From Candidatus Alcyoniella australis (GTDB lineage Bacteria; Lernaellota; Lernaellaia; JAVCCG01; Alcyoniellaceae), in NCBI GenBank assembly GCA_030765605.1, contig JAVCCG010000020.1:7039-71038 (forward strand): a stretch of 64,000 bases of DNA. The letters are read 5' to 3'. The translations under genes were made by a program, and so were the position numbers. The notes below the pieces were generated by a model. The model did no database searches, had not been told where the DNA came from, and saw nothing but the letters and a program-made list of their open reading frames with translations. Shown piece after piece: positions 1-64,000 of the stretch (position 1 is its first letter; the number at the start of each line of letters is the position of its first letter).

Positions 1-474
1 GAGCTGTCCCAGCGCGCGGTGAAACTGCTTGAGGCAACCCCGTTTCACACGCAGCGCGGCGACGCCGAACTCAACCTCGCCGCCGTGGAGATCGAGCTGG
101 GCCGGCCCCGGCGAGCCCTGGCCAGGTTGCGGCTGGCCGACGAAGACTACGTGCAGGCGGACAACAACCGCAGCCGGGCCCTGGTGGCCAAGATCCGCGG
201 CGACCTGCGGCGCGAGGAGGGGGACCTGAACCGGGCGCTGGACGATTACACGCGGGCCCGCGACCTGGCGCTGATCAGCCCCAACCTGCTGCTATTGGCA
301 CATGTATACAACGACATGGCCGCGATCGAGCTGCGCCTCGAGCGGCCGGCCGTTGCGGCTTGGCACTTTTCCGCGGCCGAGGGGCTGGCAGCGGCCCTGG
401 GTATGTCCGAGTTGGAGCGCATCGCCCGCCAGGGACGTGAAACCGCCCAATCGCGCCTGGGCCCGGATTATTGA
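1..474 (+). CDS. TPR-repeat protein, C-terminal part (5' end outside window)
   Basis: The reading frame is open to the left edge, so this is the tail of a longer gene. An internal GTG at 19 is not convincing as a start because the codons before it continue the same helical pattern. The visible 157 residues are Ala/Leu/Arg-rich with repeated helix-turn-helix units, for example the stretches around LAAVEIELGRPRRALARL and AKIRGDLRREEGDLNRALDDY, which fit tetratricopeptide repeats. Such repeats are protein-interaction scaffolds and are often the C-terminal part of kinases or regulators. No catalytic domain is visible, so the function of the whole protein cannot be judged from this fragment. Confidence 0.7.
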   Translation, partial: ELSQRAVKLLEATPFHTQRGDAELNLAAVEIELGRPRRALARLRLADEDYVQADNNRSRALVAKIRGDLRREEGDLNRALDDYTRARDLALISPNLLLLAHVYNDMAAIELRLERPAVAAWHFSAAEGLAAALGMSELERIARQGRETAQSRLGPDY

Positions 475-856
475 TATCGTCCGGACCGGGACACAACCAC
501 CGACGTCCTGCCGAACTGGGCGTTCAAATGCCCGGATTTTAGTCGATTAACGTACTTTTCTTCTTCTTGACAAGGCAGGGACGCCATGACAAGGTTATTG
601 TCATTCAACCGTCGACCTGTATAACTGCTCGTGCTGCGTGGGCAGGACGCGCAAGATGCTGTAAGGACGGGGAAGATGGAGTGAAGCAGTATATGCTTGC
701 CCCGGAGGTGCGTGCTGTAAGAATTGAGCGATCAGGAGGATGATAGCCGGTGTTCCACGCATCGCTGACGCGACGCGTTAGGTAGCGCGGACCGGTTGTG
801 TAATTTTTTTCTCTTACGTCTACCCTCATTGCGGATGAGGAGTAGGAGGATTGCGG
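475..856 (+). other. Non-coding leader upstream of pilB
   Basis: About 380 bases with no supported gene. A weak GGGC/GCCC stem followed by ATTTTAG (about 515-541) may terminate the TPR gene. A perfect TTGACA stands at 567-572 but I see no good -10 box at 16-18 bases. A possible imperfect hairpin lies near 668-703 and a run of seven T at 804-810. No c-di-GMP riboswitch consensus could be matched. The pilB ribosome-binding site AGGAGGA is at 844-850. Confidence 0.4.
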
Positions 857-2590
<1,734 letters not shown>

Positions 2591-2647
2591 TGGATCGCTC
2601 GACTCGCGCAGCATCCACAGCCTGGGCAATTTTTTGAGGGAGCGTAA

Positions 2648-3766
2648 ATGGCTGACCTACATCAATTATTGAAAATCATGATCGAGCGCGGAGCCTCGGA
2701 CCTGCACATCACCACCGGCAGCCCGCCGCAGTACCGTATCGACGGCAAACTCACACCGTTGAACATGCCGCAGCTCACGGCCGCAGAGACCAAGCGACTG
2801 TGCTACAGCGTGCTGACCGACATACAGCGACAGCATTTCGAAGAGAGCAACGAGCTCGACTTGAGCTTCGGCGTCAAGGGGCTGGCGCGTTTCCGGGCCA
2901 ATGTCTACCGACAACGCGGCGCGGTGGCCGGCGCCTTCCGCACGATCCCGTTCAAGAGCTTCAGCTTATCCGAGCTGGGCCTGCCCAACGTGGTCAACGA
3001 GATTGTCAAGCGCCCCTCGGGCCTGATTCTGGTCACCGGCCCCACCGGCTGCGGCAAGAGCACCACGCTGACCTCGATCATCGACAAGATCAATATGTCG
3101 CGCAACCAGCACATCATCACCGTCGAGGATCCGATCGAGTACCTCCACGGACACAAGGGCTGCATCGTCAACCAGCGCGAGGTCGGAGCCGACACCCACA
3201 GCTTCGGCGCCGCGCTGAAGTACGTGCTGCGCCAGGACCCGGACATCGTGATGATCGGCGAGATGCGCGACCTGGAGACCATCGACGCGGCGCTGACCAT
3301 CTCCGAGACCGGCCATCTGACCTTCGCCACGCTGCACACCTCCTCGGCCGTATCCTCGATCAACCGCATCATCGACGTCTTCCCGCCGCACCAGCAGCCG
3401 CAAGTGCGCGCCCAGCTCAGCTTCGTGCTCGAGGGCGTGATCACCCAGCAGTTGATCCCCAAGGCCAACGGGGTCGGCCGCGTACTGGCCTGCGAGGTGA
3501 TGGTGCCCAACGCAGCGATCCGCAACCTGATCCGCGAGGACAAGGTCCATCAGATTTACAGTCAGATGCAGGTCGGCCAGTCCAAATTCGGCATGCTGAC
3601 GTTGAACCAAAGCCTGCTCAGCCTCTACGAGAAGGGGCTGATCTCGCTTAAGGAGGGCCAGGGCCGCTCGAACGAGCCCGACGAATTTCAGCAGATGCTC
3701 GAGGGACGCATCCCGACCACCTCATCGCCGCAAACCAAGAAACAGCAGCGTAGCAACAGTTCCTGA
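2648..3766 (+). CDS. pilT: Type IV pilus retraction ATPase PilT
   Basis: Depolymerises the pilus for twitching motility and DNA uptake, working opposite PilB on the same platform. It has the short PilT architecture (372 residues) without the MshEN domain. Walker A is GPTGCGKST from residue 131, with Cys where Ser is most usual. The Walker B region reads IVMIGEMRDLETI, the conserved His-box follows (TLHTSSAVSSI), and the PilT hallmark AIRNLIRE starts near residue 289. GAGGGAGCG precedes the ATG. The C-terminal ~30 residues are a hydrophilic, probably disordered tail rich in Ser, Gln and Lys. Confidence 0.96.
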   Translation: MADLHQLLKIMIERGASDLHITTGSPPQYRIDGKLTPLNMPQLTAAETKRLCYSVLTDIQRQHFEESNELDLSFGVKGLARFRANVYRQRGAVAGAFRTIPFKSFSLSELGLPNVVNEIVKRPSGLILVTGPTGCGKSTTLTSIIDKINMSRNQHIITVEDPIEYLHGHKGCIVNQREVGADTHSFGAALKYVLRQDPDIVMIGEMRDLETIDAALTISETGHLTFATLHTSSAVSSINRIIDVFPPHQQPQVRAQLSFVLEGVITQQLIPKANGVGRVLACEVMVPNAAIRNLIREDKVHQIYSQMQVGQSKFGMLTLNQSLLSLYEKGLISLKEGQGRSNEPDEFQQMLEGRIPTTSSPQTKKQQRSNSS

Positions 3767-3822
3767 TGCAATGATATACTGTGATGCGTTCGAACAGCGC
3801 CAGCTAGACAGGGGAACCGAAC

Positions 3823-5025
<1,203 letters not shown>

Positions 5026-5028
5026 ACC

Positions 5029-6708
5029 ATGCCCGCCACGCGGGCGAACATGACCCAAAGCAGCGCGACCGCCGAGCGGGAGATCACCCAGCTGTTATGG
5101 TGGTTGGTCTTCCTGCGGGTAATTGTTTCCGTCTTCATCCTCGGCGCGACGTTCCTGCTCGACGAGCCGTTCCACGTCCCGGTGTTCACTGTAGTCGTAG
5201 TCAACGTGCTGGCGACCCTGACGCTGGCTCTGCTGATTCCAACCTACGGACGGCGGCGGCTGTTCATCGCGCTGCTGGTCTACTGGGACTTCCTGTTCGT
5301 CGCGCTGCTGATCGGCCTGACCGGAATCTCGCGCTCGATTTTCAGCTTCCTGTTCCTGCTGGCGGTGATCAACGCCGGCATCCTGCTCAGCCGTCGTGAG
5401 GCGTTCCTCGCCGCGGCCCTGGCCCTGCTGACCTACACCGGCGTGCTGTCGATCGAGGTGCTGGGCCTGACGCCGTTCCCGCTGTGGAACCTGGTCCACT
5501 CCTCCGGCGATCCGATCTTGCCCGGCGAGATGATCTACAAGGTGCTGCTGCACGGCATGGCGTTCTTCGTCGCCGCGTTCCTCTCATCGTACGTCTCCGA
5601 ACAGTCGCGCAAACGGCAGGACGAGCTGATCAAGGCCCAGGTCGAGATCGAGGCGTTGCGCGCGCTGTACGAGAATATCGTCGCCTCGGTGCAGATCGGC
5701 ATCATCGCCCTGGACCGACAGGGTCTGGCATCGTTCGCCAACTCCAGCGCCGAAGTGCTGCTCGGACTGCGGCCCGGCGGTGTAAAGGGCCGCACGCTGC
5801 AGCAGCTGCTGCCCGAGATCGCCGAGCAACAGCCCGAGCGGATCCAGCACGGCGACCAGCACCACCGGCGCCGACTCGTGCTGCAGCGCCTCGATGAAGA
5901 GCCGCGCCATCTGCAGCTGTTCCGTTCGGACCTGCGCAACGTCGAGGGTCTGCGCATCGGCCAGATCGTGCTGCTCGAGGATCAGTCGGCCCTGCGCAAG
6001 ATGGAGCAGGAGGTCAAACGCTCGGACAAGCTCGCCGCCGTGGGAAAAATGGCCGCGGGCATCGCCCACGAGATCCGCAACCCCCTGGCGTCGATCAGCG
6101 GATCGGTGCAGCTGCTCAAAGGCGAGCTGGAGCTGGACGACCTCAACAGCAACCTGATGCAGATTGTGGTGCGCGAGGTCGACCGGCTGAACAAGCTGAT
6201 TTCCGAGTTCCTCGCCTTTGCCAAACCGGCCAAGATCGACGAGGAGATCGTCGACCTCAACCGGCTGATCGACGAGACGATCGACCTGTGCCGCAACGAT
6301 CCGCTGTATAACGATTCGTTCCAGTTCCGCAAGCGGCTGAGCAAGGGCGCTTATTTGCGGGCCGACGCCGACCAGCTGCGACAGCTGCTATGGAACCTGT
6401 TCATCAACTCGATGCAGGCCACACCCCACGGCGGCGAGGTGGTGGTGATCACCACCCTCGAGGGGCGCGCCAGCGACGCGGATCCGCTGCCCAAGGAAGT
6501 GCTGATTACCTGCTCGGACAACGGTGTCGGCATCCCCGAGAACGTGTTGCCGCAGATCTTCGATCCGTTCTTCACCACCAAGGAATCCGGCACGGGCCTG
6601 GGATTAACGACCGCCTATCGTATAATCGAAAACCATAACGGTACTATTTCCGTGGACAGCAAGCCGGGACTGGGTACGACCTTCAACATCACCCTGCCGT
6701 TGGGATAA
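5029..6708 (+). CDS. pilS: Sensor histidine kinase PilS
   Basis: Inner-membrane sensor kinase for pilin transcription; NtrB/PilS type. About six hydrophobic helices occupy residues ~20-195, followed by a short coiled linker, a PAS-like domain (~210-320), a HisKA dimerisation domain with the phospho-acceptor in GIAHEIRNPL (His347) and a HATPase domain with the N-box LLWNLFINSMQATP and the G boxes DNGVGIP and GTGLGL. In Pseudomonas, PilS also monitors the pilin level in the membrane. The start at 5029 lies three bases after pilC; ATG 5050 is a possible alternative. The partner pilR begins four bases downstream. Confidence 0.93.
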   Translation: MPATRANMTQSSATAEREITQLLWWLVFLRVIVSVFILGATFLLDEPFHVPVFTVVVVNVLATLTLALLIPTYGRRRLFIALLVYWDFLFVALLIGLTGISRSIFSFLFLLAVINAGILLSRREAFLAAALALLTYTGVLSIEVLGLTPFPLWNLVHSSGDPILPGEMIYKVLLHGMAFFVAAFLSSYVSEQSRKRQDELIKAQVEIEALRALYENIVASVQIGIIALDRQGLASFANSSAEVLLGLRPGGVKGRTLQQLLPEIAEQQPERIQHGDQHHRRRLVLQRLDEEPRHLQLFRSDLRNVEGLRIGQIVLLEDQSALRKMEQEVKRSDKLAAVGKMAAGIAHEIRNPLASISGSVQLLKGELELDDLNSNLMQIVVREVDRLNKLISEFLAFAKPAKIDEEIVDLNRLIDETIDLCRNDPLYNDSFQFRKRLSKGAYLRADADQLRQLLWNLFINSMQATPHGGEVVVITTLEGRASDADPLPKEVLITCSDNGVGIPENVLPQIFDPFFTTKESGTGLGLTTAYRIIENHNGTISVDSKPGLGTTFNITLPLG

Positions 6709-6712
6709 TAAA

Positions 6713-8116
6713 ATGGAACGGATCCTGGTAGTCGACGACGAACTGAGCATGCGCGAGTTCCTGACGATCATGCTGCACAAAGAGGGCTACGAGAGCGGCT
6801 CGGCATCGACCGGTGTCGAGGCGCTGCAACAGCTCGAGGCGGAGCGCGGCTTCGACCTGATGATTTCCGACATCCGCATGCCCGGGATGGACGGCATCGA
6901 GCTGCTCAAGCAGGCCCAACGGATCGCGCCGGATATGGGCGTGATCCTGATCACCGCCTACGCCTCGATCGACTCGGCGGTGGAGGCGATGGAGCTGGGC
7001 GCCTACGACTACATTACCAAGCCGTTCAAGGTCGAGGAAATTCGCCACGTAGTGCGCAACGCGCTGGATAAGCAACGCCTGATGCGCGAGAACCTGCTGA
7101 TGCGCAATGAGCTGCGCTCGCGCTACACCTTCGGTTCAATCGTTGGCGCCTCGCGGCAGATGCTCGAGATCTTCGATATGCTCAGCCGCGTGGCGGCCAC
7201 GCGCTCCTCGGTGCTGGTCGAGGGCGAGAGCGGCACGGGCAAGGAGCTGGTCGCCAAGGCGATCCACCACAACTCCGATCGCAAAGACGGGCCGTTCGTC
7301 ATTATCAACTGCGGCGCGCTTCCCGAAAACCTAATGGAGAGCGAGCTGTTCGGCCACAAAAAGGGTAGTTTCACCGGCGCGATCGCCAACAAGCTCGGCC
7401 TGTTCAAGCTCGCGGATCACGGCACGGTGTTCCTCGACGAGATCGGCGACCTGCCGCTGTCGCTGCAGGTCAAGCTGCTGCGCGTGCTGCAAGAGAAGAT
7501 CTTCTTCCCCGTCGGATCGGTGGAAGCCGAATCGGTGGACGTGCGGATCATCTCCGCCACCAACCGCGACCTGAGCGAGATGATCAAGCACGAGCAGTTC
7601 CGCGAGGATCTGTACTATCGGCTCAACGTGATCCAGATCTGCATGCCGCCGCTCAAACAGCGGCGCGAAGACATCCCGGTGCTGGCCAATTACTTCCTCG
7701 ACCAATACTCCAAGGAATTTGGCAAAAAAATCGTGCGCATCAGCGCCGAGGCGATGAAGGCCCTCGAGGAATACAACTTCCCGGGCAACGTGCGCGAGCT
7801 GGAAAACATCATCGAACGCGCCGTGGCCCTGGAAAAATCCAGCGTTATCCTGCTCGAGAGCCTGCCGCCCACGGTAATCAGCGCCGAGGCCAATAAACAA
7901 GAGCCGACTCAGGACCAGATCGTCGTTCCCAGGATCGGCGATGTACAGGTCGACCTGGAACAGCTCGTGGGCCGCTTCGAGAAACAGCTGCTGATCCAGG
8001 CTCTGGACAAATGCGATGGAGTAAAGATCCGAGCCGCGGAGCTGCTAAATATCTCGCTACGGTCGCTACGTTATCGCCTCGAGAAGTACGATCTGGACAC
8101 CGGCGACGAGAACTAA
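6713..8116 (+). CDS. pilR: Sigma-54-dependent response regulator PilR
   Basis: NtrC-family activator with three domains: a receiver (residues 1-120; acidic pocket D8/D9, phospho-acceptor D53, T81, K103), a sigma-54 AAA+ domain (~140-375; Walker A GESGTGKE from 171; sigma-54 contact loop GSFTGA at 218-223, a Ser variant of GAFTGA) and a C-terminal Fis-type helix-turn-helix (~425-465). It sits directly after its kinase pilS and directly before the sigma-54 pilin promoter. Paired dyads at 8118-8155, just past its stop codon, are its likely binding sites. 467 residues is normal for PilR. Confidence 0.95.
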
Positions 8117-8117
8117 A

Positions 8118-8155
8118 GTGACAATTTTTGTCACCTGGGTGACGTAAATTGTCAC
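8118..8155. promoter_or_regulatory. Paired inverted repeats, probable PilR enhancer sites
   Basis: A perfect dyad GTGACAATTTTTGTCAC lies at 8118-8134 (7-base arms, 3-base spacer). A second, shorter dyad at 8139-8155 has GTGAC and GTCAC arms. The two begin 21 bases apart, about two helical turns, so they face the same side of the DNA, and they lie ~140-175 bases upstream of the -24/-12 promoter. This is the usual geometry for activator-dimer sites of sigma-54 promoters. No U-run follows, which argues against a terminator. Assignment to PilR is inference from position. Confidence 0.7.
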
Positions 8156-8293
8156 TTTTCCCCTATACTTTCTTTACAAGTGTTTGTTTTTTCACATATT
8201 ATGGGTATACGTCGCGGTGTTTTGAATATATTTGCCGCAATATTTCAGTTGGTTAGGAACTTCACTAAACAATAACGTGAGCAGCCCGCCACT

Positions 8294-8309
8294 CGGCACG
8301 TAGTTTGCT
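8294..8309 (+). promoter_or_regulatory. Sigma-54 (-24/-12) promoter of pilA
   Basis: CGGCACG at 8294-8300, four bases, then TTGCT at 8305-8309. The invariant GG (8295-8296) and GC (8307-8308) are spaced exactly as in the consensus TGGCACG-N4-TTGCW. Transcription should start near 8320, giving a leader of ~37 bases that contains the AGGAGG ribosome site before pilA. The gene for its activator, pilR, lies immediately upstream. Confidence 0.85.
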
Positions 8310-8356
8310 TATTTCATCTGACAAGAATCAATAAACCGTTTGCAGGAGGTATCTCA

Positions 8357-8716
8357 ATGAACCGTAAGGGTTTCACGCTGATCGAGTTGATGATCGTTGT
8401 TGCGATCATCGGTATTCTGGCTCTGATTGCCATTCCTAACTTCATGAGCCTGCGCGCCCGTGCGTATGACGCCTCGGCCGTTTCGGCTGGCCGCAATGCC
8501 CGCCTTGCCCAGGAAGTCTACTACCAGAACAGTGGTGGTGACCAGGGTGGCGGTTACAGCAACACCATCGATGGCCTGCTGACCATCGACCCGAACCTGA
8601 CCGACGACGGGGAAGTCAGCTGGATGTTCGGCGCCACCAGCGCCAGCGCCACCGGTTACACCTTCACCACCTGGCATCCGAAGGGTGGCGGCAGCACCAA
8701 CGTTTGGGAAGACTAA
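8357..8716 (+). CDS. pilA: Type IV major pilin PilA
   Basis: Structural pilus subunit. The short leader MNRKG is followed by the class III prepilin signature FTLIELMIVV, so the prepilin peptidase should cut between Gly5 and Phe6 and leave the conserved Glu at mature position 5. The first ~30 mature residues form the single hydrophobic N-terminal helix. The C-terminal ~80 residues are a small globular domain rich in Gly, Ser and Thr without a cysteine pair. At 119 residues the precursor is shorter than the ~150-residue Pseudomonas pilin but longer than the Geobacter short pilin. AGGAGGT precedes the ATG. It is transcribed from its own sigma-54 promoter and ends at a strong terminator. Confidence 0.95.
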   Translation: MNRKGFTLIELMIVVAIIGILALIAIPNFMSLRARAYDASAVSAGRNARLAQEVYYQNSGGDQGGGYSNTIDGLLTIDPNLTDDGEVSWMFGATSASATGYTFTTWHPKGGGSTNVWED

Positions 8717-8740
8717 TTCAACTCTGTTGATTCGGAAACG

Positions 8741-8771
8741 AAAAGGGCGGGTTTCGACCCGCCCTTTTTTT
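8741..8771 (+). terminator. Rho-independent terminator of pilA (possibly bidirectional)
   Basis: The stem AAAAGGGCGGGT / ACCCGCCCTTTT with loop TTCG is followed by more T. The A-run on its left side means it could also stop transcription of the leftward gene at 8818-9420. Confidence 0.93.
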
Positions 8772-8817
8772 ATTCCCACCGGGCTCGTATCCACCCGATA
8801 ATTTAATACTTTGAAAT

Positions 8818-9420
8818 TCAGCGCAGGCTGAGCGATTTAACAAAGGCCAACAGCGCCTCGGGTCCTTTGCCCGCGGGCGCGCTGAACAGCACCGAATCCA
8901 ATTCCCTACGACCAGTCTGTTTATCGTAGACCCCGCCGCTAAGCGTACTCCAGGCCCGGACCTGGCGCAGACTGCGTAGCCGCTTGGCGCCCCGGAAGTA
9001 ATAGGCGCGGCGACTACCGCTGGAACGATCGACGTGGTCGCCGAGAAATTCCAGTTGGTACTGCAAGCCGTTGGGGGGCGAGAACCTGATCCAGCCCTGA
9101 TGCACCGCCGCCTGCCGAGCCAGGCCCGGAATCTGTACGCTGCTGCCGTGCTCCACGCTGAAGCCCATGAAGCGCTCGAGGTCCGTCGGGTCGAGAAAGC
9201 CGCGCAGGTCGGCGCGGGCCCGCAGCTCGAGGCGGCAGGCGACCTGGCGCTTGGAGCCGTCTTGGCCCAGCAGCGTGTTGTACTCCTCGGTCGATTCAAG
9301 GCGTTCGGTAAAATCGAGCCGCGCCTCGGGCAGCAGCCCGCTGGAACGCAGGGCGCCCACGGCCACGGCATTGGTCAGGCTCAGCACGTTCATCGTCAGA
9401 TTGCTCAGCAGCCTTGGCAC
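8818..9420 (-). CDS. Uncharacterised protein, 200 residues
   Basis: A complete frame with codon use like its neighbours but no recognised catalytic motif. It begins MPRLLSNLTM and has no clear signal peptide or membrane helix. The order of motifs (FTERLES, then DLRGFLDPTDLERFMGF, then WIRFSPPNGLQYQLEF, then AYYFRGAKRLR) recalls the beta-rich accessory domain attached to some large bacterial GMC-type oxidoreductases. No flavin-binding domain is present here, so this is only a weak resemblance. It is monocistronic, convergent with pilA and divergent from the DUF169 gene. Confidence 0.55.
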   Translation of the reverse strand: MPRLLSNLTMNVLSLTNAVAVGALRSSGLLPEARLDFTERLESTEEYNTLLGQDGSKRQVACRLELRARADLRGFLDPTDLERFMGFSVEHGSSVQIPGLARQAAVHQGWIRFSPPNGLQYQLEFLGDHVDRSSGSRRAYYFRGAKRLRSLRQVRAWSTLSGGVYDKQTGRRELDSVLFSAPAGKGPEALLAFVKSLSLR

Positions 9421-9578
9421 CGGATCACTCCTTTGAACGGGCTGCGGATTATACCCGCGACGATCAAGCTAGTCCATGCCCAATCCGGTCCGGTCGATTT
9501 GTGCTCTGCAATTGACCGCAGCGGTGTAGAAACCGAAGATGATGCAGACAGCGAACAGCCATCCAGAAGGAGTTGTTG

Positions 9579-10289
9579 ATGCCGCCTGATCAGCAATATC
9601 TAATTGAGAAAGCCGGACTGAGCCTGCCGTTGATCGGCGTTTACGACGCGCCGGAAGTTGCGGCGTTCGAACCGTTGTGTTCGCCCCAGCCCGGCAAGTG
9701 GGCCTGCCCGTTTATGTTCTTTAAAAGCTGGCAACGCGGCCAGACCCTGCTGCTGACGCACGAGTGCTATGGCTGCGGCGGAGCCGGCACGTCGCTGTTC
9801 GACCAACAGACCCGCACACGCGAGGAGTACGTCGACTTCCTCTACGGCTAAGAGGGGCTCAAGGCCTCCAAGGAGCTGATGGGACGCTGGATCGACGCGC
9901 GCCGCAACTACCGGCCGCAGCACGGTCAACTGCTGATCGGGCCGTTGCGCGACAAGCAGTACGAGCATCTCAAGACCGTGACCTTCTTCGTCAACCCCGA
10001 CCAGCTGAGCCTGTTCGTGATCGGTGCGCACTACACGCCGTTGATCAGCGCACCGTTCTCCTCGGCCTGCGGCCTGCTGCTGCCGCTGTTCGACGATCTA
10101 GAGCGGCCCGCGGCGATCATCGGCGCCACGGACATTGCGGTGCAGCGTCACCTGCCGCCCGATATCCTGGCCTTCAGCGTGACCAAGCCGCTGTACGAGC
10201 AGCTGTGCGCCTTGGACGAGCACAGTTTCCTTAACAAGAAATTCTGGCAGGACGTACGCAAGGCGCGCTCGCGGGAAAACAAGGACTGA
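9579..10289 (+). pseudogene. DUF169-family gene interrupted by an in-frame TAA
   Basis: Two collinear frames make one DUF169-like protein of about 236 codons. The first part (9579-9851) contains the Cys-rich core HECYGCGGAG typical of that family and ends at TAA 9849-9851, right after DFLYG. Reading on in the same frame gives EGLKASKELMGRWIDARR and the remaining family sequence to the stop at 10287-10289. There is no frame change, so a single base substitution explains the break. The start ATG has AGAAGGAG six bases upstream. The biochemical role of DUF169 proteins is unknown. Options are a recent nonsense mutation, a sequencing or assembly error, or two separately translated pieces (ATG 9879 lacks an obvious ribosome site). 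Confidence 0.75.
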
Positions 10290-10295
10290 CGGCGT

Positions 10296-11114
10296 TCAGC
10301 CCTCCTGCTGAGCCCGGCGCACCTTGCGGTCGGCGATCCATTCGCGCAGACCTGGCGCGAGGCGAGTGACCAGATGGATCAGCTTGGCGCCGCGTCCGGG
10401 CAGGATCAGGAAGCGCCGTTTGGGCAGCTCCTCAAACAGCGCGTCGGCCACCTGGTCGGCGGTCATGGTGCCCGCGTTGCGGTTGAGCGCAAGCTGCTCC
10501 TTGGGCCGCGACTGGTTGGCCGTGCGCCACAGCGGCGTGTCCACGGCCCCGGGACAGAGCACGCAGACGTTGATCCCGTACTGCTTGAGTTCGGCGCGCA
10601 GGCACTCGGAGAATCCGACCACCCCGAATTTGGACGCGGAGTAGGCTGTGGAGCCGAAGACGCCGATCAGCCCGCCGATGGAGCCCAGATTGACGATGTG
10701 TCCGGCGCCGGGCTTCATCGCCTCGATCACCGCGGCGACCACGTTGCGCGTACCCAGCACGTTGATCCGCAGATAGGCTTCGAAGCGCCGCGCGTCGATT
10801 TTCTCGAAGTAATCCGCGCCGCCGATCCCCGCCGAGTTCAGCAGCAGGTAGGGCGCTCCGAACTCGCGCACGGCGCGGCCCAGCTCGCGGCGCACCGCCT
10901 CGTCGTCCGACACGTCGAGCCGCAGCGTCTCCACGCGCTGCGGCGGCGAACGCCGATCCTGCTCGATCTCGCTACGCGCCCGGTCAAAGACCTGCTCGTC
11001 GTCCACGGAGAAGATCAAGACGTTGGCGCCGTGCCGCGCGCACCAACGAGCCACGCCCAGGCCGATGCCGCTGGTTCCGCCGCTGATAAAACACCACTTG
11101 CCGTCGATCTGCAT
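10296..11114 (-). CDS. Short-chain dehydrogenase/reductase (SDR)
   Basis: NAD(P)-dependent Rossmann-fold oxidoreductase, 272 residues. The cofactor motif GGTSGIG is at residues ~12-18, the NNAG-like motif reads LNSAGIG, and the catalytic triad is Ser145, Tyr158 and Lys162 (YSASK). The C-terminal motif RRFLILPGRGAKLIHLVTRLAPGL resembles the tail of 3-ketodihydrosphingosine-reductase-like SDRs that act on lipids, but the substrate cannot be read from sequence. The start at 11114 is preceded by GGGAGG. A longer frame reaching 11186 runs through an inverted-repeat region and is unlikely to be translated. Confidence 0.88.
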   Translation of the reverse strand: MQIDGKWCFISGGTSGIGLGVARWCARHGANVLIFSVDDEQVFDRARSEIEQDRRSPPQRVETLRLDVSDDEAVRRELGRAVREFGAPYLLLNSAGIGGADYFEKIDARRFEAYLRINVLGTRNVVAAVIEAMKPGAGHIVNLGSIGGLIGVFGSTAYSASKFGVVGFSECLRAELKQYGINVCVLCPGAVDTPLWRTANQSRPKEQLALNRNAGTMTADQVADALFEELPKRRFLILPGRGAKLIHLVTRLAPGLREWIADRKVRRAQQEG

Positions 11115-11126
11115 CGCACCTCCCTT

Positions 11127-11187
11127 AACCTGGATTATTTTAGTCCAGGTTGGAAACAGCGGATTTTGCCAGCCTGGATGATTCACG
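11127..11187. repeat. Inverted-repeat cluster resembling ends of the 24-kb mobile element
   Basis: AACCTGGA (11127-11134) and TCCAGGTT (11144-11151) form a perfect 8-base inverted repeat. A further copy of the motif, AGCCTGGATGATTCACG, lies at 11171-11187. It matches the terminal repeat of the element at 23996-24177 (AGCCTGGATTACTCATG as read inward from its right end) with a few differences. It could be a decayed insertion remnant just upstream of the SDR gene. Confidence 0.45.
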
Positions 11188-11210
11188 CGAATGCGTCAAT
11201 ACGATGAAAA

Positions 11211-11237
11211 TGAAAAAGGGGCTGCGCGGGCAGCCCC
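11211..11237 (-). terminator. Rho-independent terminator of the outer-membrane barrel gene
   Basis: The stem GGGGCTGC (11218-11225) / GCAGCCCC (11230-11237) has a four-base loop. Read on the minus strand it is followed by five U residues. It lies 23 bases past the stop codon of the leftward gene at 11261. Confidence 0.88.
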
Positions 11238-11260
11238 TATAACTTGCGAATTGTGGCGGA

Positions 11261-11962
11261 TCAGAAGTAGATGTTCAACCCGGCGTAGGTGCCGAAGTCG
11301 ATACGCGCGCCGGACCACTGGTCGTCGTCCAGCTCGCTGTTGCCAAAGGCGGTCACGCGGCTGGCGCTGCCCGCGGTGACCATCCCGCCGAGGTCAAACG
11401 CCACGTGCTCGAACGGGAAGAGCTTGACGCCGCCCTCAATGCCGCCGTAGGGCGTAAGCCAGGTCGTGGTGGTCTTGCTGTCGCCGTCGTTGAGATCCTC
11501 GGCCGTGCTGATCCAGGTGTCCACGCCCACCAGCGGCCCGACATAGGGCATCACCCAGTCGTTGACGTGGAAGTTGTAGTTGTAGAAACCGGCGATGCGA
11601 AAGCGCGTGTCGTTGGTGTGATACTCCAAGTCGTCGCCGCCCGCGTCGTACGCGGTGGTCGTGCCGGTATCAGTGCCGCCGAACAGCAGGTGCGCGCCCA
11701 CGTCGTGATGGCCGTTGATCAAATAGCCGACCTTAACGCCCATGCCGTTGAGCCCCAGCCCTCCGCTGAGGATTCCGCTGGACTCGGTGTCGGCCGGATC
11801 GTCGCGCTCGAGGTTGAGCACGCCGTAGTTGAACAGGGTCAGCGCCCTGAGGTCGAGGTGAAACGAGCCGTCCTGGGGTAGTCGCGACTGGGCCATGGCC
11901 GCGGCGGGCAGCAGCAGGAGCAGGGATAGAGTCGCACCGATTAGTACTTTGGAAAGCCTCAT
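11261..11962 (-). CDS. Predicted outer-membrane beta-barrel protein
   Basis: A 233-residue precursor with a clear Sec signal peptide (MRLSKVLIGA... ending near AAAMAQ). After it come alternating polar/hydrophobic strands rich in Gly, Tyr and Asp, for example FRIAGFYNYNFHVNDWVMPYVGPLVGVD, and the C-terminal aromatic signature GLNIYF expected for BAM-dependent insertion. Size and pattern fit small 8-10-stranded barrels of the OmpW/OprF-like sort, but the specific family was not identified. ATG 11962 is chosen because GGAGG lies six bases upstream; a TTG two codons earlier is not spaced correctly. It has its own terminator. Confidence 0.75.
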   Translation of the reverse strand: MRLSKVLIGATLSLLLLLPAAAMAQSRLPQDGSFHLDLRALTLFNYGVLNLERDDPADTESSGILSGGLGLNGMGVKVGYLINGHHDVGAHLLFGGTDTGTTTAYDAGGDDLEYHTNDTRFRIAGFYNYNFHVNDWVMPYVGPLVGVDTWISTAEDLNDGDSKTTTTWLTPYGGIEGGVKLFPFEHVAFDLGGMVTAGSASRVTAFGNSELDDDQWSGARIDFGTYAGLNIYF

Positions 11963-12135
11963 CGTCAACCTCCGTTATTCATTGAAGTATCAGCTGCGCC
12001 CGTATTACATGAAGGCGCAGCACAGCCTATGATATCGATCAGTATGACAATCATTCCGGTAAAAAAGTTCCATTGCCCTTCAGCCGTCTGATAAAATGGT
12101 TCGTTTTTAAAACCTATTTTCGTAGCGAGAAAAAT

Positions 12136-13182
12136 ATGTCCAGAAAACACCGCCTTGTAATCATGCTCTGCGCCTTTGGGCCGTTCCTGATCGCCACGGG
12201 GCTGCTGCAGCTGTTCACGATCCTCGATCTCAATCCGCGCGACCCGGTGTTCGGCGTGGATAAGGGGGACTACGCGGTGTACCGCATCGAGGGCCAGCCC
12301 GAGCCCAACGAGTTCACCGTGGCAACGACGGACGCGACAGCGGCGATGTCATTTGTTGCGATCGACGGCGCTGTGCCCCAGCGCTTGTTCAAGCTCGTTG
12401 CCAACGGATCGCTGCTCGGCATATCCGGGGACGCCAACTCGATCTTTTGGGTGCCCATCGACAACCCGGTGTTGCGTGCCGCCCCGGAGATCCGCCAGTG
12501 GCGAGTGCGCGACGTGGCCGGCTGGTTCGGCGCGCTGGGCAACGACTACGACGTCAAGGTCGACCGCACCTTCATCCTCTGGGATTCGATCCTGCAAAGC
12601 CAGGCGAGCTACGCCACATCGCTGTACGACAACGGCGGCAAGCGCGTGGGCGAGATCGTCTTTGACGAGACTTGCGGCCTGGCCTTTAGGCTCAAGAGCT
12701 ACGTCAACGGCATGGAGGCGCGGTTGATCGACACCAACTTCCCGATCAGCCGCAACCGCAACTGGCTGCACATGCTGCACGCGCTGGTGATCATCCTCGT
12801 CGGTCTGATGGCCTGGCGCTGGGCCGCGGCCGGAAAGCCTGTCGAGCTGCTCGGGCGGCGGCACACCGTGAGCCTGATTCTCAGCGGCGCGCTGTGCATT
12901 TTCCTCGACACCCAGGTCGATATCTGGGAGCCGTTCCTGTTCTCCAAAGAGGGGATGATCCTGCTCCACGCGCTGGTCGCGCTGGCGCTGACTTTGCTCT
13001 GGGGTCGCTTCAGCCTGCCGGCCTGGATCGAGCTGATCGTGATTGTGATGTTCGGCTATGTCGAGCGCACGGGGATCAGTCCGATGGCCGCTTTCTTCCC
13101 CGGCATCAGCCTCTCGTGGCTGGGAATGCTGCTGGCCCAGACGCCGTCCGCAACAAAGGAATCGCAGTCGTCGCCCGATTAA
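12136..13182 (+). CDS. Uncharacterised integral membrane protein
   Basis: 348 residues. An N-terminal helix (LVIMLCAFGPFLIATGLLQL) is followed by a ~190-residue hydrophilic, probably periplasmic domain and then about five C-terminal hydrophobic helices, from the segment MLHALVIILVGLMAW onward. No catalytic motif or family was recognised. ATG 12136 is preferred over a TTG at 12073 because it places the hydrophobic helix at the very N terminus, although the upstream GCGAGA is a poor ribosome site. It overlaps the stop of the convergent gene at 13179 by four bases. Confidence 0.7.
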   Translation: MSRKHRLVIMLCAFGPFLIATGLLQLFTILDLNPRDPVFGVDKGDYAVYRIEGQPEPNEFTVATTDATAAMSFVAIDGAVPQRLFKLVANGSLLGISGDANSIFWVPIDNPVLRAAPEIRQWRVRDVAGWFGALGNDYDVKVDRTFILWDSILQSQASYATSLYDNGGKRVGEIVFDETCGLAFRLKSYVNGMEARLIDTNFPISRNRNWLHMLHALVIILVGLMAWRWAAAGKPVELLGRRHTVSLILSGALCIFLDTQVDIWEPFLFSKEGMILLHALVALALTLLWGRFSLPAWIELIVIVMFGYVERTGISPMAAFFPGISLSWLGMLLAQTPSATKESQSSPD

Positions 13183-13445
13183 TCCTCTGGTTCGTCGTCG
13201 TCCAGGCCGCCATCGACTAAGTGCAGGGCTTCTTCGTCGATCTCGTCGGGGTCGAACGACTCGTAGAACACCAGGAACGCCATGCTCGGCCGACGGCTGG
13301 CTTCGCGCATGGCGAAGTGGACGTTGTCCAGCTCATAGCCCTGATCGAGCATTTGGTTGAGCACGCGTTCGACCTCTTCGTCGGTCACCTTGCTCAGTTC
13401 GACAACCCTGATCGGCAGCCTGACCTGCTCATCGTGTCCACCCAT
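13179..13445 (-). CDS. Small protein resembling DUF4177
   Basis: 88 residues. The core RVVELSKVTDEEVERVLNQ...GYELDNVHFA... followed by a strand AFLVFYES matches the beta-alpha-beta layout of the DUF4177/'GWEL' group of ~50-60-residue proteins of unknown role. The C-terminal tail is acidic. A strong ribosome site AAGGAGG is spaced seven bases from the ATG, which supports real translation. The first visible gene upstream on this strand is the exported protein at 13495. Confidence 0.65.
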   Translation of the reverse strand: MGGHDEQVRLPIRVVELSKVTDEEVERVLNQMLDQGYELDNVHFAMREASRRPSMAFLVFYESFDPDEIDEEALHLVDGGLDDDEPED

Positions 13446-13494
13446 GACGTTCCCTCCTTACAACCCGGATTATCGACGAACTCCCGCCCTGGAA

Positions 13495-14802
13495 TCAATC
13501 AACTTTAATCACCCGCAGCTCAAGCGGGCTCTGGTCGTCGACCAGCACCAGCTGCTCCCAGCCGCGGCGATAATCGTCGGTGAAATAGAATACCGCGCCG
13601 AACTCGTAACGTCCCTTGGTGAAGCCCTGGACGTTTTCAATGTCAAAACCGAAGCCGCCGCGTTGCCCCGGCGCGTCCTCGGGCGGATCGATCGCGCTGT
13701 CGTCATCCAGGTAGTGAAAGCGCACGTTGTAGGGCATGTTCAGCATCGGCTCGGACAGGCGGGTGACCAGCAGGAAACCGTTGCGCTCCTGGTGCAGGCA
13801 GATCCACCACGGCACCCGCGGTTCGATCCGCAGCTCGGCGTCGGTCATCGCGCCGTCCACGACCAACTCCGGGGTCTGGCGGTTGCTGTAGACCCGGGCC
13901 ACTCCCAGCTCGGGCGCCAGGTCGAGCCAGGTATAGATGTCCACATCGCTGAACAGCAGGTCGAGGTCGAACGGCACATTCAGGTCGTTGGGGAACTCGG
14001 CCGAGTTGCCGTAGGCCGCAGCCTCGCGCACGATCTGCGGGGAGCGCACGCTCCAGAACATCCTTAGGCTGTAGGCGTTCTTGCGCACCACGCGCACCGG
14101 GCCGTCGATGTAGCCCAGGCGTCGGCCGAGGATGTCGTCCTCAATGCGCTCGATTGTGAACAGTCCGAGCACTTCGACCCGGGCGCGCAGTTTAATGCGG
14201 TCGAGAAAATCCACGCCCCCCGGCGAGCCCATGCTCAGCTCTTGGGTCAGCGCCATATTCTCGGTGGACGATCCCACGCGATAGGTCTGACCGACGATCA
14301 AGGTTGTCTCGGGATCGTAGTTCACATAATCGCGATCCGAGCGGCCCAGGTCGCCGGAGGGGTCGCAGGCCAGGCAGAACCAGCCCTCGGCGTTGTTCAG
14401 CGAATCGACTGCCTCGATCAACACTGAGCGCGCAGGCAGGATTTCAGAATCAGGACGCGCGCCCGCGTCCGCGGCCATGAACACCAGCTCGTCGTATGTG
14501 GTCAGCGGCTGCGCGGGCCGGGGATAGCCCGGCTGCTGCGGGTAAAGCAGCTCGTCCCGGGCGTTGCGGCGGTCGACTTGCAGCGGCACGGGCCCAAGTC
14601 CGTCGGAACCGGAGCTGAGCAGCACCAGGCCCTGGGCCGGGCAGCCCAGCAGCGGCGCGACCTGTGAGCCGCGCAGATGCAGGTGGGCGAACGGCCGATT
14701 CAGCGGACCCGCGGCTTGATCCGCCAACGCGCCAAGCGGGCAGCAGGCGACTAGCAGCAGCGCTGTCAGCTGGGTGCGGACAAGTATTGAGCGGACCGTC
14801 AC
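13495..14802 (-). CDS. Uncharacterised exported protein
   Basis: 435 residues with an N-terminal signal peptide (hydrophobic run LTALLLVACCPLGALA). The start is a GTG whose last two bases overlap the TGA stop of prmA (GTGA), so translation is probably coupled. The mature part looks soluble and beta-rich, with motifs such as PLQVDRRNARDE, DELVFMAADAG and VRVVRKNAYSLRMFWSVRSPQ. No enzyme family was recognised. The presence of two Cys within FCLACDPSGD may indicate a disulfide. It is probably periplasmic. Confidence 0.65.
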   Translation of the reverse strand: MTVRSILVRTQLTALLLVACCPLGALADQAAGPLNRPFAHLHLRGSQVAPLLGCPAQGLVLLSSGSDGLGPVPLQVDRRNARDELLYPQQPGYPRPAQPLTTYDELVFMAADAGARPDSEILPARSVLIEAVDSLNNAEGWFCLACDPSGDLGRSDRDYVNYDPETTLIVGQTYRVGSSTENMALTQELSMGSPGGVDFLDRIKLRARVEVLGLFTIERIEDDILGRRLGYIDGPVRVVRKNAYSLRMFWSVRSPQIVREAAAYGNSAEFPNDLNVPFDLDLLFSDVDIYTWLDLAPELGVARVYSNRQTPELVVDGAMTDAELRIEPRVPWWICLHQERNGFLLVTRLSEPMLNMPYNVRFHYLDDDSAIDPPEDAPGQRGGFGFDIENVQGFTKGRYEFGAVFYFTDDYRRGWEQLVLVDDQSPLELRVIKVD

Positions 14803-15641
14803 TTGCGTTTGAGCAGCACTGCGGACCACTCGTTCTCGAACAACCGCTTGTCCGGGATCAGCCCGCGCTCGATATAACGCGGCAGCAGCGGATCGATCTG
14901 TTCGCGGGTCAGGCCCGAGAGCGCCAAACAGCGGGTTGCTCGCACGGCCAGCGCGGGAGCCAGCTGGGCCAGCACGCGGTGATTGATGTTGGCCAGCACC
15001 AGGTCGTAGGGACCGGGGAATTCTTCGATCGACCCGGCCCATCCGACCTGCACCCCGTTGGCAACCGCGTTCTCGCGGCTGGCGCTCACGGCCTCGGGGT
15101 CGGTGTCGCAGCCGTCCACGCGCGCGACCCCGAGCTTGGCGCAGGCGATCGAGAGAATCCCCGAACCGCAGCCCACGTCGAGCACGCTGGTCACGTCGCC
15201 GCGGGCGATGCGCTCGTCGAGCAGTCGCAGCATCAGCCGCGTGCTCTCGTGGCCGCCGGTGCCAAACGCCATGCCTGGATCGATCACCAGCAGCTCGGAT
15301 CGGGGCGCGACCTGATACTGGATCCAACTGGGCCTGATCGCCAGCCGCGGCGAGACCTGCAGCGGCCGAAACGAGCGGCGCACCGCCTCGACCCAGTCGC
15401 GGTCAGTGACGTTTTGGCAGCTGATGTTGAAGCGTAGCGAGGGGTCGCCCTCGCGCAGGTCGCTGAGAAAATCGGAGATGCGGTCCAGTCGCTCGCGGCT
15501 GGTCGGGTCCTCGGCGCGCAGCCAGATGATCAGCCCGCGCTCGTTCTCCTGTGCGCCGCGGAATCCCAGATCTTCAAGCAGCCCGAGCAATGCGTCGCGC
15601 GGCGATTGGGGAAGCTCGATTGTGACCTCGAGAAGTTCCAT
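14799..15641 (-). CDS. prmA: Ribosomal protein L11 methyltransferase
   Basis: SAM-dependent methyltransferase that modifies ribosomal protein L11. At 280 residues it has the normal length. The N-terminal ~100 residues form the substrate-recognition domain. The catalytic domain carries the PrmA signature DPGMAFGTGGHESTR, SAM motif I VLDVGCGSGILSIA (around residue 155) and the motif IV equivalent LVLANINHRVL. It shares a GTGA overlap with the downstream exported protein, so the two may be co-transcribed, though a functional link is doubtful. Confidence 0.93.
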   Translation of the reverse strand: MELLEVTIELPQSPRDALLGLLEDLGFRGAQENERGLIIWLRAEDPTSRERLDRISDFLSDLREGDPSLRFNISCQNVTDRDWVEAVRRSFRPLQVSPRLAIRPSWIQYQVAPRSELLVIDPGMAFGTGGHESTRLMLRLLDERIARGDVTSVLDVGCGSGILSIACAKLGVARVDGCDTDPEAVSASRENAVANGVQVGWAGSIEEFPGPYDLVLANINHRVLAQLAPALAVRATRCLALSGLTREQIDPLLPRYIERGLIPDKRLFENEWSAVLLKRK

Positions 15642-15688
15642 CTCGATCCAACTCGAATATCAGGTAAGGTCCAGTGAGATGCGCGGTA

Positions 15689-15934
15689 TCAGCCGCAGTC
15701 CGGGCACTCGTCCAGGCAGCTCTTATGCTCGGCGCCGCAGTACTCCTTGCACGTCATTCCGTCGGGACTAAACGGGTTGTTCCCGGTTCCGCCGCACTTG
15801 TCCGTACAATCATGGTAATCCTCTTCGCACTCGTCGCGACAGCGCTCGCCGCAGGCCAACCCGCAAAGCATCGAGAGCACCAACAACGCGGCCAGACCCG
15901 CGAATACGGTCCGTTTCAGAGCATTTTCGCCCAT
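15689..15934 (-). CDS. Small secreted cysteine-rich protein with duplicated CX3C-X6-CX3C motif
   Basis: 81 residues. A signal peptide or lipoprotein-like N terminus (hydrophobic AGLAALLVLSMLCGLAC) precedes two copies of one motif: CRDECEEDYHDCTDKC and CKEYCGAEHKSCLDEC. Each is CX3C-X6-CX3C, the spacing expected for two helices clamped by two disulfides (an alpha-hairpinin-like fold). The lipobox is imperfect (GLAC). The start is taken at ATG 15934, with GAGG upstream. It begins 10 bases after the stop of the beta-propeller lipoprotein at 15945-17306 and is probably in the same operon. The function is unknown. Confidence 0.65.
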   Translation of the reverse strand: MGENALKRTVFAGLAALLVLSMLCGLACGERCRDECEEDYHDCTDKCGGTGNNPFSPDGMTCKEYCGAEHKSCLDECPDCG

Positions 15935-15944
15935 CAACAAGGCC

Positions 15945-17306
15945 TCAGTTGATCGTCTCGTCGTAGTCGAATTCCACGGAGGTGAGGATCGAGACGTTGT
16001 GGGTCCCGGTGTTGACTACAAAGATGTAGTGGTACTCCGGCGTATCGGGGATCGGCGTGGTCACCACGCTGTCGGGCATGCGGCCGACCACGATCGGCTT
16101 GATCCCAGCGTCGGTCTGGAACACGAAGCGGTCGCCCTCGGACGACCAACGTTCGCCGCTGTTGATCGTGAACGAGACCTCGTCATAGTCCGAGACGTAA
16201 CGTCGATCTTCGTCGGCGCGTAGCGACTGGGTGTCGACCTTTTCGTCGTGCTCGCCCTCGTCCCTGATGCTGCGCACGATCCAGCTCTCATTGGGCTGGT
16301 CGTAGATCAGCTTCCAGGACAGGGTCTGGGTAATGCAGTCGGTGACCTCGACCGTGGAGATCGTGGTGTCCGATTGCGGTCCCTTGTCGTAGAACTCCGG
16401 CGTTGTGGCCGATGCGCCGCAGGGGCGCCCGAGCGCGACGTTGTAGACGTAGAGGTAGCCGTCGGAATTGGTCAGATAGATCAGCGCGCCGTCTGGGCTC
16501 GGCCCGAGGTTGCGCGGGATTCCCAGCAGCTCCAGCGTGCGCTCCTCGCCTGTGGCGGTGTCGAGCACGAACATTCGCGGCGGCCCGGAGCTCAGGGCGT
16601 AGACCTCGGAGCCGTCGGGATGAACCATCACCTCGCCCGGCGTTCCCACCAGTTGGTACTGCGCGTCGATCGCGTGCGTTTCGCCGTCGATGCGCAGCAG
16701 CAGGCCATCGAGGGTCGTAACGTAGATCGCCGAGCCGTCGGGGGCCAAGTCGAACGCGAACGGTTCGTGTTCCAATACGATCTCGTTGCCAAGCTCGTGG
16801 GTCTGCGCATCCCAAGGCACTAGGCGTCGGCCGCGCTGGTCCAGCAGCCAGACCACTGCGCCCTCACTGTCGACCTTGGGGCGTCCGCCGCTGAAGCCGA
16901 TGGCAAAGGACTCGATGGCCCAATCCCCGCTGCTGATGGCGTAAAGGTTGCCCTCCACCGTGTCGGTAACGTAGACCGTGGCGCCGTCGGGGCTGATCGC
17001 CAGGTCCTTGGGGAAGTCGCCCACGCCCAGCACCGGGTCCTCGCCCTTGTCGCCCTTGCCCCAGATCACTTTCTGGTCCGAGACGCGGATCACGCTCACC
17101 GTGCCGGTGTAGGCGTTGAGCACAAAGACGAAGGCGTGCTCGGCATCGACCGGATCGGGCGTAATCACCGCCTTGGTCGGCGTATCGAACTTGGCCTTCT
17201 CGCTGTTAATGTCTCCGCTGCCGCTCTGGCACGAGACCAGCGCCACTAGCGATCCGCCCACCAACAGCAGGCAGGTCAGAAGTACGATCAGCGCCTTGCG
17301 GCTCAT
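15945..17306 (-). CDS. YVTN-type beta-propeller lipoprotein (second of pair)
   Basis: 453 residues. The signal peptide ends in lipobox ALVSC, so the mature protein is probably lipidated. The body is built of repeated blades of the YVTN/YncE kind, for example DLAISPDGATVYVTDTVEGNLY and GPSPDGALIYLTNSDGYLYVYN, enough for about seven blades, with a C-terminal extension containing HYIFVVNTGTHNVSIL. Such propellers bind ligands or proteins at the cell surface or in the periplasm. The ATG overlaps the stop of the upstream propeller gene (ATGA) and has GGGGAGG upstream. The Cys-rich mini-protein follows 10 bases later. Confidence 0.8.
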   Translation of the reverse strand: MSRKALIVLLTCLLLVGGSLVALVSCQSGSGDINSEKAKFDTPTKAVITPDPVDAEHAFVFVLNAYTGTVSVIRVSDQKVIWGKGDKGEDPVLGVGDFPKDLAISPDGATVYVTDTVEGNLYAISSGDWAIESFAIGFSGGRPKVDSEGAVVWLLDQRGRRLVPWDAQTHELGNEIVLEHEPFAFDLAPDGSAIYVTTLDGLLLRIDGETHAIDAQYQLVGTPGEVMVHPDGSEVYALSSGPPRMFVLDTATGEERTLELLGIPRNLGPSPDGALIYLTNSDGYLYVYNVALGRPCGASATTPEFYDKGPQSDTTISTVEVTDCITQTLSWKLIYDQPNESWIVRSIRDEGEHDEKVDTQSLRADEDRRYVSDYDEVSFTINSGERWSSEGDRFVFQTDAGIKPIVVGRMPDSVVTTPIPDTPEYHYIFVVNTGTHNVSILTSVEFDYDETIN

Positions 17307-18406
17307 CGGATCCTCCCCACCTGTTTGCGGGCCACGGAGTCGACGATCGAGAGCGAGTGCGCATAGAAGTTGGGCACCAGCGCGTAGAAGCGGCCGTCCT
17401 CGGCGTCGGGCGCGGTCAGCGCCACGTCGTAGGGCCCGCGCCCCACATCGATGCGGGCGATCACGTCCAGGGTCTGGGCGTCGACCACAATCAGGCATTC
17501 CGAGTCGAAGTTGGTGACCCAGATCTCGGAGCCGTCGGCCGAGACCGCCACGCCCGAGGGGCTGTCCCACATCGGGATAATGCGCCAGATCGCCTCGTCC
17601 GGTTGGTTGGGGATTTTCTCGGTGTCGATCACCAGCAGCGCGTCGGGCACGCGCGAACAGATATAGGCCCAGCGGCCGTCGGGGCTGAACGCGATGCCGC
17701 GGGTGTCGTAGCCGATTGTGCGCTCGCCGCTGCTGATCGTGAAGCTGGTGACGAACTCGTTGCGCGCCACGTCGAAGATCACTATCGCCGAAAGCCCCTT
17801 ATTGGTGACGTAGAGGTAGTCGCTGCCCGGCTGGATCCCGAGGTTGACCACGCCCGAAGCCAGCAGCATGTTGCGCGCCAGCTCGCGTCGGCCCAAGTCG
17901 ATAATCGACAAATCGCCCGACGAGACGTTGGTCGCATAGAGGTAGACCTCATCGGGGCCCAGCACCAGGTCGAACGGCTCGCGGCCCGCCGCGATGCCCG
18001 AGGGGTTGTCGTCCGAGGTGTCCAGGTCGATCCAGCGCAGGTCGGATGGGTTCGAGACGTCGAGCAGCAGGATCTGGTCGCCGGCCCGGTCGGCCACGTA
18101 GGCGATCTCGCCGGCCGAGTCGACCACCGCGCGCCCCATGTAGGCCGGGCCCGCGATGCGGTCGAGGATCGCTCCCTTGCCCTGTTCGAGCCGCTCGAGG
18201 TCGATGGACATTATCGTACCCTCGCCCGCGTGCGACTGGTCGAAGTTGGCGCTGACCACCAGCGCGTACCTGCCGAAGACAACCACGGAAAGCGGGTTGT
18301 CCAGCAGGTCGCCGGTGTCTTGCTGCAGCTCGTCTTCAGTGGCGCAGCCGACGAGCAGCATTGACGCAAGTAGCGCCGCTATCAGAGAAATTCTAAGTTT
18401 GCTCAC
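17303..18406 (-). CDS. YVTN-type beta-propeller lipoprotein (first of pair)
   Basis: 367 residues with lipobox LLVGC and an acidic start to the mature protein (CATEDELQQD). Several YVTN blades are visible: SGDLSIIDLGRRELARNM, GDYLYVTNKG-like segments, GIAFSPDGRWAYICS and EIWVTNFDSECLIVVDAQTL. The start GTG 18406 has GGAG at correct spacing and makes a compact signal peptide; a further upstream ATG (18436) would add an unusual extension. It is translationally coupled to the next propeller gene. The pair probably forms a surface or periplasmic complex; the ligand is unknown. Confidence 0.8.
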   Translation of the reverse strand: MSKLRISLIAALLASMLLVGCATEDELQQDTGDLLDNPLSVVVFGRYALVVSANFDQSHAGEGTIMSIDLERLEQGKGAILDRIAGPAYMGRAVVDSAGEIAYVADRAGDQILLLDVSNPSDLRWIDLDTSDDNPSGIAAGREPFDLVLGPDEVYLYATNVSSGDLSIIDLGRRELARNMLLASGVVNLGIQPGSDYLYVTNKGLSAIVIFDVARNEFVTSFTISSGERTIGYDTRGIAFSPDGRWAYICSRVPDALLVIDTEKIPNQPDEAIWRIIPMWDSPSGVAVSADGSEIWVTNFDSECLIVVDAQTLDVIARIDVGRGPYDVALTAPDAEDGRFYALVPNFYAHSLSIVDSVARKQVGRIR

Positions 18407-18462
18407 ATTCGCTCCGGGTAAACGAAAGCGAATCATGCATCATCGCCCTGGTCAAGTCAAAA

Positions 18463-18490
18463 GCGGGGCGGCCGTGACCGGCCGCCCCGC
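18463..18490 (-). terminator. Strong hairpin terminator after the giant lipoprotein gene
   Basis: A perfect 11-base stem GCGGGGCGGCC / GGCCGCCCCGC with a six-base loop is followed on the minus strand by UUUU. It separates the gene at 18511 from the propeller pair, which must then use its own promoter or depend on read-through. Confidence 0.82.
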
Positions 18491-18510
18491 ACGGTGGATA
18501 AGTGGATCGC

Positions 18511-21500
18511 CTACTCGCGGTCCTGCGCTTTACTCCCGATCTGCTCCATCCGCTGGTCGATCAGGTCGGCCTCGGAGGGGACCAGGTCGGCGAACAACAC
18601 CATATAGGTCGAGGGCGCGCCCAGGGCCCAGATGTTGTGCAGCCGATAGGAGAAGCCCTCGAACGCCGGCAGCTCGATCTCCTGCAGCGGCTGGGTGATG
18701 ATCGGCAGCAGCATGTTGACAATGAAGGGCACGAAGGCCTCGAACAACGGGTCGGAGAAGTCGACCACCGGCTCGTTGTAGACGTCGATGAAGATCATCG
18801 GGTCGGTGAAGACCAGACCAAGTTTGTTATCCGGGTAGGTGACCGTAACCTCCGTGGGCACGCGCATTGCCAAGGCGATTGCCACGGCCAGCACGTCGTC
18901 GTTGAGGTTCTCCGGCGTCTCGTTGACATCGACGTACATCTCGAAGATGTAGTCGCCCATGCGCAATACCGTGTCGATGTCGTCCTGCAGGCCGAAGGAA
19001 ATGTTCGGCGGCAGCATCGGCGAGAACTTGAAGTAGACCGGCGCGTCCGCCGCGATATCGAGCAACTCCGGCAGCAGCAGCGCCAGGTTGGCCGTGGACA
19101 GCTCGAAGGGGAAGCCCCATTCCTGTGCCATCTGGTTGTCCACCATCAGGTCCATCAGGCCCGAGCGATAGACGCCGAACAGCACATGGTTAAGGAAGTC
19201 GTCCTCGAGCAGCGCGGCAAAGCCGTACTTGTTGCTGGTGCCGGGCATGGTATCGCTCAGGGTGGGGGCGACCGAAACGGTCTTGAGGCTGCCGGGCATC
19301 GGCGAGACGTCAACGCGGCCGTCGACCACCGGCGTTACCTGGCCCTGAAGCCAGACATCGAGCCCGGTGTCGTTGAGCAACACCGACTCGGGATCGGCCT
19401 GCACGTTGAACGTGAAGCCCAGCACCTCGAACTGCTGATCCAGCGCCAGGTCGTTGAGGTAGCCCTGCACCAACGGCGGCAGGATATCCCACAGCGCGTC
19501 GCTGATCACGTCCTCGATGATCCCCTGGACAGACCACCAGAAGGCGTTCTCCAAGAAGTCGGGGAAGCCGTCGATGTCGAGCGTGAAGCCGACGAAGTCG
19601 ACGGTGATCGCGTCGAAGTTGATCTGAATCTGACCGCCGGACACCTCGGGGTTGGTGCTGATCTCGGCGTAAATGTCGTCGGCCTTGACCTGGCCGTGGA
19701 TGTTGACCGGAATCCCCAAGGCGTGGCCCGTGACGTGGACGTCGATCCGCAGCTCGGGCAGGTGACCTTCGATAAACAGCGAGTTCTGGAAGCAGTTTAA
19801 GTTGATCCAGATCGGGTTGTAGCGAACGCTGGTGACCTCAACCTTGGCCGCCGCGTATTCGATCCCCCACACCTCGTAGGTCTCGTCGAAGATGATCCCG
19901 TTCTCGCCGCGGATCATCTCTTCCAGATCGATGTTCTCGGCGATCAGCTCCTTGGCCATCACCTCGATTTGGTCGAAGCCGGTATCGGTGACCCTGGCTC
20001 CGAGCACTCCGGTGAGGTTGGTGCCGATCGGCCAATAGTCGGGCAGGTAGAACACGCTGGCCATGGCGTAGACCGAATTGCCCTGGCTGTCCGAGGCAAT
20101 CGCCTGGTAGGTGTTGGTGCCCGCCTTGAGCGAGACATCGTGGCTGAAGAAGCCCTCGCCGGTAAGCGAGACCTGGTGCAACACTCCCTGAGGATCCATG
20201 ATCTCGAAGCTTTCGACCAGCCCCGAATCGTCGACCACGTAGCCCTCGAGGCTGATCTGCTGTTGGTCGGTCCAGTAGCCGCGCGGCGGGAAGGTAAATT
20301 CGACCGAGGGCGGCGTGGTGTCGAGTACTTTGATCCCCTCGGTGTCGTCCAGCCAAGTGTCGACGCCGTCCCACTCCATGCGCGCGGTGACCATGTAGAA
20401 CGCCGGAAGCTCGAAGGTGATCACGTCGCCGTTGATCGTCACCTGTGTGCTCGGATCGACGCTGAGCGTGTAGTCGTATTCAACAGGATTGCCGTAGCTG
20501 TCCTCGGCGATCACGATCGCCGCCACGGAGTCGCCCGAGGCGATAATCGATACGGGCAGGATCAGGTCGAGGAAGGCCGGATCCAGCGCGTGGACCACTA
20601 CCTCCTCCTCGTCGTAGACCGTGCTGCCCTCGGCCGTAGCGCGGATCGTGATTACTCCGGACTTGGTGAGCGTGATGAAATCGCCGCTGACCGACGAGCC
20701 GGTGTCGGGAATCACGGAGAGCACGTAGTCGGCGGTAATCGGGTCGCCGCTGGGATTGCGGATCACGACCGTGGCCACCAAGGTCTGGCCGGCGTCGATC
20801 TCGTAGAAGTCCAGGGTCAGATCGACCGAGCCGATGGCGTCGTTGTCGACCCTGACCGTCTCGAAGTCCGAGAGCTCCTGCTCGTTCCATTCGGTGACCG
20901 CATAGACCGTGTAATAGCCCTCGTTGAAGAAGGTCACGTCGTCGCCGGCGACTTGGGTGTTCTCGCTCGGGTCGACCTCGAGCACCACGGAAGCCTGCTC
21001 GGTAACGTCGTCGCCGTACTCATCGTAGACCGTGTAGGTCGCGGTGACCGATCCGCCGGTGATCACCTCCGAGGCGCTGATGTCCATCTCGATGTGCGGC
21101 TCGCCGATATCAACGAAGAAACCGATCAGGTCGCGGAACGTGCGGCCCGAGCCGTTGACCTCGGCCACCAGCTTGTGGAAGCCCTCGGGCAACATCTCGA
21201 TCGTGCCGCTGGCCTGGCCTTTACTCTCGACTGTGAGCAGGTCGGTGACGTCCTCGTCGTCGAGAAAGACCGTCAGCTCGCCGTTGCCGAACTCGATCAG
21301 CACCTCGACGTCGTCGGTAAAAAGGGTCAGGCCGTCTTCGGGCTGTTCGATGTTGGCGTACGGCGCGTCTGTGTCGTCATCGTCGTCGTCATCATCGTCG
21401 TCGTCATCGTCGTCATCGTTGTCATCATCGTCGAGGTCGTCGTCATCGTCGTCGGAGATTGTGGCTCGACCAGGGTCATCCCCGGAATTACAGCCTCCAA

Positions 21501-21567
21501 GTACGAGCGACAGGCTCAACAGCAAAAGCGCTGCTACTATTCCAAATCTGGCTAGCGCTCTGATCAT
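18511..21567 (-). CDS. Giant Asp-rich lipoprotein with Ig-like repeats
   Basis: 1018 residues. Signal peptide with lipobox VLGGC (Cys26), then at residues 39-65 a tract that is almost pure Asp (6, 4 and 15 in a row, broken only by one Leu and one Asn). Residues ~75-520 contain several bacterial Ig-like/Big-type modules, with recurring phrases such as VTATYTVYDEYGDDVTEQ and VIVAEDSYGNPVEYDYTLSVDP and a module beginning TTPPSVEFTFPPRGYW. The C-terminal ~500 residues are a separate, beta-rich region of unknown family. It is probably a cell-surface adhesin or stalk-like lipoprotein. ATG 21567 is chosen for its AAGGAGAAAGG site. It is divergent from the hydrolase gene at 21777. Confidence 0.78.
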   Translation of the reverse strand: MIRALARFGIVAALLLLSLSLVLGGCNSGDDPGRATISDDDDDDLDDDDNDDDDDDDDDDDDDDDTDAPYANIEQPEDGLTLFTDDVEVLIEFGNGELTVFLDDEDVTDLLTVESKGQASGTIEMLPEGFHKLVAEVNGSGRTFRDLIGFFVDIGEPHIEMDISASEVITGGSVTATYTVYDEYGDDVTEQASVVLEVDPSENTQVAGDDVTFFNEGYYTVYAVTEWNEQELSDFETVRVDNDAIGSVDLTLDFYEIDAGQTLVATVVIRNPSGDPITADYVLSVIPDTGSSVSGDFITLTKSGVITIRATAEGSTVYDEEEVVVHALDPAFLDLILPVSIIASGDSVAAIVIAEDSYGNPVEYDYTLSVDPSTQVTINGDVITFELPAFYMVTARMEWDGVDTWLDDTEGIKVLDTTPPSVEFTFPPRGYWTDQQQISLEGYVVDDSGLVESFEIMDPQGVLHQVSLTGEGFFSHDVSLKAGTNTYQAIASDSQGNSVYAMASVFYLPDYWPIGTNLTGVLGARVTDTGFDQIEVMAKELIAENIDLEEMIRGENGIIFDETYEVWGIEYAAAKVEVTSVRYNPIWINLNCFQNSLFIEGHLPELRIDVHVTGHALGIPVNIHGQVKADDIYAEISTNPEVSGGQIQINFDAITVDFVGFTLDIDGFPDFLENAFWWSVQGIIEDVISDALWDILPPLVQGYLNDLALDQQFEVLGFTFNVQADPESVLLNDTGLDVWLQGQVTPVVDGRVDVSPMPGSLKTVSVAPTLSDTMPGTSNKYGFAALLEDDFLNHVLFGVYRSGLMDLMVDNQMAQEWGFPFELSTANLALLLPELLDIAADAPVYFKFSPMLPPNISFGLQDDIDTVLRMGDYIFEMYVDVNETPENLNDDVLAVAIALAMRVPTEVTVTYPDNKLGLVFTDPMIFIDVYNEPVVDFSDPLFEAFVPFIVNMLLPIITQPLQEIELPAFEGFSYRLHNIWALGAPSTYMVLFADLVPSEADLIDQRMEQIGSKAQDRE
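21371..21455 (-). repeat. GAC/GAT trinucleotide tract encoding poly-Asp
   Basis: A near-continuous run of GAC and GAT codons on the minus strand inside the giant lipoprotein. It is a degenerate microsatellite; changes in repeat number would keep the reading frame. Confidence 0.9.
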
Positions 21568-21776
21568 CACCTTTCTCCTTGTGACCCGAACCATTTGGGT
21601 CAGCGATATACTATTTTACAGCAATTTAAACTACGACAGCTGGCTTAGGCGGTCAAGTGAGCCCCGCGACGTCTCGCTGTTGGTTTAGCTCTTTTTTCAA
21701 AGCCCGTGACGTGCTAACAAAGGACAGTCATTGACGCGCGCACCAAGCGCCGTGAAGAACCGTAAGAGGTCAGTCG

Positions 21777-23774
21777 ATGCGGCACCACCCGTTTATTATT
21801 CTCGTCCTGATCGCCCTGCTCTTCGCGGCCTGCGAGGCGGACGAGGACAACGGCGGCGCCGACATCCCGCAATCCCAAGACAATTTCGCGTCGGAACCGG
21901 CCCTGGACCTCGATCCGCCGTGTCAGGGCCGAGTGTTGGCGATGTTCGACCCGCGCCGGCTAACCAGCAACCTGCCCTACCCCTCGGACCTATTCACGGT
22001 TGAGGATCCCGCGACCTACACCGGCAGGCGCCTGGCGCTGGACCAGATCAACACCCCGCTGGTGGACGAAATCGTGCTCGACAACAACTGGCTCGCCGGA
22101 TTCATCAACCAGACCGATGGATTCGGCGTCTCGAGCCACGTGTTCTTCCCGCTGATCAACGACGATGAGCAGCTCGGCGGGCTGCCCGGCGTGGAGCAAT
22201 CGGATCAGGCCCAAAGCTCGATCCAGCTGATCGAGCTTAGCGCGGAGGGCTCGACGATCAGCGGTCGCGTGCAATTCGAAACCGTGCACCTGCCGTTCAT
22301 CGACCAGCTCGAGCTGATCCCGACCTACCCGCTGAAGTCGGCCACGACCTACCTGGCGGTGCTGACCAACAACGTGACCGATTCCCAGGGCAACGGCCTG
22401 TGTCCGACCTGGCAGTTCGACCTCGTGCGCTCCAGCCAACCCGCGGCCGATATCCCCGAGACCGCAGACATCGAGCCGGTGCGGCAGCAGTTGGCGCCGT
22501 ACTTCGAGCTGCTCGAGCAGCAGGGCCTGCCCAGAGAGAGCATCGTTGCGCTCACGCCGTTCACAACCTGCTCGGTGGAGCAGGCGCTGCAAAGCATCCG
22601 CGAGCAGTTGGTCCTGGCGGCGCAAGTCGATCCGCCGCAGATCGAAAACGTCAGCGCAGCCTCGGGCGACAGCCGCCAGCACGTGGGCGCTATCGTGCGT
22701 GGCACCATCGACGCGCCGGACTGGCAGGACGCCGACGGCCACTTTGTCTTCGACGAACAGACCCACGCACCGATCCAGCAGGGCACCATCGAAGTCCCGT
22801 TTGTGCTGAGCATTCCCAAGCCCGACCAGCCCGGCGGTCCGCCGTTTCCAGTGGTGGTGGCGCTCTCGGGCATCAACTCCTCCAAGGAATCGAACCTCTC
22901 CTTTGCCGACCAGTTCGCGGCCCAGGGCCTGGCGGTGATCAGCATCGATCATCCGTTCCACGGCGAACGCCGCGTGGAGTCCGGAAGCATGGACCCCTCG
23001 GGACGGCTGCTCTCGCTGGGCGAGCCGCTGCGGATGCGCGACAACATGCGCCAGGGCAGCGCCGAGAACCTCTACCTGGTGCGCGTGATCGAAAACCTCG
23101 ACCTGCTCGACCTCGCGCCCTACGATCCGGTCAATCCCGGAGACGGACTGCCCGACCTCGATCCCGAGCGGCTGCTGCTGTTCGGCCACAGCCTGGGCGC
23201 GCTGCTCAACTCGATGCTCTACACCAGCGAGCCGAATTTCATCGCGGCCGCGGGCACGGCCGGCGGCGGCGGCTGGACCAACGAGGTCTTTAACAGCCCG
23301 TACCTGGACATCGCAATCGCGGTCTTCAGGCTGCTGGGAATGGACTTCGAATGGCCGCCGGAGAGCATCCGGCTGTTCTTCCTCTGGTACCAGGGGATCA
23401 TCGATCCGGGCGATTCCAACTCCTACGTGCGGATGCTCAAGCGCGATCCGATCGCGGAGTACGGCCCGCGGCCGTACCTGATGCTCGAGGCGATCGGCGA
23501 CGGAACCGTGCCCAACGAGGTGACCAACACCTGGGCGCGCTACTGCACGATGCCCTTGATCGAGCCCTACATCGAGTTGGTCGACGGGCTACAGATTGTG
23601 CCCGCGCCCACCAATGACTGGGGATTATTTCAATACCCCACCGACAACCACGATTTCTTCTTCGGTGGCGACTACCGCGACTACGCCCGCGAACAGGTGC
23701 TGCACTTTTTCACCAGCGTGCTGGAGACCGGCAGCGCCGAAATCGTCAACCCGTTGCCCGAATCCGCGCGATGA
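21777..23774 (+). CDS. Lipoprotein alpha/beta hydrolase (virulence-factor-lipase-like)
   Basis: 665 residues with lipobox LLFAAC and an acidic mature start. The N-terminal ~250 residues form a beta-rich domain beginning FDPRRLTSNLPYPSDLF, as in the 'bacterial virulence factor lipase' N-terminal family. The rest is an alpha/beta hydrolase: oxyanion strand FPVVVALSGINSSKESN, a conserved HPFHGERR loop, nucleophile elbow GHSLG (within LLLFGHSLGALLNSML), and a late His in the segment DNHDFFFGGDY. It resembles surface lipases and lysophospholipases such as Vibrio VolA, but the substrate is inferred. It probably acts at the cell surface or in the periplasm. The next gene overlaps its stop codon (ATGA). 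Confidence 0.8.
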   Translation: MRHHPFIILVLIALLFAACEADEDNGGADIPQSQDNFASEPALDLDPPCQGRVLAMFDPRRLTSNLPYPSDLFTVEDPATYTGRRLALDQINTPLVDEIVLDNNWLAGFINQTDGFGVSSHVFFPLINDDEQLGGLPGVEQSDQAQSSIQLIELSAEGSTISGRVQFETVHLPFIDQLELIPTYPLKSATTYLAVLTNNVTDSQGNGLCPTWQFDLVRSSQPAADIPETADIEPVRQQLAPYFELLEQQGLPRESIVALTPFTTCSVEQALQSIREQLVLAAQVDPPQIENVSAASGDSRQHVGAIVRGTIDAPDWQDADGHFVFDEQTHAPIQQGTIEVPFVLSIPKPDQPGGPPFPVVVALSGINSSKESNLSFADQFAAQGLAVISIDHPFHGERRVESGSMDPSGRLLSLGEPLRMRDNMRQGSAENLYLVRVIENLDLLDLAPYDPVNPGDGLPDLDPERLLLFGHSLGALLNSMLYTSEPNFIAAAGTAGGGGWTNEVFNSPYLDIAIAVFRLLGMDFEWPPESIRLFFLWYQGIIDPGDSNSYVRMLKRDPIAEYGPRPYLMLEAIGDGTVPNEVTNTWARYCTMPLIEPYIELVDGLQIVPAPTNDWGLFQYPTDNHDFFFGGDYRDYAREQVLHFFTSVLETGSAEIVNPLPESAR

Positions 23775-23998
23775 TCTACTTGGAATGTAAACGCCACCGC
23801 TCCCAGGGGCTGCGGCCGCTATCGGTCTGCCTGACGCGCTGCAAGCGGCGCTGCGCCGCGTTCGAGGCGTTGCCCGACAGCCAGGTGCTCGAGTTCATCC
23901 GCAGCAATCCGCCGCGCGAACCCTATCCGGGCTATCAACTACGGCTCTTCCCCTGCCCCGCGCCCGAGACCGAACCACAGCAACCCGACCAAGCGTAG
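23771..23998 (+). CDS. Small cysteine-containing protein
   Basis: 75 residues, beginning MIYLECKRHRSQGLRP and carrying four cysteines in the first 30 residues (C6, then CLTRCKRRC), a spacing that could bind a metal. A Pro-rich tail follows. Its ATG overlaps the hydrolase stop (ATGA), so translation is coupled. The TAG stop codon is made of the TA dinucleotide bordering the adjacent mobile element plus its first base, so the original C terminus may have been different. The function is unknown. Confidence 0.6.
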   Translation: MIYLECKRHRSQGLRPLSVCLTRCKRRCAAFEALPDSQVLEFIRSNPPREPYPGYQLRLFPCPAPETEPQQPDQA

Positions 23999-24177
23999 TC
24001 TGGATTTTTCATGAGGGCTCGTAGCGAGGAGTACAAGATGCCGCAAGAACAAGGAAACCGAGTCGATACTCCGCAGGCGTACCCGCTGTGGTACGTCGAG
24101 GACGGATCGGCGAGGATAACGAAGTTATTACGAGTAGATTGTGCCCACAGTAGAAACCTCATGAGTAATCCAGGCTA
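23996..24177. mobile_element. 182-bp MITE-like element with 21-bp inverted ends
   Basis: The left end CTGGATTTTTCATGAGG (24000-24016) and the right end CCTCATGAGTAATCCAG (24157-24173) are inverted copies. Over the full 21 bases 18 match. Each end is bounded by TA, consistent with a TA target duplication. The 140-base interior has no coding potential of its own and no transposase. The size and structure fit a miniature inverted-repeat element mobilised in trans. A matching end motif recurs at 63974-63991 and, weaker, at 11171-11187. Confidence 0.72.
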
Positions 24178-24185
24178 GCTGGGCA

Positions 24186-25940
24186 ATGCGCAAGCTCACC
24201 ACTGTCGAAATCTTGGTGACGCTGCTGATACTGGTCTTGCCGTTGCTGCTGTTTCTGCCGATCGATGATCGGCTGCTGATGAACGACGACATGTTCCAGG
24301 AGTACTTCAGCCACGGCTTCTGGAGCAGGGCCGTGCTCGAAGGAGGCGAGTTCCCGCTGTGGTGCCCCTACGCCGGGGGCGGCTATCCGCTCTACGCCCA
24401 TCCCCACGACGCCTCCACCGCGCTGCCGCTGGTCCCGGCGGTACTGCTGCTGGGCGAGGTGCAGGGGATCAGGCTCAACCTGTTGCTGATCTGGCTGTTG
24501 GGGATCTGGGGCCTGCGTTGGCTGCTGCTGCACGAGATCAAGCTCGAGGGCAACGCCGCCTGGCCGATCCTGATGTTGTACAGCCTCTGCCTGCCGCTGT
24601 GGTTCCAACGGATCGGCGGCAATTACAACGAAACGCTGATCTTCGCGCTGCCCGCGATCCTCGCCCTACAGCGCATGGCCCTGCGCCGACCGGCCTGGCT
24701 GCTGGCCGCGGCCGCGCTGCTGGCGACACTGCTGTGCTTCGGCAAGTTCACCGCGATCAGCGCCGGCGCGATCTGTGCGGCCTACAGCCTGCGCCTGGCC
24801 TTGGGGCGTGATGCTCGGGAGCGCGGTCAACGGCCCATAGCCCTGGCGCAGTTGGCGCTGCTCGCCGCGCTCTCCATCGGCCTGGCCGCGCTCAAGCTGT
24901 TGCCGATGCTCGACCTGCTGGGCCGCGCCAAGCTCGGTGAGCCCTTTGACTACGGGCCGTGGTTTCAGCACACGCTGCGCGGTAGTATCTGTTGCGTATT
25001 GGCTACGCTGGGGCTGCTGATGGGGCTACGCACACGCTCCTGGTTCTGGCCCGGCCTGCTTTGCGCCAGTCTGCTGCTCAGCGCAGGCTCGAGCCTGCCG
25101 TTTAACTTGGCGCGTTTGCTGTCGCATGTGCCACTGCTGGGGACAGTTTTCAACGATCCGGGCAAGTACTGGTCGATCCCGGTCTGGGTTCTGCTCTGCC
25201 TGACCCTGGCCGTGTACTTTAAAACCGCCGGAGCCAAGCACAAATATCGGCTGTTGGCACCGTATATCCTGGTCCTGCTGATACTCCCGCTGCTGGCAAT
25301 GGGTTACAAGAAGCAGAGTTACATGGAACCAAGTTCTGTGTGCGCAATCGATAAAAACGAATTCTTCCAAGTAGTTGGCCGCGAAATGCCGCGCAACGGC
25401 CTGCGCACAAGCAAATCCAACGAGTACTGCAACCTGCTGCGCAACGTGGGCACCATCGACTGGTACTCCGACCAGATCGACCTGCCCGCCGCCACCATCC
25501 CGCGTTATTTCGTTATTCCGCCGCAGGACGCTGGACTTTTGCATCATCGGAACGTTCCCCAGCCCGTTGTCCACGACCGGGAGGTAGCCAACCCCGACTA
25601 TCGCGGTGAGGCCTGGATCGAGCCGGCCGACGCCGGGCGCGTGCTCGAATTTACCATCGGAGTCAACCGCATCGAGGCCCTGGTCGAAATCGAGCAGCCG
25701 GGATTGGCCGTGATCAACCAGAACCACGACCCGCACTGGCAGCTCGGCGACGGATCCGCACCCGTGCGTAACGGGCTGTTGTCATCCAAGCCGCTTGACG
25801 CGGGTCGTCATCAATTGGTCTGGCGCTATCGGCCGCGACCGTGGCGCAGCGGCCTGCTGATCTCTGCAATCACCCTCTTGGCCGGAATCGCATTGCTCGG
25901 AATCTGGGAGTGGAGGAACAGGTGCGCGGCCAGGCGCTAG
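24186..25940 (+). CDS. Polytopic GT-C-like membrane protein (YfhO-type)
   Basis: 584 residues with about 10-12 hydrophobic helices and a ~180-residue C-terminal periplasmic domain ending in one more helix. The first extracytoplasmic loop carries the acidic pair LLMNDD followed by PLWCPYAGGGYPLYAHP, the pattern seen in YfhO-like members of the GT-C fold that transfer sugars from polyprenyl-phosphate donors. It starts nine bases after the MITE-like element and is the first gene of a long rightward cluster of envelope-glycan-like genes. Donor and acceptor are unknown. Confidence 0.7.
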   Translation: MRKLTTVEILVTLLILVLPLLLFLPIDDRLLMNDDMFQEYFSHGFWSRAVLEGGEFPLWCPYAGGGYPLYAHPHDASTALPLVPAVLLLGEVQGIRLNLLLIWLLGIWGLRWLLLHEIKLEGNAAWPILMLYSLCLPLWFQRIGGNYNETLIFALPAILALQRMALRRPAWLLAAAALLATLLCFGKFTAISAGAICAAYSLRLALGRDARERGQRPIALAQLALLAALSIGLAALKLLPMLDLLGRAKLGEPFDYGPWFQHTLRGSICCVLATLGLLMGLRTRSWFWPGLLCASLLLSAGSSLPFNLARLLSHVPLLGTVFNDPGKYWSIPVWVLLCLTLAVYFKTAGAKHKYRLLAPYILVLLILPLLAMGYKKQSYMEPSSVCAIDKNEFFQVVGREMPRNGLRTSKSNEYCNLLRNVGTIDWYSDQIDLPAATIPRYFVIPPQDAGLLHHRNVPQPVVHDREVANPDYRGEAWIEPADAGRVLEFTIGVNRIEALVEIEQPGLAVINQNHDPHWQLGDGSAPVRNGLLSSKPLDAGRHQLVWRYRPRPWRSGLLISAITLLAGIALLGIWEWRNRCAARR

Positions 25941-27202
25941 TGGTCGGCGGCGGCCCCAGCGGGCTGATCGCCGCGCGGCAGCTCGCTCTGCGCGGAGTGC
26001 AGCCGCTGGTGTTGGAAGCCGGGTCCGAGCTCGGCGGCGCGCTGGCCTGCACGTTGGTCAACAACGAGCCTGTGGAACGCTTCTACCACCACCTGCTTCC
26101 CGCCGACTTGCAGGCTGTCCAGTTGCTCCGCGAGCTGGAGCTGATCGATCGCCTGCGCTGGCTGCCGGGCAACACCGCACTCTGGGACGGCCGCGAGCTC
26201 TACCCGCTGAGCGGTCCGCTGGACCTGCTGCGTTTGCCGCTGCTCGAGCCGGGCCAACGGCTGGCCGCGCTGATCGGCATGCTGCGCGCGCGCTTCGAGC
26301 CGCCCCGGCAACTGCTCGACCGGCCGCTGGAGCAATGGGTTCCCTTGCGCCTGGGGCCCGGGGCCTGGAAATGCTTGTGGCGTCCGCTGCTGGAAAAACG
26401 GCTGGGCAAGAATGCCGGACAGCTCCCCGCCTCGTGGCTGGCCTGGCGTCTGGCCCGACGCTCCTCGGGCGGGGCGCGGCTCTTTGGCCGCTACGGCGTG
26501 CTCGACCAGGGTTGTGACGCACTGGTCCAACGTCTGGCCGCCCACATCAAGCACCTCGGCGGCGAACTGCGCTGCGCTCATCCGGTGACGCACATTTGCC
26601 GGATACCCCACGGCTGGCGCGCAGAGGGGCACTGGGGACGGGCCGAGGCCGAATCGCTGGTGCTGGCGCTCCCGCCCGCGGCCCTGGCCGCGATCAAGGG
26701 CGACCTACCCCAGCGGCTGCGAAACGCCGTAGCGTCCGTACCGACCCTGGCCGCGGCCGTGGCCCTGGTCGAGGCCCAAGAGCCGTTCATCGGCCGCTAC
26801 TGGACCAACTCGATCGATCCGCAGACCCTGGCCTGCGGCGTCGTGGAGCACAGCGCGCTGGTGGGCGCCGCACGCTACGGCGGGACCCACCTGGCGTACG
26901 TGCCGTACTACGCGCAGCCCGACGACCGGCATCTGGCCCTGCCCGACGAGCAGCTCGCCAAACGGCTTTGCGACGATCTGCTGCGGATCTGTCCGGCCCG
27001 GCCGCGCATCACGGGCGCGCGGCTGTTCCGTCAATCCCAGGCCCACGCCCTGCGCGATGCAGCTTTCGTCCGCGCAATCCCCGAGCTGAGCCGCAATTTC
27101 GACGGCCTGGTCTGGGCCTCGGACGCCCTGGCCTGGCCCGACGACCGCGGCCTGGACGCCTGCGTCATCGCGGCCCACACCGCAGTGACAGCGCTGGGGT
27201 AA
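25922..27202 (+). CDS. FAD-dependent oxidoreductase (protoporphyrinogen-oxidase-like fold)
   Basis: 426 residues. The dinucleotide-binding motif VVGGGPSGLIAARQLALRG lies at the N terminus, an acidic residue ends the second strand (LVLEAGSELGG), and a C-terminal FAD segment contains GLVWASDALAWPDDRGLDACV. This is the layout of the NAD(P)-binding Rossmann-like amine-oxidase group, which includes protoporphyrinogen oxidase, hydroxysqualene dehydroxylase and UDP-galactopyranose-mutase relatives. The start GTG 25922 overlaps the preceding gene by 19 bases and has GGAGG six bases upstream; the open frame to 25841 is overlap. The role within the glycan-like cluster is unknown. Confidence 0.8.
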   Translation: MRGQALVVGGGPSGLIAARQLALRGVQPLVLEAGSELGGALACTLVNNEPVERFYHHLLPADLQAVQLLRELELIDRLRWLPGNTALWDGRELYPLSGPLDLLRLPLLEPGQRLAALIGMLRARFEPPRQLLDRPLEQWVPLRLGPGAWKCLWRPLLEKRLGKNAGQLPASWLAWRLARRSSGGARLFGRYGVLDQGCDALVQRLAAHIKHLGGELRCAHPVTHICRIPHGWRAEGHWGRAEAESLVLALPPAALAAIKGDLPQRLRNAVASVPTLAAAVALVEAQEPFIGRYWTNSIDPQTLACGVVEHSALVGAARYGGTHLAYVPYYAQPDDRHLALPDEQLAKRLCDDLLRICPARPRITGARLFRQSQAHALRDAAFVRAIPELSRNFDGLVWASDALAWPDDRGLDACVIAAHTAVTALG

Positions 27203-27338
27203 AGATCGTAAAAACGATTTTTACGTGTAGGCGCTCCTCTCTGGAGCAGCGCTCCGTTTTGGTGAAGATTTACCTAGTCCGTCCTTTGCCGGTCGGGTAC
27301 CATTGCCAAAACAGGACGTGTCTAAATCGGAGAAAATA
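27203..27338 (+). other. Short intergenic region with AT-rich hairpin
   Basis: CGTAAAAA (27207-27214) and TTTTTACG (27218-27225) form a perfect stem directly after the stop codon, too AT-rich to be a standard terminator. A second GC-rich inverted motif around GGCGCTCC follows at about 27230-27255. There may be a promoter for the next gene, but none is clear. Confidence 0.35.
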
Positions 27339-28205
27339 ATGACTACGAGCTACGGTTTCGTCGGGTTGGGATTGATGGGCGCGCCGATGGCGGCCAGGCT
27401 GCTCGACGCGGGTTACGGGCTGAAGGTCTTCAACCGCAACGTCGAACGTACCCAGCCGCTGGTGGCCAGGGGAGCGCAGGCCGTGAAACGGCCGGTGCAG
27501 GTCGCCCAGGGCAGCGACGCGGTGTTCATGATGGTCAGCGACGCGACCGCCTGCAACGACATGCTCTTCGGCCACGGCGGGCTGATCGAGGCGACGGATG
27601 ATCTGCTGGTGGTCAACATGAGCACCATCGGGCCCGAGCAATCGCGGGAAATGGCGACCGAGCTCAATCGTCAGGGTAAACAATATCTTGAGGCGCCGGT
27701 GACCGGGTCCACGCCGCAGGCCGAGGCCGGCGAGCTGATCGTGTTCGCCGGCGGCGACGCGGCGGATCTGGAGCGCGTGCGCGAGCCGTTGACCAAGATG
27801 GCGCAGAGGATCGAACACCTCGGCCCGCTGGGGCACGGCACGGCGGTCAAGCTGATCAATAATATGGTGCTCGGCGTGCACGTGCAGGCGATGGCCGAGG
27901 CGTTGGCCGTGGCCAAGAGTTTTGGGCTGGAGCCGCAAAAGATGCTCGATTTGCTGGAACAGGGAGCCGCGTTCAGCCGCATCCAGCAGATCAAGGGACC
28001 CAGCGCGCTCGCCGGCGACTTCGCCCCGCGCTTTCCGCTCAAGCATCAGCTCAAAGATCTCAAGCTCGCCGACGAGTGGACGCGGACGATGGAGGTTCCC
28101 ACGCCGCTGGTGGCGGCGGCGGCCTGGACCTTTGAACGTGCAGAGCGCGACGGACTGGGCGATGAGGACATGAGCGCGATCTGCCGCTATCTGATGCTCG
28201 ACTGA
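27339..28205 (+). CDS. Beta-hydroxyacid dehydrogenase (3-hydroxyisobutyrate dehydrogenase / glyoxylate reductase family)
   Basis: 288 residues, the normal family size. The N-terminal Rossmann motif is GFVGLGLMGAPMAARLL. The substrate-binding segment is APVTGSTPQAEAGEL, and the catalytic Lys lies in GHGTAVKLINNMVLG. The absence of typical 3-hydroxyisobutyrate features and the VTGS pattern lean toward the glyoxylate/succinic-semialdehyde reductase branch (GLYR), which reduces small aldehydes with NADPH. ATG 27339 with CGGAGA upstream gives the standard N terminus. It is followed by the flippase-like and ThDP genes. Confidence 0.87.
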   Translation: MTTSYGFVGLGLMGAPMAARLLDAGYGLKVFNRNVERTQPLVARGAQAVKRPVQVAQGSDAVFMMVSDATACNDMLFGHGGLIEATDDLLVVNMSTIGPEQSREMATELNRQGKQYLEAPVTGSTPQAEAGELIVFAGGDAADLERVREPLTKMAQRIEHLGPLGHGTAVKLINNMVLGVHVQAMAEALAVAKSFGLEPQKMLDLLEQGAAFSRIQQIKGPSALAGDFAPRFPLKHQLKDLKLADEWTRTMEVPTPLVAAAAWTFERAERDGLGDEDMSAICRYLMLD

Positions 28206-28288
28206 GGCTCTCCACTGTTGCTCGACCACGACCGGCTGCCGGTGCTGCACAAAGCGGACGCTTTCAACATCCGCGGAGCATCCGGGGT

Positions 28289-29269
28289 ATGAGCCGAATT
28301 TCTCCACGCGCCAAGCTGCTGCTGCGCTGGTCGTTGCGGCTGATTGGCCTGGGGCTGTTCGCCTGGATCATCAGCCGGGTCGACGTCGAGTCGATGGGCG
28401 AGCGCCTGTCGACGGCCGATCCCTGGCTGGCGCTGTGGGCGGTGTTGGTCACGGTGTTCGTGCTGGCGGTCAAGGCCTGGCGCTGGAAGCTGCTGCTTAA
28501 AAGCTTGGGGATCGAGGTCGAGTACCGCGAGGTGCTGCGGCTCTACGCCCTGGGCTGGTACGGCGGCGCGATCAGCCCCGGCCAGCTCGGCGAGTTCTTC
28601 CGCATCATCCCGCTAATCCGTCGCGGCCACCCGGCACAGGACGCGTTCCTCAGCTCGCTGCTCGACCGGCTGCTCGATCTGGCGATGTTGGTGCTGCTGG
28701 GATTGGTCGCGCTGTACGTACTGCTCGGCGTGCCGCTGTACTGGCCGTTGGGAATCGTGCTTGCCGCGCTGGCGTCAGCAATCGCGATGGTGGTCTGGAT
28801 GCGCACCCGCGGCGCGCCGCTATTTCTCGAGCGCTGGGCCACGCGCGCGCTTTCGCGTCTGGGCGAGGACAATGCCGAGCGCTTCCGCGCGCACCTGGCG
28901 AACCTGATCAAACGCCCGTGGAGCGTGTTGACCGTGCCGGCGCTGCTCTCGGTGCTGGCCGCGGCGATCATCGCCCTGCGCGCGGTGCTGATGGGCTGGT
29001 CGCTGGGGATCGACGTGGCCTGGTACTACCTGTTCCTGGCCGGGGCCGGGGCGAGCCTGATGGCGATCGTGCCGATCAGCATCCAGGGAATCGGCACCCG
29101 CGACGCGGCGATGATCTTGCTGCTCGGCGCGGTGGGGGTCGAGCCCGAGGCGGCGCTGAGCTTCTCGCTGTTCTTCTTGGCGCTGATGCTGATGCACGGC
29201 CTGATCGGCTGGCTGACCTGGACCTTCACCACGGATAAAAAGGCTCCCGCGTCGCCGACCAACGGCTGA
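28289..29269 (+). CDS. Lysylphosphatidylglycerol-synthase-TM-region / flippase-like membrane protein
   Basis: 326 residues with about eight hydrophobic helices. It carries the signature of the LPG_synthase_TM/AglD (UPF0104) family: KAWRWKLLLKSLG..., a stretch ALGWYGGAISPGQLGEFFR, then LLDRLLDLAMLVLL, and near the end ISIQGIGTRDAAMILLLG. Members are linked to lipid-anchored substrate flipping or transfer in glycan and phospholipid metabolism. It has no catalytic domain fused, and sits among GT-C-type genes in the same orientation, which fits export of a lipid-linked sugar. This is inference. Confidence 0.85.
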   Translation: MSRISPRAKLLLRWSLRLIGLGLFAWIISRVDVESMGERLSTADPWLALWAVLVTVFVLAVKAWRWKLLLKSLGIEVEYREVLRLYALGWYGGAISPGQLGEFFRIIPLIRRGHPAQDAFLSSLLDRLLDLAMLVLLGLVALYVLLGVPLYWPLGIVLAALASAIAMVVWMRTRGAPLFLERWATRALSRLGEDNAERFRAHLANLIKRPWSVLTVPALLSVLAAAIIALRAVLMGWSLGIDVAWYYLFLAGAGASLMAIVPISIQGIGTRDAAMILLLGAVGVEPEAALSFSLFFLALMLMHGLIGWLTWTFTTDKKAPASPTNG

Positions 29270-29363
29270 CGCGTCCTGCGATTGACCGCCTGAGGCGGCG
29301 CGGATATCCTCGAATCGTCAACATTGATCTGCATCCAGAACTGTAATCAAATCGGAGAATCTG

Positions 29364-31070
29364 ATGACAGGTGCCCAAGCGTTGGTCCGTACGCTCGAGC
29401 GGCTGGGAGTCCAGCGCGTCTTCGGCATCCCCGGCGCGCAGAACCTCGAGCTGTTCGACGAGCTGCGCGACGCCGCGTTCGATCTGGTGCTGCCGACCCA
29501 CGAGCTGTGCGCCGCGTTTATGGCCGACGCCACGGGTCGGCTTACCGGCAAACCCGGAGTGTTGGTGGTGGTCCCGGGGCCGGGAGTGACCAACGCGTTG
29601 ACCGGGCTGGCCGAGGCGCTGCTCGATTCCGCGCCGCTACTGGCGATCTTCTGCGCGGTGCGCTCCGATCTGCCCAAAGCTTTTCAACTGCACCAGATCC
29701 CGCAACTAGAGGTGGCGCGTCCGCTATGCAAAGAGGTGCTGCGGGCCGAGCGCGTGGACGAGGTCGCGGCCACAATCGCTCGCGGCTATCAACTGGCCTG
29801 CGCGGGCGAGCCCGGTCCGGTGGCGGTCGAGCTACCGTTCAACGTGTTTATGGAGACCGGCTCCCTGGGTCGGATGCCCGCCGCGCCGGTCGCGCCGCAG
29901 CTGGACTGGTCCAAGCTCGAGCAGATCGCGGCCCGGCTGCGCGCAGTCAAGCGCGTCGGGATCTACGCCGGGGCCGGGGCGTTCGACGCGTCCGAGGATC
30001 TGATCAAGCTCGCCGAGACACTGGCCGCGCCCGTGGCCACAACGATCTCGGGCAAGGGAGTGATCCCCGAGGATCATCCGCTGAGCGTGGGCTTCGGCTA
30101 CGGAGCGTTCGGCAGCCCGCTGGCCCAGCAGACCTTTGCCGAGGTCGACCTGGTGTTGGCCGTGGCCGTCAAGTTCGGCGAGGTCGCCACGGGCAGCTAC
30201 GGCATGCCCGACGACAAGCCGTTGATCCACATCGACATCAATCCCAAAGTGCTCGGCGCCAACCTCAAGCCCGAGCTGTCACTTGTCGCGGACGCCGCCG
30301 CGGCGCTGGCCGGGCTGCTCAGGATCCTCGGCCGCAAAAAGCGCGAACGGGCGCGGCGGCTCAAGGGGCAAGTCCAGGGCGAGCGCCAAGCATGGGACAA
30401 GGCGCTGCTGACCCTGCCCGAATCGCCCACCGACGTCACGCCCGAGCGGCTGGTGGCCACGCTGCGACTGCTGCTCGAGCGCGACGCGATCATCACCACC
30501 GACTCGGGCAACCACATGTTCCAGATGGTGGCCGGGTTTGACGTCTACGCCCCGCGCTCGTTCATCGCGCCGGTGGACTACCAGTCAATGGGCTACGGCG
30601 TGCCCGCAGCGGTCGCGGCCAAGCTGGCCTTTCGCGATCGGCAGGTCGCGGCCTGCGTGGGCGACGGCTGCTTTTTAATGACCGGCCTGGAGGTGCTGAC
30701 CGCGGTGCGCGAGTCCGCACCGATCACGATCGTGCTGTTCAACGACGGCAAGCTGGGGCTGATCGCCCAGTCGATGCGCGGACTGTACCGCCGTGAAACC
30801 GCGGTTGTGCTGCCGCAGTTGGACTACCGCGCGCTGGCCCAGGGATTGGGGCTGGACTACGTGTTGATCCAAAGCGACATCGAGATCGAGTCGGGCCTGT
30901 CGCGCGCCCTGCGCTCCAAGCGCTCTTCCCTGGTCGACGCCCGGGTGAACTACGAGCGAGCCACCCGCTACTTCAAGGGCGTGGCTCGAGCCAACGTCGC
31001 GCGCACCGATATGCCCACCTTGCTTCGCATGGGCGCGCGCATGGTGCGACGGATGGTGCTCGGTTCCTGA
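29364..31070 (+). CDS. Thiamine-diphosphate-dependent enzyme, acetolactate-synthase-like
   Basis: 568 residues with the three-domain ThDP fold. The Pyr domain contains FGIPGAQNLELFDEL and the catalytic Glu47 in THELCAAFMADATGR. The central domain starts near residue 190. The PP domain contains the ThDP/Mg motif GDG (433-435) ending in FNDGK (459-463). It resembles acetolactate synthase large subunits, but no small subunit or branched-chain amino-acid gene is nearby. It could be one of the many paralogues (decarboxylases, carboligases) of different specificity. Its stop is four bases from the next GT-C gene, suggesting one transcript. Confidence 0.85.
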   Translation: MTGAQALVRTLERLGVQRVFGIPGAQNLELFDELRDAAFDLVLPTHELCAAFMADATGRLTGKPGVLVVVPGPGVTNALTGLAEALLDSAPLLAIFCAVRSDLPKAFQLHQIPQLEVARPLCKEVLRAERVDEVAATIARGYQLACAGEPGPVAVELPFNVFMETGSLGRMPAAPVAPQLDWSKLEQIAARLRAVKRVGIYAGAGAFDASEDLIKLAETLAAPVATTISGKGVIPEDHPLSVGFGYGAFGSPLAQQTFAEVDLVLAVAVKFGEVATGSYGMPDDKPLIHIDINPKVLGANLKPELSLVADAAAALAGLLRILGRKKRERARRLKGQVQGERQAWDKALLTLPESPTDVTPERLVATLRLLLERDAIITTDSGNHMFQMVAGFDVYAPRSFIAPVDYQSMGYGVPAAVAAKLAFRDRQVAACVGDGCFLMTGLEVLTAVRESAPITIVLFNDGKLGLIAQSMRGLYRRETAVVLPQLDYRALAQGLGLDYVLIQSDIEIESGLSRALRSKRSSLVDARVNYERATRYFKGVARANVARTDMPTLLRMGARMVRRMVLGS

Positions 31071-31074
31071 GCCG

Positions 31075-33057
31075 ATGGCCGGGCCGTCGCAACGCCGCAT
31101 CCGGCTACTGCTGATCCTGGCCCTGCTGGCGGCCGCGGGCCTGCGACTGATCGACCTGGGAGCGCCGAGTCTGTGGGACGACGAGATGGTCACCGTGCGC
31201 TACGCCCAGCACGCGCCGGGGGCGATCGTCGGCATCTCGGCGTTCATCGACGTCAACCCGCCGCTGTACTACGTGCTGTTGCACTATTGGCAGGCGATAG
31301 CCGGAGACGGCGAGTACGCCTGGCGCGCGCTCTCGGCCCTGCTGGGGCTGCTGCTGGTGCCGCTGTTGTTCGTGTTCGGACGGCCGCTGGTGGGAACGCG
31401 CGCCGCCTTGATCGCGACCTGGATCGTCGCCTTGAGCCCGCAGCACGTCTACTCGAGCCAGGAGGTGCGCTCGCAGACCGCCCTGGCGCTGCTGGCGCTG
31501 CTCGCCGGGTGGACGCTGATGCGCATGGAGCGCGACGGCCGCGCGCGCTTGGCAATCCTGGCCGCGGTGCTCAGCGCAACGGCGCTGTGGACCCATTACT
31601 ACATGTTGTTCATGATCGCCTGCTGGATCGGCTACGCGGGCCTGCGGCTGCTAGGCCGGGCTTGGGACCGCCGCCGGATCGTCGCCGGTCTGGTCTACAT
31701 CGTCCTGACCGGTCTGCTGAGCCTGCCGGTGCTGCTGATCCTGTTGATCCAGCTTCAGGGCGGCCAGGGCTGGCGGCCGCAGCAGTCGCTGCTCTACGTG
31801 ATCGCCGGCTGGTGCCTAAGCCTGACCAGCGGTCTGCTGCCCTGGGGCGCGTCCATGCTCTGGGGCGACCTGGGGGCCCGCGATGCGGCCCACGGCCCGC
31901 TGATGCTCGGCGCGGCGTTCGCAATCGGAGCGCCGTTGATGGCGCTGCTGCTCTACGGAGTACGCAAGCTGCGGCGACCCGAGGCACCGCCCGAGGCCGC
32001 GTTCCTCGCCTGGTGGGCTCTGGGCCCGGCGTTGCTGGTGCTGTGCGCCTGCCTGTTCACGCCGCTGTTCGATCCGCGTCACGCGTTGATCGCGCTGCCG
32101 CCCTCGGCGCTGCTGATCGGGCTGGGCGCGGTGCACGTGCTGACCAAGCCGCGCCGCGGACTGCGCCTGGTCGGCGCGGCGCTGCTGGTCTGGCTGGGCC
32201 TGCTGGCCTGCGCATCCAACGTACAGCTGCGCCTGGCCGACGCCTGTTCGCGTCAGGATTGGCGCACGCTGGTCCAGGGAGTCGTGGAGCGCGCGCAGCC
32301 GGGCGATCTGATGCTGGCGCAGATGGAATCCGCGACGCTGTGCCTGGACTACTACAACGCGGACCGCGTGCCGTTGCGCTGGATCTTCGAATGGTTCCCG
32401 CGACCCGACGCGATCGAGAACAATCCGTTGGCAATGAACGCTCAACAGCGCGAGCAGTTGATCGTCAACGCGGCGGCCGACGCGCTGGAACACGAACGGA
32501 TCTGGCTGCTGGACTACCACAACCGCGCCTTTGATCCCTCAAATCTGCTCGAGCGCCTGCTGCTTGCCGACTACGTCACGCTGGCGAGCGAACATCGCAT
32601 GGCCGGAGCGTACCGCTACGGCATGCTGTTGCTTTCGCGGCGGCCCGCGGACGTGACGGACGCGCTGCACGACCGCGTGGTGTTCGAGGGCTTCGACGGC
32701 CCTGCCCTGCAGCTCGACGAGGGCTGGTTCGCGCCCGAGCGCTGGACCTGGGCCGCCAGCCGCGCCTGCGTGCTGTTGCCCGCGGATCGCGCGCCGGGCA
32801 CGCTTACGGCCGAGGTCTACGTGCCCTACGAGCTGCTCGGCGAGCGCCCGCTCGAGATCGGGCTGCGCACGCTCGAAGCCCAAACCAGTGTGATCGCCCG
32901 CGGCCCGGACGTGCTGACCATCGAGCTGCCCATCGCCGGGCGTCCGGCAACGTCGATGTTCTGGGCCTGCCTGGAAAGCGAACGCTCGTTCGTGGCCGCG
33001 CAAGACGCCTCGGGCGCTGCGCGCTCGCTGTCGGTGGGCAGCATCGGCTGGCAATGA
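31075..33057 (+). CDS. GT39-like glycosyltransferase (dolichyl-P-mannose/ArnT-type), membrane
   Basis: 660 residues. About 11-13 hydrophobic helices (residues ~9-385) precede a ~270-residue C-terminal soluble domain. The first extracytoplasmic loop carries the catalytic-type acidic motif LWDDEM (D35, D36, E37), and the next loop has DVNPPLYYVLLHYW, both typical of the PMT_2/ArnT family that uses polyprenyl-phosphate sugars. The start lies four bases after the ThDP gene. The acceptor is unknown; the soluble C-terminal part could bind it. Confidence 0.87.
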   Translation: MAGPSQRRIRLLLILALLAAAGLRLIDLGAPSLWDDEMVTVRYAQHAPGAIVGISAFIDVNPPLYYVLLHYWQAIAGDGEYAWRALSALLGLLLVPLLFVFGRPLVGTRAALIATWIVALSPQHVYSSQEVRSQTALALLALLAGWTLMRMERDGRARLAILAAVLSATALWTHYYMLFMIACWIGYAGLRLLGRAWDRRRIVAGLVYIVLTGLLSLPVLLILLIQLQGGQGWRPQQSLLYVIAGWCLSLTSGLLPWGASMLWGDLGARDAAHGPLMLGAAFAIGAPLMALLLYGVRKLRRPEAPPEAAFLAWWALGPALLVLCACLFTPLFDPRHALIALPPSALLIGLGAVHVLTKPRRGLRLVGAALLVWLGLLACASNVQLRLADACSRQDWRTLVQGVVERAQPGDLMLAQMESATLCLDYYNADRVPLRWIFEWFPRPDAIENNPLAMNAQQREQLIVNAAADALEHERIWLLDYHNRAFDPSNLLERLLLADYVTLASEHRMAGAYRYGMLLLSRRPADVTDALHDRVVFEGFDGPALQLDEGWFAPERWTWAASRACVLLPADRAPGTLTAEVYVPYELLGERPLEIGLRTLEAQTSVIARGPDVLTIELPIAGRPATSMFWACLESERSFVAAQDASGAARSLSVGSIGWQ

Positions 33058-33089
33058 ACGCCATTGTTAATCCGCGATTCGACGCTTGC

Positions 33090-33117
33090 TTGACAAACGA
33101 ACATCGGTCTGGATTGT
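33090..33117 (+). promoter_or_regulatory. Weak sigma-70-like promoter before the lipoprotein gene
   Basis: A perfect TTGACA at 33090-33095 with GATTGT 16 bases later (33112-33117). The -10 box matches only half of the consensus, so the call is tentative. It would start transcription about 15 bases before the ATG at 33137. Confidence 0.3.
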
Positions 33118-33136
33118 GTGAATCGAGGTTCCCAAG

Positions 33137-33724
33137 ATGAGATGCCGTTCCCCAAAGATCAGATTCAATCTCAGCCGCAGCCCATTGGTAATGTTGGGGC
33201 TGGTCGCGACTCTGTGGCTGTGCGGCTGCGGTCTGAGCGAGGTGGAGAAGTACTACCCACTGGGCGCGGGATACAACTGGACCTACGAGACCACCTACGA
33301 CGATCCGGAATTTCCGCCCAAGCGCAGCACCGACATGATCGTCGAGCGTAAGTGGAACGACTACCACTTCGACAACGGCCTGGTGCTCTCCAAGACCCAC
33401 CTGGGGCTGCTCACGCGCGAGGCCTATTACCTACTGCAGGGGCCGCTGCGCGTGGGGCACAAGTGGGGCGCGGGCCACATCGAGGTCGAGATCACGGCCG
33501 TGAACAAGCGCGTCACGGTCCCGGCCGGCGTGTTCGACGATTGCCTGACCACCGAGTTCCGCGCCGTGCGCCAGGGCGTGACCTTCATCACGCTTACCGA
33601 CTATTGCCGCGACGTGGGTCCGGCAGCCTACGAGCTGTACCGCCAGGAGCCCGGCAACGAGCGCCGCATGCTCCAGCGTAGCGTGCTGCTGGCCTTTGGT
33701 TACGGCGAAGACCTCAAGCAGTGA
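33137..33724 (+). CDS. Small lipoprotein, unknown function
   Basis: 195 residues. A positively charged N terminus and hydrophobic stretch end in lipobox LCGC. The mature protein begins with a YYPLGAGYNWTYE segment, seen in many lipoproteins of unknown role from related bacteria, and is beta-rich with two further cysteines (DDCLTTEF and TDYCRDVGP) that may pair. It lies between GT-C genes; the next gene starts within its stop codon (GTGA). It is probably periplasmic or on the outer membrane, and could assist the neighbouring transferases. Confidence 0.72.
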   Translation: MRCRSPKIRFNLSRSPLVMLGLVATLWLCGCGLSEVEKYYPLGAGYNWTYETTYDDPEFPPKRSTDMIVERKWNDYHFDNGLVLSKTHLGLLTREAYYLLQGPLRVGHKWGAGHIEVEITAVNKRVTVPAGVFDDCLTTEFRAVRQGVTFITLTDYCRDVGPAAYELYRQEPGNERRMLQRSVLLAFGYGEDLKQ

Positions 33725-35454
33725 GCAACGGTTCACCAACGAACGCCACGTCGCGCCGCGTACAACGCGCGGCGAACGCTGGAATGGCTGCGCTGCTGCT
33801 GATCTGGTCGGCCTCCTGCCTGTTCTACCTGCGACGCTTCGCCTTTGTGATGACCGACATGACCATGGAGCACACCACCCAGGTGGCGGGGCTTTGGCAC
33901 CTGGCGCATAGCTTCACGGGCAACGATCGTCTGTCCGCGCTGTTGCAGGTCGGCAGCTACTACCCACGACTGCCCGGGCTGTTGGGGCTGGCCGCGTTAA
34001 GCTTGTTCGAGCCCGAATCGATCTGGTCGCTACGGGCGTTGAGCCTGGCCTGGACCGCTCTGGGAGCGGTCGCGCTGTATTTGCTGACGCGGGATCGCGC
34101 CGGGGGCATGGCCGGGATTGCGGCCGCAACGCTCTGGCTCTCGATGCCGCTGGTGCTGTGCGAGGCGCGGGCCTACACCTGGCAGACGCAGATGACGGCC
34201 TGCGGCGCCTGGTCGTTGCTGCTGTTCTCGCGTTCGCGCGGTTTCACGCGGCCGGGCCTGGCCGCCCTCGGCGGAGTGTGCGGCGCGCTGTGTCTGCTCT
34301 CGGTGCGCGGACTGCCCTACCTGCTGCTGGCTCCTCCCGCCGTGGCGCTGGCGTTGCAGGCCCTGGTGCAAGCCCGGCGCGAGGGGCGCGTGGGGCGCGC
34401 GTCGGCCGGGATGCTGATCGGCGGCGCCTTGTGCCTGCTGCCCGCGCTGCCGTTCACCCTGAAGTACTTGTTGACCTGGGGCCACCGCCTGGGCTGGCAG
34501 ACCTTTGGCCAATACCCGCAAGGCGAGACCCAAGGCGCCAGCGCGCCGCTGTTCTACATCAGCGGGTTCTTCACCCACGGTGCAGGTCCGCTGTTGGGCA
34601 CTGCAATCGTTTTGGGCCTGATCGCGGCCCTGGCGTTCCGCCGACTGCGCGACCCTTGGATCTGGGTCTGGGCGCTGCTGCCGATCCTGGCGCTCTCGAC
34701 CTTCGGCACCAAGATGGTGATCTACATGGTGGTGGCGCTCCCCGCCTTCGCCGTGCTGGCCGCGTTGGGCGCGGCCGCGCTACCTAGGCCGCGACTGCGC
34801 AACGTGGCACTGCTGACCCTCACCGGCTGCGCACTGCTGAGCCTGGGCTGGTACAACTTCGCCGCGCCCGCACTATCGCCCGTGGATCCCTCGCAGCCCG
34901 CCCCTGAATTGCAGCGCCGAGCCAACCTCTATGAGATCGCCAACTACGCCCTGGCCGGCGATCCCACGCCCGCGCGGCAGATGCTCTCGCTGCTCGAGCA
35001 ATCCCAACCCACTGCCGTGGCCCTGTTGGCGGGCTCGGGCGACGACGTGGGCTTCGGCGGATTGGCGGTGGAGCTGCAGTACGCCCACCCCGCGCTGCCG
35101 CTGATGATTCTCTACCCGTTCGTCGACCTCTATCCCCGAGAACTGGGCCGGATGTGGGTCGTCCGGAGTTCGGAGGCGAATCAGCCCGCGGGCCGCCAGA
35201 TTGCGCAGCTCGGACGCTGCCTGGACCGGCTGAAGATCAGGGTCTACAAGGTCGAGCAGGTCCAGCAGGTTCTACGTTTTCTGTTTTCGTTGCCCGTGGA
35301 GCCGCTGGGCAGCGTGCGCCTTGGTCCGGCGCGCTTTGAGCTGCCGGTGGTCGCCCTGGCGCCGCATGCCCAGCCGTCGGACTCCACGCGGCTGATCTGG
35401 CCGTGCAAGCGCGCCTCGATCTGCCTGGCCGGAGGTCGGATTGTCGAACGTTAG
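33721..35454 (+). CDS. GT-C-like integral membrane glycosyltransferase
   Basis: 577 residues. The GTG start overlaps the preceding TGA. Around ten hydrophobic helices fill residues ~20-390, with an acidic motif FVMTDMTMEHTTQ in the first extracytoplasmic loop and the second-loop segment GSYYPRLPGLLGLAAL, matching the GT39/PMT_2 plan in a divergent form. The C-terminal ~190 residues are soluble. It appears paralogous in design to the next gene, with which it overlaps by 14 bases. Confidence 0.75.
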   Translation: MSNGSPTNATSRRVQRAANAGMAALLLIWSASCLFYLRRFAFVMTDMTMEHTTQVAGLWHLAHSFTGNDRLSALLQVGSYYPRLPGLLGLAALSLFEPESIWSLRALSLAWTALGAVALYLLTRDRAGGMAGIAAATLWLSMPLVLCEARAYTWQTQMTACGAWSLLLFSRSRGFTRPGLAALGGVCGALCLLSVRGLPYLLLAPPAVALALQALVQARREGRVGRASAGMLIGGALCLLPALPFTLKYLLTWGHRLGWQTFGQYPQGETQGASAPLFYISGFFTHGAGPLLGTAIVLGLIAALAFRRLRDPWIWVWALLPILALSTFGTKMVIYMVVALPAFAVLAALGAAALPRPRLRNVALLTLTGCALLSLGWYNFAAPALSPVDPSQPAPELQRRANLYEIANYALAGDPTPARQMLSLLEQSQPTAVALLAGSGDDVGFGGLAVELQYAHPALPLMILYPFVDLYPRELGRMWVVRSSEANQPAGRQIAQLGRCLDRLKIRVYKVEQVQQVLRFLFSLPVEPLGSVRLGPARFELPVVALAPHAQPSDSTRLIWPCKRASICLAGGRIVER

Positions 35455-37051
35455 CCGTTCGCGATTGTACGCGGCGCTGGTGCTCGCCGCGCTGATCGTC
35501 GCGGCCGTACTCTCGCTGCAGATCGGCGCACACAACCAGCTGCGCGCCGCGGGCAACAACGAGCTGGAGAACATCGAGCTGAGTCTGGAGCTGACGCGCG
35601 CCGCGAGCCAGGGGCGCTGGAGCGACGTGCTCGGGCGTTACACGGGCACGGGCCAGGCGCGCTTCCTGCCGCTGACCGCCGACGCGTTCTTCGGCATCGG
35701 CTGGCTGATCAGCGGCGAGAGCTTCCTCTCGATCCGCAGGCTCAACGCCTTGGCTCTGGCGCTGATGCTGCTCTCGTGCTACTTGCTGGCCGCCACGCGG
35801 CTCTCGCGGCCCTACGCCCTGCTGGCCTGCCTGCTGCTGGCCTGCATCCCGCTGGTCAACGTCACGGCGCGCTTCGTCAATCCCAAACCGCTGGCCGCGG
35901 CCGCCGTGACCTTGGCCCTCTGGGCGCTGATGCGCTCGGACGATCTGCGCAACGCACGCTGGTCGGCCCTGGCCGGAGCGCTGTGCGGGCTGGCCCTGCT
36001 TAGCGAGCGCGGGCTGCCGCCGATCCTGTTGGGTTTCCCCCTGGCGCTGTTCGCAATCCGCGGGCTCGTTTGGCGCGGGACGCGCGCCAGAGCCCTGGCC
36101 GGAATCGCGCTGTTCGGCGGCTGCGCGCTGTTGATCGCCGGGCCGAACCTGAGCAATTACCTGGCGGGCATCGAACGCGTACTGAACCAGGCCTACTTCG
36201 GCACTCCGGGCGGGGACACGGCCCACGCCGCGGACCCTGCCTACTACCTGCACGCCTTTTGGAACGAGCTGCTGACTCCACCGCAGGCGCTGATCTATGT
36301 GCTGCTCGTTCCGCTGAGTCTGCTGGGTAAACGCCGACCCTGGGAACTGTGGTTGTGGCTGATCCCGCCATTCTTCGTGCTCTCGACGTTCAACACCAAG
36401 CTGCCGTATTACATGTTCGGGCTGCTGCCGCCGCTGGCGATCCTGGCGGCCCACGGCCTGAGCAACATCCCGTGGACGCGGCCGCGACGCGCACTTTCGA
36501 TTCTGGCCGCGCTGATCGCGGTCTCGAGCCTGGCACTGTCGCTGTACACCATGCCCCGGCCACCGTGGTTCTGGCCCGCGCCGGGCGTGTCGCCGCAGCT
36601 GGCGCAGCTGTGCGGGGGGTGCTGGGCGCAGGTCGATTACCCCTCGCGCTTCAACGGAACCGGCGAACGGATCGTGGACGAGGCCCGGCGGGTCAAAGCC
36701 GCGGCCGTGCTGTTCGACGTCAGTAATCAGGATGAACGCACCAGGGCCTGGGCCGCGGTGGTCGGACGCAGGCTGCCTCGCAAGCCGGTGCTGATGGTGC
36801 TCCGCAACGACCCGACCCCCGATATCGGCGAGGTCGGACGGGTGTTATTGCTCGTGGGGAATGCGCACGAGCCGTTGATCCAGATGCTCGGCAGACCACC
36901 GCTGGTCAACTCCGCCGCGGTTTTCGATGATGAAATCGGTCAGGCTTTACGCGCTGAGATGAAGAAATGGAATGTCATTCAAGAGCTTTTACTGCGTTAC
37001 GACGCCGGCCGGACCATCAAGGTTCAGGTGCTTGAATCATCGGGGTTTTAG
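35441..37051 (+). CDS. GT-C-like integral membrane glycosyltransferase
   Basis: 536 residues. The start is a TTG with GGAGG five bases upstream, inside the end of the preceding gene. The first helix (ALVLAALIVAAVLSLQIG) is followed by an acidic loop NNELENIELSLELTRA, then about nine helices and a ~150-residue soluble C-terminal part. The topology and acidic first loop match GT39/PMT_2-like GT-C enzymes. It is the last gene of the 24.2-37.1 kb rightward cluster. The sugar donor and acceptor cannot be inferred. Confidence 0.75.
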   Translation: MSNVSRSRLYAALVLAALIVAAVLSLQIGAHNQLRAAGNNELENIELSLELTRAASQGRWSDVLGRYTGTGQARFLPLTADAFFGIGWLISGESFLSIRRLNALALALMLLSCYLLAATRLSRPYALLACLLLACIPLVNVTARFVNPKPLAAAAVTLALWALMRSDDLRNARWSALAGALCGLALLSERGLPPILLGFPLALFAIRGLVWRGTRARALAGIALFGGCALLIAGPNLSNYLAGIERVLNQAYFGTPGGDTAHAADPAYYLHAFWNELLTPPQALIYVLLVPLSLLGKRRPWELWLWLIPPFFVLSTFNTKLPYYMFGLLPPLAILAAHGLSNIPWTRPRRALSILAALIAVSSLALSLYTMPRPPWFWPAPGVSPQLAQLCGGCWAQVDYPSRFNGTGERIVDEARRVKAAAVLFDVSNQDERTRAWAAVVGRRLPRKPVLMVLRNDPTPDIGEVGRVLLLVGNAHEPLIQMLGRPPLVNSAAVFDDEIGQALRAEMKKWNVIQELLLRYDAGRTIKVQVLESSGF

Positions 37052-37083
37052 CAAACTTTTAATGCTGCGGGTGCTGATCCACC

Positions 37084-37116
37084 TTGACACCTCGGGGCAT
37101 ACGACCTTACGATAAT
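37084..37116 (+). promoter_or_regulatory. Sigma-70-like promoter of the Asp-rich lipoprotein gene
   Basis: TTGACA at 37084-37089 and TACGAT at 37108-37113 (18-base spacing), with an overlapping GATAAT at 37111-37116. It lies ~65 bases upstream of the ATG at 37182 in an otherwise empty 130-base gap. Confidence 0.6.
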
Positions 37117-37181
37117 ACCACTGGGGCGAACAATCAGAGGCTTGCTTTGTGTGCCTTTAACAGAAGCAAAGAGGAGAGAAG

Positions 37182-38879
37182 ATGAAGATCCTACGGAGCC
37201 ATAGTTTACTCTTACTGCTCCTGATCCTCGGCATGCTGGCCGCGTTCCTTGTCAGCAGCTGCGGAAGCGGAGACGACGACGACGACGACGATACGGGTGA
37301 TGACGACGACGATGATGACGACGACGACGATGACGACGACGACGACGACGAACAGTACGCTTCCCTGATCTGTACGCTTCCCGACCCCGAGGGGATCGGT
37401 GACAACGTGTTGGTGGGCGGCGGAGACATCGACGGCACGATCGCGGTCTACGTCTACAACGACGCGGATTGCGAGCCGATCGAGGGCGCGACCGTGATCC
37501 AAGGCGCCGAGACCTACACTACCGATGCCGACGGCAAAGCCACGGTCGACGTAAGCAAGGCCTCCGAGCTGGTCACGGCGATTGCCGACGATTACGACGC
37601 CTGGAGCTATCAGGCCGACGCTGCGGTGATGAAATTCCGCCTGCGTCCCCAAGTTTACGGTCGCAGCTATACCGATTCGTCGACGGGCCAGTTCAAGGCC
37701 GGCGGCGCGGTGCTGCCGCTGGACAACCCGACGATCAACGGCATCCCCGGCATCCTGGCACTGCTTGACGACTTCATCTACGCCGGCGCCGCGATCCCGG
37801 GCGTCTCGCGCAACGACATCCTCTCACTGGATTTCGACGGCTTCATGGCGCAGTCGGAGTTCAACCTGACCATCGCGGGCGAGGCTCCGGTAGAGATCCC
37901 CAAGAATGTCTACATACCGAATTTCTCGCTTGACGCCTTCGAATTAGTGGTCAACGGCGGCAACGAGAGCTTCATGGTTCCGGTCTGGAACAACGCCGAG
38001 GTCTCGCCGATCGAAGGCCTGATCCTCGAAGTCGATGTGGGCGGCCTGCTGCAGGGCGTCAACATCCTCGACCTGATCGCAGCGTTCACCGCGCCCGATC
38101 CGGACTTTGTCGAAATCCTGCTTCCGCTGATCGGACCGCTGGTCAACGCCGGCCTGAACTTCCGTTACGTCGGCGCCGACCCGGTATGGGACGGCAGCGG
38201 CGCGCCGGACATTGAGGTGCTGGACACCCAGGCCAAGGCTACGGCCGCAGTCAGCATCAGCGGCGCCAGCGCCTCCTACGACTACATCGGACTGATCGCG
38301 GCGGAGATCCCCAACCGCGCACTGCTGCCCACGGGCGTAGGCCTGGCTGACAGCGGCTCGATGTTGTTGGATTACACCGAAGTACCCGATGCCAAGTACC
38401 TGGTCGCGGTGCTCAAGACCGACCTGCTGGCCTCCGATTTCGAGGATTTCCATGTCAGCGCGGCGATCAAGCACTTCGACAGTGTGGCTGACATCGCCGG
38501 CGGCGTGGTCTTCAGCGAGTCGGACTTCCTGCCGGTGTTCGGCGACAGCTCGAACTATACCGGCGGCACGCTGACCTGGTCGCTTGCCGACAAGGAAGCC
38601 CCTGACGCCTACTTGGTAATCGGCGCTCCGGTATGTGATAGCTGCCCGATGTTCTTCGCCGCGCTTCCGGGCTCGGCCACCAGCTACGATATCCCCGACG
38701 ACCTGGGAATCACTCCTGATGAAGAGGATCTGATGTTTGTACTGGGCTTCAACATGCCCGAGGGCTTTGACGCCAACCTGTACAACCCGGCCAAGATCGT
38801 CGGCTACGACTTCACCTCAATGAACGTCTGGACCAACGTCGACATAGTAGGACTGCTCGCAGACCTAATCGGCGGCTGA
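37182..38879 (+). CDS. Asp-rich lipoprotein with carboxypeptidase-regulatory-like domain
   Basis: 565 residues. Signal peptide with lipobox LVSSC (Cys27), then poly-Asp tracts of 7 and 17 residues at ~31-56. Residues ~75-160 look like a carboxypeptidase-regulatory/Ig-like module (AVYVYNDADCEPIEGATV followed by TTDADGKATVDVS). The remaining ~400 residues form a beta-rich region of unknown family with GSMLLDYTEVPDAKY and CDSCPMFF segments. It is monocistronic: a sigma-70-like promoter lies upstream and a strong terminator downstream. It is probably exposed at the cell surface. Confidence 0.78.
   Translation: MKILRSHSLLLLLLILGMLAAFLVSSCGSGDDDDDDDTGDDDDDDDDDDDDDDDDDEQYASLICTLPDPEGIGDNVLVGGGDIDGTIAVYVYNDADCEPIEGATVIQGAETYTTDADGKATVDVSKASELVTAIADDYDAWSYQADAAVMKFRLRPQVYGRSYTDSSTGQFKAGGAVLPLDNPTINGIPGILALLDDFIYAGAAIPGVSRNDILSLDFDGFMAQSEFNLTIAGEAPVEIPKNVYIPNFSLDAFELVVNGGNESFMVPVWNNAEVSPIEGLILEVDVGGLLQGVNILDLIAAFTAPDPDFVEILLPLIGPLVNAGLNFRYVGADPVWDGSGAPDIEVLDTQAKATAAVSISGASASYDYIGLIAAEIPNRALLPTGVGLADSGSMLLDYTEVPDAKYLVAVLKTDLLASDFEDFHVSAAIKHFDSVADIAGGVVFSESDFLPVFGDSSNYTGGTLTWSLADKEAPDAYLVIGAPVCDSCPMFFAALPGSATSYDIPDDLGITPDEEDLMFVLGFNMPEGFDANLYNPAKIVGYDFTSMNVWTNVDIVGLLADLIGG
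37272..37351 (+). repeat. GAC/GAT trinucleotide tract encoding poly-Asp
   Basis: Almost continuous GAC and GAT codons in the reading frame of the lipoprotein, interrupted once by ACG GGT (Thr-Gly). Confidence 0.92.
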
Positions 38880-38904
38880 TTCAGCTCTATAATCGATTCA
38901 ACCT

Positions 38905-38934
38905 GCGCCCGGCACCTTGCCGGGCGCTTTTTTT
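38905..38934 (+). terminator. Rho-independent terminator of the Asp-rich lipoprotein gene
   Basis: The stem GCGCCCGGC / GCCGGGCGC with a five-base loop is followed by seven T, 25 bases past the stop codon. Confidence 0.95.
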
Positions 38935-39057
38935 CTCTTCGACGGGAGGGAGACCTCGGTCACATTTTATTTACATAACATGGTTTTTAATGTAGATAAG
39001 GCACAAAGCGTTGAATGCTTAGTATTGCGAACCTGGCGGACACGACGAGGGGATCGG

Positions 39058-40044
39058 TTGAACGTTCTGGCCATTTTACTAATGATCGTACTGATACTGC
39101 TCGTTCTGTTCTTGGCAGTGGTGTTGGTATGGTTCATGGTCGGGAGCATCCCCTCGGGCGAGACGCAGGTGCAAAAACGCGTTAAACGCTCCTCACAGAT
39201 GCGAAAAAAGGGGGATGCCGGCCGCGCCGAGAGTATTCTCTACCTGACCATTAAGGGTAATGGCTGGGATTACCAGAGCTTCCTTATGGAGGTCCGGCGC
39301 AATCCTTCGGCGAACATCGTTAATCTTGCTCCCCGTTTCAACCAGCTGACCCGCAGGCTGCGGCTGACAACGCCGGACATTGAGTTCACCTGGGTCTGGC
39401 CCGCGTTCCTTGAGCTCGGTGAGGTCTTCGTCGCCCAGGGACGTTATAAAAAGGCCGGCCGCCTGTACTACGACCTATTGGGTTTTATCGAGGACCTTTC
39501 AGAGAAACTCAACCGCGAATTTTTGGTCGAGGCCCGTCAGGTCTGCTACGAGGGAGCGGGCAAGGCCTATGCCGAGCTCGGAGAGTTCGAGCAGGCCGTG
39601 GCCTACTACGGCGCGGCCTACGTCGAACGAATTCACCTGCTTAAACTGCGCGATTTCAACATCACCTTACAGGACGAATACCCGCTGAAAAAACACGAGC
39701 AAATCGCTTCGATCCTGCAAAACGTCGGACGCAACGAACAGGAAGAAGACATTTATACGCTAATCAACTCCTACGCCAGGCTCGACATCTCGAGCTTTGA
39801 CCCGGTGCACGCCCAACGCAACGTGGAGGCGCTGTTGCGCGGAATCTCCAACGGCCAGGCCCGCGAGCGCGAGGTCGCCAAGATGCTGCTCAAGGGGATC
39901 ATGGACAAGGTCGGCCAGGACGAATCCGATTCAGCCGGAGGACAGCAACCGGCACAGGCGCGGCACGGCGAGCAAAATAAGAAGGCTGACGATTCGGGAA
40001 AGAAAGAGAAGAAAGAACCTGGAGACGATATCATCTATCTCTGA
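39058..40044 (+). CDS. Membrane-anchored TPR protein
   Basis: 328 residues. A single N-terminal transmembrane helix (residues ~3-27, Leu/Val/Ile-rich) is followed by a helical region with TPR-like pairs, for example FLELGEVFVAQGRYKKAGRLYYDLL and AGKAYAELGEFEQAVAYYGAAY, and a Lys/Glu/Gln-rich disordered tail. The start is taken at TTG 39058 because AGGGG lies five bases upstream and the hydrophobic helix then begins at the N terminus; the open frame reaches back into the previous terminator. It is probably a scaffold in the inner membrane. It lies 63 bases before the Ser/Thr kinase gene. Confidence 0.68.
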   Translation: MNVLAILLMIVLILLVLFLAVVLVWFMVGSIPSGETQVQKRVKRSSQMRKKGDAGRAESILYLTIKGNGWDYQSFLMEVRRNPSANIVNLAPRFNQLTRRLRLTTPDIEFTWVWPAFLELGEVFVAQGRYKKAGRLYYDLLGFIEDLSEKLNREFLVEARQVCYEGAGKAYAELGEFEQAVAYYGAAYVERIHLLKLRDFNITLQDEYPLKKHEQIASILQNVGRNEQEEDIYTLINSYARLDISSFDPVHAQRNVEALLRGISNGQAREREVAKMLLKGIMDKVGQDESDSAGGQQPAQARHGEQNKKADDSGKKEKKEPGDDIIYL

Positions 40045-40107
40045 TTCATTAAGATACATGAGAAACGCGGCGGGCGGAGATCCTCATAACGTTTTTAAAT
40101 AGGAACC

Positions 40108-41511
40108 GTGACAATACAACCTGCGCTGGGCGATAAATACCGCATCGACCGCCGGATCGGCGTCGGAGGGATGGCCGAGGTCTTCCTGGCCACGATTTTA
40201 GGCGCCGAGGGGTTCGAGCGCCGGGTGGTGCTTAAAAGGATCCTGCCGCAGTTCAGCGGCGACCCCAAGTTCCAAAGCTATTTCATCGGCGAGGCCAAGA
40301 CGGCCGCGGCTCTGGATCACGAGAACGTGGTGCGGGTCTTTGATTTCTTCTGCGCGGACAGCGAGCTGACGTTGGTGATGGAGTACGTCGACGGCTGCGA
40401 TTTGGCGCAGCTGATGAACCTCTGTTTTTCCGCCGACCGCCGCATCCCGCTGCCGATGGCGCTGTTGATCGGCCGCAAGCTGTTGCGCGGCCTGGCCTAC
40501 GCCCACGCGCGCGCGGGCGAGGACGGGACGCCGCTGGGGATCGTGCACCGCGACATCACGCCGCGCAACGTACTGCTCGGCCGCGGCGGCGAGGTCAAGG
40601 TGACCGACTTCGGCATCGCGCGCTCCAAGAGTCTGCGCGGCGCGACCCAGGCCGGGGCGCTGCGCGGCAAGATCAGCTACATGTCGCCCGAGCAGGCCCA
40701 CGGCGACCTGGTCGACGCGCGTAGCGACGTCTACTCCGCGGCGCTGGTAATCTGGGAGCTGATTTGCGGAGTGCGCGCCTTTGACGCACCGGACGAGATC
40801 CAGTTGCTCGAGCTGGTGCGCCGGCCCGAACTGCCCGCCGTGGGCAGCCTGCGCGACGATCTCCCGCCGGGGCTCGAACCGGTCCTGGAGCGGGCGCTGG
40901 CCGCCCTGCGCCAGGAGCGTTACGCCGACGCCGGCGCGTTCGAACGCGCCCTGAATAAGGTGATCAACAACGCCGGATTGCAGCCGGACGAACAGCGGCT
41001 GGCGCAGTTCGTCTGCGAGCTGCTCGACGAGGCAACACCGCCGCCGCTCAGCGGCCGCCGCACCGCCACCTTGATCGGCCGCGAGATCAGCGGCGCGCTC
41101 ACCCCCCCGCGTTCCAAGCGGCCCCGGAGACTGACGCGCCCAAGATCGACGGCGCGGACCGCGATCGCTCTGGCGCTCGTCGCGCTGATCGCGACCCTTT
41201 GCTATTCGCTGCTTCGCCCCGATCGGCCCGTTGCGACGGCGACCGTTGCGGCGCCACAGTGGATCGAGCGCGCCCAGGCCGCGCTGCTCAGCGTGCAGAC
41301 CGACCCGGCCGGCGCACTGGTGCTGATCAACGGCGCGCCGTTGGGCCTCAGCCCGATCGACGCGCTGCCGGTGCTGCCCGGAAAGAGCATGATGATCGAG
41401 GCGCTCAAACCCGGCCACCTGCCGGGTTCCCGGCGCGCGAACCTCGTCGCGGGTAAGAATCGCTCGATCACGATCGATCTCTGTGCATATGGGGACAGCC
41501 GCTTCTATTAA
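40108..41511 (+). CDS. Membrane Ser/Thr protein kinase with C-terminal PEGA domain
   Basis: 467 residues. A Hanks-type kinase domain occupies residues ~8-290: Gly-rich loop [14 protein letters not shown], Lys43 in VVLKRI, catalytic HRD at 147-149, DFG at 167-169 and SYMSPEQ in place of APE. A Pro/Arg-rich juxtamembrane linker, one transmembrane helix (~350-368) and a PEGA domain (~390-460, with [20 protein letters not shown]) follow. The PEGA part would face the periplasm and may bind envelope components. The start is GTG with AGGA close by. An FHA-domain regulator at 47847 is a conceivable partner. Confidence 0.92.
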
Positions 41512-41531
41512 GCGGCAACGGCCCTTTTTAA

Positions 41532-41553
41532 AGACGCTTGGCAAGCGGCGTCT
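41532..41553 (+). other. Hairpin in the leader of the glutamate dehydrogenase gene
   Basis: AGACGC and GCGTCT arms enclose a nested CGCTTG/CAAGCG palindrome. It lies between the kinase stop and the AGGAGG of the next gene. It has no T-run on the plus strand; on the minus strand the following run (TTTAAAAAG) is weak. It may be a weak terminator or an mRNA structure. Confidence 0.35.
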
Positions 41554-41576
41554 GAATAATTTTCAGGAGGTTTTCT

Positions 41577-42845
41577 ATGTCCCGCAGTGTAACTATCCAA
41601 AAAAACCCGTTCGAGGTAATGCTGCAGCAGCTCGACAGGGCTTCCAAGCTGCTCAACCTCGACAAGGGAATTATTAACATCCTCTCGCATCCGATGCGCA
41701 CGCTCCAGGTCTGTTTCCCGGTAAAGATGGACGACGGGCGCATCGAAATGTTTACCGGCTACCGTTGCCAGTACAACGATGCGCGCGGCCCGTGCAAGGG
41801 AGGTCTTCGTTATCATCCGGACGTGACCCTGGAGGAGATCACCGCTCTGGCGGCGTGGATGACCTGGAAGACCTCGGTGGTCAACATCCCCTACGGCGGC
41901 GCCAAGGGCGGCGTGGTCTGCAATCCGCGCGAGATGTCGCTGGGCGAGCTCGAGCGGATGACTCGGCGCTTCGCCGCGGAGATCAGCTTCTTTATCGGCC
42001 CGGAGAAGGACATTCCCGCGCCCGATGTCTACACCACGCCCCAGGTGATGGCCTGGATCATGGACACCTACTCGATGTGCCGCGGCTACTCAGTGCCCGG
42101 CGTGGTCACGGGAAAGCCGCTGTCGATCGGCGGATCCAAGGGGCGCGACAAAGCCACGGCCCGCGGCTGCGTGTTCATCATCCAGCAGGCGGCCAAGGAG
42201 CTGGGCATCAACCTGGACAACGCCAGCGTGGCGATTCAGGGCTACGGCAACGCCGGCGCTGTGGCGGCCGAGCTGATGGACGCCATCGGCGCCAAGGTGG
42301 TGGCGGTCTCGGACAGCCAGGGCGGGACCTACAATTCCAAGGGGCTCGACCCGGCGGCGCTGCTGGCCCACAAGCAGCAGCGCGAGCGCGGTACGGTGGC
42401 CGACTGGCCCGACGGCGACCGGATCACCAACGCCGAGCTGCTCGAGCTCGACGTCGACGTGCTGATCCCCGCGGCGTTGGAGAACGTGATCAACAGCGAC
42501 AACGCCGAGCGCATCCGCGCCAAGCTGGTGGCCGAGGCGGCCAACGGCCCGACCCTGCCCGAGGCCGACGACGTGCTGTTCGACAAGGGCGTGATGGTGA
42601 TCCCCGACATCTTGGCCAATGCCGGCGGCGTGACCGTCAGCTACTTCGAGTGGGTCCAGAACCTCAACTCCTTCTTCTGGGAGGAGGACCGCGTCAACTC
42701 CGAGCTGCACAAGGTGATGACCTCGTCGTTCTACGAGGTCTACGAAACATACAAGAAGTACAAGTGTGACATGCGACAAGCCGCGTACATTTTGGCGATC
42801 CAGCGGGTGGCCGAGGCGACCGTGGCCCGCGGATTCTTCCCCTGA
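41577..42845 (+). CDS. gdhA: Glu/Leu/Phe/Val-type dehydrogenase (NAD(P)-dependent glutamate dehydrogenase)
   Basis: Interconverts glutamate and 2-oxoglutarate plus ammonia in the cytoplasm. 422 residues, the size of the hexameric GDH class. The substrate segment [11 protein letters not shown] starts at residue 71, the catalytic Lys110 lies in PYGGAKGGV, and the nucleotide-binding fold carries [17 protein letters not shown] around residue 220. Leucine/phenylalanine dehydrogenases are shorter, which favours glutamate. A strong AGGAGG precedes the ATG, and a terminator follows directly. The symbol is by family; coenzyme choice cannot be read here. Confidence 0.9.
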
Positions 42846-42868
42846 TCCGAGGTTAACCGCAGTTGCAG

Positions 42869-42894
42869 ACGCCGGGCCCGCGCCCGGCGTTTTT
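42869..42894 (+). terminator. Rho-independent terminator after glutamate dehydrogenase
   Basis: The stem ACGCCGGGC / GCCCGGCGT with a four-base loop is followed by TTTT, 23 bases past the stop codon. The leftward gene at 42910 converges on it. Confidence 0.92.
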
Positions 42895-42909
42895 CTCATT
42901 GATCGACGA

Positions 42910-43719
42910 TTATCGTCCCAGCAGCCGCAGTAGCTGCAGCACCAGCCGCAGCTTGAGCGGATAGGGACGCAGCAGCGCGCGACCCTGACGGCGCACGGAC
43001 AGCAGCGCGGCCACCCGGCGGCGGCTGCGGCCGACCTCGAGCAGCGTGGCGCGCTCGATGAACAGGTTGCACAGCGGCGGATGCTGACGCGCGGCCAGCG
43101 CGTGCTCGATGGACGCCGTGACCGTAGTAAAACCATCGAGGTCCGCCCCCTCGAGCTGCAGCGCCTCGGAGTCGCAGAGTTCGACGATCCGGCCGTCGTC
43201 CTTGGTCAGCAACAGCGAGGCGTGCAGTCCGCTTGCGCCGTCCTCGAGCACGAACAGGCCGATGCTGCTTGCGTCGGGCCAAAGCATGTTGAACACCCGC
43301 TGCACGCGGCGGAAGCTCGGCAGCCGCAGCCGCCGCGGCGGCTTGGGCCAGTACTGCACACGGCTGCGCACTGTTGCCGTGGCGTCGCGCACTAGACCGA
43401 GGATCTGCTCCACGTAGTCGGCCCGCGGGTCAAGTTGCGATTCCGCGGCAGTGAAAACCGCGCCGATGTCCTCGGGGCAAAGGCAGATCACCAGCTCGGC
43501 GTCGTGCTCCTGGGCCGCCAGGTCGAGGCGTTCCAGGTCGGGCCGCACGCCGCGCAGCACGCCGCGCTGGGAGTGCAGCGCCTTGAGCACCTCGCCGTCG
43601 CGTTGCAGCAGCAGCAGAATCTTGCGTCGGCGACGGCTGCGACCGCCGGAGAACAGCGCTACGAGGTTGGCCCACTGCCGACCGTCCAGCGGTCCCATCA
43701 GCATCTCGGGATGGATCAC
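42910..43719 (-). CDS. Uncharacterised protein, 269 residues
   Basis: A soluble-looking protein with a basic N-terminal part (SGGRSRRRRKILLLLQRDG) and an Arg/Leu-rich C terminus; no family was recognised. Residues ~20-190 suggest an alternating alpha/beta arrangement, for example DAELVICLCPEDIGAVF and SIGLFVLEDGASGLHASLLLTKDD. Its GTG start overlaps the stop of the GH35 gene (GTGA), so it is the distal gene of a three-gene leftward unit with uridine kinase and GH35. Confidence 0.6.
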   Translation of the reverse strand: MIHPEMLMGPLDGRQWANLVALFSGGRSRRRRKILLLLQRDGEVLKALHSQRGVLRGVRPDLERLDLAAQEHDAELVICLCPEDIGAVFTAAESQLDPRADYVEQILGLVRDATATVRSRVQYWPKPPRRLRLPSFRRVQRVFNMLWPDASSIGLFVLEDGASGLHASLLLTKDDGRIVELCDSEALQLEGADLDGFTTVTASIEHALAARQHPPLCNLFIERATLLEVGRSRRRVAALLSVRRQGRALLRPYPLKLRLVLQLLRLLGR

Positions 43720-45764
43720 GACCCCACCTGAAACATCCGCACGCTGTAGGCGTCCAGACCCACGCTCAGCTCGCCGCGGCCGCCGAAGGTCTCGGAGCTG
43801 AAGCAGTCCTTGAGCAGCACCAGCTTGCCCTCAGGCGCGGCCAGGCGCGTGACCCGCGGGCGGTCCGTGGGATTGACCACGAACAGCACTCCTCCGCTGT
43901 GCTCGCCCCAGGGGGTGTGCAGCCAGACGTCGAGGCGGTGGTCCGAGGGAGCGAACGGCCGCGAGGTGCCCGCGAGTTCCTCGATGGCCTCGATCAGGTC
44001 GATCACCCGCGGGAACGGCTCGGAGCCCATCTTGGGCAACAGCTCGGGGACCAGCACGACGCTCCCATCGCCGACCTTGAACAGCGGCACGTCGGGCTCG
44101 GTGAGCAGCATGCGCTCGGGCCGCCGCAGCAGTTGACCCAGCTCGCCGCAGTCACGCATCCGCTCGTCGCGGTCCGGGATCTCCGGGCCGATCACCAGCG
44201 TGCCGCCGGACTCGGCAAAGGCGCGCAGCGAACGCTGGGCCTCGGCCGAGAGGAACTCGAAGGTCGGCGCGGCGATCACGCGGAAGCGCGCCAGGCGCTG
44301 CGGATCGAACTCGGCCTGGGTGATCTGCGCCGGAACTTTCAGCCACTGCAGATGTGCGTACCACGAGTCGAGCTCGATCTGCGAGTCGATGGGCACGCAG
44401 TAGTTCAGTCCGGCTTTGCGTTCGTCGCACAGCTGCTCGGCGTCGAACAGCCCCTCGCTCACCAGGGTCGGCACGGGCGAGAACAGGTTGGCCGCGTGGG
44501 TCAGCCGACCGTAGTCGCGGCTCAGCGCCAGGCCCCACTCGACCCGCGGGCGCATGCGCAGCACGCCGGTGCGCTCAAGCACCGCCAGCAGCCGCCGGAA
44601 GAACTCGTAGTGCTCGGTGCGGATGCGGCCGTTGTTGGTAATCGGCGCGCCATACCAGCGATCGCGGTCGGCGATCATGTAGAAGTTGATCCCCTTGATC
44701 CCCAGCGCCAGGGCGGCCAGCGTCATGAAGCGCTGGTCCTCGAGGGTCAGCGGCGGCCACGCCAGATAGCAGCCCGAGCCGAACTCGGGGATGAACGGGA
44801 AGCGGCTCTGGCCGCAGAGGGTCAGCATTCGCTTGCGCAGCAGCGGATACTGATGGCGCTGCAGATACGAGTCGACCCCGGCCGCGTCGTGGGTCTGCTC
44901 CACCCGCGGCACGTTCAGCGGCGGAGCCAACGCGCCGGGCGGGAAGTTGTGGAACGTAACCAGGCCGCGCACTCCGCGCTCGCGCCACATCCGCAGCAGC
45001 CGGTCCAGGGACCCTGCGATCAACTCCTCCTTGAACTCGACCCAGTCCAGGTACCCGGGCAAGTCGCGCAGCTCGCGCGGATCGTAGCGCTTGGGCATCG
45101 GCACCTTGTCCTGATCGTTTCCGCCGCGCCGCCCTCCGGCGAACTTCTCCCAGCTGTGCCGCGCGTCGGGATGGTAGTCCAAATCGTAGGGCGCGGTACG
45201 GAACAAAAACGAGCATTCGTTGTCGCTCTGGATGGCGACGATCGGGCCCTCGGGCGCCATCTGCCGCCGCAGGATCGGGGCCAGCGCGTCGAAGTACAGT
45301 CCGAGCTCGAGGTAGAACTTCTCCGAGGCGTAGCTCGGGATGTAAAACGCTTTGGGCGGCACCGGCATGGTCGCCGGCGCGTCGCTGGCGGTCCAGGCCC
45401 TGATCTCTGGGTCGTTGAGCACGCGCTCGGGATAGCCGAAGAGGGTCAGCTCGGCGTTGATGTGCGGGCCGGGCCGCACCAGCACCCACAGTCCGCGTTC
45501 GTGGGCCAGGTCGAGAAACCGCGACAGGTCGCGCCGCGGGTCGAGCTTGCCGAAGTCGAACTCGCCGCGCCGGATCTCGTGCACCGACCAGGGGATGTAG
45601 GTGCAAATCAGCTTCAGCCCCATCCCGGCGATGCGGTCGAGCACACCGGGCCAGTCCTGGGGATTATGGCGCCAGTAGTGCACGTCGCCCGAGACCAACG
45701 GCCGCACCTCGCCGCCCGACTTCAATCCCTCGGGCGTGAGCTCGACGATCCGGCGCTCAACCAT
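43716..45764 (-). CDS. Glycoside hydrolase family 35 beta-galactosidase
   Basis: 682 residues. The TIM-barrel half shows the GH35 landmarks in order: SGDVHYWRHNP, then TYIPWSVHEIRRGEFDF, then VRPGPHINAEL, then the acid/base Asn-Glu in QSDNECSF (Glu183). The nucleophile Glu should lie in the segment containing FIPEFGSGCY. No signal peptide is visible, so the enzyme appears cytoplasmic and would hydrolyse imported galactosides. The C-terminal part is beta-rich with a glutamine-amidotransferase-like stretch (GTLVIGPEIPDRDER), as in other GH35/GH42 enzymes. It overlaps the uridine-kinase gene by eight bases. Confidence 0.88.
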   Translation of the reverse strand: MVERRIVELTPEGLKSGGEVRPLVSGDVHYWRHNPQDWPGVLDRIAGMGLKLICTYIPWSVHEIRRGEFDFGKLDPRRDLSRFLDLAHERGLWVLVRPGPHINAELTLFGYPERVLNDPEIRAWTASDAPATMPVPPKAFYIPSYASEKFYLELGLYFDALAPILRRQMAPEGPIVAIQSDNECSFLFRTAPYDLDYHPDARHSWEKFAGGRRGGNDQDKVPMPKRYDPRELRDLPGYLDWVEFKEELIAGSLDRLLRMWRERGVRGLVTFHNFPPGALAPPLNVPRVEQTHDAAGVDSYLQRHQYPLLRKRMLTLCGQSRFPFIPEFGSGCYLAWPPLTLEDQRFMTLAALALGIKGINFYMIADRDRWYGAPITNNGRIRTEHYEFFRRLLAVLERTGVLRMRPRVEWGLALSRDYGRLTHAANLFSPVPTLVSEGLFDAEQLCDERKAGLNYCVPIDSQIELDSWYAHLQWLKVPAQITQAEFDPQRLARFRVIAAPTFEFLSAEAQRSLRAFAESGGTLVIGPEIPDRDERMRDCGELGQLLRRPERMLLTEPDVPLFKVGDGSVVLVPELLPKMGSEPFPRVIDLIEAIEELAGTSRPFAPSDHRLDVWLHTPWGEHSGGVLFVVNPTDRPRVTRLAAPEGKLVLLKDCFSSETFGGRGELSVGLDAYSVRMFQVGS

Positions 45765-46383
45765 CGCGCCTCATCGACTGGCTGATCTTGGAGCAGATGA
45801 TGTCAATCGCCACCTCGTTGTCGCCCCCCTCGGGCACGATCAGGTGCGCCCGCCGCCGCGTGGGGGCCACGTAAAGCTGGTGCATCGGCCGCACCTGGCC
45901 CAGGTACTGCTCGATCACCGACTCGACGCTGCGTCCGCGCTCCCTGACGTCGCGCACCAGCCGCCGAATGAAGCGGATGTCGTCGTCGGTGTCCACGTAG
46001 ATCCGCACGTCCATCAGTTGGCCCAAACGCTCGTCGGCCAAGGCGAGGATCCCCTCGATGATCAGCACCTCGCAGGGCTCGAGCAGCTCGGTCTTTGCAG
46101 TGCGCGTATGCTCGAGATAGCTGTAGACCGGACGCTGCACCGGCCGCCGCTCGAGCAGGGCGTTGAGATGCTCGATCAGCAGCTCGACGTCGATGGCGTT
46201 GGGGTGGTCGTAGTTGGTCGCGGAGCGCTGCTCCAACGGCAGGCGGCTCTGGTCGCGGTAGTAGGCGTCCAGGGGGATCAGCGCCACGCTCGCGCCTGCC
46301 AGGCGCTGCAGGATCTTTTTTGCGATGGTGGTCTTTCCCGAGCCTGTGCCACCGCCGACGCCGATGATCAAGGTCTTGCCCAC
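45757..46383 (-). CDS. udk: Uridine kinase
   Basis: Phosphorylates uridine and cytidine in pyrimidine salvage. 208 residues. P-loop GGGTGSGKTT at residues 10-19, the uridine-binding segment ALIPLDAYYRD, NYDHPNAIDVELL and the conserved VLIIEGILAL are all present. It is the first gene of the leftward udk-GH35-unknown unit, separated by a 54-base gap from the divergent regulator gene at 46438. No signal peptide, cytoplasmic. Confidence 0.93.
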   Translation of the reverse strand: MGKTLIIGVGGGTGSGKTTIAKKILQRLAGASVALIPLDAYYRDQSRLPLEQRSATNYDHPNAIDVELLIEHLNALLERRPVQRPVYSYLEHTRTAKTELLEPCEVLIIEGILALADERLGQLMDVRIYVDTDDDIRFIRRLVRDVRERGRSVESVIEQYLGQVRPMHQLYVAPTRRRAHLIVPEGGDNEVAIDIICSKISQSMRRDG

Positions 46384-46437
46384 GCCGCCTCGCCTTCATA
46401 TTACTGATTGCCGCTTTCTAATCCTGCGTGCTAAATT

Positions 46438-47850
46438 ATGCCATACTTAATGATGTATCCCAACGCGCACAACACAGCCACACGTACGTATAGCGTCCTG
46501 ATATTGGGGAGCTGTGCGCAGGATCGCGAGCGCATCGCCCGGCTGTTGGAACTGCCGATCAGGGTCGAACGCGCAGCGGACGTTAAGGGCCTGACCGAGG
46601 CCCTCGACCGCGGCCCGATGGACATGCTGGTCTACGTCGATTCGCAGGGCACCGAGGGCGGCGACAGCGCGTCGAGCGAGACGGACCGCGCGTTGCGGCT
46701 GATCCTGCGCGAGTCGTCGTCCCGGGTCGAAAAGCTCGCCTTTGTGCGCGACCCCTACTCCGGTCCCGCGGGGATCTGCGCGCTGCCCTGGGGCATGGAC
46801 GACGAAGAGGTCTCCCTGGTGCTCAATCAATGCCTGCTCAAGGCGCGCTGTGCGATCAAGCCCGCGATCCCGCCGTTGCACACCTCGATCGAGTTCTGCG
46901 ACATGGACGAGGTCAAACGCCTGGCAGCGCTGAACTCGCAACAACTGAGCAAGCTGGCGCGCTCGCGCGAGCTGCTGCTGCTGATCGGCGAGACCGGCGT
47001 GGGCAAGCGCACCATCGCCAAGCTGATTCACCGCCACTCCGGGCTGCCCGGATCACTGGTCGAGATCGATCTGTCGTCGGTGAACGAGGAGCAGGCGCGC
47101 GAGGTGCTTTTCGGCCGCACCAATCCGCGTAGCGGCGCGCTGGTCCCCGAATTGGGCGTGTTCGACCTGGCCGAGGAGGGCACGCTGATCGTCAACCTGA
47201 TCGACCGGGCCTCGGTCGAGCTGCTCTCCGAGCTGACCCGCTGCGCCCTTGAACAGCGCTACCGCCGGCAGAACGGCCGGCTCTACTGGCCGGCGCGCTG
47301 CCGGATGATCTTCATCTCGCACATCACCCTCGGCGAGTTGCAGACGCTGACCAAGCTTCCCGAGCCGCTGCAGGCCGCGCTCAAGGCCGCGGCCTTTTCG
47401 GTTCCGCCGCTACGCGAGCGGATGGACGATCTGGGCGAGATCGCCGAGGCGATCTACGGCCAAGTGCGGCGGATGATGGGCAAGTCCGAAGCGCGGCTGC
47501 CGGCCAAGCTCTACAAGCTGCTGTCCAACTACTTCTGGCCGGGCAACATGCTCGAGCTCGCCGGCGAGATGCAGTACCTGGCCTCCCTGCCCTGGGAGCC
47601 CACCGAGGAGGACGTCTTTCCCTGGATCAAGTTCCCGATCCCCTCCCTGCGCAGCAACGGCGAAAACGGGCTGCTGCAGGAGGCGATGGACTGGTTCGAG
47701 GCCGGCACAATCAAGCGCGCGATGTTCTTCAACGACAACCGCGTCGACCTCACGGCCGAGGCGCTGGGCATGCCGATCTCGACCTTCAAATACCGCCTGG
47801 CGAGGTTGCGCAAACGCACCGATGTTAACCGCAAGGCGGACCAAGATTGA
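46438..47850 (+). CDS. Sigma-54-activator-like protein with degenerate AAA+ core
   Basis: 470 residues. The N-terminal ~140 residues look receiver-like but lack the acidic pocket. The AAA+ region keeps Walker A GETGVGK (184-190), but the position of the GAFTGA loop reads GRTNPRSGA and the Walker B stretch reads TLIVNLID instead of the usual LDE. It should therefore neither contact sigma-54 normally nor hydrolyse ATP efficiently. A C-terminal Fis-type helix-turn-helix (~425-460) remains, so DNA binding is likely. It overlaps an intact FHA-type activator gene by four bases. The start is uncertain: ATG 46438 has no ribosome site, and a promoter-like sequence touches it; ATG 46453 is an alternative. 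Confidence 0.75.
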   Translation: MPYLMMYPNAHNTATRTYSVLILGSCAQDRERIARLLELPIRVERAADVKGLTEALDRGPMDMLVYVDSQGTEGGDSASSETDRALRLILRESSSRVEKLAFVRDPYSGPAGICALPWGMDDEEVSLVLNQCLLKARCAIKPAIPPLHTSIEFCDMDEVKRLAALNSQQLSKLARSRELLLLIGETGVGKRTIAKLIHRHSGLPGSLVEIDLSSVNEEQAREVLFGRTNPRSGALVPELGVFDLAEEGTLIVNLIDRASVELLSELTRCALEQRYRRQNGRLYWPARCRMIFISHITLGELQTLTKLPEPLQAALKAAAFSVPPLRERMDDLGEIAEAIYGQVRRMMGKSEARLPAKLYKLLSNYFWPGNMLELAGEMQYLASLPWEPTEEDVFPWIKFPIPSLRSNGENGLLQEAMDWFEAGTIKRAMFFNDNRVDLTAEALGMPISTFKYRLARLRKRTDVNRKADQD

Positions 47851-49631
47851 ACAACCTCGTGGAGCGGGGCTGGCTGCTGATCAGTAAATCCGCAGGCCCG
47901 GTCCTGGCCAGCTTCGCCTTGAGCGGCCGAACGCTGATCGGGCGTGCGCGCCAGGCCGAGGTGTTTCTCCCCGACCTTAGCGTCTCACGTCGTCACGCAT
48001 TGATCGAACTGACCCCGGACGCGGTCAGGCTGCGCGACCTGGGAAGTAAAAACGGAACCACGCTCAACGGCCGACCGGTCTCTAGAGCCCAGTTGGCCGA
48101 GGGCGATCGGATCGGCGTGGGTTGCTTTGTCTGTGAGTTCCGCTCCAGCTCCGCCTTGGGCACGCTGGTGACCGACGTGCTCGACGAGGGGCAACGGGCA
48201 CGGTTCCCCAGCGCCCCGCCGCCGGAATCGGCGATGGTCGTGCGCTTGGCCCAGGCCCTGGGACGCGAGCGCGATCCGGGCCGCATCGCCCGGGCCGCGC
48301 TTGAAGAGATGATGCCGCACTGCGGTGCGCAGACGCTGCGGCTGGGATTGCAGCTCAACGACGGCGATCGCCCGGGCCCGACCCTCAGCGCACGGGACGG
48401 GATAATCGACGAGCGCGGCCCGGCTCCCCAGACCAACGAGCTGATCGCCGGCATGCTGCGCCAGGGGCGCAGCCTGTTCGTCTCATCCGAGGACGACGGC
48501 GTAGCGGCTCAAGGCGGGCTGTTCGTGCCGATCCGCCCCGGTCGCGAACTGCTGGGCGTGCTGCAGGCCGAATATCCCGCGGCCGCGGAGCTGCCCGAGC
48601 ACGACCGCGAGCTGATCGAGGCCGTGACCGTGCTGTTGGGGCTGGCCCTGGAGGGGCGCGCGGCCCAGGGCAAGATCAAGGGGCCCGACGACGGGCGGAT
48701 CGTCGGCTCCAGCCCGACCATGGAACGCCTGCAGCGTCAGATCGAACACGCGGCGGAGGGCTGCCTGGAAGTATTGATCACCGGGGAGACCGGCGTGGGC
48801 AAGGAGCTGGTGGCGCAGGCCCTGTTCGAGCGCTCGCCCCGGCGCGGCCGTCCGTTCGTGGTGTTCAACGCGGCCTCGCTGCCGGCCCACGTGGCTGAGA
48901 GCGAGCTGTTCGGCCACTCCCGCGGCGCGTTCACCGGCGCGGTGGCCGCGCGCGAGGGGCTGTTCGAGGCGGCGGACGGCGGTACGCTGCTGATCGACGA
49001 GGTCGGCGACGCGCCGCCCGAGATCCAGGCCAAAGTGCTGCGCGCGGTGGAGACCGGCGAGTTCCGCCGGCTGGGCGAGACCAAAATGCGGCACACCGAC
49101 GTCTGGGTAATCGCGGCCACCAACCGCGACCTGCGCCGACTGGTGGAACAGGGGAGGTTCCGCGAGGACCTGTACTACCGCCTGGCGGTAATCGAGCTGC
49201 GGGTGCCGCCCCTGCGCGAACGGCCCGAGGATCTGCCCAAGCTGATCGAACACTTCCTGGCCGCCGAGTCGGGGGTTCGCGGCCGACGCCCGCGGCTAAA
49301 CCACGAGGCGCTGGAGTTGCTGCGTGGCTATAGCTGGCCGGGCAACGTGCGCCAACTGCGCAACGCGCTGCGCCGGGCCGCGGTCATGACCGACGATCTC
49401 GAGCTGCGGCCCGAGGACTTCGACTTGCCCGATGCGGGGGAGTTCGCCGCGGGCGGACCGCAGCCCGGGGACAGCCTGTCGGCCGCGGTCTCGGCCGTGG
49501 AACGCGCGTTGATCAACCGCGTGTTGGGCAGCTGCGTCTGGAACAAGAGCGAGGCGGCACGCCGACTGGGCATCACCCGCCAGACCCTCGACCGCAAAAT
49601 CGAGGCCTTCAAGCTGACTGCAGACCGCTGA
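47847..49631 (+). CDS. Sigma-54-dependent activator with N-terminal FHA domain
   Basis: 594 residues. An FHA domain (~residues 25-95; GRARQAEVFLPDLSVSRRHA and DLGSKNGTTLNG) recognises phospho-Thr, so a Ser/Thr kinase is the expected partner. A GAF-like domain follows (~130-270), then an intact sigma-54 AAA+ domain (Walker A GETGVGKE from 313, GAFTGA at 360-365, Walker B LLIDEVGD) and a Fis-type helix-turn-helix. This architecture is common in myxobacteria and relatives. The start is TTG overlapping the stop of the degenerate paralogue, so the two are translated together and may form mixed complexes. Target genes are unknown. Confidence 0.9.
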   Translation: MNNLVERGWLLISKSAGPVLASFALSGRTLIGRARQAEVFLPDLSVSRRHALIELTPDAVRLRDLGSKNGTTLNGRPVSRAQLAEGDRIGVGCFVCEFRSSSALGTLVTDVLDEGQRARFPSAPPPESAMVVRLAQALGRERDPGRIARAALEEMMPHCGAQTLRLGLQLNDGDRPGPTLSARDGIIDERGPAPQTNELIAGMLRQGRSLFVSSEDDGVAAQGGLFVPIRPGRELLGVLQAEYPAAAELPEHDRELIEAVTVLLGLALEGRAAQGKIKGPDDGRIVGSSPTMERLQRQIEHAAEGCLEVLITGETGVGKELVAQALFERSPRRGRPFVVFNAASLPAHVAESELFGHSRGAFTGAVAAREGLFEAADGGTLLIDEVGDAPPEIQAKVLRAVETGEFRRLGETKMRHTDVWVIAATNRDLRRLVEQGRFREDLYYRLAVIELRVPPLRERPEDLPKLIEHFLAAESGVRGRRPRLNHEALELLRGYSWPGNVRQLRNALRRAAVMTDDLELRPEDFDLPDAGEFAAGGPQPGDSLSAAVSAVERALINRVLGSCVWNKSEAARRLGITRQTLDRKIEAFKLTADR

Positions 49632-49643
49632 TCAACGCTTTTC

Positions 49644-49671
49644 TTGACAGTGCCAAAACCGGTGCTATACT
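49644..49671 (+). promoter_or_regulatory. Sigma-70 promoter of kdsB-pyrG-kdsD
   Basis: TTGACA at 49644-49649, a 16-base spacer and TATACT at 49666-49671 preceded by an extended -10 TGC. Transcription should start about ten bases before the kdsB ATG, leaving almost no leader. Confidence 0.8.
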
Positions 49672-49687
49672 TCGCAAAAACCCCTCG

Positions 49688-50452
49688 ATGAAACAAATAA
49701 TCGCCTGCATACCGGCTCGCTACCAGGCAAGTCGTTTCCCCGGAAAATTGTTGGCCACGCTCGGAGACAGGCCGGTTATCGCCCACGTAGTGCAGCGTGT
49801 GCAGCGCGCGCGCTCAGTGGGCGAGGTGATCGTGGCCACCGACGACGAGCGCATCGCCGACGCCGTGCGCGGACTGGGCGCGACGGTCAAGATGACGTCC
49901 CAGTACCACCAGTCGGGCACCGACCGCGTGGCCGAGGCCGTGCGCGACATCCCCTGCGGAATCGTGGTCAACGTCCAGGGGGACGAGCCGTTCATCGAGC
50001 CCGAATCCATTGACCGTGCGGTGCACCCCTTGATCGTCGATCCCAATTGCCAGCTCTCCACGCTGGTGCGGCCGCTACGCGATCCGTGCGAGCTTTGCGA
50101 TTCGTCGGTTGTCAAAGTCGTACGCGACGCCGACGATTGGGCGCTGTACTTCAGCCGCTCGCCGATTCCGTTTTTTCGCGACCTGTACCCGGAGCCCGGA
50201 TGCGGGTTGCCCCAAAGCGTGCCCGACGGCGTGTGGGCGCACATCGGCCTCTACGTCTATCGCAAGCGCACGCTGCTCGAGCTGGTCAACTGGGGACCGT
50301 GCGATTTGGAAAAGGCCGAAAAGCTCGAACAACTACGCGCGCTGTATCACGGTCTGCGCATTCGCACGGTACCGGTACAAGGCGCGACGATCGGCATCGA
50401 CACCCCCGATGATTTAAAGCGGGCCGAGGACATCCTGGCTGCGGGGGACTGA
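49688..50452 (+). CDS. kdsB: 3-deoxy-manno-octulosonate cytidylyltransferase (CMP-KDO synthetase)
   Basis: Activates KDO with CTP for LPS inner-core synthesis in the cytoplasm. 254 residues, the family size. The N-terminal nucleotidyl-transferase motif is IPARYQASRFPGKLL. The conserved VVNVQGDEPFIEP, the YFSRSPIPFFRD segment and the C-terminal GIDTPDDLKRAE are all present. It is the first gene of a unit with pyrG, which makes its CTP substrate, and kdsD, which makes the KDO precursor. No Shine-Dalgarno is visible, in keeping with the very short leader. Confidence 0.95.
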   Translation: MKQIIACIPARYQASRFPGKLLATLGDRPVIAHVVQRVQRARSVGEVIVATDDERIADAVRGLGATVKMTSQYHQSGTDRVAEAVRDIPCGIVVNVQGDEPFIEPESIDRAVHPLIVDPNCQLSTLVRPLRDPCELCDSSVVKVVRDADDWALYFSRSPIPFFRDLYPEPGCGLPQSVPDGVWAHIGLYVYRKRTLLELVNWGPCDLEKAEKLEQLRALYHGLRIRTVPVQGATIGIDTPDDLKRAEDILAAGD

Positions 50453-50516
50453 CAAATACAACAATGGGGCCAATGCTCCGAGGGCTCCAAGATCTTAAAA
50501 AGGACGGAAAGGGTAG

Positions 50517-53114
<2,598 letters not shown>

Positions 53115-53118
<4 letters not shown>

Positions 53119-55100
53119 TCCAATCCCAGCAGGCGGGACTCGAGCTGTCGGATGCGGTCGCGCAGCTGCGCCGCCTGTTCGAAATCCAGCTTTTTAGAGG
53201 CCGCGCGCATCTTGCGCTCCAGCGCCTCGATGGCGTCGGGGATCTTGTCCAGCGGCAGTTCCTCGTCGGTCTCCACGGGCACGGTCAAATAGTCGCGCTC
53301 AAAGATCGAGCCCATCACGTCGACGATCTGCTTGCGGATCGTCTCGGGCGTGATCCCGTGTTGCTCGTTGTACGCCAACTGCTTGGCGCGGCGACGGTCG
53401 GTCTCGTCGATCGCTCCGCGCATCGAGTTGGTGATGCGGTCGGCGTAAAAAATCACTTCGCCGTTGACGTTACGCGCGGCGCGGCCGATGGTTTGGATTA
53501 GGCTGCGCGTGGAGCGCAGGAAGCCCTCCTTATCCGCGTCGAGGATCGCCACCAGGCTGACCTCGGGCAGGTCGAGCCCCTCGCGCAACAGGTTGATGCC
53601 GATCAGCACGTCGTACTTGCCCTGGCGCAGGTCGCGCAGCAGCTCGGTGCGCTCGATGGTGTCGATGCCCGAGTGCATGTAGCGCGCCTTGACCCCCAGC
53701 TCGCGATAGTAGTCGGAGAGCTCCTCGGACAGGCGCTTGGTAAGGGTGGTCACCAGCACGCGCTCGCCCGCCTCTACGCGACGCCGGATCTGTTCCAGCA
53801 GGTCGTCCACCTGGCCCTTGGCCGGCTTGAGCGTCAGTTTGGGATCGACCAGGCCGGTGGGCCGAATCACTTGATCGATCACCTGCCCGCCCGATTTTTG
53901 CAGTTCGAAATCGCCGGGCGTGGCCGAGACGTAGATCGTCTGCCCCACCCGCCCCTCGAACTCCTCGAAGGTCAGCGGCCGGTTGTCCAGGGCCGAGGGC
54001 AGACGGAAGCCGTAGTCGACCAGAGTAGTCTTGCGGCTGCGGTCGCCGCGAAACATTGCGCCGATCTGCGGCACGCTCTGGTGGCTCTCGTCCAGGACAA
54101 TCAGCGCGTCGTCCGGCATGTAGCTTAACAGCGGCTCGGGCGGCGTACCCGATGCCCGGCCGTCGAGGTGGCGGCTGTAGTTCTCGATTCCCGAGCAGTA
54201 GCCCATCTCGCGAATCATCTCCAGGTCGAACTCGGTGCGCTGGCGCAGGCGTTGGGCCTCGAGTAGTTTCTCCTGAGCCTTGAGCTCGGTCAGGCGCTGC
54301 TCGAGCTCCTCGCGGATCGTGACGATGGCGCGCTGTAGCTGGTCCTCGGGCGTAACGAAGTGGCTGGCCGGAAAGATCGCGGCCCGCGGCAGCTGGGCCA
54401 CCACTACGCCGCGCAGGGGATCGACCTCTCGGATCGCCTCGATCCCATCGTCGAAAAATTCGAACCGCACCGCGTGTTCGTTCTCGTAGATCGGAAAAAC
54501 CTCGACCACGTCGCCGCGCACACGAAACGTGCCGCGATGGAAGTCGATGTCGTTGCGCTCATATTGGATGTCGACCAGCTTGCGGATCAAATCCTGGCGC
54601 GAGATCGTCTGGCCGCGCTCCACGATCAGGTGCATCCGCCGGTAGAAGTCCGGACTGCCCAGGCCGTAGATGCACGAGACCGAGGCCACGATCAGCACGT
54701 CGCGGCGCTCGAGCAGGCTGCGCGTGGCGCTGTGGCGCAGACGATCGATGCGCTCGTTGATCGAGCTGTCTTTCTCAATGTACGTATCCGTGGTCGGCAG
54801 GTAGGCCTCGGGCTGGTAATAGTCGTAGTACGAGACGAAGAACTCGACCGCGTTGTTCGGAAAAAGCTCGCGGAACTCCGAGAACAGTTGCGCGGCCAGG
54901 GTCTTGTTGTGGGCCATCACCAGTGTCGGACGATTGAGCCGCTCCACCACGTTGGCAATGGTGAAGGTCTTGCCCGAGCCGGTGACCCCCAGCAACACCT
55001 GGTGCTTGGCCCCGGACTCGAGCCCGCTCACCAAGCGCTCGATCGCCTCGGGCTGATCGCCCTGGGGCGTGTAATCGCAGACCAGCTCGAAGCGCTTCAT
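53115..55100 (-). CDS. uvrB: UvrABC excision nuclease subunit B
   Basis: DNA-damage verification helicase of nucleotide excision repair. 661 residues. Walker A GVTGSGKT at 38-45, the flexible beta-hairpin region with [13 protein letters not shown], the DExx-type box in [13 protein letters not shown], helicase motif [16 protein letters not shown] and the C-terminal UVR motif for UvrC ([17 protein letters not shown]) are all visible. It appears monocistronic, with its end convergent on kdsD. Confidence 0.97.
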
Positions 55101-55175
55101 CGGCTCACTCTACCCTGAATCGCGGGACGTTCAAGGGTCAGCGATGGGCAACAATCGGGGTTGAGGTAATTACCG

Positions 55176-55781
55176 CTAGACCAGCGCCTTGGCCACGGCC
55201 AGCAGGCCGTCAGGCGATTGCAGCGCCCCCCAGATCTTGGCGCCCAGATCGAGAGCCTGGTTCATCTTGCCCTCGATTGTCGGCACGGCCTTGGTCTGAT
55301 CACCCTGCTCGGCCAACCCGGCCTTGATCGCGCTGATCACCCCGGGCAGCCCGGCGTAGAGCTGGAACTCGAACAGGCCGCTGACCATCGGGTTGTCCTT
55401 GCCAAAGTACAGCGAACGCGGATCGTCCTTGTAGGCCACGAGCACCTTGCCCGCGCTCCAGGCCAGGGCCGCCTCGGCCACCGCGCCCTCGTCGGGCACG
55501 CGGCCGTTGAGGTTGACCACCGCCGCGTCGCAACCGCGCACCACCTGATAGGCGTCGAGGCTGAAGATCGCCTTTTCCCAAAGTTCGTGCGCCTGTTCGT
55601 TCTCGACTCCCAGGTTGACCAGCATGCTCGCCAGCGGCGTGATTTCCAGGCCGTCGCGATGCGGCAGAAAGGTCTCGAAGCCCTGGGCCTCGAGGGCGGC
55701 GGCGATCTGCGCCATCTCCTCGCGCTCTTTGTCGTTGAACAGGGCGCCGGAGCAGTAAACGCGAGTCTTGGATTCGCTCAT
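55176..55781 (-). CDS. Nucleoside 2-deoxyribosyltransferase-like protein
   Basis: 201 residues. The N terminus VYCSGALFNDKEREEMAQI and the motif CDAAVVNLNGRVPDEGAVAEAALAW cut the pattern of the nucleoside 2-deoxyribosyltransferase family (Asp-rich loop, then Gly-x-x-x-Glu with the nucleophile Glu). Members exchange bases on deoxyribonucleosides or hydrolyse N-glycosidic bonds of nucleotides. The C-terminal ~55 residues extend beyond the usual domain. Its ATG overlaps the stop of the upstream GAF protein (ATGA), so the two form a tight pair. Confidence 0.8.
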   Translation of the reverse strand: MSESKTRVYCSGALFNDKEREEMAQIAAALEAQGFETFLPHRDGLEITPLASMLVNLGVENEQAHELWEKAIFSLDAYQVVRGCDAAVVNLNGRVPDEGAVAEAALAWSAGKVLVAYKDDPRSLYFGKDNPMVSGLFEFQLYAGLPGVISAIKAGLAEQGDQTKAVPTIEGKMNQALDLGAKIWGALQSPDGLLAVAKALV

Positions 55782-56479
55782 CTGATGACCTCATCCAGAT
55801 CTTCGGCCCGCAGGCGGGCCAGTTCGGTTTTTATCTTTTTCAGGTTCTTCATCATCTCGTGGTTGAGCAGCGCCAAACCGATGTGGTCGGCCAGCAGCTC
55901 CAACGACTCGATCAGCTCCATGGTAAAGCCGCCGATGCGTTTGTCGTTGAGCTGGATCAGCCCCACTCGGCCGACCGCGTTGGCGATCGGAATCAACGCC
56001 ACTGACTCGTAGCCGCAGGCGTTGCAGTAGTTGCGGGTATGGCTGCCGCGGTCCTCGTCGGTGGTCTGCTCGAGCATTGCGCTGGTGTTGTTACTCCAGA
56101 AGCTGCCCTTCTGCGTAAAAAACGGTTTGCTCGGATCGGTCTTGGAGCAGATCACGTTACCGCACATGCACTCGAGCAGATAGGTATCGCCCTCCGGCGT
56201 AAGGATTCGGTTGCCCGTGGCGTCGCGGGCCAGCAGCTTGCCCTCCTTACGGACGAAATCCTCTTTAAACCCGTCCCAGGTGAAGTATGGATAATCGCCC
56301 TGTTCGTCACACAGTCGGATGCCCACGGCCTCGCACCCGCTGAAGCGTTGAATCTCCTTGATCACGCGCGCCAGTGTCGGCTTAATTTTGGTGATATTTT
56401 CCAAAACATCGGAGATCCGCTCGACCTCCTGGCTGTAATCGCGCACGATTTTTAAGGATTCCTTGGGGTGGTCCACCAT
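55778..56479 (-). CDS. Stand-alone GAF-domain protein with conserved cysteines
   Basis: 233 residues. A predicted coiled segment (residues ~1-40) leads into one GAF domain and ends in a second helix (LNHEMMKNLKKIKTELARL). Inside the GAF the pattern LECMCGNVICSKTD and RNYCNACGYESVALIP places five Cys close together, possibly for metal or redox sensing. It is of the kind usually found as the sensory part of histidine kinases, but no kinase is attached. GAGGAGGGGG precedes the ATG. It is coupled to the deoxyribosyltransferase gene. Confidence 0.8.
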   Translation of the reverse strand: MVDHPKESLKIVRDYSQEVERISDVLENITKIKPTLARVIKEIQRFSGCEAVGIRLCDEQGDYPYFTWDGFKEDFVRKEGKLLARDATGNRILTPEGDTYLLECMCGNVICSKTDPSKPFFTQKGSFWSNNTSAMLEQTTDEDRGSHTRNYCNACGYESVALIPIANAVGRVGLIQLNDKRIGGFTMELIESLELLADHIGLALLNHEMMKNLKKIKTELARLRAEDLDEVIR

Positions 56480-56615
56480 ACCCCCTCCTCATGGTCCATA
56501 CCACATAACAAGTTGATATTATGCAGCTTATCAAACGTAGCCGGTTGTTGCCGGTTAAGTATAATCACTTCTATCAGCAAACAAATAATTTGGCAAGCCC
56601 GCTTACCTTGGCAGG

Positions 56616-58121
56616 TCAATCCTTGAGCGGCTTGTCGGCCGCGGCCACGGTCCAGCCCGTGCTGCCGTCGCGGTTGTCCTTGAGCACCACTCCCGAGGCG
56701 GCCAGTTCGTCGCGGATTGCATCGGCCCTGGCAAAGTCGCGCGCCGTGCGGGCCGCGGCGCGCTCGGCGATTTTGGCCTCGATCTGTTCGGGTGTAATCC
56801 CCTTATCGATGAGCGCGCGGCGGGCCTTGTCCGCGTAGTAGTCGGCGGGTTCGGATTGGCAGATCCCCAGCACTTCGCGCATCTGCAGGAACACCTCGCG
56901 GGCCCGGATCAGCAGCGCGGCCAGTTCCGGCCGCGGCTGCTGCTCGACCTGCTCGCACAACGAGTTGGTCTGATGCACCAGATCGAACAGGTTGCCCAGG
57001 GCCCGTGCGCTATTGAAGTCGTCGGCCATCGCTTCCTCGAAGCTGTCCAGGGCCAGATCGATCTTGCCCAGGGCGGCCTTGTCCTCGCCCTCGAGATCCT
57101 CGGGCTCGACCGGCACATCGCCCAGGGCGATCGACGCCCTGTTCATCGCGTCCCAAGCAACGTAGATCCGCTCGACCGCCGTGGCCGCCTCGCGCAGTGC
57201 TTGGTCCGAGTAATCGATGGGGCTGCGATAGTGCACCGAGACCAGGAAGTAACGCACGACCTCGGGCTGGTAGTGTTGCAGCACCTCGCGGATGGTGAAG
57301 AAGTTTCCCAGGCTCTTGCTCATCTTCTCCTGGTTGATTTTGACGTGGCCGTTGTGCAGCCAGTAGTTGCAGAAGCAGTGCCCCTCGAGGGCCTCGGCCT
57401 GGGCGATCTCGTTCTCGTGGTGCGGGAAAATCAGATCCTGGCCGCCGCCGTGGATGTCCAGCGGCGTGCCCAAATGCTCGGCGCTCATCACCGAACACTC
57501 GATGTGCCAGCCGGGGCGTCCCGGGCCCCATGGGCTGTCCCACGACGGCTCGCCGGGCTTGCTTGCCTTCCACAGCGCGAAGTCCAGCGGATCCTCCTTG
57601 GCCTCGGAGATCTCAACCCGCTCGCCCGAGCGCAGCTCGTCCACGTCGCGCCGGCTGAGCTTGCCGTAATCCTTGAAGGCTTTAACGCGAAAGTAGACGT
57701 CGCCGTCGCGCTCGTATGCCATGCCCTTGTCGACCAGCGCTTTGACCGCGACCACGATCTGCGGGATGTGCTCGGTGGCCCGCGGCTCGATGTCGGGCCG
57801 CACGAACCCAAGGGCGTCGAAGTCAGTGTACATCTCGGCGATGTATTGCTCCGCGATCTGCGCGGGCTCCACGCCGCGCTGATTGGCGCGGGCGATGATC
57901 TTGTCGTCCACGTCCGTAATGTTGCGCGCGTACTTCACATTGTAGCCGAAGTGACGCAGGGTGCGCACGATCACGTCGAAGGCCGCCGAGGCGCGGGCGT
58001 GCCCCACGTGGCACATGTCGTAGACCGTGACCCCGCAGACGTACATTCGTACGAGATCGGGCTGCTGCGGCTCGAACGGCTGCTTGGTGCGGCTCATAGT
58101 GTTGTAGACGCTGATCGTCAT
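56616..58121 (-). CDS. cysS: Cysteinyl-tRNA synthetase
   Basis: Class I aminoacyl-tRNA synthetase, 501 residues. Zinc ligand Cys29 in MYVCGVTVYD, the HIGH-type motif HVGH at 38-41, further zinc ligands in GWHIECSVMS and GGGQDLIFPHHENE, and KMSKS near residue 267 are present. The C-terminal DALR-type helical domain is complete. The start is at ATG 58121, preceded by AGGGGGCGAG; a longer open frame to 58184 is not needed. ispF and ispD lie upstream on the same strand. Confidence 0.96.
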   Translation of the reverse strand: MTISVYNTMSRTKQPFEPQQPDLVRMYVCGVTVYDMCHVGHARASAAFDVIVRTLRHFGYNVKYARNITDVDDKIIARANQRGVEPAQIAEQYIAEMYTDFDALGFVRPDIEPRATEHIPQIVVAVKALVDKGMAYERDGDVYFRVKAFKDYGKLSRRDVDELRSGERVEISEAKEDPLDFALWKASKPGEPSWDSPWGPGRPGWHIECSVMSAEHLGTPLDIHGGGQDLIFPHHENEIAQAEALEGHCFCNYWLHNGHVKINQEKMSKSLGNFFTIREVLQHYQPEVVRYFLVSVHYRSPIDYSDQALREAATAVERIYVAWDAMNRASIALGDVPVEPEDLEGEDKAALGKIDLALDSFEEAMADDFNSARALGNLFDLVHQTNSLCEQVEQQPRPELAALLIRAREVFLQMREVLGICQSEPADYYADKARRALIDKGITPEQIEAKIAERAAARTARDFARADAIRDELAASGVVLKDNRDGSTGWTVAAADKPLKD

Positions 58122-58200
58122 CTCGCCCCCCTGGGGTTTGTGCTGCAAACGCCCAATCTTAGACCTCGCACATCGGCCAATCAAGCGCTGCAGTAGGGGA

Positions 58201-58683
58201 TCAGGATTCGGAGATCAGCTCTAGCAGGGCCACGGCGTGGGCCGCGATTCCGAGTCCCTCGCCAATGTATCCCAAACCCTCGGTGGTGGTGGCCTTGACG
58301 TTGACCTGCACCGGGGCAATGGACATCGCCCGCGCCAAGTTGGTTTGCATCGGTTCGATGTGCGGCGCCATCCGCGGCGCCTGGGCGATGATCGTGGCGT
58401 CGACGTTGCCGACCGTCAGGCCGCCCTGAGTAATCAGCTCCGCGACCCGCGAGAGCAGCTCGAGACTGTCCGCACCGCGATACTGCGAATCGTCGTCAGG
58501 AAAATGGCGGCCGATATCGCCCAAACCCGCTGCGCCCAGCAGCGCGTCGGCCACAGCGTGAGCCAGCACGTCGGCATCCGAGTGCCCCTCGAGGCCCAGC
58601 GGGTGTTCGATCTGTACGCCGCCGAGGATCAGCCTGCGGCCCGGCACGAGCCGGTGTACGTCGAATCCGTGCCCGACCCTCAT
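58201..58683 (-). CDS. ispF: 2-C-methyl-D-erythritol 2,4-cyclodiphosphate synthase
   Basis: MEP-pathway isoprenoid enzyme, 160 residues. Metal ligands Asp8, His10 (GFDVH) and His42, the [19 protein letters not shown] motif, and [14 protein letters not shown] are all intact. The start overlaps the ispD stop (ATGA), giving the common ispD-ispF coupling. Supplies isoprenoids, including the polyprenyl carriers that GT-C enzymes use. Confidence 0.97.
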
Positions 58684-59402
58684 CGCGCGGCCCCGCGCCG
58701 TTGGGCGAGCACCAGCCGGGCGTGTTGCAAATCGTGGAGCGTGGTGATTTTAAAATTCTCCGGTGAACCGGGCACCAGCACCACCCGGCCGTTGATGCGT
58801 TCGACCAGCGCCGCGTCGTCCGTGGCGCTGAACCCATCGTCGTGCGCCGCGCGGTAGGCGTCGAGCAGCAGGTTGCGCTCGAACGCCTGGGGTGTTTGGG
58901 CGGCCCACAGCCGGCGGCGGTCCGGGGTTTGGAGTACGACCCCCTCGTCCGTGGCCTGCTTAATCGTGTCGCACACCGGTACGGCCAGCACCGCCGCGCC
59001 GAAACGCGCTGCCACGCGGATTGTCTTGGCGAATTGCGAGGGCAAGACCAACGGCCGCGCCGCGTCGTGGATCGCCACCACATCGCACTGCCCGTCCAGG
59101 GCGTCAAGCCCGGCGAGCACCGAATCCGCGCGCTCAGCCCCGCCGGCAACGATATACGCCACCTTGGACAGCGCCGGATCGCGCCGCACCATGCGCCGCA
59201 CGTCTGCCAGTCGATTGCGCGGCACTACCGCCACCACGCCCTGGATCAGCTCCACGCCGCAGACCACGGCCAGGGTGTGGCTCAACACGCTGCGCCGTCC
59301 CAGGCGTAAAAATTGCTTGGGACGCTGGGCGCCCATCCGGCTGCCGCTGCCCGCCCCGACTACGATGCACCATGCGCTGAGGTTCGAAATCGTCCGCTCC
59401 AT
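58680..59402 (-). CDS. ispD: 2-C-methyl-D-erythritol 4-phosphate cytidylyltransferase
   Basis: MEP-pathway enzyme that couples CTP to methylerythritol phosphate; 240 residues. The Gly-rich nucleotide loop reads [17 protein letters not shown] (the usual AAGxGxRM with Gly in place of the first Ala), followed by [26 protein letters not shown] and [14 protein letters not shown]. The start at ATG 59402 lacks a good ribosome site, but a longer frame reaches into the macrodomain gene and is less likely. It is coupled to ispF. Confidence 0.94.
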
Positions 59403-59448
59403 TAATCTTGATCGTGGAATCAATCCTGTACCGCATGACCGCGGCAGG

Positions 59449-59997
59449 TCAAGCTCGATCCGCCTCTGGCGCGAGTTCGCGCAGGGCAACGGCGTAGGTC
59501 TCGAAATCGGAACGGCTGAACAGCACAAACCGCACTTCGAGCTCGACTGCCGACCCGGCGAGAAACTCGGTCACGGTCCCCAAAGCAATGCGCGCCGCCT
59601 GCTCCAGCGGATAGCGGTATGCACCGGTGCTGATCGAGGGAAAGGCAACCCAGCGCAGGTCGTGCTCAACCGCCAGCTCGAGGCTGCTTAGATAGCACGA
59701 GCGCAGCAGCTCGGACTCGCCCGCGTTGCCGCCGTGCCAGATCGGCCCCACAGTGTGAATCACGTACTGCGCGTCCAGCCCGAATCCGGACGTGATCTTG
59801 GCCCGGCCGGTCGCGCAGCCGCCCAACGGGCGACAGGCCTCGATCAGCTCGGGTCCGGCCGCGCGATGGATCGCTCCGTCGACCCCGCCGCCGCCGAGCA
59901 GGCTGCGATTGGCCGCGTTGACGATCGCATCGACCCGCTGCCCGGTGATGTCCCCCACCACCAGCTCGATTGTCGACGCACCCACGCTTTGCTTCAT
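59449..59997 (-). CDS. Macrodomain protein (YmdB-like ADP-ribose hydrolase)
   Basis: 182 residues, a single macrodomain. The ADP-ribose-binding motifs [21 protein letters not shown] and [13 protein letters not shown] are intact, and GPIWHGG lies between them. Such proteins deacetylate O-acetyl-ADP-ribose or remove ADP-ribose from macromolecules. Its C-terminal ~15 residues (REL.PEADRA) are variable. It starts in a gap divergent from the lipoprotein at 60107. ispD follows downstream on the same strand. Confidence 0.93.
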
Positions 59998-60106
59998 CGC
60001 GTCCCCCGCTGGTCAGAGCTATTAATCGGGTTCGGTTTCCGATTGTACCAAAGCTTGGCCCGACCAAAAGGACAGAGTAGGATCTTGTCGAAGTGGAGGT
60101 CTCGAA

Positions 60107-60583
60107 ATGAAACTCAATTGGATCCTGTTGGCTCTCGCACTGTTGTTGACCGTTGCCTTGCTCGGCGGCTGCCCGGACGAGGAGGTCGAAAGCGAGTGCG
60201 AGTGGGACGGCGACTGCGGCAACAACACCGCGCCACGACTCTACGGCCTGGTCTTCTCGGTCAACGGCGGCCAGGCGACCTCCGAAACGCCACAGATCGG
60301 CTCCACTGACACGATCCTCATCGCCTGCAGCTACGAGGACGACGAGGGGAATCTCACCGGCGGAATGATCTTCTTCTCCGACGAGAACGGCGACAGCACC
60401 TCCACCAGCGACATCAACGTGGAACTGGGCTGCTCGACCAGCGATACCGGAATCCAGTTCGGCATCCAGCTCAGCGGCTCGGAGACCCCGCTCAACGTGG
60501 GTTACCACAACTTCGAGATGTATTGGACGGACGTCTGCGGCTTTTCCAGCAACAAGCTCGAGGGCACGTTCTACGTGGAATAG
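60107..60583 (+). CDS. Small lipoprotein with acidic mature N terminus
   Basis: 158 residues. Signal peptide ends in lipobox LLGGC; the mature start CPDEEVESECEWDGDC is acidic and contains two more Cys. The rest is a ~115-residue beta-rich domain with a GTFYVE end, compatible with one Ig-like module. Convergent with mobB. The function is unknown; it is probably on the outer membrane or in the periplasm. Confidence 0.75.
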   Translation: MKLNWILLALALLLTVALLGGCPDEEVESECEWDGDCGNNTAPRLYGLVFSVNGGQATSETPQIGSTDTILIACSYEDDEGNLTGGMIFFSDENGDSTSTSDINVELGCSTSDTGIQFGIQLSGSETPLNVGYHNFEMYWTDVCGFSSNKLEGTFYVE

Positions 60584-60618
60584 ATCCCGGCCAAGCTAAT
60601 CCGCACTATGAACGCGGA

Positions 60619-61299
60619 CTATTCCTTCTGGGCCAGTTCGACCCGCAGCTCGATGGAGCGACCATCGTCGCAGCCGCGTAGCGGCTCGATCATCCCCGAC
60701 AATCCGTGGGCCAGCATGCGCTCGACGAACGGCTTGAGCTCCACCCTGCGTCCGTCCACGCGCAGCTCGGCGCGGGTTGTACGCCTGGCAGGCTCGACGA
60801 ACTCGGCGATCAGCCAGTCGGCCAACGCCGACGGGTCGTCCAGGCCAAAGCGGGGCACGTCGCACTCTAGCTCGTCGTAGTCGGTGATCACCGCCACCAG
60901 CCGCTGATCGGGCCCATCGCAGATCAGCTCGCGGCCCACGGCGCTGCGCAGCAGCTCGATCTTGGGCGCGCTGCCGTGCTTGTAGCCCTCGGTGATCACC
61001 AGGTCGCAACGCGGCAGATAGCGGCTCACCGCCTCGTACACGTCGATTTCGCCTTCGAATCCGGCGATCATGCCCGCTGCCCCCGGCCCGGCCAGCAGCA
61101 CGTGGTCCGCGCCTGCCCGCCGCAAGCGCCAGGTGTCCTTGCCCTCGTGATCCATTTCAAATCCATGGGCGTAATGTTTGACCGCGGCCACGCTCAGGCC
61201 GCGCGCTTTTAGCTCGGGCAGCAGCTTCTCAAGATAGGTCGTCTTGCCCGAGCCGGACCTGCCCACGATGCTGATCAGCGGAATCAACGTTCCTCCCAT
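60619..61299 (-). CDS. mobB: Molybdopterin-guanine dinucleotide biosynthesis protein B
   Basis: GTP-binding partner of MobA in molybdenum-cofactor maturation; 226 residues. The N terminus IPLISIVGRSGSGKTTYLEKLL contains the P-loop (cut short here), followed by AVKHYAHGFEMDHEGKDTWR and LVITEGYKHG, all typical of MobB. The last ~55 residues (ELRVDGRRVELKPFVERML) are a C-terminal extension. ATG 61299 has AGAGG upstream; a TTG at 61287 with GGGAGG, overlapping the fdhD stop, is an alternative and would match the usual MIPL start. It lies behind fdhD, consistent with formate-dehydrogenase assembly. Confidence 0.92.
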   Translation of the reverse strand: MGGTLIPLISIVGRSGSGKTTYLEKLLPELKARGLSVAAVKHYAHGFEMDHEGKDTWRLRRAGADHVLLAGPGAAGMIAGFEGEIDVYEAVSRYLPRCDLVITEGYKHGSAPKIELLRSAVGRELICDGPDQRLVAVITDYDELECDVPRFGLDDPSALADWLIAEFVEPARRTTRAELRVDGRRVELKPFVERMLAHGLSGMIEPLRGCDDGRSIELRVELAQKE

Positions 61300-62078
61300 A
61301 CGATCCTCTGTGCATTGGCAAAAACCCTGAAGCGATCGCCGCGCGCCGATCCGACCAGCGTGACGCCCGTGCTGTGCGCCAGTTCCACCGCCAGACTGGT
61401 AGGCGCGGCGCGGCTGATCAGCAGCGGCACACCCAGACGCGCGGTCTTGATCAGCATTTCGCTGCTGATGCGACCGGTGCACAGCAGGCAGTAGCGCGCC
61501 GGATCCAGGCCGTCGAGCAGACAGCGCCCGGCCAGCTTGTCCACGGCGTTGTGGCGGCCCACATCCTCGCGCAGCAGGCGGATACCGTCCTCGTCGGCCA
61601 GCGCCGCTCCGTGTACACCGTTGGTGAGGTGATGCAGCTGTGTGGCCTTTTCAGTCAGCTCGCTGATCAGCACGCTAATCCGTGACGCGGCGATCTGCAA
61701 CCCGTCGCGCACCCTAAGCTCTCCGGCTCTGCCCGCGTCAAGCGCCCCGCGGCCCAGGGTTCCCTTGCCCAGGCCGCTGGTCACCAGCCGCTCGTTTGCC
61801 GGCATGCAACCCGGCGCCGCGACCTTGGCGCAAATCGAGTCGCCATCGTCCTCAATGCTCAGCTTTTCGATCTGGTCCGCCGAGCTAATCGCTCCGTCGG
61901 CCAACAGAAAGCCCACGGTCAACTCGTCGGGGTATTCGGGCGTGCATAGCAACGTAGCCGCCCTCTCGCCGTTGAGCTCGATGCTCAAGGTCACCTCGCG
62001 GGCCAGCTCGATCGCGCAGCTTTTTCGCTGCTGGTCGAGGACTTCGATCGTCACGGCGCGGGGGTCAATAGGCTTCAT
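61284..62078 (-). CDS. fdhD: Formate dehydrogenase accessory protein FdhD, catalytic cysteine absent
   Basis: FdhD transfers sulfur from a cysteine desulfurase to the molybdenum cofactor of formate dehydrogenase. 264 residues, the family size. DELTVGFLLADGAI, LREDVGRHNAVDKLAG and TGRISSEMLIKTARLGVPLLIS are conserved. The loop that normally carries the sulfur-binding Cys (CxxC, or a single Cys in TSGCGKG-type versions) reads VTSGLGKG, with Leu103 in place of Cys. ATG 62078 is preferred to a GTG at 62108; neither has a strong ribosome site. It overlaps mobB by 16 bases. Confidence 0.9.
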   Translation of the reverse strand: MKPIDPRAVTIEVLDQQRKSCAIELAREVTLSIELNGERAATLLCTPEYPDELTVGFLLADGAISSADQIEKLSIEDDGDSICAKVAAPGCMPANERLVTSGLGKGTLGRGALDAGRAGELRVRDGLQIAASRISVLISELTEKATQLHHLTNGVHGAALADEDGIRLLREDVGRHNAVDKLAGRCLLDGLDPARYCLLCTGRISSEMLIKTARLGVPLLISRAAPTSLAVELAHSTGVTLVGSARGDRFRVFANAQRIVWEER

Positions 62079-62130
62079 CGAATCGGCCCATTGTGTGGCA
62101 GCGCGCACACGCGGTCAATCGACAAACAAA

Positions 62131-62153
62131 GGGCCGGGGACACGCCCCGGCCC
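62131..62153 (-). terminator. Terminator of the B12-riboswitch-controlled lipoprotein gene
   Basis: A perfect nine-base stem GGGCCGGGG / CCCCGGCCC with a five-base loop is followed on the minus strand by UUUGUUUG. It separates the lipoprotein gene from fdhD-mobB. Confidence 0.85.
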
Positions 62154-62177
62154 GTGGGATCTGGAAACTGCGACGGC

Positions 62178-63626
62178 TTAGCGCCAGCCGATGATGTCCT
62201 GCGGGAAGAATGTGCCGAACTCGTATGCAGTGCCCACCGTCCAATCGATGGGATTGATCGGGTAGACCTTGCCATTGAGGAAGTCGGAGGCAAACACCGT
62301 GTTGTCCGAGTAGACCGCGAGCCGCGATACATAACTGCAACCCGGGATAATGATCGGATTGCCCGCGCCGCGTGTCCAAATGCCGCTTTCGATGATGTAA
62401 ACGTAGATCTTGCCATCGCTGCTGTCGGCAACCACCAGCTGCCCATCCAGGGTCATCACTGCCGGCCCGGGGGCAACGCCGATGCTCAGCGTCTCGGTGA
62501 TCGTATTGTTCGAGGCGTCGATCACGTCGATCGAACCGTTTACCGTGGCGCCGTAGTCGCCGGAGTTGATCGCATAGACCGTCTCGCCGTCGATGGACGT
62601 CACTACGTTGGTGGTGTTCAGCCCGCTGGTGGGGATAATCGCGTTCAGCGTGAAGCTCCCCGGATCGACAACTGCCACGCCCGGATCGTCGCCGTAGGTG
62701 TAGCTCGTCAGGTCGTAGTCGCTTAGCGCAATGTAGAGATTGCCGCGCGCACGGGTGATCTCGGTCGGCGCCGAACCCGAGGGCAGGCCGACGTAGCCGA
62801 CCTTCACGCCCTTGTTCAAATTCACGCCCAACACGCCGTCACCCAGATTGCTTGTGACCCAGGCCACATCGTCGGCCACCACCACGGACCACGGAGAGTC
62901 GGTGTAGAGCTGAATCGAGTAGAAGTCCTTGGTCCACAGATCGACGATCAATAGTTGCTCGTCGCCGTTGATGCCCGCGCCGTAATCGCCCGAATCGACG
63001 ATCACCAGCGAGTCGTAGTACAGGTCGACATCATTGGGCACGTTGAGCTGTACGGCGTCAGAGGCCAGGATGTCGTCCACCGTGGCGCCCGTGGCCGTAT
63101 CGAACTGGCCCAGCAGGCCGCCGATGCCGTCAACCACGAACACGTCGGGGCCGACGAACACGTCCAGCGTGCCCTCTTTCCCCTGGGCCTCGGCACTGAT
63201 CGTCGCGGTTCCGACGGCCTCGCCGGTGACGTAACCGTATTCGTCGACCGTGGCCACCGCATCGCTGGACGAGCTCCAGGTAAAGGTGATGCCGCTCATT
63301 TCGTCGCCGAGGTTGTCAAAGGCAGTAGCAACGTAGGTCGTCTCGTCGCCCACGGCCACAGCCGGGTCATCGGTGGCCACGAGGATCTCGTTAATAAAAA
63401 CGTCATCGTCGTCGTCGTCATCATCATCGTCGTCGTCGATGTCGTCATCATCGTCGTCGTCCACGTCGTCGTCGTCCACGTCGTCGTCATCGTCGTCGTC
63501 CCCGGATCGCCCGCCCGAGCTGCCGTCGTCGTCGTCCGATGAACAGGCGCCGACTACCAGCACCATGCTCAACGTCGCGAACAGCACCAGCAATAAAACA
63601 GCCCATTTAGAAGCCCAGTCCTTCAT
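62178..63626 (-). CDS. Asp-rich beta-propeller lipoprotein under cobalamin-riboswitch control (BtuG-like)
   Basis: 482 residues. Lipobox VVGAC (Cys28), then poly-Asp tracts at ~43-75. A Big2-type Ig module follows (~78-155, with EAVGTATISAEAQGK). The C-terminal ~320 residues are a YncE/YVTN-like beta-propeller with repeated blades such as SLVIVDSGDYGAGINGDEQ and VYAINSGDYGATVNGS, each a 'SGDYG' loop. A cobalamin riboswitch lies directly upstream and a terminator downstream, so it is a monocistronic, probably B12-repressed gene. Bacteroides BtuG is also a surface beta-propeller lipoprotein that binds B12 and is B12-riboswitch regulated. Homology was not tested; the ligand is inference. GAGGAGG precedes the ATG. 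Confidence 0.82.
   Translation of the reverse strand: MKDWASKWAVLLLVLFATLSMVLVVGACSSDDDDGSSGGRSGDDDDDDDVDDDDVDDDDDDDIDDDDDDDDDDDDVFINEILVATDDPAVAVGDETTYVATAFDNLGDEMSGITFTWSSSSDAVATVDEYGYVTGEAVGTATISAEAQGKEGTLDVFVGPDVFVVDGIGGLLGQFDTATGATVDDILASDAVQLNVPNDVDLYYDSLVIVDSGDYGAGINGDEQLLIVDLWTKDFYSIQLYTDSPWSVVVADDVAWVTSNLGDGVLGVNLNKGVKVGYVGLPSGSAPTEITRARGNLYIALSDYDLTSYTYGDDPGVAVVDPGSFTLNAIIPTSGLNTTNVVTSIDGETVYAINSGDYGATVNGSIDVIDASNNTITETLSIGVAPGPAVMTLDGQLVVADSSDGKIYVYIIESGIWTRGAGNPIIIPGCSYVSRLAVYSDNTVFASDFLNGKVYPINPIDWTVGTAYEFGTFFPQDIIGWR
63401..63538 (-). repeat. GAC/GAT trinucleotide tract encoding poly-Asp
   Basis: Runs of GAC and GAT codons on the minus strand, broken by single Val or Ile codons and by the segment encoding GSSGGRSG. 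Confidence 0.9.
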
Positions 63627-63730
63627 CGATTCCTCCTCGAATCTTTCGCCGTCATCCGCGGCGGTTTGGTGTTTGACCCAAGGATCGGACCGCGCTCGTG
63701 CGCTGAAAATATCCTGCTCCTCAGGCCTGC

Positions 63731-63877
63731 GACGGGGAGGTATTCCGACTCATGGATCGCCCTACTTGCGACGCCTTCCCGGGCCGTAGCCCAGTGGCTG
63801 CATGCCGCTTTCGTCCCCACTTACGGCGGCGGGACCGTGCCGGAATTCAACCGGCTTCCCTCGCCCGAAGCCTCCAC
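63731..63877 (-). promoter_or_regulatory. Cobalamin (B12) riboswitch
   Basis: Read on the minus strand, the conserved parts appear in order: GAGGGAAGCCGG, then TTGAATTCCGGCACGG, CCCGCCGCCGTAA and GGGGACGAAAG, then the B12-box parts CAGCCACTG and CGGGAAGGCG, then GATCCATGAGTCGGAATACC. GGAGG at 63871-63875 can pair with CCTCC at 63736-63740 to close the aptamer. The 3' end lies ~105 bases upstream of the lipoprotein ATG at 63626. No U-rich terminator lies in between, so control is probably at translation initiation. Confidence 0.93.
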
Positions 63878-63906
63878 ATTGTCATTGCAAAGCCGATTCC
63901 TGTCAA
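63878..63906 (-). promoter_or_regulatory. Sigma-70-like promoter for the riboswitch transcript
   Basis: On the minus strand TTGACA (63901-63906), a 17-base spacer and GACAAT (63878-63883). Transcription would begin at the first base or so of the closing stem of the aptamer, so the leader would be essentially the riboswitch itself. Confidence 0.55.
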
Positions 63907-63973
63907 TTGAAGCCCGGAAGGCACCGTACTACCGAGCATGCGATGTGGATTAGGCGGGCCAGGTTAAATCACT

Positions 63974-64000
63974 TAGCCTGGATTATTCATGCTCGAGCAT
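63974..64000. mobile_element. Possible start of another MITE/IS end at the window edge
   Basis: TAGCCTGGATTATTCATG at 63974-63991 matches 17 of 18 bases of the right terminal repeat (read inward) of the element at 23996-24177, again preceded by the TA dinucleotide. The rest lies outside the window, so it may be a full insertion sequence or another MITE copy. Upstream, CCAGG at about 63958 forms a short inverted repeat with it. Confidence 0.5.

Follow-up and report, generated by a model that had tools for sequence, protein, structure and literature searches.

The closest described counterparts of the protein reported here are BtuG1, BtuG2, and BtuG3 of Bacteroides thetaiotaomicron (DUF5074; PDB codes 3dsm, 8bmy, 8bai, 8okv, and 8blw), negatively charged, seven-bladed propeller lipoproteins that are controlled by cobalamin riboswitches and linked to BtuB systems. 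The negative charge of the BtuG face has been described (PMC10404256), and the residues of BtuG2 that contact the ligand include Trp194, Trp272, and Tyr316, of which Trp194 narrows the ligand cavity. Femtomolar affinity for corrinoids and exposure at the cell surface are further hallmarks of BtuG. Wexler et al. (PMC6143338) found BtuG homologues in Bacteroidetes only (BlastP, E 1e-10, 313 gut genomes) and asked why one phylum alone had gained a B12-capture lipoprotein. A literature search on the combination of cobalamin riboswitch and propeller gave no match; BtuG in uncultured phyla may be covered elsewhere.

The locus compared with these systems lies in a 64-kb stretch of DNA (the window) from a genome, G000, of the GTDB phylum FEN-1099, which equals Ca. 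Lernaellota/Podoxiota. An earlier note, made from the sequence alone, had suspected a deltaproteobacteria-like lineage. It was right in looking outside Bacteroidota, but the actual group is FEN-1099, and only the labels of its MAGs read “Deltaproteobacteria bacterium,” as in the contig of G006 (PMZC01000091.1, “Deltaproteobacteria bacterium isolate fen_1099”). For G005, the contig is JAOSJX010000002.1 (isolate FR_14, FEN-1099), and the placement of G005, G006, and the window in one class follows the kinship assignment of the genome collection.

Near its end, the window carries on the minus strand a promoter, an aptamer, a ribosome-binding site, and a gene, in this order. The sigma-70-like promoter (TTGACA-N17-GACAAT, 63878–63906) agrees with 10 of 12 consensus positions and stops just short of the aptamer; three promoter-like sites were found in the region versus 0.8 expected. 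The cobalamin riboswitch aptamer (RF00174, 63738–63861) scored 83.6 bits (E 4e-19; gathering score, 31.5 bits) with the conserved core matched and is the sole Rfam match across the window. The match spans model positions 45–169 only, and the P1/P2 portion is short. Transcription of the riboswitch leader probably starts near 63872. Between aptamer and ORF lies the expression-platform region (63627–63737), in which the ribosome-binding site AGGAGG (63637–63632) occupies the loop of a small GATTC/GAATC hairpin (63643–63628). No terminator was seen in the leader on the coding strand of the gene, and the folding energy of the leader RNA (z −0.25) speaks neither for nor against a platform structure. 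From the hairpin around the ribosome-binding site and the lack of a terminator hairpin on the coding strand, we infer translational control. Behind the gene, a strong intrinsic terminator (GGGCCGGGG-CGTGT-CCCCGGCCC with a T-rich tail, 62131–62153, minus strand) closes the unit. With a promoter just before the aptamer and a terminator after the gene, this is a single-gene unit, as the earlier note had read it. Past the terminator lie fdhD and mobB (60619–62075, minus strand), which belong to formate dehydrogenase and molybdopterin maturation and are apparently unrelated to B12. The upstream side of the unit stops 94 bases beyond the promoter, where the window ends together with its contig (C20:71038).

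The gene (62178–63626, minus strand) encodes a lipoprotein of 482 amino acids that comprises an Ig-like domain and a seven-bladed propeller, as judged from the ORF, Pfam, and the predicted fold. Residues 1–75 (63402–63626) form the signal peptide, the lipobox (VGA-C28), and an acidic poly-Asp stretch with 34 Asp/Glu in residues 28–75. A Big_2 bacterial Ig-like domain follows (residues 76–158, 63153–63401; Pfam match at residues 113–148, E 4e-7), which was matched in 9 of 11 members of the protein's family. The C-terminal propeller (residues 159–482, 62181–63152) has a net charge of about −30, and its 324 residues gave no significant match in Pfam or NCBIfam. Repeated SGDYG loops, which had been read from the sequence together with the Ig module and the propeller, occur twice: the first (residues 212–216, 62979–62993) lies within the invariant columns of a clade motif GDxGxGxxGxE, and the second (residues 355–359, 62550–62564) corresponds to CTG[DN][YWF], a motif of the family.

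A poly-Asp stretch directly behind the lipobox is found in dozens of unrelated G000 lipoproteins on many contigs and is a lineage-wide trait; it is through the signal/poly-Asp stretch that the window protein matches dozens of other ORFs of this genome. Negative charge is general in the lineage as well. The proposal that poly-Asp serves as a specific signal for surface display was therefore rejected, the stretch being genome-wide.

The AlphaFold2 model, calculated from the window protein and 10 relatives, reaches a pLDDT of 91.7 and a pTM of 0.87 and shows seven blades. When the model was searched with Foldseek, the nearest solved structures were those of BtuG3, BtuG2, and BtuG1 (8okv, 3dsm, 8bmy, and 8bai), most of them with bound cobalamin (E 1e-14 for 8okv to 4e-13; target-normalized TM 0.75–0.82). 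In VIA-align, BtuG1–3 superpose with Z-scores of 33–35 and an rmsd of about 2.3 over about 300 residues, at a sequence identity of about 15–17%. Seven-bladed propellers other than BtuG gave comparable values, with 1l0q highest at Z 37, YncE at Z 32, and several more at 31–33. Because these align about as well, the BtuG-like fold alone is no proof of function. YncE/YVTN propellers (3vgz, 1l0q) share fold and blade repeats with the window protein; to our knowledge, neither a role in B12 metabolism nor a linkage to riboswitches is known for them.

A scan of the genome contigs with the single sequence of the window protein found no relative. Orthologues are present in all seven genomes of the class (FEN-1099/Ca. 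Lernaellota) in the collection, each from another genus, with only 27–32% identity over the Ig domain and propeller. All seven retain the lipoprotein Cys, and all seven genes have a cobalamin riboswitch directly upstream. For G003 and G005, the best-scoring model was that of the AdoCbl riboswitch (RF01482). In the leaders of G003, G005, and G001, the gene is preceded by a GC-rich hairpin and a T-rich tail, which suggests transcriptional control at these loci. The class also contains Ig-propeller lipoprotein paralogues without a riboswitch (L066:6346–8199, L067:6202–7680, L069:6811–8262, and L068:6344–7797), and the Ig-propeller architecture is therefore not specific to B12. The paralogues of G002 (L069) and G004 (L067) have similar surroundings with radical-SAM/lipoate synthase-like, MurC-like, and ApbE-like genes.

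In three of the seven genomes, the orthologue heads an operon with B12-uptake genes. The riboswitch and orthologue are followed by BtuG-like, BtuF-like (Peripla_BP_2, E 4e-27), BtuH-like, CobU, and CobT genes in G003, by BtuH-like, BtuG-like, and BtuB genes in G005, and by a BtuH-like gene in G001. The BtuB of G005 (L058:7804–9724, minus strand) is split into two overlapping frames by a frameshift or an assembly error in an otherwise complete operon. In the other four genomes (G000, G002, G004, and G006), no further gene accompanies the orthologue, and BtuH-like and BtuG-like genes lie under a second riboswitch, where among these four they are followed by BtuB in G000 only (TIGR01779, E 8e-62, yet under the cut-off of the model). 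The window gene itself is not beside btuB, with fdhD downstream and the contig end upstream, and an orthologue shares the BtuB operon in G005 only. Each of the seven genomes has one BtuB homologue and 45–74 B12-binding domains, CbiC is absent from all seven, and CobU is clear in G003 and G005 only. The missing CbiC and the many B12-binding domains are consistent with a dependence of the class on imported corrinoid, as far as one family in place of a full pathway analysis can indicate.

The BtuG-like propeller of the class (386 amino acids in G000, contig C35; alignment A2) resembles the window protein and likewise resides in riboswitch operons, in the company of BtuB and BtuH-like genes. In contrast to the window protein, it is without an Ig domain, has a shorter acidic stretch, and occurs with BtuB in G000 and G005. 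Homology between the two types is shown by hhalign (99.6%, E 1e-23). In a tree of 36 sequences, a clade with support of 100/99 unites the seven window-type propellers, and a separate one (97/87 with G049) holds the BtuG-like propellers of the class. The BtuG of genome G349 is placed tentatively on the window side. At E 0.001, a search for DUF5074 (PF16819) matched neither the window protein nor any of the seven class genomes; it did hit G349 (5.7e-22) and the control Bacteroides ihuae. Window-type proteins retain the majority of the family loops, among them NPW, FxYxDPG, and [CS]xG[DN][YWF], and the loop of Trp194 in BtuG2 aligns with the conserved [CS]xG[DN][YWF] loop, by a numbering inferred from chain offsets. 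The blade-2 motif NSxSN of most riboswitch-linked propellers is replaced by GDxGxGxxGxE.

The window protein thus shares with BtuG1–3 the seven-bladed propeller lipoprotein build, the control by a cobalamin riboswitch, the negative charge, and the link to BtuB systems. It differs from them by an additional Ig domain, a poly-Asp stalk, a riboswitch unit of its own that is not beside btuB, the absence of DUF5074 and of the Bacteroidetes lipoprotein export signal, and its phylum. The identification as a BtuG orthologue was rejected on the absence of DUF5074, the tree, and the presence of a more BtuG-like propeller in the class; with DUF5074 membership searched for and absent, we do not file the protein as BtuG. 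Of the BtuG-like capture protein proposed in the earlier note, there stands a riboswitch-controlled, BtuG-like propeller lipoprotein of a non-Bacteroidota lineage, tied to B12 uptake by the operons of its relatives. The outcomes in sequence and fold that would have spoken against the proposal, a missing aptamer and a propeller unlike BtuG, did not occur. That it is the BtuG of its genome as such is not supported, given the missing DUF5074, ∼15% identity, the distance from btuB, and a closer candidate that lies with BtuB. That the protein works like BtuG has good support from regulation, context, and fold, and we read it as a second propeller, particular to its clade, within a BtuB/BtuG/BtuH-like uptake system outside Bacteroidota.

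The likeness to BtuH and to the BtuG1–BtuH fusion (7biz, 8blw) belongs to the neighboring protein and not to the window protein. A BtuH-like gene lies beside the BtuG-like gene (L004:10908–11888, minus strand; also in L060, L061, L062, L058, and L056). The BtuH-like protein of G000 (326 amino acids) matches NCBIfam LIC_13355 weakly, under the cut-off, and its model is modest (pLDDT 69). Compared with 984 chains by VIA, the model aligns best with BtuH2 (7biz, residues 318–592, Z 13.8) and second best with the BtuH domain of BtuG1 (8blw_B, residues 392–660, Z 12.0), and the next row reaches 10.6. A sequence search against the PDB gave no match, so the likeness is one of fold comparison only. Propeller and BtuH-like domain are fused in G063 (L102), G050 (L108), and G195 (L116), with the BtuH-like domain behind the propeller in the same order as in the BtuG1–BtuH fusion. 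These fused propellers lie downstream of a cobalamin riboswitch and a TonB receptor, and the proteins of G050 and G195 end in a tail like a type IX sorting signal. In G049, a 689-residue lipoprotein (L064:7697–9766) with Ig-like repeats and a propeller-like C terminus is built like the window protein, under the profile threshold; downstream of a cobalamin riboswitch, its gene is flanked by those of a BtuG-like propeller and a BtuH-like protein. The LIC_13355 family of Leptospira has been studied for host binding, with B12 not mentioned (PMC11891782). LIC_13355 may itself bind corrinoids.

We consider it probable that the window unit is a cobalamin-repressed corrinoid-capture module whose lipoprotein works with the single BtuB of the genome. 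At low cellular corrinoid, the riboswitch would permit expression of the lipoprotein, which would be placed in the outer membrane. The acidic stalk and the Ig domain would hold the strongly negative propeller off the membrane, and the top face of the propeller would bind corrinoids as in BtuG. The corrinoid would then be handed over at the cell surface to BtuB, which is encoded with the BtuG-like and BtuH-like proteins behind the second riboswitch, for TonB-driven import.

The protein could instead assist B12 uptake under riboswitch control without binding corrinoid, for example by covering the BtuB/BtuG-like/BtuH-like proteins as a lid, by scaffolding them, or by helping in their assembly, with Ig domain and propeller serving protein contacts. 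Binding could then be left to the separate BtuG-like and BtuH-like proteins of the same genomes, and the exchange of NSxSN for GDxGxGxxGxE would fit such a change of role. We regard this as unlikely, since in four of the seven genomes (G000, G002, G004, and G006) the gene keeps a riboswitch unit of its own at a distance from btuB, which would be odd for a lid, top-face loops such as [CS]xG[DN][YWF] are retained, and several B12-binding lipoproteins per system also occur in Bacteroides (PMC8941943, PMC13398666).

Genes for cobalt transport and for B12-independent isozymes can likewise stand under cobalamin riboswitches. A B12-repressed surface protein could accordingly have another purpose, either in binding cobalt or another metal, to which the conserved GDxGxGxxGxE loop and the acidic face might lend themselves, or as a B12-independent substitute when B12 is short. 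The operons shared with BtuF-like, BtuH-like, CobU, CobT, and BtuB genes, BtuG as the nearest structure, and the lack of a recognizable cobalt transporter beside the gene in the loci read make this quite improbable. That an ordinary poly-Asp lipoprotein came by chance to stand behind the leftover riboswitch of another gene is scarcely credible: dozens of poly-Asp ORFs in G000 and a contig that stops 94 bases past the promoter would allow it, but the riboswitch directly upstream in all seven diverged genomes contradicts it.

We searched 386 genomes with a propeller-only profile (E ≤ 1e-10). Related propellers were found in 59 genomes, of which 52 do not belong to the class and are, by the kinship of the collection, kin to the window at the domain level only. 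Some of these 52 may be Bacteroidota, and G349 probably is, in view of its DUF5074 match (5.7e-22). For 41 of the 60 outside propellers (38 genomes), a cobalamin riboswitch precedes the gene on its own strand at a distance of up to 8 kb, where rough chance expectation is about 0.15–0.2% each. The commonest gap between riboswitch and propeller, 2.3–2.6 kb, is occupied by a TonB receptor, and a BtuB-like TonB receptor is present in 17 of 20 loci read, the weakest matches of which could be other TonB receptors. Several outside propellers carry putative C-terminal tails resembling type IX sorting domains.

These profile searches place related propellers behind cobalamin riboswitches in dozens of families beyond the phylum of the window. 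Together with the BtuB/BtuG-like/BtuH-like set of Lernaellota, these propellers run counter to the statement that BtuG is confined to Bacteroidetes and suggest that B12 capture by propellers is far more widespread than published. A partial prior hint came from B12-binding DUF4465 proteins of eight clades, which often have DUF5074 propellers and TonB receptors in their vicinity (PMC13398666). We tentatively propose that propeller capture, by a BtuG-like protein with BtuB, often a BtuH-like protein, and cobalamin riboswitches, is an old and widespread outer-membrane strategy of many phyla and no invention of gut Bacteroidetes. In Lernaellota, it would have diverged into two propellers, one with BtuB and the other a stalked Ig-propeller that has a riboswitch to itself and acts as a free capture protein. 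A possible role for the LIC_13355 lipoprotein family also emerges. If corrinoid binding holds true, this capture strategy would be no specialty of the gut, and competition for B12 in the environment would become readable from genomes.
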